Source of the DNA: Clostridia bacterium
GTDB taxonomy: Bacteria > Bacillota > Clostridia > Oscillospirales > Acutalibacteraceae
DNA length: 33,462 bases
Direction: 5' to 3'
Assembly (NCBI GenBank): GCA_017537245.1
Contig: JAFYLD010000016.1
Coordinates: forward strand, 1-33,462
In this document: positions 1-33,462 of the stretch, piece by piece
How positions within the stretch are numbered: position 1 is the stretch's first letter
Layout: each line of letters opens with the position of its first letter
Notes under the pieces: model-generated
Seen by the model: the letters and a program-made list of their open reading frames with translations, nothing else
Told to the model about the DNA's origin: nothing
The model's database searches: none
Program-made: the position numbers and the translations under genes

Positions 1-86
1 AAATTGCAAAAAAGCTAGGAATTTCTCGAAGTTACGTGTCGCGTATCGAAACAGCTGCGCTTTTAAAACTTAAAAACGCTTTTTAA
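1..86 (+). CDS. Sporulation sigma factor, C-terminal fragment (SigK-like)
   Basis: Only the last 27 codons lie in the window, in the frame beginning at base 3 and ending with TAA at 84-86. The peptide reads IAKKLGISRSYVSRIETAAL and then LKLKNAF. This is the helix-turn-helix of sigma-70 region 4.2, which contacts the -35 element. GISRSYVSRIE is the form typical of the mother-cell sporulation sigma factors SigK and SigE, closer to SigK as I recall it. The gene runs toward the exported-protein operon, and the two share a hairpin at 92-119. A sporulation sigma factor fits with spo0A elsewhere in the window. Too little is present to decide between SigK, SigE, SigG and SigF. Confidence 0.75.
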   Translation, partial: IAKKLGISRSYVSRIETAALLKLKNAF

Positions 87-91
87 TCAAA

Positions 92-119
92 AAAAGAGAA
101 CCTCTAATGGTTCTCTTTT
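92..119. terminator. Intrinsic terminator between convergent genes
   Basis: An 11-bp perfect inverted repeat (AAAAGAGAACC, 92-102, and GGTTCTCTTTT, 109-119) with a 6-nt loop. On the minus strand the stem runs into a seven-T tract, so it ends the exported-protein operon. On the plus strand four T follow, so it may also serve the sigma factor gene. Confidence 0.85.
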
Positions 120-123
120 AAAA

Positions 124-1182
124 TTATGCGTATACTATTTTCCATTCAACCTTTAGTCCTGCATCATCAATAGATGATAACGCAGAAACACCGATTGCAA
201 AATCATCGCCCGACTTAACGTCAAACTCAACGTATGTACCTATGCTATCGGTTTTTAAGTAGTCTTCACCGGTATCGGTTGTATTACGTTGTTGAATAAT
301 GTAGTTCTTAGGATCAATAAGTTTATCAATGCTTAACATTGCCTTTTTTGCATCGCTAAGAATATAGAATCTAATCTTACCATCTTTGTTTGCTTTATAA
401 GAATAGAAATAACCTTGATCATTACCCTTTTTAATGGTTGTTGTAACTTTATCACCTGCAGAATCTAATACTTTAGGATTATCTTTGCTGCCCACAGGAC
501 TAGTAAACAAAATTGTAAAGCTCTCGGTTTTTGAACCGCTATTACCAATTTGGAAATCTATTTGCGCACTAGCAAGAAGGTCAGACACAACCTCAAATGA
601 CAACACACCATTTTTTGCAGTGTATTTTACGCCATTATAAATAACGTAAGCATTAGGACTGTTAATAGTCATAATCTTATTACTAACGCGAGCAATTTTA
701 TAATACTCAACAGTGCCCGCTTTTATATCAACAGTTACTACCTTACCCTTTGAATTCGGAGCGGTAACAAGTGGGTTATCGGCACTTGAAATTGGAGTAT
801 TATCGTCAGGGTTACTGGTAGTCGGTTGTGATTCAATATAGGTTGGAGGCAAATCATCCTCTTCGCTATTACTGCTATTGCTGCTGTTATTAGAGTTACC
901 GCCATCACCAATACTTACGATATTATTGCTAACAACTTCTTCGCTTGTAGTAGAACTACCGTAACTAGTGTTACCTTCGTCACTAGTTACGGTACTATCA
1001 ACTGATTCAGCATTGTTGGTTACATCTTCTGAATTATCGGTGTTATTATAAACCGCGCTAGAACTATCAGCTACGTCATTAGATGATGAATCGCTGTCAA
1101 CGACGTCACTACTACAACCTACCAAAACGCTTATAATCATAGTAAGCGCTAATATTAAAACAAATAATTTATTAAATTTCAT
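124..1182 (-). CDS. Ser/Asn-rich lipoprotein with two repeated beta-sandwich-like domains
   Basis: 352 residues, last gene of the six-gene exported operon. The N-terminus is a lipoprotein signal peptide with lipobox LVGC (Cys23), so the protein should be tethered to the outer face of the membrane. Residues 24-135 are a low-complexity linker of Ser, Asn, Asp, Thr and Glu, probably a wall-spanning spacer. Two related units follow, at about 135-230 (starting DNPLVTAP) and 234-350 (starting DNPKVLDS). Both read as beta-rich pre-peptidase-like modules. No enzyme motif and no LPxTG signal is present, and the only cysteine is the lipobox one. An ATG start follows a TAGGT ribosome binding site, 9 bp after the upstream gene. 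Function is unknown; a surface binding or scaffold role is inferred from the layout. Confidence 0.8.
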   Translation of the reverse strand: MKFNKLFVLILALTMIISVLVGCSSDVVDSDSSSNDVADSSSAVYNNTDNSEDVTNNAESVDSTVTSDEGNTSYGSSTTSEEVVSNNIVSIGDGGNSNNSSNSSNSEEDDLPPTYIESQPTTSNPDDNTPISSADNPLVTAPNSKGKVVTVDIKAGTVEYYKIARVSNKIMTINSPNAYVIYNGVKYTAKNGVLSFEVVSDLLASAQIDFQIGNSGSKTESFTILFTSPVGSKDNPKVLDSAGDKVTTTIKKGNDQGYFYSYKANKDGKIRFYILSDAKKAMLSIDKLIDPKNYIIQQRNTTDTGEDYLKTDSIGTYVEFDVKSGDDFAIGVSALSSIDDAGLKVEWKIVYA

Positions 1183-1191
1183 TTATTTTAC

Positions 1192-1575
1192 CTACTTTTT
1201 AATAATTTTAAGAAGATATTTACCAGTTTCAGCTTTTATATTTATAACAGGACTTCCGTCATAATAATATCCTTTCGGACATGATAATACGTAAAGTTTA
1301 TAACCATCTGTATTAACTGGTGGAAATGTTGCAACACCCTGTTTGTTAGAGCGCGCAGTAACACTAGAAGTTTTTTGCAATTTAAGTACTACACCTTCAA
1401 TTAAATTACCATCTTGGTCCGCAACAGTTACAGTAAATCTTGTTGGTTTTTTTGCTTCTTCAGTAATAGATTGTTGACTAGACGCAGCATTTGTTGCGGA
1501 TTCTTCGCCACAAGCGCATATAGAAAAGCTCAACAAAATCGCCATTACTAAAGCCAAAAATCTTTTTAAATTCAT
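1192..1575 (-). CDS. Small Ig-like (SpaA/carboxypeptidase-regulatory-like) lipoprotein
   Basis: 127 residues. It has a signal peptide with lipobox ICAC (Cys22), a short polar linker, then one beta-sandwich domain from about residue 47 to the end. The domain carries the signature VTVADQDGNLIEGVVLKLQ followed by NKQGVATF, typical of prealbumin-like, Cna-B or carboxypeptidase-regulatory folds. These are binding or structural modules, not catalytic ones. It is clearly paralogous to the next upstream gene (1586-1990) and to the N-terminal domains of the two large proteins of this operon. One cysteine, in LSCPKGYYY, lies in the mature domain. The stop codon of the upstream gene overlaps this gene's ribosome binding site (TAGGC), which suggests coupled translation. 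The ligand is unknown. Confidence 0.8.
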   Translation of the reverse strand: MNLKRFLALVMAILLSFSICACGEESATNAASSQQSITEEAKKPTRFTVTVADQDGNLIEGVVLKLQKTSSVTARSNKQGVATFPPVNTDGYKLYVLSCPKGYYYDGSPVINIKAETGKYLLKIIKK

Positions 1576-1585
1576 TTTTTGTTGC

Positions 1586-1990
1586 CTACTTCTTTGTTAT
1601 TTCAAAGGTGTATTCTGTAATACCGTCTTCAAGATAAATATAGTTAGTACCTACGTACTCGGTTTCGTAACCAGCTGGACAAACTGATAAAGAAATCTTG
1701 TGTTCATCGGTAATTTCTTCATCAAAAGTAGCAACACCGTTTGCATCGGCTAACGTTGGCTTACAAACGTCGGTGCAAAGTTGTACCATTACGTTTGGTA
1801 CTGGATCACCATTTTGATCAACAACTTTTACAGTAAACTTAGCAGTTTCTTCTTCAGACACTACGTCGTTATCACTTGCGGCAGGCTTGCTATTGTCGTT
1901 TGGCTTTTCTTCAGCAACTTCATCGTTGCCACATGCGCAAAAACAAAATACCATGCATAATGCAAGAATAAGAGCAATAATTTTTTTCAT
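1586..1990 (-). CDS. Small Ig-like lipoprotein with a cysteine pair in the domain
   Basis: 134 residues from the ATG at 1990. A longer reading from a TTG nine bases upstream is less likely, because the AAAGGAT site would abut that codon, whereas it lies 9 nt before the ATG. Signal peptide with lipobox FCAC (Cys20), an acidic and Asn-rich linker, then a single Ig-like domain with VKVVDQNGDPVPNVMVQL and ANGVATF. It is a paralogue of the gene at 1192-1575. The domain has three cysteines, two as CTDVC in the second strand and one in SVCPAGY. That is unusual for this fold and suggests a disulfide. The preceding gene encodes an exported thioredoxin-fold protein, so this lipoprotein is a plausible redox client; that is inference. 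Confidence 0.8.
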   Translation of the reverse strand: MKKIIALILALCMVFCFCACGNDEVAEEKPNDNSKPAASDNDVVSEEETAKFTVKVVDQNGDPVPNVMVQLCTDVCKPTLADANGVATFDEEITDEHKISLSVCPAGYETEYVGTNYIYLEDGITEYTFEITKK

Positions 1991-2008
1991 AAAATTCAAA
2001 TCCTTTTC

Positions 2009-2623
2009 TTATTTAATATCTTCAAAACTTTCAACGATTTTTTGAGTATAATCATCAGCAGAAAAATATGCAAACAAACTCTCAAAAACGCCTTCTTCAA
2101 TAACTGCGCCCATGTGAGAAAAAGCTACAGTACCATAACGGTCAATTACTACCGTTGTTGGAAATCCACGTATGCTAAAAGCAGTATTCCACGCTAAATC
2201 GCCCTTTATCAAAGGAAGTGATAGTTCATTTTGAACAGCATATTTTTGTATATCATTTTCTTTATCATCTGTTGGATTTATTGCCAAAACGGCAACGTCG
2301 TCGCTATATTTATCGGCAGCAGCCTGCAAATATGGAAATTCCATTTGACAAGGTCCACAATTAACGTACCAAAAATTTAGAACAATAGCTTTTTTTGACT
2401 TGAGCAATTCAGAAAAAACATACTCATTACCGTTAACGTCGGTCACAGTATAATCGCCCATTTTATCGCCTAGCGAATAACTACTTTCTGACAAAACCGA
2501 ATCACCAATAAGAACGTTAGTGTCCTTGTTTTCTACGATTTCATCTGCTCCGCAAGCGGTCAAAAGCACCAAACAAACACAAAGAAATGAAGTTATAAAC
2601 AATTTAAAAATCTTATTTTTCAT
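2009..2623 (-). CDS. TlpA/ResA-like thioredoxin-fold lipoprotein
   Basis: 204 residues from the ATG at 2623; a longer frame exists from an in-frame TTG but overlaps the upstream gene and lacks support. Lipobox LTAC (Cys24) anchors it outside the membrane. From about residue 50 it has the redoxin layout: LGDKMGDYTVTDVNG, then VLNFWYVNCGPCQMEFP with the CGPC active site (Cys89, Cys92), and cis-Pro155 in GFPTTVVID. Exported TlpA/ResA proteins usually reduce or isomerise disulfides in cytochromes or envelope proteins; no cytochrome gene is near. The thioredoxin domain is paralogous to that of the first gene of the operon, whose motif is CSWC instead. It starts 7 bp after the upstream stop and lies among lipoproteins with extra cysteines. 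Confidence 0.85.
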   Translation of the reverse strand: MKNKIFKLFITSFLCVCLVLLTACGADEIVENKDTNVLIGDSVLSESSYSLGDKMGDYTVTDVNGNEYVFSELLKSKKAIVLNFWYVNCGPCQMEFPYLQAAADKYSDDVAVLAINPTDDKENDIQKYAVQNELSLPLIKGDLAWNTAFSIRGFPTTVVIDRYGTVAFSHMGAVIEEGVFESLFAYFSADDYTQKIVESFEDIK

Positions 2624-2630
2624 AGGTCGT

Positions 2631-3881
2631 TTATTCTGCGTAACAACACATAAATAACCACGCAATTTCGTTATTTATATTTGTAAGATTTACACCGGAA
2701 TCATCTTTAAACATATAACCGTTGCTTTCAGGATTCCACCAATTAGCATAATCACCACGTTGTTGAATAATATACTTTAGATCCTCTGTCAAAGGATATA
2801 CGCCGTTATCTTCATCAACGTATTCAATGTACTCGAGCAAGCATTCAGAATAGCTTTCTCTCTTTATAAAGTTTTCATCTTCATCAAAGAAATATTTGCT
2901 TACACCAGAGCGATCAAGCATAGTTTTGAAGCAAGCTATATACTTACAATCCTTTGCAAGACGAACAAGTACGATAGGACCATTTTCATTATTTAGATGA
3001 TAGAAACCATCCTCTTTATTCAAAACAATCTTATAGGTGTCTGTTGAAGCGGTTAAATCGAATTCTTTAATTGATAGACTTGAAGACAAAGTATATTTTT
3101 CGAGATCAACCGTCTTTTTATAGATAGTCCAAGGTTCATCCTCGATAGTTTTTATAGGATCACCAAGACGATTTATACCTATAATACAATTTTTAACACC
3201 CTTTGCAGCATCAAGACCCAAAACGTATACAGAAGTACCCGTACCATTAGTTCCGATCATTTCTGCTTTAACGTTAATGGTAAATTTATTATCCTTAACC
3301 TCGGCGGTATTATTTTCTTGCACAAAATGAGGAGCGCCATAATAACCGATGGTCACGTTAGCATCGTCACAAATAGAAAACTCATAATTACCTGCCTGTG
3401 TAGGAGCAAACAAGAAGTAATTGCGACTGTTTTCTTTGAGCTCTGCGTAAGTAGAACCGCTGTTAATATAATAAGCATCAAGTTCCTTAGAACCAACCGT
3501 AAGTTTTTCTACATTTGATTTATTAACCATTAACGATACAATAACGTCAACTTCTGTTTCCTCTGGAGTAACCTCAAGTTCAGTATCATAGTGATACTGT
3601 GTTTCTGTATCAGTAAAGTTAAGCACTATACCATACGTGCCACTCTCGAGAGTTTTAGTAGCAATACCCTTGTCGTTAACAGCCTGCATAGCAACCTGCT
3701 TGTCGCCATCCATAAACTTAACAATAATACCAGAAGTATACGGATTACCAAAAGCATCTTTAACATACACGGTATAACCCTCTTCACCCGAACCGCAACC
3801 GATTAGGGTGAAAAGTGACAATGTAAGAAATGTTACTAAACAAATAGAAATTATTTTTTTACAAATACTCATACCAATCAT
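2631..3881 (-). CDS. Multidomain lipoprotein: Ig-like domain, PPC-like domain and a WLxxC module
   Basis: 416 residues. Lipobox LIGC (Cys29). Residues 35-118 form an Ig-like domain of the same family as the small lipoproteins downstream (YTVYVKDAFGNPYTSG, NDKGIATK). Residues about 125-245 look like a pre-peptidase C-type beta domain (YFLFAPTQAGNYEFSI). Residues about 280-416 match a module found twice in the next upstream gene: DGFYHLNNENGPIVLV, then YPLTEDLKYIIQQ, ending NEIAWLFMCCYAE. No catalytic motif is recognisable. Several cysteines lie in the mature part, including the CC near the C-terminus. It sits 23 bp after the membrane-anchored thioredoxin gene and 7 bp before the lipoprotein thioredoxin. 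Surface binding is a guess from the fold types. A second ATG three codons in is a possible alternative start. Confidence 0.75.
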   Translation of the reverse strand: MIGMSICKKIISICLVTFLTLSLFTLIGCGSGEEGYTVYVKDAFGNPYTSGIIVKFMDGDKQVAMQAVNDKGIATKTLESGTYGIVLNFTDTETQYHYDTELEVTPEETEVDVIVSLMVNKSNVEKLTVGSKELDAYYINSGSTYAELKENSRNYFLFAPTQAGNYEFSICDDANVTIGYYGAPHFVQENNTAEVKDNKFTINVKAEMIGTNGTGTSVYVLGLDAAKGVKNCIIGINRLGDPIKTIEDEPWTIYKKTVDLEKYTLSSSLSIKEFDLTASTDTYKIVLNKEDGFYHLNNENGPIVLVRLAKDCKYIACFKTMLDRSGVSKYFFDEDENFIKRESYSECLLEYIEYVDEDNGVYPLTEDLKYIIQQRGDYANWWNPESNGYMFKDDSGVNLTNINNEIAWLFMCCYAE

Positions 3882-3904
3882 TCTTTCACGTAAGAAATAA
3901 ATTT

Positions 3905-6712
3905 TTAAGCGCCGAGATGATCATAGTAGAAGCAAATCTTTAACCATGAGTTTTCAACGTCTTCGAAAGTATATTTATTCATAAGTTGTTGCAATATTTC
4001 AGCAAGTTCTTCGTCAACCACAACGCAACCATCGAGCTCTGTTCTTGACTTGTCCATCTTACCTAAATACTTTTTAATATCTTCGGTAAGATCTTCGCCA
4101 TCACCGTGATAACGACCTGCAAATACATCGTCTATTTGATATATTTCAGCGTTTTGGTCAAATTCTTCGCCCCAAAGTTTTTCTAAATACTCTGTGGTTT
4201 TTTCAACGTCGTTATTGTTTTGCTTTAAGTAAGCTAGTATCTCACCGTCTGTTTCTGACTTACTAAAGTCAAAACCACCCATATTAATCATTTCGGTAAT
4301 TGACTGACTAAATACTGTTGTAATACCGGTGAAATCAGCATAAATCAAGCTGCCGCCTTCACTATCATAATATTTGCCGTCCTTTAATACAGGAGTAATA
4401 CCACCAGAAATGATATCATACATTGCGCTACCAGTAGCGTCAGTATCATAAGTGAAGTAACCAGGCGCAGCTAAACGGAATAGTTTATAAGTAGCACCAA
4501 GATATTCAACGTCATAGTTAATGGTACCGGTTGCATATACATCCCAGAAAGCCATATTGATATAATATGGTTTACCCGCTTCCATGTAATATACCATTGA
4601 GCAGTTGTTAGGATCGGTGTACATTCTTTCATCATGCTCGTAAGTATAAATTACTTGTGCGTTTTGATCAAAAATCCAAGCATCTATACCGTCTTGATAA
4701 TCACTCTTTGAAGTAAAACGATATACACCAGACTGTGTAGGAATAAACTCTGACAAGAAACCTCTTGGCATAATTACACGGTCATAGTAGAAATTATTGG
4801 TTGCAACGTTTTTACCAAGTGTTGTCTTATATGCACAGAAAGGTGCTAAACCTCTAATAGGGTCTTCAAGTTGAGAAGCGCCAGGGCCGTAAACTTGATA
4901 ATATTTGCACATCTTTAGCCACTCGTTTTCATCGTCCTCAAAACCGGCTACACGAGCAACCTGCTTAAGCATTTCTGCAAGTTCTTTATTAACGGTACAA
5001 AGACCGTGTATCTTAGCGTTTGACGCATAAGAGAAATACTGCACCATGCCTAGACCTTTGTCCTCTTTCTTATCATATAGGCTTACACCCTTTTCATCAG
5101 CTTCACCATTCATAACAAGATTTTGAACTGAATCTTCCTCATTAAATGGTGTATAACCCATGAGATCAGCCAAAAGAAGTGGGCCGTTTGCGCTACCTAC
5201 ATGATAATAACCATCGGCTTCGTTATATACAACGTTTACATAACTATAATTTTCATCTTCATCAGCAGTTGCAACATATCGTGGCAAATATGTAGCAACG
5301 TTAATTTGTGACTTATCTACAACGCGTAGATTATCAACATAAACCGTATCGTCGCCTTCTGCGCCACTTTCATCCTTCATATAACAAAGTGCAACTTCAT
5401 AAACGCCATCTTTATCTGCAACGCATGGATAACACGTTTGCCATTTTTCAGAAGTGGATACACCAGAAATCTGGAATACGTCTTCACCATCAACAATTAC
5501 GTACATTATATCGCATGCAGCTTCAGAAGAAGCAAGATAATCAAAGCCTATTGCCTGTCCTGCTTTAAGTTCAACGTTAGCATAAAGAATAGCGTAAGAA
5601 CCATCGATTTCTTTGTTTGATGCATATACACATGAACGACCGTTCTTTTCGCCTATGATAAACGGCCAAATGTACTTAGCATCTTCGCCATCTTTTTCGG
5701 CAGAAAATTCAACCTTTATATCGCCTGAATTTATAGCGTTTGCAATTTCATCACTGCTTGGCATATCATAGGTTGGCTCAACTTGTGAAACAAGATCACT
5801 AATTCCGTTTTCGCAAAGTTTTTGCTTATATTTTTCTGAAGTGAAATGATCAAATGCGCATACCCATGGGCGTTTGCTTGTAATAGCACCAGATTCAACT
5901 ACACAAATAACGCCGTATTGATCAACAAAGATAGAAGTAGGATAGCCTGATACACCAAAAGTATTTGCCCAAGAAGATGGACATGAAACCATTGGGAAGG
6001 TATATCCATACTGTTTTTGGAAACCATCAACCGCATTATTATCTTCCATTGGATTTAGAGCGATAATTTCGATTTCGTCGCTATAATCTTTGTAAAGTTC
6101 TTGCATTAATGGGAATTCTTCAAGACACCAGCTACAAGTGGTGTACCAGAAGTTAAGAACAACTAATTTCTTTGTCTTTAAAATTTCTGCGAGATTTATT
6201 TCAGTACCATCCGGCTTCATAACGGTAAAATCATACATTACGTCACCAAGGCCAAGTGTTGTAGTAGAAATATCTGCATCGGTAATCAAAGAAGAAGTAA
6301 GAATAATATTCTTTGTAGTATCATCAAACTTGTATGACTCTTCTGCCTTATAACCTTTTGGAACAGGTGATAAAACAATTTTATAATCTGAACTCTTATC
6401 AAGGTTAAAAGTTGAAGTACCTTTATCGTTTGTCTTGCAATAGTCGATCATATCATCGCCATTATAAATATAAACGTCGATACCTGACATCGCCATGCCG
6501 CCCATTGATTTTACGTTAACGGTATAAAGGGTGTCACCATTTGGTCTTTCAAAATCATCGGCGCTACCGCTGTCGCTACTTCCGCCAAACGGAACGAAAA
6601 TGATTGTAGCAGCAATCGCAAGTACAAGCACTGAAGCAATAATTATGCAAAGAATTTTCTTTGCCTTTATAAACTCCAAAATCTTGTTAAAGAAAGCTTT
6701 TAATTTTTCCAT
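3905..6712 (-). CDS. Membrane-anchored multidomain thioredoxin-fold protein
   Basis: 935 residues from the ATG at 6712, chosen because AGGAGG lies 5 nt upstream; the frame stays open 15 codons further but without a site. First gene of the exported operon. Residues 19-44 are a single membrane anchor with lysines before it, so the rest should be outside. In order: an Ig-like domain (62-135, NVKSMGGMAMSGIDVYI); a TlpA-like thioredoxin domain (155-300) with FWYTTCSWCLEEFP, active-site Cys193 and Cys196, and cis-Pro258; a jelly-roll-like domain (330-466) with a second CxxC (CYPC, 427-430); a WLxxC module (500-608); a PPC-like domain (643-740, IPTQSGVYRF); and a second WLxxC module (778-934). No named family covers the whole protein. 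It may act as an extracellular thiol oxidoreductase with binding modules; substrates are unknown. Confidence 0.8.
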   Translation of the reverse strand: MEKLKAFFNKILEFIKAKKILCIIIASVLVLAIAATIIFVPFGGSSDSGSADDFERPNGDTLYTVNVKSMGGMAMSGIDVYIYNGDDMIDYCKTNDKGTSTFNLDKSSDYKIVLSPVPKGYKAEESYKFDDTTKNIILTSSLITDADISTTTLGLGDVMYDFTVMKPDGTEINLAEILKTKKLVVLNFWYTTCSWCLEEFPLMQELYKDYSDEIEIIALNPMEDNNAVDGFQKQYGYTFPMVSCPSSWANTFGVSGYPTSIFVDQYGVICVVESGAITSKRPWVCAFDHFTSEKYKQKLCENGISDLVSQVEPTYDMPSSDEIANAINSGDIKVEFSAEKDGEDAKYIWPFIIGEKNGRSCVYASNKEIDGSYAILYANVELKAGQAIGFDYLASSEAACDIMYVIVDGEDVFQISGVSTSEKWQTCYPCVADKDGVYEVALCYMKDESGAEGDDTVYVDNLRVVDKSQINVATYLPRYVATADEDENYSYVNVVYNEADGYYHVGSANGPLLLADLMGYTPFNEEDSVQNLVMNGEADEKGVSLYDKKEDKGLGMVQYFSYASNAKIHGLCTVNKELAEMLKQVARVAGFEDDENEWLKMCKYYQVYGPGASQLEDPIRGLAPFCAYKTTLGKNVATNNFYYDRVIMPRGFLSEFIPTQSGVYRFTSKSDYQDGIDAWIFDQNAQVIYTYEHDERMYTDPNNCSMVYYMEAGKPYYINMAFWDVYATGTINYDVEYLGATYKLFRLAAPGYFTYDTDATGSAMYDIISGGITPVLKDGKYYDSEGGSLIYADFTGITTVFSQSITEMINMGGFDFSKSETDGEILAYLKQNNNDVEKTTEYLEKLWGEEFDQNAEIYQIDDVFAGRYHGDGEDLTEDIKKYLGKMDKSRTELDGCVVVDEELAEILQQLMNKYTFEDVENSWLKICFYYDHLGA

Positions 6713-6772
6713 AATTCCTCCTGAAAGAATAACAAAAATTACTAAGGCACAATACACCTAATTATTCACATT

Positions 6773-6802
6773 ATTTTAACATATAAAAAGCCCTTTCGTC
6801 AA
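6773..6802 (-). promoter_or_regulatory. Sigma-A promoter of the exported-protein operon
   Basis: On the minus strand, TTGACG (6797-6802), an 18-bp spacer and TAAAAT (6773-6778), placed about 60 bp before the first start codon. I see no riboswitch or operator repeat between it and the AGGAGGAATT ribosome binding site. Confidence 0.75.
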
Positions 6803-6827
6803 TAAAAATTTATGATATTTTTCAAAA

Positions 6828-6858
6828 AATTTAACCCGACGTTATGTCGGGTTAAATT
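6828..6858 (-). terminator. Intrinsic terminator after the radical SAM gene
   Basis: A 13-bp perfect stem (AATTTAACCCGAC, 6828-6840, and its complement, 6846-6858) with a 5-nt loop, followed on the minus strand by TTTTTT. The stem overlaps the last codon and stop of the radical SAM gene (stop at 6852-6854), so the gene ends inside its own terminator. Confidence 0.9.
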
Positions 6859-7727
6859 CCTGTAAAATCAAATTCTGGTATATAATTTTTATTTGCGCTA
6901 ACAAGTTCTTGAATATAACAATTATCATAGCCGGATTCTGCAATATAATCAACAACTTTATTATATTCTCTTTCGGTTATCTTGCGATTTATAACAGCCA
7001 TTTCCCCTGCTTTAAAAAGTGGAATATATTGACTCATTATACTAAAATATGCGTTTGGCAAATTATCTTTTACCCAATCAAAAACAGCAATAGCATCGCG
7101 TGTAGCTTGCGGCATAAGAAGGTGTCTTACTATTACGCCTTTTTGCATAACATCGTCTTTAAAAACGCACTCAGGCTGTTGTCTATACGCCTCGATTAAT
7201 GCTTTTTTGCAAACTTGCGGATAAATACAAGCATTTGAATAAAGTCGTGCTTTATCTTCGTCAAAATATTTAAAATCCATTAAATATATATCAACGTATC
7301 CCTCAAGACGCTTTAGCGTATCAACGTTTTCAAAACCGCTAGAATTATAAACCACAGGAATACTAGGTCTATAAATATCGAGCGCATCAATAATTGCATC
7401 TACAAAATGAGTTGGAGTTACGAGATTGATATTATGTGCGCCTTGATTTTCAAGGTTTTTAAAAATATCTGCAAGTTCTTTTGGCGTTATCGTTTTGCCG
7501 ATATTTTTAGCGCTAATATCACTGTTTTGACAAAAAACACAATGAAGCGAACACCCACTAAAAAATATAGTACCCGAGCCATTTGTGCCGCTAATAGACG
7601 GCTCCTCCCAAAAATGAAGAGCGGCGCGCGCAACAACAGGTTTTAGCGGCATTTGACATGCTCCACCGATATTTTCATTTGCGGTGCGAAACGCGTTACA
7701 CTGTCGCGGACACAGGTTGCACTGCAT
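6852..7727 (-). CDS. Radical SAM protein, PflX family (pyruvate formate-lyase-activating-enzyme-like)
   Basis: 291 residues. Residues 3-10 hold an N-terminal cysteine cluster (CNLCPRQC), with another Cys at 24. The radical SAM 4Fe-4S motif follows as GCSLHCVFCQN (Cys59, Cys63, Cys66). The layout matches the COG1313/PflX group, which resembles glycyl-radical-enzyme activases but whose substrate is generally unproven. No glycyl radical enzyme gene is nearby, so a pyruvate formate-lyase role should not be assumed. The ATG at 7727 follows an AGGAGGT site with 8-nt spacing, and the gene overlaps the exonuclease stop by 32 bp. It is the last gene of the bglA-typA unit and ends at the terminator at 6828-6858. 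Confidence 0.85.
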   Translation of the reverse strand: MQCNLCPRQCNAFRTANENIGGACQMPLKPVVARAALHFWEEPSISGTNGSGTIFFSGCSLHCVFCQNSDISAKNIGKTITPKELADIFKNLENQGAHNINLVTPTHFVDAIIDALDIYRPSIPVVYNSSGFENVDTLKRLEGYVDIYLMDFKYFDEDKARLYSNACIYPQVCKKALIEAYRQQPECVFKDDVMQKGVIVRHLLMPQATRDAIAVFDWVKDNLPNAYFSIMSQYIPLFKAGEMAVINRKITEREYNKVVDYIAESGYDNCYIQELVSANKNYIPEFDFTGI

Positions 7728-8595
7728 CGTCCCCTACCTCCTGAGTTTTCACCTTTGGTTCCATAATTCGGCGGCGTACAACAAGTTTATCATAGGTCTG
7801 TCTATAACTTACTCGACACACATATTTTTTGCCACAATCAGGACATATAAAATTCGCACTAAACCAATTATTGTGATATTTCCATTTGTTGTTACGCCTT
7901 AACTTACCCTCGCATTTTTCACAATGGAAAACATGTGTCTCTTTTTGTATGCGATCGTCATTGATACTGCTTATATAATATGGCTTAAAATAAAGTTGCT
8001 TATAAAAATCTGGATCAGCGGTATCCCTTATGAGTTTGCCAAATGCCGCTTCATTATAGTGCTTTTTAAGAAGCGCTGCGCAAAGCAAGCTATCGTCTTT
8101 GGCGGTATGTAGGTCATAATTATCGGTTGTAATTCCCAAAAGTTCTGCCGCGCCGCCAAGTGATATTTGAGATTTAATCTCGTGACCTAAAAGTCGTAGT
8201 TCACCTTGAATAAATACCTGTAAATCAAGGTATTTATCTATTTTAAATCTTTGGCCATCAAGCAAATACTTTTCGTTTTCGGCAATTGTATAAAGGTCAG
8301 AGTTGCTCCAAGTGATAGTAACGGTATCGGAACCTAGCCAGTTATTATATTTCTCAACGGCATCAGATAATGAAATTCCGTCTAGCATCATTTCTTTTGT
8401 AATACCGGTAAGTTCGGTAAAACGACGTGAAACGCGCTTGCTTATAGGCGATTTGATAGTAACATCAAAAATATCGATAAGATTAAACTTCTCATCTAAT
8501 TTAACAGCGCCGATTTGCAATATTTGATTCACAAATCTTTTATGCAATTTATGATAGGCGCTATCCCATTCCATATCAAGTATTACGTAATTCAT
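7696..8595 (-). CDS. DEDDh 3'-5' exonuclease (KapD/ERI-1-like) with C-terminal zinc ribbon
   Basis: 299 residues. The N-terminal two thirds are a DnaQ-like exonuclease: ILDMEWDSA supplies Asp7 and Glu9, and DLHTAKDDS supplies His163 and Asp168, the DEDDh metal-binding set. Such enzymes degrade single-stranded RNA or DNA from the 3' end. Residues 225-254 hold two pairs, CEKC and CPDC, forming a zinc ribbon likely to bind nucleic acid; I do not recall this tail on the Bacillus protein KapD. The gene starts inside the typA stop (TAATG), so translation is probably coupled, and its end overlaps the radical SAM gene. The natural substrate is unknown. Confidence 0.8.
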   Translation of the reverse strand: MNYVILDMEWDSAYHKLHKRFVNQILQIGAVKLDEKFNLIDIFDVTIKSPISKRVSRRFTELTGITKEMMLDGISLSDAVEKYNNWLGSDTVTITWSNSDLYTIAENEKYLLDGQRFKIDKYLDLQVFIQGELRLLGHEIKSQISLGGAAELLGITTDNYDLHTAKDDSLLCAALLKKHYNEAAFGKLIRDTADPDFYKQLYFKPYYISSINDDRIQKETHVFHCEKCEGKLRRNNKWKYHNNWFSANFICPDCGKKYVCRVSYRQTYDKLVVRRRIMEPKVKTQEVGDDAVQPVSATV

Positions 8596-10424
8596 TAGCG
8601 GTTTTTCGCCTCGTGTTTCATACGTAATTCTTTGTTAAGTATTCGTTTGCGAATACGAATATTATTTGGTGTAATTTCAACCAATTCATCATCTTTTATA
8701 AAGTCGAGCGATTGTTCCAAACTCATAATTGATGGCGGAGTAAGCTTAAGCGCGTCATCAGAGCCTGATGCGCGTGTATTTGTAAGATGCTTTGCCTTAC
8801 AAACGTTACAAACGATATCTTCACTCTTAGGACTTTCGCCCACAATCATACCCTCATAAACAGGGACACCGGCGCCAATAAATAGACGACCACGACTTTG
8901 AGTATTAAATAGACCATAAGCCGTACTCTCGCCCGTTTCGTGAACAACGATTGAGCCTGTGTTTCTTTGGTCAATATCACCCTTATATTCTTCATAACCG
9001 TTAAAGATATGGTTCATTATACCATTACCATTTGTATCGGTCATGAATTGTGAACGATAACCGAGAAGTCCACGCGCAGGAATTAAGAATTCGAGGTGTG
9101 ACATACCACCTTCACGTGTACCCATATTTTGAAGCTCGGCATGACGAGTACCGAGTCGCTCCATAACAGCGCCAACGTAGGTGTCAGGAACTTCTATCAT
9201 AAGAAGTTCAATTGGTTCTAGTAACTTACCATCTTCATCGTGCTTATAAATAACGTTTGGAGGAGATACCTGAAATTCGTATCCTTGACGACGCATTGTT
9301 TCGATAAGTATTGAAAGGTGCAATTCGCCACGTCCAGATACTTTAAAGGTGTCTGCGCTATCGGTTTCTTCAACACGAAGACTAACGTTTGTAAGCACCT
9401 CTTTGAAGAGTCTTTCGCGCAAATTACGTGAAGTAACGTACTTACCATCTTTGCCGGCAAATGGTGAATTGTTTACCATAAAGTTCATAGCAAGTGTTGG
9501 TTCGTCAATCTTTACAAAAGGTAATGGATCGATATGTTCTACATCACAAGCGCTCTCGCCTATTTCGAGTTCGCTAATACCAGCAACTTGAATTATATCA
9601 CCAATAGTAGCTGTTTCAACCTCGGTACGCTTAAGACCTTGATACATAAACAATTTAACAATCTTAACACGTGAGTTTGTTCCGTCTTTGTGACAAAGAG
9701 CTACAGTTTGTCCAACTTTAACAGTGCCGCGCAAAACGCGTCCTACGCCAATGCGACCGATATATTCGTCGTATTCGATATTAGTAAACAATATTTGCAA
9801 AGGACCTTCGCCATCGCCAACCGGTGCGTCAATTTCTTTTACAATTTCTTCAAAGAGAGGCTTCATATCTGTGCCTGGAATATCTGGCGCGTATGTTGCG
9901 TAACCATCACGACCAGAGGCAAATACAACAGGAAATTCTATTTGTTCTTCGTCAGCACCAAGTTCAATAAACAAATCAAGAACCTCATCGACAACCTCAA
10001 TTGGTCTTGCCATTGGTCTATCAATTTTGTTTATAACAACAACTGCTTTTTTACCAAGCGCCAATGCCTTTTTAAGCACGAAACGTGTCTGTGGCATACA
10101 ACCTTCAAATGCATCAACAAGCAATAAAACACCGTCAACCATTTGAAGAATACGCTCTACCTCACCGCCAAAATCAGCATGTCCCGGGGTATCTATAATA
10201 TTGATTTTTACCCCGTTATACATAACGCTTGTATTCTTTGAAAGTATTGTAATACCGCGCTCGCGTTCGAGGTCGTTTGAGTCCATTACACGCTCATCAA
10301 CCGACTCATTATCGCGGAAAGTACCGCTTTGTCTAAGTAATTGGTCAACAAGAGTTGTTTTGCCATGGTCAACGTGCGCAATTATAGCAACGTTTCTTAT
10401 GTTTTCTCTTTTTTCTAAAGCCAT
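8595..10424 (-). CDS. typA: Ribosome-associated GTPase TypA/BipA
   Basis: 609 residues, the usual length for the family. The GTPase motifs are complete: AHVDHGKTT (P-loop, about 16-24), DTPGHADFGGEVER (G3), NKIDRP (G4) and SGRDGY (G5), followed by EF-Tu-like and EF-G-like domains and the BipA C-terminal region (GRGELHLSILIETMRR, GYRSQFMTDTNGNGIMNH). BipA acts on the 70S ribosome and is needed mainly under stress or low temperature, with a role in 50S assembly. An ATG start follows an AGGGGAC site. It lies 24 bp after a beta-glucosidase gene and no separate promoter is visible, so at least some transcripts should be shared. The exonuclease start overlaps its stop. Confidence 0.97.
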   Translation of the reverse strand: MALEKRENIRNVAIIAHVDHGKTTLVDQLLRQSGTFRDNESVDERVMDSNDLERERGITILSKNTSVMYNGVKINIIDTPGHADFGGEVERILQMVDGVLLLVDAFEGCMPQTRFVLKKALALGKKAVVVINKIDRPMARPIEVVDEVLDLFIELGADEEQIEFPVVFASGRDGYATYAPDIPGTDMKPLFEEIVKEIDAPVGDGEGPLQILFTNIEYDEYIGRIGVGRVLRGTVKVGQTVALCHKDGTNSRVKIVKLFMYQGLKRTEVETATIGDIIQVAGISELEIGESACDVEHIDPLPFVKIDEPTLAMNFMVNNSPFAGKDGKYVTSRNLRERLFKEVLTNVSLRVEETDSADTFKVSGRGELHLSILIETMRRQGYEFQVSPPNVIYKHDEDGKLLEPIELLMIEVPDTYVGAVMERLGTRHAELQNMGTREGGMSHLEFLIPARGLLGYRSQFMTDTNGNGIMNHIFNGYEEYKGDIDQRNTGSIVVHETGESTAYGLFNTQSRGRLFIGAGVPVYEGMIVGESPKSEDIVCNVCKAKHLTNTRASGSDDALKLTPPSIMSLEQSLDFIKDDELVEITPNNIRIRKRILNKELRMKHEAKNR

Positions 10425-10448
10425 TAAAATGTCCCCTATTTTTACAAA

Positions 10449-11804
10449 CTACTTTGTATGTTCTTCAATCCAATTTTTATACCAATAATAAGAATCCTTA
10501 GGTATACGCTCGCCATTTTCAAAATCAACGTATATTAAGCCAAATCTGTCGCTATAACCTTTTGCCCATTCAAAATTGTCAATAAGCGACCACTGGAAAT
10601 AACCCCTAACGTCAACACCATCTTCAGTTGCTTTTTCTAGCTCGTTAAGATATCTATTCAAAAAGTCAATTCTATTTGGATCGTGCACTTTGCCGTCAAG
10701 TGAAACTACGTCGTGCGCCGACATGCCATTTTCTGTTATAAAAAATGGTAATTTATATCTTTCGGTATAAAATCTTGGTCCCCAACGAAGAGCCTCTGGT
10801 GTGATAGGCCATTGAATAGCGGTCTTACCATGTCCCACTTTACGAGCAACGTATTGCGCATTACCATTTTCATCCGCACGTATTTCTTGTCCGTTATAGA
10901 TATTGTTGGCATAAAAATCAAGTGGCTGATTTATAAGTTTCATATCTTCTTCGGTAATTTCCGGGAGATAGTCTTTATACATACGAAGACCATCTTCAGG
11001 ATATTTACCCAAAATTACAGGATCGCTCCACCAAGATACGTTCCACATAAGACCACGTCTAAGTGGTGGACACGCAAACATCGTTTTACGCGCGGCCTCG
11101 ATATCGGCAGCGCTATCACTTGCCGGATAACACGTAGTACCGGTTGGAGCATAGCCGACCTTGATAGGTTGTTTTGCGTTTGCGCGTAGAGCTATTACAG
11201 CAGCGCCATGCGCTTTAAGCACATTATGACACATACGGAATATATCTTTGTACATCACTTTATAACCCGGTGCGTGTTCACCAGACATATAGCCAGCGCC
11301 AATAAAACACTGCGGCTCATTAAAGGTTATAAAATTCTTAACCCTATCTGAATAGAGTTCAGATATCTTTGCAGCATACTCGGCAAACCACTCGACACTA
11401 TCATCGTTGAGCCAGCCACCTTTTTTATGAAGTTCGTAAGGATAGTCCCAATGAAATAGTGTAATATATGGTTCTATACCATTAGCGATAAGTTCGTCAA
11501 TAAGATTAGAATAGAATTCTACACCTTTAGGATTAAGTTCGCCTATACCATTTGGAATAAGGCGCGCCCAGTTAATAGAAAAACGGTACGCATTTATACC
11601 AAGTTCCTTCATAAGCTTGACGTCTTCTTTGTATCTATGGTAATGGTCGCAAGCCGTGTCGCCGGTATGACCTTCAAAAACGTGGTCGTACTCATGACAG
11701 AAAACGTCCCAAACATTTTCTCCCTTACCGTCCTCATTCCAAGCACCCTCAATTTGATAAGAAGAAGTAGCAGCGCCCCATACAAAATCCTTTTTAAAAG
11801 CCAT
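10449..11804 (-). CDS. bglA: Family GH1 beta-glucosidase / 6-phospho-beta-glucosidase-like
   Basis: 451 residues from the ATG at 11804, chosen because GGAGGTG lies 6 nt upstream and the family usually begins MAFKKDFVWGAATSSYQIEG; an ATG five codons earlier overlaps that site. GH1 retaining glycosidases use two glutamates, seen here as TFNEPQ (acid/base Glu163) and ITENGM (nucleophile Glu358). The C-terminal motif WSLIDNFEWAKGY is also conserved. W-NFEWA favours unphosphorylated beta-glucosides over 6-phospho substrates, which is a family rule and not proof. There is no signal peptide, so it is cytoplasmic. No sugar transporter or PTS gene is adjacent. It has its own promoter and lies just before typA. 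Confidence 0.95.
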   Translation of the reverse strand: MAFKKDFVWGAATSSYQIEGAWNEDGKGENVWDVFCHEYDHVFEGHTGDTACDHYHRYKEDVKLMKELGINAYRFSINWARLIPNGIGELNPKGVEFYSNLIDELIANGIEPYITLFHWDYPYELHKKGGWLNDDSVEWFAEYAAKISELYSDRVKNFITFNEPQCFIGAGYMSGEHAPGYKVMYKDIFRMCHNVLKAHGAAVIALRANAKQPIKVGYAPTGTTCYPASDSAADIEAARKTMFACPPLRRGLMWNVSWWSDPVILGKYPEDGLRMYKDYLPEITEEDMKLINQPLDFYANNIYNGQEIRADENGNAQYVARKVGHGKTAIQWPITPEALRWGPRFYTERYKLPFFITENGMSAHDVVSLDGKVHDPNRIDFLNRYLNELEKATEDGVDVRGYFQWSLIDNFEWAKGYSDRFGLIYVDFENGERIPKDSYYWYKNWIEEHTK

Positions 11805-11832
11805 ATAGTACACCTCCATAATTATTCAATTT

Positions 11833-11861
11833 ATTATATCAGAGCAACTTTATAATTTCAA
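11833..11861 (-). promoter_or_regulatory. Sigma-A promoter of bglA-typA
   Basis: On the minus strand, TTGAAA (11856-11861), a 17-bp spacer and TATAAT (11833-11838). Its -35 box lies 6 bp from the -35 box of the divergent mtaB promoter. No clear operator palindrome was seen. Confidence 0.8.
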
Positions 11862-11867
11862 TAACAG

Positions 11868-11896
11868 TTGACAAGTAAATTTATTTTTATTAAAAT
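11868..11896 (+). promoter_or_regulatory. Sigma-A promoter of mtaB
   Basis: TTGACA (11868-11873), a 17-bp spacer and TAAAAT (11891-11896), with a GAGGT ribosome binding site at 11916-11920 before the ATG at 11927. Confidence 0.85.
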
Positions 11897-11926
11897 ATTA
11901 AAAGATAAATTTATTGAGGTATTTTA

Positions 11927-13204
11927 ATGAATATTATTTTTCAAACATTAGGTTGCAAAGTTAATCAATACGAAACCGAAGCGATGCGCGAGGCGTTACA
12001 ATCGCTAGGCCACACCTGTGATAAAAACAAGTCAATTGATGCTGTTGTTATTAACTCATGCACCGTAACCGCAGAAAGCGATAGAAAAACTAGACAACTT
12101 GTGCGCCGTATGAGACGCGAACATCCAAACGCTATTATTGCGCTTACGGGCTGTATGGTTCAAGCTTTTCCTGATGATGCAAAACAATTAACAGAGGCAG
12201 ATATTGTTATTGGTAACAGAGACGTTAAAAAGGTTATCGAAGCAATTAAGTATTATGACAATAATCGTATTTTTTGCGTAGAAGAACACAAAAACGGCGA
12301 TTTATATAACACTATAGGTCTTAGCAGTTTTAACGAACGAACACGCGCTTTTATGAAAATACAAGATGGTTGCGATCGCTTTTGTACCTACTGTATTATT
12401 CCTTTTGCACGTGGTAGAGTTCGTTCTCGCGCGATCGATGATATAAAGCAAGAAGCACAAAGACTTGCAAACAACGGATTTTGCGAGATTGTTTTAGTCG
12501 GCATTAACCTTACGTCATACGGTAAGGATGAAAACTTTAATCTTTGTGACGCTATTGACGCTGTTTGCGAGATTGACGGAATTAAGCGCGTTAGATTAGG
12601 CTCTCTTGAACCTGATCATATCACTGATGAAATGCTAAATAGAATGAAGGCTCAACCCAAGTTTTGTCCTCAATTTCATTTATCATTACAATCTGGTTGC
12701 GACGAAACCTTAAAGCGCATGAACAGACATTATGACAGCGCTTTTTATGAAGATTTGGTAAATCGAATTCGATCTACGTTTGATAATGCTGCAATAACTA
12801 CCGATATCATGGTTGGATTCGCGGGCGAAACACAAGAAGAATTTGACAAAAATCTAAAATTTGCGCAAAAAATCCAGTTTGCAAGAGCGCATATTTTCGC
12901 TTATTCGCGTCGTAATGGTACGGTTGCGGCAGGTTTAAAGGCACAAGTAAATAATGCCGAAAAACAACATCGCGCACATTTAATGGCAGATGCAACAAAG
13001 CAAACCGAAATAGAATTTTTAAATACGCAAGTTGGCAATATCTATCCTGTGCTTTTTGAAACGCAAGAAAACGGCCTTTGGGACGGATATACACCAAACT
13101 ATACCAGAGTCGTCGTTGATACACAAAAAACTCTTACAGGTGAAATTCATAACGTTTTAATCAAATCGGTGAAAGATGATTACTGTATAGGCGAACTAAT
13201 ATAA
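11927..13204 (+). CDS. mtaB: tRNA N6-threonylcarbamoyladenosine methylthiotransferase MtaB
   Basis: 425 residues. MtaB adds a methylthio group to t6A37 of tRNAs reading ANN codons, giving ms2t6A. The N-terminal methylthiotransferase domain starts NIIFQTLGCKVNQYE and carries the cluster cysteines Cys10, Cys45 and Cys76. The radical SAM motif GCDRFCTYCIIPFARGR supplies Cys149, Cys153 and Cys156. The C-terminal 60 or so residues form a TRAM-like RNA-binding domain. GCKVNQYE with CTYCIIPFARG is the MtaB (YqeV) version, not MiaB or RimO. It is the only large protein-coding gene on the plus strand here, transcribed alone from its own promoter and closed by a terminator just after the stop. Confidence 0.95.
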   Translation: MNIIFQTLGCKVNQYETEAMREALQSLGHTCDKNKSIDAVVINSCTVTAESDRKTRQLVRRMRREHPNAIIALTGCMVQAFPDDAKQLTEADIVIGNRDVKKVIEAIKYYDNNRIFCVEEHKNGDLYNTIGLSSFNERTRAFMKIQDGCDRFCTYCIIPFARGRVRSRAIDDIKQEAQRLANNGFCEIVLVGINLTSYGKDENFNLCDAIDAVCEIDGIKRVRLGSLEPDHITDEMLNRMKAQPKFCPQFHLSLQSGCDETLKRMNRHYDSAFYEDLVNRIRSTFDNAAITTDIMVGFAGETQEEFDKNLKFAQKIQFARAHIFAYSRRNGTVAAGLKAQVNNAEKQHRAHLMADATKQTEIEFLNTQVGNIYPVLFETQENGLWDGYTPNYTRVVVDTQKTLTGEIHNVLIKSVKDDYCIGELI

Positions 13205-13231
13205 AAAGACGGGGTTTTACCCCGCCTTTTT
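13203..13231 (+). terminator. Terminator of mtaB
   Basis: Stem AAAAAGACGGGG / CCCCGCCTTTTT around the loop TTTTA, with one A-C mismatch, ending in a T tract directly after the mtaB stop. Confidence 0.88.
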
Positions 13232-13253
13232 TAAATTTTTTAATTAAAAATCC

Positions 13254-13282
13254 TTGACAAAATAACGCGTTTGGTATATTAT
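13254..13282 (+). promoter_or_regulatory. Promoter of tRNA-Leu
   Basis: Consensus TTGACA (13254-13259), a 17-bp spacer and TATTAT (13277-13282), about 10 bp before the mature 5' end of the tRNA. Confidence 0.85.
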
Positions 13283-13291
13283 ATTTTAGAC

Positions 13292-13378
13292 GCCGCTGTG
13301 GTGGAATAGGCAGACACAAGGGACTTAAAATCCCTCGATAGCGATATCGTACCGGTTCAAGTCCGGTCAGCGGCACCA
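13292..13378 (+). tRNA. tRNA-Leu, anticodon UAA
   Basis: 87 nt including an encoded CCA end. The acceptor stem GCCGCTG/CAGCGGC is perfect. The anticodon stem AGGGA/TCCCT encloses a CTTAAAA loop with anticodon TAA, reading UUA and by wobble UUG. The long variable arm (CGAT-AGCGAT-ATCG) is the class II feature expected for leucine, and the T arm has GGTTCAAGTCC. A tRNA for UUA fits the AT-rich codon use. Confidence 0.97.
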
Positions 13379-13381
13379 GTC

Positions 13382-13418
13382 GAGAGCCTCGACACGCAAC
13401 TCGCGTGCTGAGGTTCTT
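13382..13418 (+). terminator. Terminator of tRNA-Leu
   Basis: A 16-bp imperfect stem (13382-13397 with 13403-13418) and loop AACTC, with one mismatch and a few G-T pairs, followed by CTTCTTTTTT. It begins 3 nt after the CCA end. Confidence 0.85.
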
Positions 13419-13470
13419 CTTTTTTATTATTTCAACCTCGCGTTTAAGGTTGGTTGTGAACACTCGCACC

Positions 13471-13501
13471 AATACCCATCCTCTTATGAGGATGGAGTAT
13501 T
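13471..13501 (+). terminator. Second hairpin downstream of tRNA-Leu
   Basis: Stem AATACCCATCCTC (13471-13483) with GAGGATGGAGTATT (13488-13501), one bulged A, a TTAT loop, then ACTTTTTT. It may be a backup terminator or the end of a short transcript. No gene was recognised between 13419 and 13470. Confidence 0.55.
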
Positions 13502-13518
13502 ACTTTTTTAAATATATT

Positions 13519-13548
13519 AAAAGCTAGGAATGTATATTCCTAGCTTTT
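13519..13548. terminator. Hairpin between tRNA-Leu region and spo0A
   Basis: A perfect 12-bp stem (AAAAGCTAGGAA, 13519-13530, and complement, 13537-13548) with a 6-nt loop, starting 5 bp beyond the spo0A stop. On the plus strand it is followed by GTTTTTT; on the minus strand by AATATATTT, so it probably ends spo0A although the U tract there is weak. Confidence 0.7.
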
Positions 13549-13553
13549 GTTTT

Positions 13554-14333
13554 TTATCCGGCCTTTAATTGTAGCCTAATTCTATCACTTATCATTGCAA
13601 TAAATTCAGAATTTGTTGGTTTACCCTTGTTGTTTTGAACCGTATAACCAAAATAAGAATTTAGAGTATCTATATCTCCTCTATCCCACGCAACTTCTAT
13701 CGCGTGTCTTATTGCTCTTTCAACACGTGATGACGTTGTGTTGTGCTTTTTAGCAACCGTCGGATATAAAGTTTTTGTTATAGAACCAATAATTGTATCA
13801 TCTTTTATTGCAAGCATTATTGAATATCTTATGTACTGATAACCTTTAATATGAGCAGGTATACCAATATCGTGAATAATATCTGTTACCATCACTTCAA
13901 GTTCATTATCAGTAATTGTATCATCGCGCTTAACAATTACTGGTTTTACCTCACTTTTCCATTTGCATAATTGCATTATTCGTTGAGCTAACGTATTTAT
14001 ATCAAACGGCCTCAAAATATAATATACTGCACCAGCTTCAAGTGTTTGCTTTTCAAGAAGCGGATTATCAAAACTTGACATTGCAATAACCATAGGTCTT
14101 TGGTTTGGATCAATTTCTTTAATCACGTTAAGCACGCCTAAAATATCGATACCGGCCATAAACACGTCAGCAACAATAATGTCCACCTTTTGCTTTTGTA
14201 ACGTATTTATAATCTTGTAGCCGTCTTTCTCGCAAAGTTCGACCTCCATACCGTATCCCCTCAAGATTTTGGCACATTTCTGTCCAAATTCTGTTGAATC
14301 GTCAGCGATAATTACGTTTAGTTGTTTTGTCAT
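13554..14333 (-). CDS. spo0A: Stage 0 sporulation response regulator Spo0A
   Basis: 259 residues from the ATG at 14333, which follows an AAGGAG site; an upstream in-frame start lacks one. Spo0A is the master switch for entry into sporulation, activated by aspartate phosphorylation and binding 0A boxes. The C-terminal effector domain (about 145-259) is almost textbook: [44 protein letters not shown] and [11 protein letters not shown]. The receiver keeps Asp11, Asp12 and the phosphoacceptor Asp56, but the usual MP after it is MA (59-60), the switch Thr is Ser86 and the invariant Lys of the LKPF motif is Arg108. It is a single-gene unit with its own promoter and 0A-like sites. The usual neighbour spoIVB is absent. 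Confidence 0.96.
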
Positions 14334-14366
14334 TAAAGCCAACTCCTTTCTCAAATTTATGCCAAA

Positions 14367-14395
14367 ATATTACCATAAATTACCTGTAAAAACAA
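14367..14395 (-). promoter_or_regulatory. Putative sigma-A promoter of spo0A
   Basis: On the minus strand, TTGTTT (14390-14395), a 17-bp spacer and TAATAT (14367-14372), ending 34 bp before the start codon. I found no convincing sigma-H promoter in the region. Confidence 0.55.
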
Positions 14396-14400
14396 CGCGT

Positions 14401-14411
14401 TTCGAGTCGAA
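14401..14411. promoter_or_regulatory. Palindrome TTCGAGTCGAA upstream of the spo0A promoter
   Basis: A perfect 11-bp palindrome five bases upstream of the -35 box. Each half resembles the 0A box TGTCGAA with one change (AGTCGAA on the plus strand). It could be a Spo0A or repressor site. Confidence 0.45.
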
Positions 14412-14454
14412 TGAAAATTCTTTCCATCGCAATATTAAGCGCTTCTCAAAAAAA

Positions 14455-14462
14455 TTCGACAA
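14455..14462 (-). promoter_or_regulatory. 0A box upstream of spo0A
   Basis: TTGTCGAA on the minus strand, containing the exact 0A box TGTCGAA apart from its first T being preceded by T; it reads TTGTCGAATTTT. It lies about 60 bp upstream of the putative -35 box, so autoregulation of spo0A is likely. Confidence 0.6.
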
Positions 14463-14588
14463 CATAAAGCAATAGATAACGAGCAAAAGTTTTGAAAATC
14501 TTGTTTAGATGACAAATTGTAATAAAACACAACAAAAACAAATAAAATTCTTCGATATAATTCGCAATTGAGAGAATAGAAAAAAAGA
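14463..14588. other. Gene-free spacer between spo0A control region and tsf
   Basis: Part of the roughly 300-bp gap between spo0A and tsf. It is AT-rich, with A-rich runs, and contains no open frame with a ribosome binding site, no RNA gene and no repeat that I recognise. Confidence 0.5.
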
Positions 14589-14616
14589 AAACAGCGTTCC
14601 CAAAGGAACGCTGTTT
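14589..14616 (-). terminator. Terminator of rpsB-tsf
   Basis: A perfect 12-bp stem (AAACAGCGTTCC, 14589-14600, and complement, 14605-14616) with loop CAAA on the plus strand, followed on the minus strand by TTCTTTTTTT. It lies 18 bp after the tsf stop and separates this unit from spo0A. Confidence 0.92.
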
Positions 14617-14634
14617 AAATATGGTTTTATTTAA

Positions 14635-15546
14635 TTATTTTACCATGCTTGCAACTTCTGCTGCGAAATCGTCAACGCGCTTTTCAATGCCTTCGCCCTT
14701 TTCCATACGAACGAAATCAACAAGTTTAACGTCAGCACCCATTTCTTTAGCACAGTTTGCAATGTACTTGCCAACGGTAATATCGCCATCCATAACGAAA
14801 GCCTGCTCAACAAGGCAGTTTTCCTTAAAGAATTTGCCAATCTTACCTTCAACGATTTTGCCAAGAATAGCATCTGGCTTGTTAGCCATCTTAGGATCTT
14901 CTTTCATCTTAGCAATTTCGATTTCTTTTTCTTTCTCGATAACTTCTGCTGGAACAGATGCTTCATCAAGATAGCCAGGATTCATAGCAGCGATTTGCAT
15001 TGCTACGTTTTTACCCATAGTGATGAATGCATCGCTAGTAGCGTCAACATCACCATCAAATTTAACAAGAACACCGATTTTGCCGCCAGCGTGAACGTAG
15101 TTTACAACGTTGCCTTCGAAGCGAACAAAACGACGAATTTTGATGTTTTCACGAACCTTAAGGAAGAGTTCCTGAACCATTTCTTCAACGGTTTGACCGT
15201 TTTCTACACAAGCGTTGAGAGCATCAACGTCTGCTGGATTTTGAGCTGCGATAACCTTAGCAACCTTGAGTGCGAGTTCTTTGAATTCGTCACCGCCAGC
15301 AACGAAGTCTGTTTCAGCGTTAAGCTCAACAGCAACGCCTACACCGTTTTCGCAAATTGCGCATACGGTACCTTCAGCAGCGATACGGCTAGCCTTTTTA
15401 GCTTGTGATGCAAGACCCTTCTCACGAAGATAGTCAACAGCAGCATCCATGTCGCCGTTGCATTCAACAAGTGCCTTTTTGCAGTCCATCATACCGCAAC
15501 CGGTTTTTTCTCTTAAAGCCTGAACGTCTTTAGCAGTAAAAGCCAT
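14635..15546 (-). CDS. tsf: Elongation factor Ts
   Basis: 303 residues. EF-Ts exchanges GDP for GTP on EF-Tu. The N-terminal UBA-like domain is clear (FTAKDVQALREKTGCGMMDC, KKALVECNGDMDAAVDYLRE), as is the core motif LNAETDFVA that contacts EF-Tu, followed by the two-part core domain and the C-terminal module. Length is normal. The ATG follows an AAAGGAGATATATATC site and lies 37 bp after rpsB, so the two are co-transcribed. The gene is followed by a terminator; pyrH and frr, which often come next, are not here. Confidence 0.98.
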   Translation of the reverse strand: MAFTAKDVQALREKTGCGMMDCKKALVECNGDMDAAVDYLREKGLASQAKKASRIAAEGTVCAICENGVGVAVELNAETDFVAGGDEFKELALKVAKVIAAQNPADVDALNACVENGQTVEEMVQELFLKVRENIKIRRFVRFEGNVVNYVHAGGKIGVLVKFDGDVDATSDAFITMGKNVAMQIAAMNPGYLDEASVPAEVIEKEKEIEIAKMKEDPKMANKPDAILGKIVEGKIGKFFKENCLVEQAFVMDGDITVGKYIANCAKEMGADVKLVDFVRMEKGEGIEKRVDDFAAEVASMVK

Positions 15547-15583
15547 GATATATATCTCCTTTTACAAGTAGTAATTATCTTGA

Positions 15584-16330
15584 TTATTCAGCAGCTTCTT
15601 CAGCTACTTCTTCTGCAGCATCTTCAACTGCAGCTGTGCCCATCTCTTCACCTTGTCTGCCTTCAATAACAGCAGCAGCGATAGTTTCAGCGATGAGTTT
15701 TACAGCGCGGATAGCGTCGTCGTTACCTGGGATAACTGCGTCGATTTCGTCTGGATCACAGTTAGTGTCTACGATAGCGATAATCGGGATACCGAGCTTC
15801 TTAGCTTCAGCAACAGCGATTCTCTCTTTGCGTGGGTCAACGATGAAAAGAGCGCCTGGGATCTTGTTCATGTTTTGGATACCACCGATGAACTTTTCAA
15901 GTTTCTCGATTTCAAGAGTAAGTGTTGCAACTTCCTTCTTAGGAAGAAGATCAAATGTACCGTCATCACGCATAGCGCGGAGCTGCTCAAGACGAGCGAT
16001 ACGGGTACGAATTGTGCTGAAGTTTGTGAGCATACCACCGAGCCAACGTGCGTTTACGTAAGGCATACCGCAATGCTCTGCTTCTTCTTTAACAGAATCT
16101 TGAGCCTGCTTTTTGGTACCTACGAAAAGAATGTCACCGCCGTTTGCTGCGATTTCGCGAGCAAACAAGTAAGCTTCGTTAAGTTTCTTAACGGTCTTCT
16201 GAAGGTCGATGATGTAGATGCCGTTACGCTCTGTGAAAATGTACTCTGCCATTTTTGGGTTCCAACGTCTTGTCTGGTGACCGAAATGTACACCTGCTTC
16301 AAGAAGTTGTTTCATTGATACAACTGCCAT
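15584..16330 (-). CDS. rpsB: Small ribosomal subunit protein S2
   Basis: 248 residues from the ATG at 16330, set by AGGAGG 8 nt upstream. The frame continues upstream to a GTG, but that would run through the leader and add residues no S2 has. S2 binds the 30S platform late in assembly, near S1. Conserved parts include [43 protein letters not shown] and [13 protein letters not shown]. The C-terminus ends in an acidic Ala/Glu tail (about 20 residues), common in Clostridia. It is first in the rpsB-tsf operon, preceded by a leader of about 125 nt with hairpins. Confidence 0.98.
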
Positions 16331-16457
16331 AATTTTTTCCTCCTGAGGTTTTTCCTCCATCCCGTAAAGCTTGCGGTACTGACCTTGTATCGTGGTCACA
16401 CCTCTACCTGCATAATACGGAATGTGTGTAATATTTTTTGCTACTTTTCCAGTAGCC
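16331..16457 (-). promoter_or_regulatory. Structured 5' leader of rpsB
   Basis: The inferred leader holds at least three hairpins, given in plus-strand coordinates: GCTACT/AGTAGC (16440-16456), TGACC/GGTCA (16380-16398, loop of 9) with possible extension by GGT/ACC, and GAGG/CCTC (16345-16357) just before the ribosome binding site at 16339-16344. The last hairpin includes an upstream GGAGG that could act as a decoy site. Ribosomal protein S2 represses its own operon through a leader in other bacteria; whether this leader does so is inference. Confidence 0.5.
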
Positions 16458-16462
16458 GATAA

Positions 16463-16491
16463 ATTATATCATAACACTTTTAAAATTGCAA
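16463..16491 (-). promoter_or_regulatory. Promoter of rpsB-tsf
   Basis: On the minus strand, TTGCAA (16486-16491), a 17-bp spacer and TATAAT (16463-16468). It sits just after the WYL-regulator stop, with no terminator between. An inverted repeat AACACTT/AAGTGTT (16473-16479 and 16490-16496) overlaps the -35 box and spacer. Confidence 0.85.
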
Positions 16492-16500
16492 GTGTTTTTT

Positions 16501-17511
16501 CTATTTTTTGTAAACTTTTAATATTTCTTCTGCCCTATCAACAATTTTTTGACGCAATTCTTCGGGACGAATTACCTCTATCATATTCGAGTAGTTGGTA
16601 ATCCAAGTTACAAGCGCGTCACTCACGGCCGCTTTTACAGTAAAATCAAAAGTATTTTCTGTAACGTTGGTAATAAAGATGCTATCACCAAATCTATCAG
16701 TAACCTGCTCGAGAATCTTGTTACTACAACGCAGTTTTACCTCTTGCATATTACCGCCAAACATACCAAAAAGCTTTTTAGTATAATCGGCGACGTCAAA
16801 ACTATCGCGGTAGTCACTAACCTCACTAAAATGACGAACAGGTTGATCGGTAATTTCTACCTTATGAATACGATCAATACGTAAATTCATTAAATTATCA
16901 TATTTATCGTAATTGCCTATAAGATAATAATAGTCAAACTGCCACGTCATAGCATAAGGACTAACAACGCGTTCTTTTGATTCGGTAATAATTTGTCGGC
17001 CTTCACGCAATATTTTTTTTGTATAGGTAAACTTAATCTTTTTACCCTGCTCTATTGCAGAATTGATTTGATCGATATTGTAAAACAACTCTTCGTTATG
17101 AGTTTTACTGCTAGAATCAATATAAATTCCGCGCAAGCCGCTTTTAACTTGATGAATGCTTAGCATCTTATCTAATTTTTTGGTAAGTTCGCGCGTCTTT
17201 TTCTCGCTAATAAATTTGGCCGTACGAACAGCATCGCTAAGCAAAAAAATCTCTGGTAACTCGAAATCTCTGCTGGCTAAAAAATAACCGTTTTTTGGCA
17301 CTCTCGTTTGAATAATATCGTATCCAAAATCAATAAGACAGTTTATATCGTCATAAATAGCTTTTCGTTCAGCAGTAATATCAAAAGAAGCCAATTTATC
17401 ACAAATCTCAGTTGCAGACAATGGATGCTGTTCATCGGTGAATTCGGTAAGAATTTTAACAATATATAAAAGTTTTACCTTTTGTCCTCTTCTTGCTTTG
17501 CTTTCTGCCAT
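16501..17511 (-). CDS. WYL-domain transcriptional regulator
   Basis: 336 residues. Residues about 8-75 form a DeoR/HTH_11-type winged helix (LLYIVKILTEF, LSATEICDKL, AIYDDINCLIDFGYDI). Residues about 140-225 form a WYL domain, with the core WQFDYYYLIGNYD and LRIDRI; the C-terminal third is the WCX extension (FDFTVKAAVSDALVTWI). WYL regulators sense ligands, often nucleotides or nucleic-acid fragments, and control varied genes. It is the last gene of the long minus-strand run, overlapping the RNase M5-like gene by 37 bp and ending 10 bp before the rpsB promoter. Its ATG follows AAAGGCGGTGG. Its target is unknown. Confidence 0.88.
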   Translation of the reverse strand: MAESKARRGQKVKLLYIVKILTEFTDEQHPLSATEICDKLASFDITAERKAIYDDINCLIDFGYDIIQTRVPKNGYFLASRDFELPEIFLLSDAVRTAKFISEKKTRELTKKLDKMLSIHQVKSGLRGIYIDSSSKTHNEELFYNIDQINSAIEQGKKIKFTYTKKILREGRQIITESKERVVSPYAMTWQFDYYYLIGNYDKYDNLMNLRIDRIHKVEITDQPVRHFSEVSDYRDSFDVADYTKKLFGMFGGNMQEVKLRCSNKILEQVTDRFGDSIFITNVTENTFDFTVKAAVSDALVTWITNYSNMIEVIRPEELRQKIVDRAEEILKVYKK

Positions 17512-18089
17512 TGTTCCACCGCCTTTGTAAATTCTTTTAGATCAAAAATAGCATTTAAACAGTCCAAAAACGCATTTGCTGATATTCCTTTAGGCAAATC
17601 AAGTTTAGCCGCAAAATCATCTCTTAAAATAGAGCTATTCTCACAACCGGATAAACCATACTTAAAAAGCAACGTTTTTGTAATAGATTTACGAGATTTA
17701 CTCTCAATGTTGTGCCCTATTACGCCACTACGTTCCAAAGCGTTTAGGATTATTTCTTGAGTCATACCTTCAACGCCCAAATAACCCTCTTTTGAAGGCT
17801 TGGTCTTGCGTTTTTCCTTGCCCAAAAGTTGCGGAATATAAACGTTAATAATACTACCCTTAGGACAAATTTGCTTTAAATGCGAGCGAATAAGCGCACC
17901 CGCAGAATCAGAATCGGTAATGATGATTAGTCCGCATTTTTGAGCCAGCAATCTTATAAACGCTCGTTTTTCGTTATCTTTAAAAATACTAAAACCATTT
18001 GTTGTAAGTATGGTAGCATCAATAACGTTTTCAAGGGTGATTTTGTCATATTTACCTTCGACAATAACCGCTTGGCTTAACTTAATCAA
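17475..18089 (-). CDS. RNase M5-like toprim protein
   Basis: 204 residues from a TTG at 18089, chosen because AAAGGGTG lies 6 nt upstream; GTG at 18098 and TTG at 18107 are alternatives. The toprim core shows VIVEGKYDK (catalytic Glu) and IIITDSDSAG (DxD pair), followed by the conserved GVEG segment and a C-terminal DUF4093-like region. RNase M5 (RnmV) trims the 5S rRNA precursor. The family normally lies beside ksgA; here it overlaps holA by 8 bp and the WYL gene by 37 bp. The toprim motif TDSDSAG differs from the usual TDPDFPG, so a related toprim nuclease with another substrate cannot be excluded. Confidence 0.75.
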   Translation of the reverse strand: MIKLSQAVIVEGKYDKITLENVIDATILTTNGFSIFKDNEKRAFIRLLAQKCGLIIITDSDSAGALIRSHLKQICPKGSIINVYIPQLLGKEKRKTKPSKEGYLGVEGMTQEIILNALERSGVIGHNIESKSRKSITKTLLFKYGLSGCENSSILRDDFAAKLDLPKGISANAFLDCLNAIFDLKEFTKAVEQWQKAKQEEDKR

Positions 18090-19137
18090 CAGATTCACCC
18101 TTTGCAATAATATAAACGAGTTTTACGGTAAGTTGCTCTAGTATTGTGCGCGGATCCGCACCAAAGCTCTTTAGCGCTTTATCGGCATCTGCAAGGCAAT
18201 CTAAACTCAAACGTAGTTTATTGCCATCAAATTTTCTAAGACTTTGTACAGCTCTATCAATCACAAACAATTTGTTTTTAGGATATTTAAAATCATTTGC
18301 AATATTATCTTTAGAAACACCGGCAATATTAGCAACGTATGCCCTATAAATATCTACGTAGCTAGATGAAGTAACGCTAAGTATTATCATAGGCTCAATA
18401 CGCATAAAGAACATATCGTCCAACATTTTTAGAGCTGTTGATATATCACCTGCAAAAATCTGCTTTACGTATTCATAAACCGAAGCGTCAACAGATTTTA
18501 CCGCAATTTTTTCAACAATATCTTTTGTGATCTCACCACTACCTACGTATGCGCAGAGTTTGTCGAGTTCGTTTTTTAGTGTGTTTAAATCAGTGCCCGA
18601 AACCTCAATAAGATAGCGGATCGCTATCTCGCCAAAATGACAACCGCGTTTTTTTGCGCCGTCGGATAACATCTTTGAAAGCGCGGTAACACTGCGATGA
18701 TTAATTTCTGCGCATTTACCGCCAACTTTTTCGACCGCAGACATTATTTTCTTTTCTTTAGTACCCTTTTTAGAGTCAAAATCAATATTATTAAACGCGA
18801 TAATAAGTACACACGTGTCGTTGGCGCTAGAAATCAAATCCAATAATTTATCAAAATTTTCTTTTGAGCAATGTTCAAAATCAAAATCAGATAATACAAC
18901 GCTTTTTCTATCTGCCATCATTGGGAATTGATTCACAGCATCAAAAGCCTCTTGTAAATTATCGTCGCCTTCAAACTTTTGAAGATTAAAAAAAGGATCA
19001 CCATCAGAAGCTTTTTTTGCCAAGGTATCTTTATAATTATTTTTTAAATATGCGTCATCACCAAAAATTAAATACACCGGTGCAAAACGACCGCTTGTAA
19101 TATCGCGACGCAATTCGTCTTCAAGTATAATTGGCAA
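18082..19137 (-). CDS. holA: DNA polymerase III delta subunit
   Basis: 351 residues, matching YqeN/HolA. Delta opens the sliding clamp within the clamp loader. Characteristic parts are the N-terminal APVYLIFGDDAYLKN, the AAA+-like fold without a working P-loop, and the C-terminal collar helices (ALKMLDDMF, RRLS-type LRLSLDCLADADKALKSFG). The start is a TTG at 19137, 18 residues before the conserved YLIFG, which is the usual distance; no ATG fits. It overlaps comEC by 17 bp. HolA commonly follows comEC in Firmicutes, where it is often followed by rpsT; rpsT is not here. Confidence 0.93.
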   Translation of the reverse strand: MPIILEDELRRDITSGRFAPVYLIFGDDAYLKNNYKDTLAKKASDGDPFFNLQKFEGDDNLQEAFDAVNQFPMMADRKSVVLSDFDFEHCSKENFDKLLDLISSANDTCVLIIAFNNIDFDSKKGTKEKKIMSAVEKVGGKCAEINHRSVTALSKMLSDGAKKRGCHFGEIAIRYLIEVSGTDLNTLKNELDKLCAYVGSGEITKDIVEKIAVKSVDASVYEYVKQIFAGDISTALKMLDDMFFMRIEPMIILSVTSSSYVDIYRAYVANIAGVSKDNIANDFKYPKNKLFVIDRAVQSLRKFDGNKLRLSLDCLADADKALKSFGADPRTILEQLTVKLVYIIAKGESVD

Positions 19138-20596
19138 TTAAATCACTTCTTTTCCTTTTGTATTCATAATAATACATATATCCTATAATCAACACAAGCA
19201 GTGCGATTGACCACCAAAAAGCGACTTTAGGAAGTACCGCAACAGTAATCGGCAACTGCGCGATTAAATTAACGATATATACCGTAAATTTGCTACACAT
19301 ACCCGCTATCCAAAACAATGGATAACTTATATATTTAACAAATGGTATAGCACCGGTAATTAAAGCAAAAACGTTCACAATAAGTGCTATAGTTATAGGA
19401 TACGTTATAAGCATATTTGTAATTGGAGATACTATAGACACAAAGCCAAACGTTTTAATAGTTACAGGCAAAGTAAATATTATTGCAAAAGTCGAACACA
19501 AAAATATGCCTATTATAATATCTAAAATTTTAGATTTAATATTAAATTTTTCTACAATACGCTTATGGTAAAATGGTACTGCCCAAATAATCGCAAGCGT
19601 TGACAATACCGATAATAAAAACGATATATTAGCAATAGCAAATGGCGCTAATATTAAAACGCCGGTAATTGCAGTAAATAAAGAACTGAGCGAATCGTTT
19701 TCACGACTAAATATTGGCGCAAGTCCCGCAATTATAAACATTACTCCCGCTCTGGTTATTGACATTGTAAAACCACCAATAGCCAAGATGGCTACAACAA
19801 ATGCTATTGATAAAAAGCTACGTAAATATTTGTTATAAAAAAGTCTATCAAAAAGCCAAAATATCGCCGCCATAATTATAGACAAGTGCATACCCGAAAC
19901 AACAATTACGTGACTTATTCCGGTTGTTTTTACGTTAGAAGAAAATCTGTCGCTAATAAGTGATTTATCTCCTGTAGTTACGGCTAACAACAACCCTGCC
20001 GTATTGCCACTAAATCGTGTTGAAATACTGTTTTTAACGTAGCCACGTATTTTGCCTGCCACGTTATAAAATGTATTCTTATCGCCCGTTTTAATAACTT
20101 TTTTAGCAACAGCTGTAGCATATATGCCATTACTGTAATCATATAAACGATATTCGTTATATTTACTAATAACGTCAAGCTCAATATTAGCAGAAACAAT
20201 ATCGCCCATTTTAAGCTTTGTTTTCTTGTAATCAAAGACTATGTATTTAGAATTTTGTGGCAAAGAATCACAATTTGAAACTTTAAGAACAAAAGTATAA
20301 TATTCATCAGACTTATCAGGCTCTTCTACAACCAAAAATTCGCCTGATATATTTTTGTTATCATATTTCTCGATTTTTTCTATTTGTGAAAACTCGCAAA
20401 ATAAACTAACTGAAAAAACTAATATGGCAATAGCAACAGTTATATATTTATACTTTTTTAAAAATATAAGTAAAACAAAAACACTAATTGCGCAACCAAG
20501 CAAACCAAACGCGATAGATTTATAATAAAGCGATATTACTGCAGCAAGCGAGCAAATAATCGCCGCAAAGAACATCGGCCTTTTTAAAACGTTCAT
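19121..20596 (-). CDS. comEC: ComEC-type DNA-uptake channel without nuclease domain
   Basis: 491 residues, against roughly 750-780 for full ComEC. The N-terminus has two or three membrane segments, then an OB-like DUF4131 region (about 83-165), then the Competence domain with the signature GISHVIVVSGMHLS (226-239) and many membrane helices. ComEC passes single-stranded DNA into the cytoplasm during transformation. The C-terminal metallo-beta-lactamase-like nuclease domain of the full protein is absent: the gene ends after the last helix (SIALLVLIIGYMYYYEY) with a charged tail, and the stop lies inside the holA start region, so this looks like a natural end, not a frameshift. The start overlaps the mntP stop (TAATG). 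Confidence 0.9.
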   Translation of the reverse strand: MNVLKRPMFFAAIICSLAAVISLYYKSIAFGLLGCAISVFVLLIFLKKYKYITVAIAILVFSVSLFCEFSQIEKIEKYDNKNISGEFLVVEEPDKSDEYYTFVLKVSNCDSLPQNSKYIVFDYKKTKLKMGDIVSANIELDVISKYNEYRLYDYSNGIYATAVAKKVIKTGDKNTFYNVAGKIRGYVKNSISTRFSGNTAGLLLAVTTGDKSLISDRFSSNVKTTGISHVIVVSGMHLSIIMAAIFWLFDRLFYNKYLRSFLSIAFVVAILAIGGFTMSITRAGVMFIIAGLAPIFSRENDSLSSLFTAITGVLILAPFAIANISFLLSVLSTLAIIWAVPFYHKRIVEKFNIKSKILDIIIGIFLCSTFAIIFTLPVTIKTFGFVSIVSPITNMLITYPITIALIVNVFALITGAIPFVKYISYPLFWIAGMCSKFTVYIVNLIAQLPITVAVLPKVAFWWSIALLVLIIGYMYYYEYKRKRSDLIANYT

Positions 20597-21171
20597 TATA
20601 TCACTAAAACACCAAGATGTTCTAACAAAATCTTTGCTCCGATAAGAATGAGTATAATACCACCAACAAGTTCTGCCTTTGATTTGTAAACCGCGCCAAA
20701 TTTATGACCAAGAACTACACCTATGGCTGATAAAACAAATGTTGTAGCACCAATAATTAGAATTGAAATAAGAATTTGTGGTAGCGTATCAATTCCATCA
20801 ATCGCAAAAGCAACACCAACGGCTAATGCATCAATACTAGTAGCAATTGCCATAATGAATAATTCTTTTACGTCAAAACAGCCGCAGCAATCATCGTCAT
20901 CGCTTTTAAATGACTCTATCGCCATTTTACCACCAATAAACATAAGCAAACCAAAAGCAATCCAATGGTCAAAATCCTCGATATAGGTTTTAAAGCTACT
21001 ACCAAGCAACCAGCCTATTAGCGGCATTAAAGCCTGAAATCCGCCAAAGAATAAAGCGATTAAACCCATTTGCTTATAATTAAGTTTTTGCATTTTAAGA
21101 CCTTTGCAAATCGCAACCGCAAATGCGTCCATAGAAAGGCCAATGCCTGTTAAAAAAACAGTCAAAATCAT
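20596..21171 (-). CDS. mntP: Manganese efflux pump MntP
   Basis: 191 residues from the ATG at 21171; the frame extends to a TTG inside rsgA, but the family starts at this ATG. MntP (DUF204) exports Mn2+ through six membrane helices made of two repeats, each with a conserved Asp motif: GLSMDAFAVAICKG and ATSIDALAVGVAF, both seen. A cytoplasmic loop between helices has a Cys/Asp-rich patch, DDDCCGCFD. In many bacteria mntP sits behind a yybP-ykoY manganese riboswitch; here it is inside a dense operon, 17 bp after rsgA, and has no room for one. The weak GGGG ribosome binding site is noted. Confidence 0.93.
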   Translation of the reverse strand: MILTVFLTGIGLSMDAFAVAICKGLKMQKLNYKQMGLIALFFGGFQALMPLIGWLLGSSFKTYIEDFDHWIAFGLLMFIGGKMAIESFKSDDDDCCGCFDVKELFIMAIATSIDALAVGVAFAIDGIDTLPQILISILIIGATTFVLSAIGVVLGHKFGAVYKSKAELVGGIILILIGAKILLEHLGVLVI

Positions 21172-21188
21172 AATATATTTACCCCATA

Positions 21189-22073
21189 TTATTTTTGTTT
21201 TGTGTTCCAAGCTGTAACATTTTTAAGCTCATTTGATAGCGCAATATAACTGTCATGTCTGGATTTTTGTATTTTACCTTCTTTTACAGCCTCAATAACT
21301 GCGCAACCTTTTTCGGTTGTGTGTGAGCATGACGTAAATTTACAGCCACCAATATATTCACTAAAATCTGGAAACGACTCTGCAAGCGCTAGCTTAAAAC
21401 TATACAAATCCTCATTAGTATCAACTGTCGAAAATCCAGGTGTATCTACAACGTAGGCACCATCGCCAACAAAGAAAAGTTCGGTATGGCGAGTAGTGTG
21501 ACGTCCTCGACCGAGTTTATCACTTACCTCGCCTGTTTTAAGTTGCAAATTTGGAAATAACGCGTTAAGAATACTGGACTTACCAACACCCGAGTTGCCC
21601 GAGAAAGCGCAAACACAATTTTTCATCTCTTTTTTTAGTAAATCTATACCTTGATTTTCTTTCGCAGAAACGACAAACGTTTTAAACCCAGCATTATTGT
21701 AGATGCTATAAAACTCGTCAAAAGAACCCATATCTGCTTTATTAAAAACAATTATAGGCTCAATACTATTATATACCGCAAGCGCGGTAAGACGATCTAT
21801 CATCAAGGTGTCGGGCGCAGGTGTTGTGTACGCCGAAACAATAAATAGCTTATCGATATTTGCGACGAGCGGTCTGTTAAATAAATTTTTTCTTTCTTTA
21901 ATTTCCTCGACAATACCATGGCTTTCATCGGTCAACGTAAAGCTTACCATATCACCCACAACAGGGGAAACTCCCGCTTTGCGAAAGTTTCCCCTAGCTT
22001 TACATTCGTATACGTTACCGTCACAAGCGACATAGTAAAAGCCGGAAATTGCTTTAATAAGTATACCTGTCAT
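21189..22073 (-). CDS. rsgA: Ribosome small subunit-dependent GTPase RsgA
   Basis: 294 residues, normal for the family. RsgA checks late 30S maturation at the decoding site. The order of GTPase motifs is circularly permuted, as expected: NKAD (111-114), then GNSGVGKS (159-166), then DTPG (210-213). An N-terminal OB fold precedes them and a C-terminal zinc knuckle follows with Cys244, Cys249, His251 and Cys257 (GGCKFTSCSHTTEKGC). It follows the PASTA kinase gene by 7 bp, the usual Firmicutes neighbour, and RsgA is a known substrate of PrkC in Bacillus. No clear ribosome binding site is seen, so coupling to prkC is likely. The customary rpe and thiN do not follow. Confidence 0.97.
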   Translation of the reverse strand: MTGILIKAISGFYYVACDGNVYECKARGNFRKAGVSPVVGDMVSFTLTDESHGIVEEIKERKNLFNRPLVANIDKLFIVSAYTTPAPDTLMIDRLTALAVYNSIEPIIVFNKADMGSFDEFYSIYNNAGFKTFVVSAKENQGIDLLKKEMKNCVCAFSGNSGVGKSSILNALFPNLQLKTGEVSDKLGRGRHTTRHTELFFVGDGAYVVDTPGFSTVDTNEDLYSFKLALAESFPDFSEYIGGCKFTSCSHTTEKGCAVIEAVKEGKIQKSRHDSYIALSNELKNVTAWNTKQK

Positions 22074-22080
22074 AATTTGT

Positions 22081-24261
22081 TTATTCGGTTACCATAGCAC
22101 AAATAATACAATCTCCATCAACTGGTTTTTTGTGCTCACTTACTTCAGTATTCGGACAATCTTCATGATCATCATCTGTATGTGATTCGTCATCAGCTAA
22201 TACTGCGCCACAATCGTCACAGTATCTTTTCTCTGGAGCATCGTTTGACACAAATTCTTGATAATCACGAATCTTCTTATCAACGTCAATATTATCTTTA
22301 TTATCCTTAGTAGTGTCGATAGTTAACGTTGCATAATCATACCAAGTATCATCTTTACCAAAACGAACCTTTAAGGTATATTTAACCGACTTATCGTTAG
22401 AAATCATTTCCTTGAAGGTGTAATCGATCTTTTTACTGAAGTTTAATTCAGTACTTTCTTCAATTTTTTCGCCGTCATACCAAATAGAAATATAACCGGT
22501 TTCTTTATAATCTTTAAAGTCATCTCTAATAGGAGCGGTTACTTTATATTTATAATCAGTAATACCAGTACTAATATAAATCTTAACTTCTGTACCTTCT
22601 GGAACTAATTCACTTGAACCTGCCTCTGGTTCTTGTGAAATAACCTTACCCTTGCTTGTTGTTTCATTAGGAGTTAGGTTACGTTCTTCAACAACGGCAA
22701 CAAGACCAGCTTCTTCAATATCTTCTATTGCTTTGTCTTTATTCAAACCAACAAGATTTGGTATCTTAATCATCTTAGCCGGCTTACCGGTGCTAATATA
22801 AACGGTAATTTCTGCACCTTCTGCCCAATTTGTACCATGCTTAGGATCGGTTTCGATTACAAGACCAGCCTCAACTTCATCGTGTGGAATTTCCTTAATA
22901 GCTATAGTAAAGCCATGAGATTCCAACTCGACCTTAGCATAAGACTCGGTTTTACCAGAAACGTTTGGTACCTTAACTGTATTTTTGCCCTGGCTTACAT
23001 AAAGTGTAATTGTATCTCCATATTTCAACTTTTTACCAGCGCTAAATGATTGGTCGCAGATATAGTTCACGTCATATTTATCATTCTTAACGTGTTCGAA
23101 TTTAAATTCAAGAATATTTTCAGCGTATAACTCATGACGTTTTACCTCATCAAAAGTCATGCCAATAAACTGAGGACACTCGACTTCTACTGTATTATTC
23201 TCAGTAAATGAAGGTAGTAATAAAACTATTGCAGCAATTATCGCAACAACAAGCGCTGATGCTATACCTATCAAAATAGGTATCATATTGTTCTTTTCTC
23301 TTACTTCTTCTACTACCTCATCCTCTTGAACTTCTGGCGCGACTGCAGCAGAAGCAGGTGTTGAAGACATTATAGAATCAACGTATTTTGTTGGTGAATT
23401 ATCAACAAAATATGAATAGTCAAATGTAGATTCGGGATCTTTTTTGAACTGCTCTAAATCACAAAGCATTTCAGAAGCAGACTGGTAACGACGCTCGGTT
23501 GTTTTTTGCATAGCGTGCATTGTAATCTGTTCAAGACCGAGTGGTATAGAAGGATTAATCTCGGTTGGCAATTTAGGATCGCGATGCAATTGCATAATTG
23601 CAACAGAAACAGCGCTTTCAGCTTCAAAAGGTAATTGACCTGTAAGCATTTCATAAAGCATAACGCCAACAGAATATATATCTGCTTTTTCGTCGGTCTT
23701 TTCGCCTCTTGCTTGCTCTGGACTAATATAATGTACCGAGCCGATTGCCTTATCTGTTATTGTACGTTGTTCATTACGCGCAAAGCGAGCAATACCAAAG
23801 TCAGCAACCTTGATAGTGCCATCGGAAAGCACCATTATATTTTGTGGCTTAACGTCACGATGAACAATGCCCTTATCGTGAGCGTGTTGTAAACCTCTTA
23901 AAATCTGTATTGTGAAAAATACAGCATCTTTCCATCTTAGACTACCTTGACGCTCTATAAATTCTTTCAAGGTGATGCCATCGATATATTCCATAACAAT
24001 ATATTGAATAAGGTCACCAAAACTTACGTCGTAAACCTTAACAATATTTGGATGTGATAGTACGGCAATAGCCTTTGATTCATTTTTAAAGCGACGAATA
24101 AATTCCTCGTTAGATACAAATTCTTCTTTAAGAATCTTAATGGCAACTATGCGATTCTCAACGTTGTCATACGCTTTGTACACAACAGCCATACCGCCAA
24201 CGCCAATAATTTCTTGAATTTCATATCGTCCGTCTAAACGTTTACCTACATACTTATCCAT
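22081..24261 (-). CDS. prkC: PASTA-domain Ser/Thr protein kinase with Cys-bearing extracellular tail
   Basis: 726 residues from the ATG at 24261 (AAAGGAT site upstream; a GTG three codons earlier is too close to it). The kinase domain (about 11-275) is complete: GVGGMAVVYKA, Lys42, HRDVKPQN (Asp136), ADFG (Asp154), SPEQARGE. One membrane helix spans 326-350. Outside lie three PASTA repeats (about 359-425, 427-492, 497-566), which bind muropeptides or peptidoglycan in homologues. After them comes an extra beta-like domain (571-660) and a Cys/acidic tail with C681-x2-C684, C702 and C718-x2-C721, which I do not know from PrkC. It is paired with its PP2C phosphatase, 20 bp upstream. Homologues control growth, wall synthesis and spore germination. 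Confidence 0.95.
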   Translation of the reverse strand: MDKYVGKRLDGRYEIQEIIGVGGMAVVYKAYDNVENRIVAIKILKEEFVSNEEFIRRFKNESKAIAVLSHPNIVKVYDVSFGDLIQYIVMEYIDGITLKEFIERQGSLRWKDAVFFTIQILRGLQHAHDKGIVHRDVKPQNIMVLSDGTIKVADFGIARFARNEQRTITDKAIGSVHYISPEQARGEKTDEKADIYSVGVMLYEMLTGQLPFEAESAVSVAIMQLHRDPKLPTEINPSIPLGLEQITMHAMQKTTERRYQSASEMLCDLEQFKKDPESTFDYSYFVDNSPTKYVDSIMSSTPASAAVAPEVQEDEVVEEVREKNNMIPILIGIASALVVAIIAAIVLLLPSFTENNTVEVECPQFIGMTFDEVKRHELYAENILEFKFEHVKNDKYDVNYICDQSFSAGKKLKYGDTITLYVSQGKNTVKVPNVSGKTESYAKVELESHGFTIAIKEIPHDEVEAGLVIETDPKHGTNWAEGAEITVYISTGKPAKMIKIPNLVGLNKDKAIEDIEEAGLVAVVEERNLTPNETTSKGKVISQEPEAGSSELVPEGTEVKIYISTGITDYKYKVTAPIRDDFKDYKETGYISIWYDGEKIEESTELNFSKKIDYTFKEMISNDKSVKYTLKVRFGKDDTWYDYATLTIDTTKDNKDNIDVDKKIRDYQEFVSNDAPEKRYCDDCGAVLADDESHTDDDHEDCPNTEVSEHKKPVDGDCIICAMVTE

Positions 24262-24281
24262 ATATAGCACTATCCTTTCTA

Positions 24282-25007
24282 TTAGTGGGACACAACAGCT
24301 ACGGTAATATTATCTCTACCGCCACCGTTATTAGCTTCATCAATTAAAAGACCGCTTACTTTATCTAAAACATTTTTTTGAATAATGTTTAAAATCTTAT
24401 CTTCACTAGCGTAATTAGTCAAACCATCTGTACAAAGAAGAAGTTTGTCTTCTTTGGTTATATCAATAAAATAACTATCGGTCAAAATATTTTCTTCAAC
24501 ACCCAGCGCTCGAGTTATAATATTTTTTTCTGGATGGTTTTTAGCTTCTTCTTCCGAAATTTTTCCAAGTTCAACCAAAGATTGAACCATAGTATGATCA
24601 CGGGTAATTTGCGCAATTTCATCATTAATCAAATAAGCGCGACTATCACCTACGTTGCAAATGACAGCCTGTGTTTCACTTACAATTGCTGTTACAACGG
24701 TTGTTCCCATACCTTGTAATTGTTGATCCTTTTGAGCTAACGAATAAACCTCAATATTCGCAGAGGCAATTGCGTTATCCAAAAGTCGTTGTATATCATC
24801 GGAGGTCATTTTAGGATTATATCCATTTAAAATATACTGTGATATTACTTCAATAGCAGTTTTACTAGCAATATCGCCCGCGCTTGCGCCACCCATACCG
24901 TCGCAAACTACTACAAAAGCACAACCATCCGACAAAACGTTAGCAGCATAAGCATCTTGATTTATGCTACGCACTTTACCCGTGTCGGTTTTAGCAAATA
25001 TTCGCAC
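24282..25007 (-). CDS. prpC: PP2C-family Ser/Thr protein phosphatase
   Basis: 241 residues, starting at GTG 25007 behind an AAAGGAGGAG site; the start overlaps rlmN by 17 bp. The metal-binding PPM motifs are present: RSINQDAY (Asp18), VVCDGMGGASAG (Asp36, Gly37), GMGTTVVTAIV, NVGDSRAYLI, LLLCTDGLTN and GGRDNITVAVV. It is soluble and is expected to reverse phosphorylation by the adjacent PASTA kinase, as PrpC/Stp does in Bacillus and other Firmicutes. Gene order and overlap support this pairing. Confidence 0.96.
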   Translation of the reverse strand: MRIFAKTDTGKVRSINQDAYAANVLSDGCAFVVVCDGMGGASAGDIASKTAIEVISQYILNGYNPKMTSDDIQRLLDNAIASANIEVYSLAQKDQQLQGMGTTVVTAIVSETQAVICNVGDSRAYLINDEIAQITRDHTMVQSLVELGKISEEEAKNHPEKNIITRALGVEENILTDSYFIDITKEDKLLLCTDGLTNYASEDKILNIIQKNVLDKVSGLLIDEANNGGGRDNITVAVVSH

Positions 25008-26046
25008 AGTCTATCTCCTCCTTTGTTTTCTTTTTTAGTTGTCCGCAAGATGCATCAATATCGGCGCCCAACGTTCGTCGTATTGTCGCATTAACACCAA
25101 GGCTCTCTAATTTCTTTTGAAAAGCGATTATCGACTTGCGGTCAGGTTTTTTAAACGTATTTTCCTTTACGGGATTTGCAGGTATTAAATTTACGTGACA
25201 CATTATACCCTTCAATCGACGCGCAAGCTCTTTTGCGCATGAGTCACTATCATTAATACCCTCTATAAGGGCATATTCAAATGAAATTCGACGTGTAGTT
25301 ACTTTTTGATACTCTCTACACGCATTTAAAAGTTCGTCAACGTTCCATTTTTTATTAACTGGCATCGTACGATTTCTTATTTCATCGTTAGGAGCGTGCA
25401 ATGATATCGATAAAGTAATCGGCATATTATACTCTGCTAATTTTTTAATACCGCTTACTACTCCCGACGTAGAAAGTGAAATGTGACGAAGTCCAATATT
25501 AGGACCGTTTTCATCACTAACAAGCTTTAAAAATTTAATACTATTATCAAAATTATCTAGCGGCTCGCCCATACCCATCATAACAACGTTAGAAACACGA
25601 ATGTTATTGTCACGCGCCGCGTATGTAATTTGCGCTAACATTTCCGACGCAGTAAGATTACGTGTAAGACCATATATACCCGAAGCGCAAAACTTACAGC
25701 CCATACGACAACCAACTTGAGTAGAAATACATACCGTATATCCGTGCTCATACTTCATTAGCACAGACTCTATAAGCTCACCATCGAAAAGTTCATAAAC
25801 GTATTTTACCGTACCGTCAATTTGCGATACGTATTTTCTAAGCGGACTTACAGTTGCAATATAAGATATATCTGCAAGTTTTTGTCGAAGTGTTTGTGGA
25901 ATGTTGGTCATTTCATCAAAACTTTGAACACCTGATTGTAACCATTTAAATAACTGTGATGCGCGAAATTTAGGCTCGCCTAAACTAATTACGACCTCGG
26001 TTATCTCCTCTAAATTCATAGAGCGGATATCAAGTTTTGTTAAAAT
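24991..26046 (-). CDS. rlmN: Dual-specificity rRNA/tRNA C2-adenosine methyltransferase RlmN
   Basis: RlmN methylates A2503 of 23S rRNA and A37 of some tRNAs. It has the radical SAM motif STQVGCRMGCKFCASG (CxxxCxxC), GMGEPLDNFDN, LHISLST-type RHISLST and the C-terminal RRTLGADIDASCGQL with the methyl-carrying cysteine. The first ATG is at 26019, but nothing like a ribosome binding site precedes it, and the frame upstream still encodes the conserved family start KLDIRSM-NLEE. The only initiation-like codon there is ATT at 26046, preceded by AAGCAGGTGAT at ideal spacing. I therefore place the start at ATT, giving 351 residues (342 from the ATG). The gene lies 4 bp after rsmB. Confidence 0.93.
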   Translation of the reverse strand: MLTKLDIRSMNLEEITEVVISLGEPKFRASQLFKWLQSGVQSFDEMTNIPQTLRQKLADISYIATVSPLRKYVSQIDGTVKYVYELFDGELIESVLMKYEHGYTVCISTQVGCRMGCKFCASGIYGLTRNLTASEMLAQITYAARDNNIRVSNVVMMGMGEPLDNFDNSIKFLKLVSDENGPNIGLRHISLSTSGVVSGIKKLAEYNMPITLSISLHAPNDEIRNRTMPVNKKWNVDELLNACREYQKVTTRRISFEYALIEGINDSDSCAKELARRLKGIMCHVNLIPANPVKENTFKKPDRKSIIAFQKKLESLGVNATIRRTLGADIDASCGQLKKKTKEEIDCANIC

Positions 26047-26049
26047 AAA

Positions 26050-26060
26050 ATCACCTGCTT
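26050..26060 (-). promoter_or_regulatory. Ribosome binding site deciding the rlmN start
   Basis: AAGCAGGTGAT on the minus strand matches the full anti-Shine-Dalgarno complement AAGGAGGTGAT at ten of eleven bases and overlaps the rsmB stop (AGG TGA). Three bases later comes ATT (26044-26046), in frame with rlmN. Confidence 0.6.
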
Positions 26061-27322
26061 TTTTCTATGAGCGCGCAATAAAAACCGTCGCTACCGTCTA
26101 TATGCGGCATAAACGTACGTTGGTATTTTAACTCATATTGGGGGTATTTGTCAAGAAAACGCTTGACAACGCCTTCGTTTTCACACTTTCTTAGAGTGCA
26201 AGTTGAGTATAAAATACGTCCGTTTTCATTAAGATAGGTCGCTGCATTTTCTAAAATTTTATATTGAATCGAAGTTATATCTTCGTATTCGCTAATATCT
26301 TTATATTTAATTTCTGGCTTACGACGAATAACGCCTAGTCCTGAGCACAAGACGTCGCAAAGTATAACGTCAAACTTACCAAACGAATCATTAATAACTG
26401 TCGCGTCGTTTTGAATCGCTTTAATATTAGTAATACCCAAACGCTTGGCACCTTTTTTAATAAGATCTACACGATTATTGTGTAAATCGCACGCAATAAT
26501 TTCGCTTTTGTTTTCCATATACTGCGCCATGGTAAAGGTTTTACCACCGGGAGCTGCGCAAACGTCAAGTACACGCTCACACGATTTTGGCGACAAAACA
26601 CTAACAACCGTTTGTGACGCTATATCTTGAACGTGGAACAAACCGTCGCGATAAGCCTTACTTTTTGTAACGTCAATTCCGCCAACAATTTCAACCGCGT
26701 TATCTATAGTAGAAGCGTTTGCGGTAATATTTTCATTATTTAAAACGTCAACCAAAGAATCAACGTCGGTTTTTAGTGTATTCGTTCTAATTGTTACCGG
26801 TGGAGTTTTAAGCGAATGTTCTAATAGAGCTATCGCATTATCAATACCATAGTCGTTTATAAAACTTTCAACAATCCACACAGGACACGAATATTTAACA
26901 CTTAAAGACTTTTCGTCGTTATTATCGGGCAAACTATACCCTTCACGTAAAACGTTTCTTAAAACGCCGTTTACAAAGCCAGAGAGATGCTTGTTTTTTG
27001 AGATTTTAATCAACTTAACCGCTTCGTTGACTGCTGCGCTATCGGGAACTTTGTCCATAAACATTATCTGATAAAGTGCAATTCTTAAACACTCTAGCGC
27101 ATAGTCAGAAACCTTTTTTAGCGGTGTTTTAATATATTTTGATAAAACATAATCTAAAGTAATAGTTCTATCTAACACGCCATAAAATAACGCCGTTGCA
27201 AATGCGCGATCAGCAGAAGATAAATCACTCTCGTTTAAAAATTTATTAAGAGTAATATTAGAATATGCTTGATTTCTAACCTCTAAAAGCGCTAAAAGTG
27301 CGGTTTTTCTAGCATTAGCCAT
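26051..27322 (-). CDS. rsmB: 16S rRNA m5C967 methyltransferase RsmB
   Basis: 423 residues. The N-terminal NusB-like RNA-binding domain (about 1-140) is followed by the Fmu/Sun methyltransferase domain. SAM-binding motif DVCAAPGGKT is at 253-262; the nucleophile Cys375 is in LYSTCTLRKCENE. The second conserved cysteine, Cys326, normally sits in a PC pair (DAPCSG or DVPCSG), but here reads DVLCSGLGVIRRKPEI, with Leu325 in place of proline. The ATG overlaps the fmt stop (TAATG). Gene order fmt-rsmB-rlmN is standard in Firmicutes. Confidence 0.96.
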   Translation of the reverse strand: MANARKTALLALLEVRNQAYSNITLNKFLNESDLSSADRAFATALFYGVLDRTITLDYVLSKYIKTPLKKVSDYALECLRIALYQIMFMDKVPDSAAVNEAVKLIKISKNKHLSGFVNGVLRNVLREGYSLPDNNDEKSLSVKYSCPVWIVESFINDYGIDNAIALLEHSLKTPPVTIRTNTLKTDVDSLVDVLNNENITANASTIDNAVEIVGGIDVTKSKAYRDGLFHVQDIASQTVVSVLSPKSCERVLDVCAAPGGKTFTMAQYMENKSEIIACDLHNNRVDLIKKGAKRLGITNIKAIQNDATVINDSFGKFDVILCDVLCSGLGVIRRKPEIKYKDISEYEDITSIQYKILENAATYLNENGRILYSTCTLRKCENEGVVKRFLDKYPQYELKYQRTFMPHIDGSDGFYCALIEKSR

Positions 27323-28245
27323 TATTCAATAACCGTGCCTTTCGCTATAGGATGACCGTTTAACATTTGCGATGCTGTCATTGCCTTTGCGCCCTCCGGC
27401 TGAACTGTTATGAATTCAACGCTACCGCCATTACAAGAAACAACAAGCTTATTATCGCTGTCTATAACTACGCCGCATTCTTTTGCAGTCGAGGTTGCTT
27501 TTTTTGCCTTTATTACCTTAACACGCTTACCGTTTATAAAACAAAAAGCGCATGGCCAAGAGTAATATCCGCGAATAGCGTTGCATATTTCATCAGCAGT
27601 TTTTGAAAAATCAATATGCGCCATTTCTTTTTTGATAATTGGAGCGTAAGTCGCAAGTGATTCATCCTGTTTGGTACGAGTAAGAGTACCATTTTTTGCC
27701 TTTTCGAGTGTTGTAACCATTAAATCGGCAGACATAGTAGATAGTCTGTCAAACAACTCTTCGGCAGTTTCTTCACTACCGATATCGGTAATAACGGTAT
27801 CTAAAATATCACCGGTATCCATACCTTCGTCCATAAGCATTGTTGAAACGCCGGTCTTGCTCTCGCCCGTTACGATCGCCCACTGTATTGGAGATGCACC
27901 GCGAAGCTTTGGTAACAATGAAGCGTGACCATTGATACAACCATACTTTGGTAAATCCAAAATTTCTTTTGGTAAAATCTTACCGTAAGCTACAACAACG
28001 ATAACGTCTGGGTTAATATCGGTTAATATATTTAACGCCTCGCCGTCACGTAAGGTTTTGGGCTGATAAACCGGAATATTGTTTTGCTCGGCTAAAACCT
28101 TGGTTGGTGGCGGAGTTAATATTTGTTTGCGGCCAACAGGCTTGTCTGGTTGAGCAAAAACCGCCGCTATATCATATTTTTCATCAATTAGCTTTTGTAA
28201 AGTTACTGCCGCATAATCGGGAGTACCCATAAAAACAATACGCAT
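27322..28245 (-). CDS. fmt: Methionyl-tRNA formyltransferase
   Basis: 307 residues. Formylates initiator Met-tRNA using 10-formyl-tetrahydrofolate. Motifs: MRIVFMGTPDYAA at the N-terminus, FAQPDKPVGRKQ, the catalytic region GHASLLPKLRGASPIQWAI (Asn-x-His and SLLP), and MDEGMDTGDIL with the catalytic Asp. The C-terminal OB-like domain (from about 205) binds the tRNA. The ATG lies 4 bp after the def stop, with an AAGGAG site inside the def end, so def and fmt are translated together, linking formylation to deformylation. Confidence 0.98.
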   Translation of the reverse strand: MRIVFMGTPDYAAVTLQKLIDEKYDIAAVFAQPDKPVGRKQILTPPPTKVLAEQNNIPVYQPKTLRDGEALNILTDINPDVIVVVAYGKILPKEILDLPKYGCINGHASLLPKLRGASPIQWAIVTGESKTGVSTMLMDEGMDTGDILDTVITDIGSEETAEELFDRLSTMSADLMVTTLEKAKNGTLTRTKQDESLATYAPIIKKEMAHIDFSKTADEICNAIRGYYSWPCAFCFINGKRVKVIKAKKATSTAKECGVVIDSDNKLVVSCNGGSVEFITVQPEGAKAMTASQMLNGHPIAKGTVIE

Positions 28246-28249
28246 TTAA

Positions 28250-28699
28250 TTATTTGCTCCTTTTTGCGTGGTCAATATATAAAACTCCATCTAGGTGGTC
28301 AATTTCGTGACACAAAGCGCGTGCCTTGAGCTCTTCGCCAGTTACGATAATATTTTCACCATATCTATTTTGAGCGCGTACAGTAACCTTCATAGGACGA
28401 GTTACAACTTCATATCTATCAGGAATAGAAAGACAACCTTCGTTACCTACTTGTATTTCTTCGCTCTTTTCTATAATAACGGGGTTTATCAATTCAATAA
28501 GACCGTCGCCAACGTCTATAACGCAATATCTACGAAGCATACCGATTTGTGGTGCCGCTAGTCCGACACCCTCTGCTTCATACATTGTTTCAGCCATATC
28601 ATCTAGTGTTTGATGGAGTTTTTCGTCAAACGTTAGTTGTGTGCGACAAATTTTTCTAAGAACGTCATCGCCTATTTTAACTATATTTCTTTTTGCCAT
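28250..28699 (-). CDS. def: Peptide deformylase
   Basis: 149 residues. Removes the N-formyl group from new proteins. All three metal-site motifs are present: GVGLAAPQIG, EGCLSIP (metal Cys) and CHEIDHLDG (two metal His and the catalytic Glu; the motif starts with C instead of the common Q). Short length and lack of an insertion point to the type I form. The ATG follows an AGAGGA site, 13 bp after priA. Confidence 0.98.
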   Translation of the reverse strand: MAKRNIVKIGDDVLRKICRTQLTFDEKLHQTLDDMAETMYEAEGVGLAAPQIGMLRRYCVIDVGDGLIELINPVIIEKSEEIQVGNEGCLSIPDRYEVVTRPMKVTVRAQNRYGENIIVTGEELKARALCHEIDHLDGVLYIDHAKRSK

Positions 28700-28712
28700 T
28701 TTTATCCTCTTT

Positions 28713-31136
28713 TTAAATTATATTCTCGGGGTTAATATCAACACCGATATAGGTATCTCTTTGTAGTTTAACGTCGGTTGCCTTGCGTATCATTTCACGA
28801 AAACGCAAGCTGTTTTTTGTTTTTATAATAATTCGATATCTGTATTTATTATTTACTTTTGGTACGCTAGCGGGGGTTGGACCTAAAATTATAACCTTAA
28901 CGTCGTTATACTCCCCTGTTACCGCAGTCTTAATATTGGCAAAAACCTCATTGAGAGTATCTTGTGCTATATTTGCGTTATAAGATTGCACGTAAATCAT
29001 ACAAATATCGCAATATGGTGGATATATCATCAATTGTCGATTTGCAATTTCCTCACTATAAAAAGCATCGTAATCTTGTGACTGCGCAAGTGTAATAATA
29101 TGGTTATCGGTATCGTTTGTTTGTATCACGGCAATGCCGCTATCCCCCGAGCGACCCGCACGACCAACAACCTGTGTAAGAAGTGAAAAAGTACGCTCAT
29201 AACCGCGATAATCCTCACTATTAAGCGCTCTATCAGCGCCAATAACGCCAACAACGGTAACTCGTGGAAAATCAAGTCCCTTGGCCACCATTTGTGTACC
29301 AAGCATAATATCGTACTCTCCGTTAGCAAATGCCGAAAGATAATTAGCGTAGGAATCTCTAGCGCCCGTACTATCAGCGTCAAGTCTTAATATTCTAGCC
29401 GTTGGAAAAAGTAGTTTTAATTCATCCTCAACTTTTTGGGTGCCGGCACCAGAGAAATGGAAAAACTCGCTACCGCATTCAGGACATTTACTAGGCTTTT
29501 CGTGTGATGCGCCACAATAATGGCACATAAGACGATTATTAGCCGAGTGATAGGTTAACGATACGCTACAATTTTCACAACTTGCAACCCAGCCACATTT
29601 ACTGCAACTAACGTAGGTATTATGACCTCTGCGGTTAAGAAGGATTATCGCTTGCTTACCGTTTGATAAGGCATTTTCAATCTGTAAAGCCAATTCACGA
29701 CTTATGTTTGACGAATTACCATCAGCAAGCTCGTTTTTCATATCAACAAGACTTACTTGCGGTAGTGTAGCATTACCATATCGCTCTTTTAGTGTAAATA
29801 GTTTATAATTACCCATTTTGGCGGAGGTATAACTTTCTATCGATGGAGTCGCAGACGCTAAACACAAAAGGCTTTTGTGATACGCTGTGCGAAATCTAGC
29901 AAGATCTCGTGCGTGAAAACGCGGTGATTTTTCTGATTTGTAGGTATGCTCTTGTTCCTCGTCAATGATTATAAGACCAAGCTTTTCAAACGGAGCAAAT
30001 ATGGCGCTACGTGTACCAATAGCAATTAAGGCTTTGCCTTGTTTTATACGTTGCCACTCATCCATACGTTGACCAAGTGACATTGCGCTATGAAATACGG
30101 CAACTTTGTTACCATATCGCTCGCTAAATATTTTAATCATTTGTGGTGTCAATGCGATTTCGGGTACCATAATTATGACGCCCTCGCCTTTTTGTGACAC
30201 CTCGTCAACAAGTTTTAGAAAAACTTTTGTCTTACCACTACCGGTAACGCCATACAAAAGCGCTACGTCACCGTTTTGTTCATTTGACAATTTTAACATA
30301 CCGTCAAATGCCGCTTGTTGCTCGGTTGTGAGTACGATCTCTTCGCGTTTAATATTATTAACCGCTATATTGGGCATACGAAACTCTTGTTTTTCAAAGG
30401 TAACAAAAACGCCTTTTTTCTCGAGTGTGTTAATAACAGAACTAGATACTCCGGTAAAATACTGTAATTCTTTAACCGAAATACTACCAGACATTTCAAC
30501 AAGATCGTATATCTCTTGTTGTCTTGCGGTTAGTTTAATTTGCGGAGCATTTTCGGTATTTGTTTTTACCCAACGACGCGTAAGATCGCCTACCTGACGA
30601 GTAGGTTCAAGCGTTTTTATTACAGCTTGTTTATCAACTAATGATTTAAGTAAATCATCTGCATTTTCGAATTGCTGCTCTATCTTCTTTCGTGGTTGCT
30701 CACCCGAGGAAAGCAAAAAATCGTACAACTCTTTTTCATCATCACTCAAAAGTGATTCGCCGCAAAACTCAGTATTTACTTGATAAAATTCATTTAGTTT
30801 GTAATTTAGTCCTGTGGGTAACGATGCGTGAATCGCATCAAAATATGTACAAAAAACTCTTTCTTTTAGCCATTTGCACATTTTTATCATTTCATCGTTT
30901 AAAACGGGCTCGACATCTGTTACAGAATAAATTTCTTTTGTTTTATCGGTAACCTCCGATTCAAAAACGTTAAGGATCATACCCTGTTTTTTGATATTAC
31001 CTTTTCCAAATGGAATGGTTACTCTACAACCCGCTCTAGCGACAGAAATTAAACTTTCTGGAATAGCGTAAGTATAGCACTTATCAAAAGAGCCGGCAGC
31101 ACCGTCTATTACTATTTCTGCAACCAAACGACACAT
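28713..31136 (-). CDS. priA: Replication restart helicase PriA
   Basis: 807 residues. PriA reloads the replisome at stalled forks. The N-terminal 3'-DNA-binding domain (FDKCYTYAIP, GCRVTIPFGKG) is followed by a winged-helix region, the helicase core with Walker A GVTGSGKT (296-303) and Walker B DEEQ (392-395), and an insertion with eight zinc-binding cysteines (511-554: CSKC, CENC, CHYC, CPEC). Helicase motifs VGRAGRSGDSG and GTQMVAKGLDFPRV are also clear. The ATG follows AAGGAGGGT. It lies 35 bp after rpoZ; coaBC, normally between the two, is missing. Confidence 0.98.
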   Translation of the reverse strand: MCRLVAEIVIDGAAGSFDKCYTYAIPESLISVARAGCRVTIPFGKGNIKKQGMILNVFESEVTDKTKEIYSVTDVEPVLNDEMIKMCKWLKERVFCTYFDAIHASLPTGLNYKLNEFYQVNTEFCGESLLSDDEKELYDFLLSSGEQPRKKIEQQFENADDLLKSLVDKQAVIKTLEPTRQVGDLTRRWVKTNTENAPQIKLTARQQEIYDLVEMSGSISVKELQYFTGVSSSVINTLEKKGVFVTFEKQEFRMPNIAVNNIKREEIVLTTEQQAAFDGMLKLSNEQNGDVALLYGVTGSGKTKVFLKLVDEVSQKGEGVIIMVPEIALTPQMIKIFSERYGNKVAVFHSAMSLGQRMDEWQRIKQGKALIAIGTRSAIFAPFEKLGLIIIDEEQEHTYKSEKSPRFHARDLARFRTAYHKSLLCLASATPSIESYTSAKMGNYKLFTLKERYGNATLPQVSLVDMKNELADGNSSNISRELALQIENALSNGKQAIILLNRRGHNTYVSCSKCGWVASCENCSVSLTYHSANNRLMCHYCGASHEKPSKCPECGSEFFHFSGAGTQKVEDELKLLFPTARILRLDADSTGARDSYANYLSAFANGEYDIMLGTQMVAKGLDFPRVTVVGVIGADRALNSEDYRGYERTFSLLTQVVGRAGRSGDSGIAVIQTNDTDNHIITLAQSQDYDAFYSEEIANRQLMIYPPYCDICMIYVQSYNANIAQDTLNEVFANIKTAVTGEYNDVKVIILGPTPASVPKVNNKYRYRIIIKTKNSLRFREMIRKATDVKLQRDTYIGVDINPENII

Positions 31137-31171
31137 ACCGAACCCTCCTTTTTGTGATATAAAATTTACTA

Positions 31172-31354
31172 TTAGATAAGCTCTCTATCTTTTGCGATTT
31201 TATTGATCGCAATGCTTACTGGTTTTTCAAGAATGATTTCTTCATTTTCTTGTGCATCGCTAGCGATTTTGCGTGCGCAAGCAGCGATCTCTGTAACAAG
31301 ACCGTAACGATTTTCTGAATTTTCGATTAGTTTACCAATTGCAGGATTTAACAT
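31172..31354 (-). CDS. rpoZ: RNA polymerase omega subunit
   Basis: 60 residues from the ATG at 31354; an ATG three codons earlier is possible but lies only 2 nt from the GGAAGG site. Omega helps assemble RNA polymerase around beta'. The family pattern is visible: LNPAIGKLIENSENRYGLV, then AACARKIAS and the C-terminal KPVSIAINKIAKDREL. The position after gmk is the standard one. Confidence 0.93.
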   Translation of the reverse strand: MLNPAIGKLIENSENRYGLVTEIAACARKIASDAQENEEIILEKPVSIAINKIAKDRELI

Positions 31355-31375
31355 AATTAACATTTCCTTCCAAAA

Positions 31376-31981
31376 TTATTTATTTAAAATTTTATTTATT
31401 AACTCAATATTGCGGTCGGTTTTGAATTTATCGATTTTAAGAATCGATACAAAATCGTTAACCGCTTGTTCAAGATCATCGTTTACAACGATATAATCAT
31501 AATCTTTTGCACAAGCAATTTCACGCAATGCTTCATTTAGGCGTTTATCAATTACCTCTTGCGCATCAGTGCCACGTCCTGTAAGACGTTTTTTAAGCAC
31601 TTCGAGTGAAGGTGGCAAAACAAAGATACTAATTACTTCGGGCATTTTTTCTCTTATTTGAACAGCACCATTTACGTCCACCTCAATAAGCATATCTTGC
31701 CCATTTTCGATGCATTTTAAAACAGGAGCTTTAGGAGTACCATAGTAATTACCAACAAAAACGTTATGCTCAAGTAGCTCGTCGTTTGCTATCATTTCTT
31801 CAAAGCGCTCACGAGAGATAAAGTTGTATTTTTCGCCTTCAACCTCACCGGGACGCATAGCGCGTGTAATAGAAGAAATAGAGAAAGCAAGATTTGGCTC
31901 ACGTTCAAACACCTTTTTCATAACGGTGTCTTTACCAGAACCCGATGGTCCGGAAATAATATAAACTCTACCTTTAATCAT
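31376..31981 (-). CDS. gmk: Guanylate kinase
   Basis: 201 residues from the ATG at 31981, set by GAGGAGGAG upstream; the frame is open further but overlaps remA. Converts GMP to GDP. Motifs: P-loop [10 protein letters not shown] (11-20), [36 protein letters not shown], and the lid residues in [17 protein letters not shown]. It overlaps the end of remA by 8 bp. Confidence 0.98.
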
Positions 31982-32243
31982 CGGTCTCCTCCTCATCGTC
32001 AACGGCATTTTCATCGCTAATTCTATTCGCAACCGTTTCGGACTGCAAATAGGTCAATATGATGTGGTCGCTATCGGTAATTATAACCGCGCGAGTTCTT
32101 CGACCGTGTGTTGCATCAATAAGAGTGCCACGCTCTTTAGCGTCTTGAATAATACGCTTAATTGGAGCGGATTCAGGACTTACAATCGCTATCATACGAT
32201 TAGCAGAAACAAGATTACCAAAACCAATATTTACAAGTCGCAT
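31974..32243 (-). CDS. remA: Extracellular matrix regulator RemA (DUF370)
   Basis: 89 residues. RemA is a ring-forming DNA-binding protein that activates biofilm matrix and osmoprotection genes in Bacillus. The whole conserved block is here: [50 protein letters not shown]. The acidic end (DDEEETDD) is variable in the family. The ATG follows AAGAGGTG, 10 bp after yicC. The order yicC-remA-gmk-rpoZ is a hallmark of Firmicutes. Confidence 0.96.
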
Positions 32244-32253
32244 AAAGCACCTC

Positions 32254-33132
32254 TTATTCTATGTTTTGAATTTGTTCACGAATTTTTTCGATTTCGGACT
32301 TAATTTCAACCACAACTTTTGTGATTTCCATATCTTGGCATTTAGAACCAATTGTGTTGGTTTCTCTGTTCATTTCTTGAACTATAAAGTCAAGCTTACG
32401 ACCAATTACGCCGCCTTCGTCGAGCATACCGCAAAGTGAATCAATATGACTACGTAGTCTTACAGTTTCTTCGGCAACTGCGATCTTATCGGCAAAAATT
32501 GCAGTTTCGGTGATAAGACGTTGCTCGTCGATTTGTACGTCACCAATTAGCTCTCTCATACGAGCCTCTATCTTTTCGCGATATTCGCGTATAGTTTGTG
32601 GAGAACGCTCTTCGATAAAAGCAACCTGTGACAAGATAAAGTCTGCTCTGCTCTTAACGTCGTTTACAAGTCTTTCGCCTTCAACAGCGCGCGCAGCAAC
32701 AAAGTTATCTATCGCCTCTATGGTAGCCGCGGTTACAGCCTTTTTGATTTGTTCTTCGTCTATATCACGTTTTTTTACGGTAAATATTTCAGAATTGCCA
32801 ATGATTGATGACGCTTTGATATCGTCTTTAAGCTTATAATCTTTGGCAAACTTATGCAACGCAGAAATATACGCGTCAGCATAAGCTGTATTTACAGCAA
32901 GCTCTATTGACTTGGACGAAGTATCTTCAAACTGAACGTTTAGTTCAACCTTACCGCGTGAAATTTTTTGCTGGCAAAGAGTTTTTAGAGTATCATCTAA
33001 AAACTGAAAAGAACGTGGCATTCTTGAGCTATACTCAAAATACCTATGATTTACTGATTTGATTTCAACAGTGATATTAAACTCTTGTTCAGACACCTTG
33101 CCGCGTCCAAAACCTGTCATACTTGTAACCAT
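32254..33132 (-). CDS. yicC: YicC/YloC-family endoribonuclease
   Basis: 292 residues from the ATG at 33132, which follows GGTGGAAAT and gives the standard start [11 protein letters not shown]. YicC proteins form hexamers and cut RNA; the E. coli protein assists decay of the small RNA RyhB. The conserved N-terminal [12 protein letters not shown] and the C-terminal DUF1732 ([21 protein letters not shown]) are complete. It is first in the long run, behind a consensus promoter. Confidence 0.95.
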
Positions 33133-33170
33133 ATTTCCACCACACATAATTTTCGTATTTTATTCATTGT

Positions 33171-33199
33171 ATTATAGCAAAAAACTGCATAAATGTCAA
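33171..33199 (-). promoter_or_regulatory. Consensus promoter of the yicC-to-WYL run
   Basis: On the minus strand, perfect TTGACA (33194-33199), a 17-bp spacer and perfect TATAAT (33171-33176), ending 38 bp before the yicC start. Confidence 0.9.
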
Positions 33200-33249
33200 A
33201 TATTATATATACAATAAATAATATAAATAACAAAATTTTTACAAAATAC

Positions 33250-33278
33250 TTGACTGTACAATTTTTTTGTGTTATTAT
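33250..33278 (+). promoter_or_regulatory. Promoter of tRNA-Gly
   Basis: TTGACT (33250-33255), a 17-bp spacer and TATTAT (33273-33278), 16 bp before the tRNA. Confidence 0.85.
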
Positions 33279-33294
33279 ATACCCCGTTAACAAT

Positions 33295-33369
33295 GCAGGT
33301 GTAGTTCAATGGCTAGAATTCCAGCCTTCCAAGCTGGCTATGTGGGTTCGATTCCCATCACCTGCTCCA
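33295..33369 (+). tRNA. tRNA-Gly, anticodon UCC
   Basis: 75 nt with encoded CCA. Acceptor stem GCAGGTG/CACCTGC is perfect, discriminator T. The anticodon stem CCAGC/GCTGG encloses CTTCCAA with anticodon TCC, reading GGA and GGG. The T arm GTGGGTTCGATTCCCAT is standard. Confidence 0.97.
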
Positions 33370-33371
33370 TG

Positions 33372-33399
33372 AAGAAGTTGCGTTTTTGCGCAGCTTCTT
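33372..33399 (+). terminator. Terminator of tRNA-Gly
   Basis: Stem AAGAAGTTGCG with CGCAGCTTCTT (one G-T pair), loop TTTTTG, then a T tract; it begins 3 nt after the CCA. Confidence 0.88.
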
Positions 33400-33455
33400 T
33401 TTTTATTATTTTTTTAATTTAAAATTAGGAATCGAACAAGGAAGGAGCAACATTT

Positions 33456-33462
33456 ATGTTGC
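33456..33462 (+). CDS. Start of a further gene, cut by the window edge
   Basis: An ATG at 33456 preceded by GAAGGAG (33441-33447) at 8-nt spacing looks like a real gene start. Only ATG TTG and one base are visible, so nothing can be said about the product. Confidence 0.35.

Follow-up and report, generated by a model that had tools for sequence, protein, structure and literature searches.

A conserved six-gene block with two ResA-like thioredoxins in Clostridia, and FTM as its candidate membrane partner

ResA is known as a reductase, and ResA-like proteins ordinarily take their electrons from the CcdA/DsbD family. How thiols are reduced outside the membrane in anaerobic Firmicutes without CcdA is, to our knowledge, an open question. 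In this study, we analysed a block of six genes, P1 to P6, in a 33,462-nucleotide stretch of DNA from a Clostridia bacterium (the window), together with related blocks and a protein encoded near many of them, a NapH-like ferredoxin/thioredoxin fusion referred to here as FTM. The closest described system is CcdA-Etrx-MsrAB2 of Streptococcus pneumoniae, which, as outlined in PMC3914529, has, like the block, two surface-anchored ResA-like thioredoxin proteins; these pneumococcal surface thioredoxins receive electrons through the membrane (PMC3914529, as outlined there). By analogy, the block may work likewise. It differs from the pneumococcal system, however, in that the 22 operon genomes searched have no CcdA/DsbD_TM match over the cut-off, the likely donor being the FTM of relatives; in that no MsrAB was recognised near it; and in that its thioredoxin genes are accompanied by those for four more surface proteins. 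Since no CcdA match reached the cut-off, we do not assign the block to the CcdA-Etrx type.

Two other groups invite comparison. ResA, StoA and TlpA share with the block the thioredoxin domain and the CxxC, and ResA also the EFP after the active site, whereas the thioredoxin proteins of the block, P4 and P6, score below the cut-off of the ResA model NF002854, are fused to or lie beside prealbumin-like domains, and come with no match to cytochrome c assembly. The NapH-like extracytosolic electron transfer systems, as summarised in PMC8238504, combine, as FTM does, a membrane Fe-S relay of the PF12801 type and a redox domain on the outside, which is FMN-binding in those systems and a thioredoxin in FTM. 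Among the matches listed in a search of the open-licence literature, titles and abstract openings held nothing on this operon or on a NapH-like protein with a thioredoxin domain.

The block and its conservation in relatives

The block comprises six open frames on the minus strand (124-6712), in the order P6 to P1, with the following features:

3905..6712, minus strand: P6, 935 aa; N-terminal membrane anchor, prealbumin/Ig-like domain and ResA-like thioredoxin (CSWC)
2631..3872, minus strand: P5, 413 aa lipoprotein; prealbumin/Ig-like domain and a Pfam-less domain
2009..2623, minus strand: P4, 204 aa lipoprotein; ResA-like thioredoxin domain (CGPC)
1586..1990, minus strand: P3, 134 aa lipoprotein; single prealbumin/Ig-like domain with a CxxxC pair
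1192..1575, minus strand: P2, 127 aa lipoprotein; duplicate of P3 lacking the two CxxxC cysteines
124..1182, minus strand: P1, 352 aa lipoprotein; low-complexity Ser/Asn/Thr stretch and Pfam-less C-terminal region
6773..6802, minus strand: promoter-like site of the sigma-70 kind, TTGACG-18-TAAAAT, upstream of P6; recognised by consensus only, 10/12
92..119, minus strand: terminator-like site downstream of P1; 11-pair stem

A reading of the sequence alone had described six genes separated by 7-23 bp, between one promoter and one terminator, that encode five lipoproteins and one membrane-anchored protein. The six-gene minus-strand block is real, and its leaders, lipobox-like cysteines and the hydrophobic segment 11-47 of P6 agree with five lipoproteins (P1-P5) and a membrane-anchored P6. 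With ATG starts, the gaps from P6 to P1 are 32, 7, 18, 10 and 9 bp, and the range given earlier holds if P5 begins at an earlier start, which shortens the 32 bp gap to 23 bp. The terminator-like site at 119-92 has the longest stem of the eight found (chance mean 4.1, sd 2.1); promoter-like sites in the region number 27 against 26.8 by chance, i.e. no excess. Elsewhere in the window, 13292-13378 is a tRNA-Leu(taa) that overlaps a 103-aa frame (13161-13472), which is therefore probably no gene.

Relatives of the block were collected by a P6 search of public genome contigs, which gave 25 loci, 19 of them from sheep, goat, roe deer, water buffalo or yak gut samples and six with no host given. Three loci (L035, L038 and L053) end inside the block. 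In 20 of the remaining 22, the order P6-P5-P4-P3-P1 is kept on one strand, so that the co-occurrence predicted from the window was borne out; the exceptions are L048, where P1-like sequence lies in the next gene, and L049, which has neither P5 nor P1. That the block is kept in relatives shows that the six frames of the window are not a chance run. P4 relatives of about 285-300 aa were often labelled P6 in the locus scan, since their two domains match P6 better; an extra N-terminal domain is present in 15 of 24 aligned P4 copies and missing from that of the window. A separate P2 occurs in the window, L033 and L036 and is cut off in L035, and L045 has a second P3-like gene. P2 is a local, lineage-limited duplicate of P3.

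The distribution of the block is patchy. Among 200 genomes of the window's family, 63 match P6 at E <= 0.001, yet the match is full-length only in the window's genome, G153 and G176; nearly all the others are matches to the thioredoxin domain, and the other two members of the genus, G066 and G180, have no P6 match. In 394 genomes of the order, P5 is matched in 18 at E <= 0.001 and in 14 at E <= 1e-60. A diverged P5 relative is found in three genomes of one genus (L078:9768-11081, L079:9380-10708 and L080:9288-10610), where the stretch read has neither P6 nor P4 and the genome lacks an FTM match, and P5 is thus not always dependent on the relay.

Domains, cysteines and possible clients

In each of P1 to P5, a lipobox-like Cys closes the hydrophobic leader. 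P6 lacks a lipobox and shows a single strong hydrophobic segment (residues 11-47); a Cys occupies the lipobox column in 12 of the 26 rows of its alignment, whose members are 51-80% identical to the window's protein. Judged by their leaders, P4 and P6 would be anchored at the surface by lipid and by the membrane segment, respectively. The two thioredoxin domains named in the sequence-only reading were confirmed by Pfam, as P4 (CGPC) and P6 (CSWC) match AhpC-TSA at E 4.7e-14 and 5.9e-14. Their best PDB matches are ResA (E 4.7e-21), although NF002854 gives 70.6 bits for P4 and 81.1 bits for P6, both below its curated cut-off of 170. The EFP that follows the active site is invariant in the P4 and P6 alignments, and ResA has the same residues there. 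All six proteins stay below the cut-off of every NCBIfam model, and nothing in Pfam is over cut-off for P1, P3 or P5. The earlier view of the locus as an extracytoplasmic thiol block whose genes are kept together is supported.

Chains 2yp6 and 4hqz, which bear the name 'thioredoxin family protein' and which we take to be Etrx proteins, match P6 at about 1e-11. This lends some weight to surface repair of the Etrx-MsrAB kind, in which a relay would feed a methionine sulfoxide reductase or peroxidase encoded elsewhere, as the pneumococcal surface thioredoxin-fold lipoproteins Etrx1 and Etrx2 do according to the outline in PMC3914529. However, Pfam recognised no Msr among the six proteins of the window or among 20 neighbours of relatives, and we consider this explanation distinctly unlikely.

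Profile comparison supports a small domain in P2 and P3 that recurs at the N-terminus of both P5 and P6: P3/P2 gave E 1.4e-11 with P6 and E 3.9e-15 with P5, values that are partly raised because signal peptides were aligned too. The earlier claim that four proteins share one domain therefore stands, whereas its label is less secure: Pfam sees the domain weakly and passes P2 alone, as a SpaA prealbumin-like fold (23.5 bits, cut-off 23.1), and the domain may be Ig-like or prealbumin-like. In P6, a region with invariant Cys427 and Cys443 is followed by two stretches that both end in WLKxCxYY. Profile comparison aligned the first of these with P5; the second was likened by eye only. The Pfam-less domain of P5 is common to P6 and to P7, an additional gene product with a P5-like domain. 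With the P5 profile, a PDB sequence search returned nothing credible (best E 0.19). The P1 profile matched calnexin at 8e-4, a low-complexity type of match that we do not consider credible.

The cysteines divide the block into possible clients and others. The CxxC is present in all 26 rows of P6 and all 24 of P4. In P6, Cys427, 443, 602, 896 and 927 are likewise found in 26 of 26 rows, and Cys572 in 25; in P5, all 26 rows have Cys344 and 25 have Cys409, the one exception being a row that is cut short. Of the 27 rows of P3/P2, 23 have both cysteines of the CxxxC pair and four have neither; none has just one. By contrast, the window's P1 has no Cys besides that of its lipobox, and elsewhere in the P1 alignment no Cys is conserved (the best column reaches 11 of 22 rows, the window's not among them), and P2 has one Cys beyond its leader; neither can therefore hold an internal disulfide. 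P3, P5 and P6 are thus possible clients, P1 and P2 are not, and the proposal that the block looks after disulfides of the neighbouring surface proteins in general had to be given up.

P7 is encoded in 19 loci and missing from the window, L033, L036 and L049. The block shares with cellulosome components the dockerin, found on six of the 19 P7 proteins of relatives; Pfam detected no dockerin in the window's block. Dockerins as such occur in 21 of 22 operon genomes, eight of the 22 having just 0-5 dockerin matches. At L090:4280-4990, a 236-aa frame with FWASWCTPC and a dockerin match lies beside a 342-aa thioredoxin frame (L090:3210-4238) and is a candidate cellulosome-docked thioredoxin. The thioredoxin that appears in a paper on dockerins (PMC5301203) is described there as an expression tag. 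Prealbumin/Ig-like domains on four proteins and dockerins on some P7 proteins would suit a module for adhesion or fibre binding whose thioredoxin folds serve mainly a structural purpose. Yet the invariant CxxC of both thioredoxin families, and the association of the block with FTM described below, make such a module very unlikely.

Missing redox families and the candidate partner FTM

The search for redox families covered 22 operon genomes: that of the window, G153, G176 and the 19 belonging to the 25 loci once L035, L038, L050, L052, L053 and L056 are set aside. Completeness figures are at hand for three of the 22, at 79.6% (the window's), 85% and 98%. DsbD_TM (PF02683), the one family used here to represent CcdA/DsbD, was over cut-off in none of the 22, with the control positive in 10 of 14 and weak sub-threshold pieces in G204 and G207. 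We considered a 242-aa frame beside a 168-aa thioredoxin in L097 as a CcdA and rejected it, as PF02683 has no match in its genome, G206. VKOR (control 3/14), DsbB (control 6/14) and Cytochrom_C_asm (PF01578; control 9/14) were also found in none of the 22 genomes. The last result bears on cytochrome c maturation by true ResA proteins, to which the ResA similarity of the thioredoxin domains might point; it nearly refutes that reading, which we regard as extremely improbable.

The absence of DsbB and VKOR from the 22 genomes bears in the same way on oxidative folding, i.e. that P4 and P6 put disulfides into surface proteins. In support of this idea, several non-CxxC cysteines of P5 and P6 are invariant or nearly so, and 20 of the 26 P6 rows have CSWC in place of CGPC at the active site. 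Against it stand the missing re-oxidants (the Dsb search covered DsbB and VKOR), the closest matches of the thioredoxin domains, which are to a known reductase, and the ferredoxin motifs of the associated membrane protein. The sequence-only reading had offered disulfide making as one role of the block; this is the less likely direction, and oxidative folding as a whole is in our view unlikely.

FTM is a protein of about 484 aa with a NapH-like Fer4_5 membrane part (PF12801, E 1.6e-14 in the single copy scanned), two 4Fe-4S motifs and a C-terminal thioredoxin with the motif FWGTWCTPC. One hydrophobic segment lies between the ferredoxin motifs and the thioredoxin in seven of seven copies, which by hydropathy would place the two on opposite sides of the membrane. 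FTM was found in all 21 of the operon-bearing relatives searched (G153, G176 and the genomes of 19 of the 25 loci) at E <= 5.4e-137; the copy of G205 is in two pieces, each on a contig of its own. It lies within 20 kb of the block on the same contig in 14 of these 21 (G153, G176, G201, G203, G204, G205, G206, G208, G209, G211, G212, G213, G217 and G218). Where no FTM is close, the block is on a short contig of 10.6 to 18.4 kb in G207, G210, G215 and G216 (L042, L045, L051 and L054), whereas G200, G202 and G214 have FTM unlinked despite longer contigs. G200 and G202 have blocks that keep the window's flanking genes; their FTM lies about 100 kb off or on a different contig. With five order genomes added (G463, G464, G526 and G549 linked, G532 not), linkage holds in 18 of 26 relatives, counting once each the pairs of handles with identical FTM coordinates (G206/G238, G208/G476, G209/G520, G215/G571 and G216/G566).

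FTM takes two positions relative to the block: downstream and convergent in 10 genomes, down to a distance of 64 bp in L082, and upstream and divergent, about 16-17 kb off, in eight. That linkage persists in two arrangements argues for a functional tie with the block. In the second arrangement, an oligopeptide ABC transporter intervenes in L055 and L057 (Pfam) and in L085 and L086 (BLAST), and from gene sizes we surmise the same in further loci. Between this transporter and the protein described next, L085:3276-10544 and L086:8638-15822 hold a frame of ~2400 aa and then one of ~437 aa. FTM is adjoined by a membrane protein with a C-terminal CTECIGLG-type motif (CxxC), recognised by NCBIfam CD1871A in the two copies scanned and by BLAST similarity in all 10 of the FTM-bearing loci compared in this way. 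The absence of a partner gene, as claimed earlier, is thus true of the window and does not extend to relatives, which often have FTM and this CxxC membrane protein nearby. At L034:17336-19128, L094:1405-3200 and L095:211-1967, an ECF-type sigma factor (NCBIfam in L034, BLAST in L094 and L095) and a lipoprotein-like protein of 399-412 aa adjoin FTM, lying between it and the block in L034; they are possibly a regulator pair.

Across the 394 order genomes, P5 and FTM occur together in 10, P5 alone in four, FTM alone in two and neither in 378 (Fisher 2.9e-15; by genus, 4/6 against 0/162, p 4.7e-7), values that overstate independence because of shared descent and because the threshold for P5, E <= 1e-60, was set after seeing the list. 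At this line, G394, G429, G504 and G545, with P5 matches at E <= 0.001, count as lacking P5; in G429, one of the two with FTM alone, a short contig carries frames resembling P7 and P1. For most order genomes at most four candidates per genome were scored, so misses are possible; the family search for FTM scored at most seven. That FTM is simply common in the family was rejected: of 200 genomes, operon-bearing G153 and G176 alone have the fused form at E <= 1e-60, and 22 others match over the ferredoxin part only. At least two of these, at G162:C105:1664-3106 and G174:C31:14240-15596, pair a NapH-like frame with a thioredoxin frame of its own next to it, which looks like FTM in unfused form. 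The window's own assembly (79.6% complete) has no FTM match. A DNA search of that genome with a relative's FTM region also returned nothing but, having no positive control, carries no weight.

The composition of FTM also raises the possibility of electron outflow, in which electrons from the cytoplasm would leave by way of FTM and the surface thioredoxins and end on extracellular disulfides or thiol shuttles. This would be extracellular electron transfer and not the upkeep of proteins. FTM does join ferredoxin motifs to an outer thioredoxin, and NapH-like relays are tied to respiratory reductases elsewhere, as summarised in PMC8238504. However, no terminal reductase was recognised among 20 Pfam-scanned neighbours of relatives, and four of the six products of the block have no thioredoxin domain by Pfam, and we hold outflow to be improbable.

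A candidate surface thiol relay

We favour, with a little more confidence than doubt, the reading that the block and FTM form a surface-anchored thiol-exchange relay that feeds the cysteines of P3, P5 and P6. The NapH-like 4Fe-4S relay of FTM, the sole donor candidate found in a search of CcdA-like families that covered PF02683, would carry electrons from the cytoplasm to its own extracytoplasmic thioredoxin, perhaps helped by the small membrane protein with the terminal CTECIGLG-type motif, and FTM would thereby keep the ResA-like thioredoxin domains of P4 and P6 reduced. P4 and P6 would in turn pass electrons to cysteines in P3 (CxxxC), in P5 and in the C-terminal region of P6, such that disulfides of the surface modules are reduced or reshuffled and the modules stay folded. 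The relay is probably reducing, or isomerising, a direction that we infer. The block itself is conserved, the thioredoxin domains and conserved cysteines are present, and FTM is associated with the block in relatives; the contacts of FTM with P4 and P6, the substrates, and the presence of FTM in the window's organism are inferred. Against the relay count the lack of an FTM match in the window's assembly, the unlinked FTM of G200 and G202, the P5 relative that stands without thioredoxin genes, and the cysteine-poor P1 and P2.

More tentatively, and with a rather low chance of being right, it could be that herbivore-gut Clostridia swapped CcdA/DsbD for a NapH-type ferredoxin-thioredoxin fusion and spend its electrons on co-inherited, Pfam-less and sometimes cellulosome-docked surface proteins, making extracellular thiol chemistry part of fibre feeding. 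If so, this chemistry would either reduce disulfides of bound proteins, whether from plant or host, or let electrons flow out. Altogether, the gene set is defined and has candidates for both donor and substrates that lend themselves to work in vitro, and surface thioredoxins fed by FTM, if this holds true, would represent a little-known control of sulfur bonds outside the cell.
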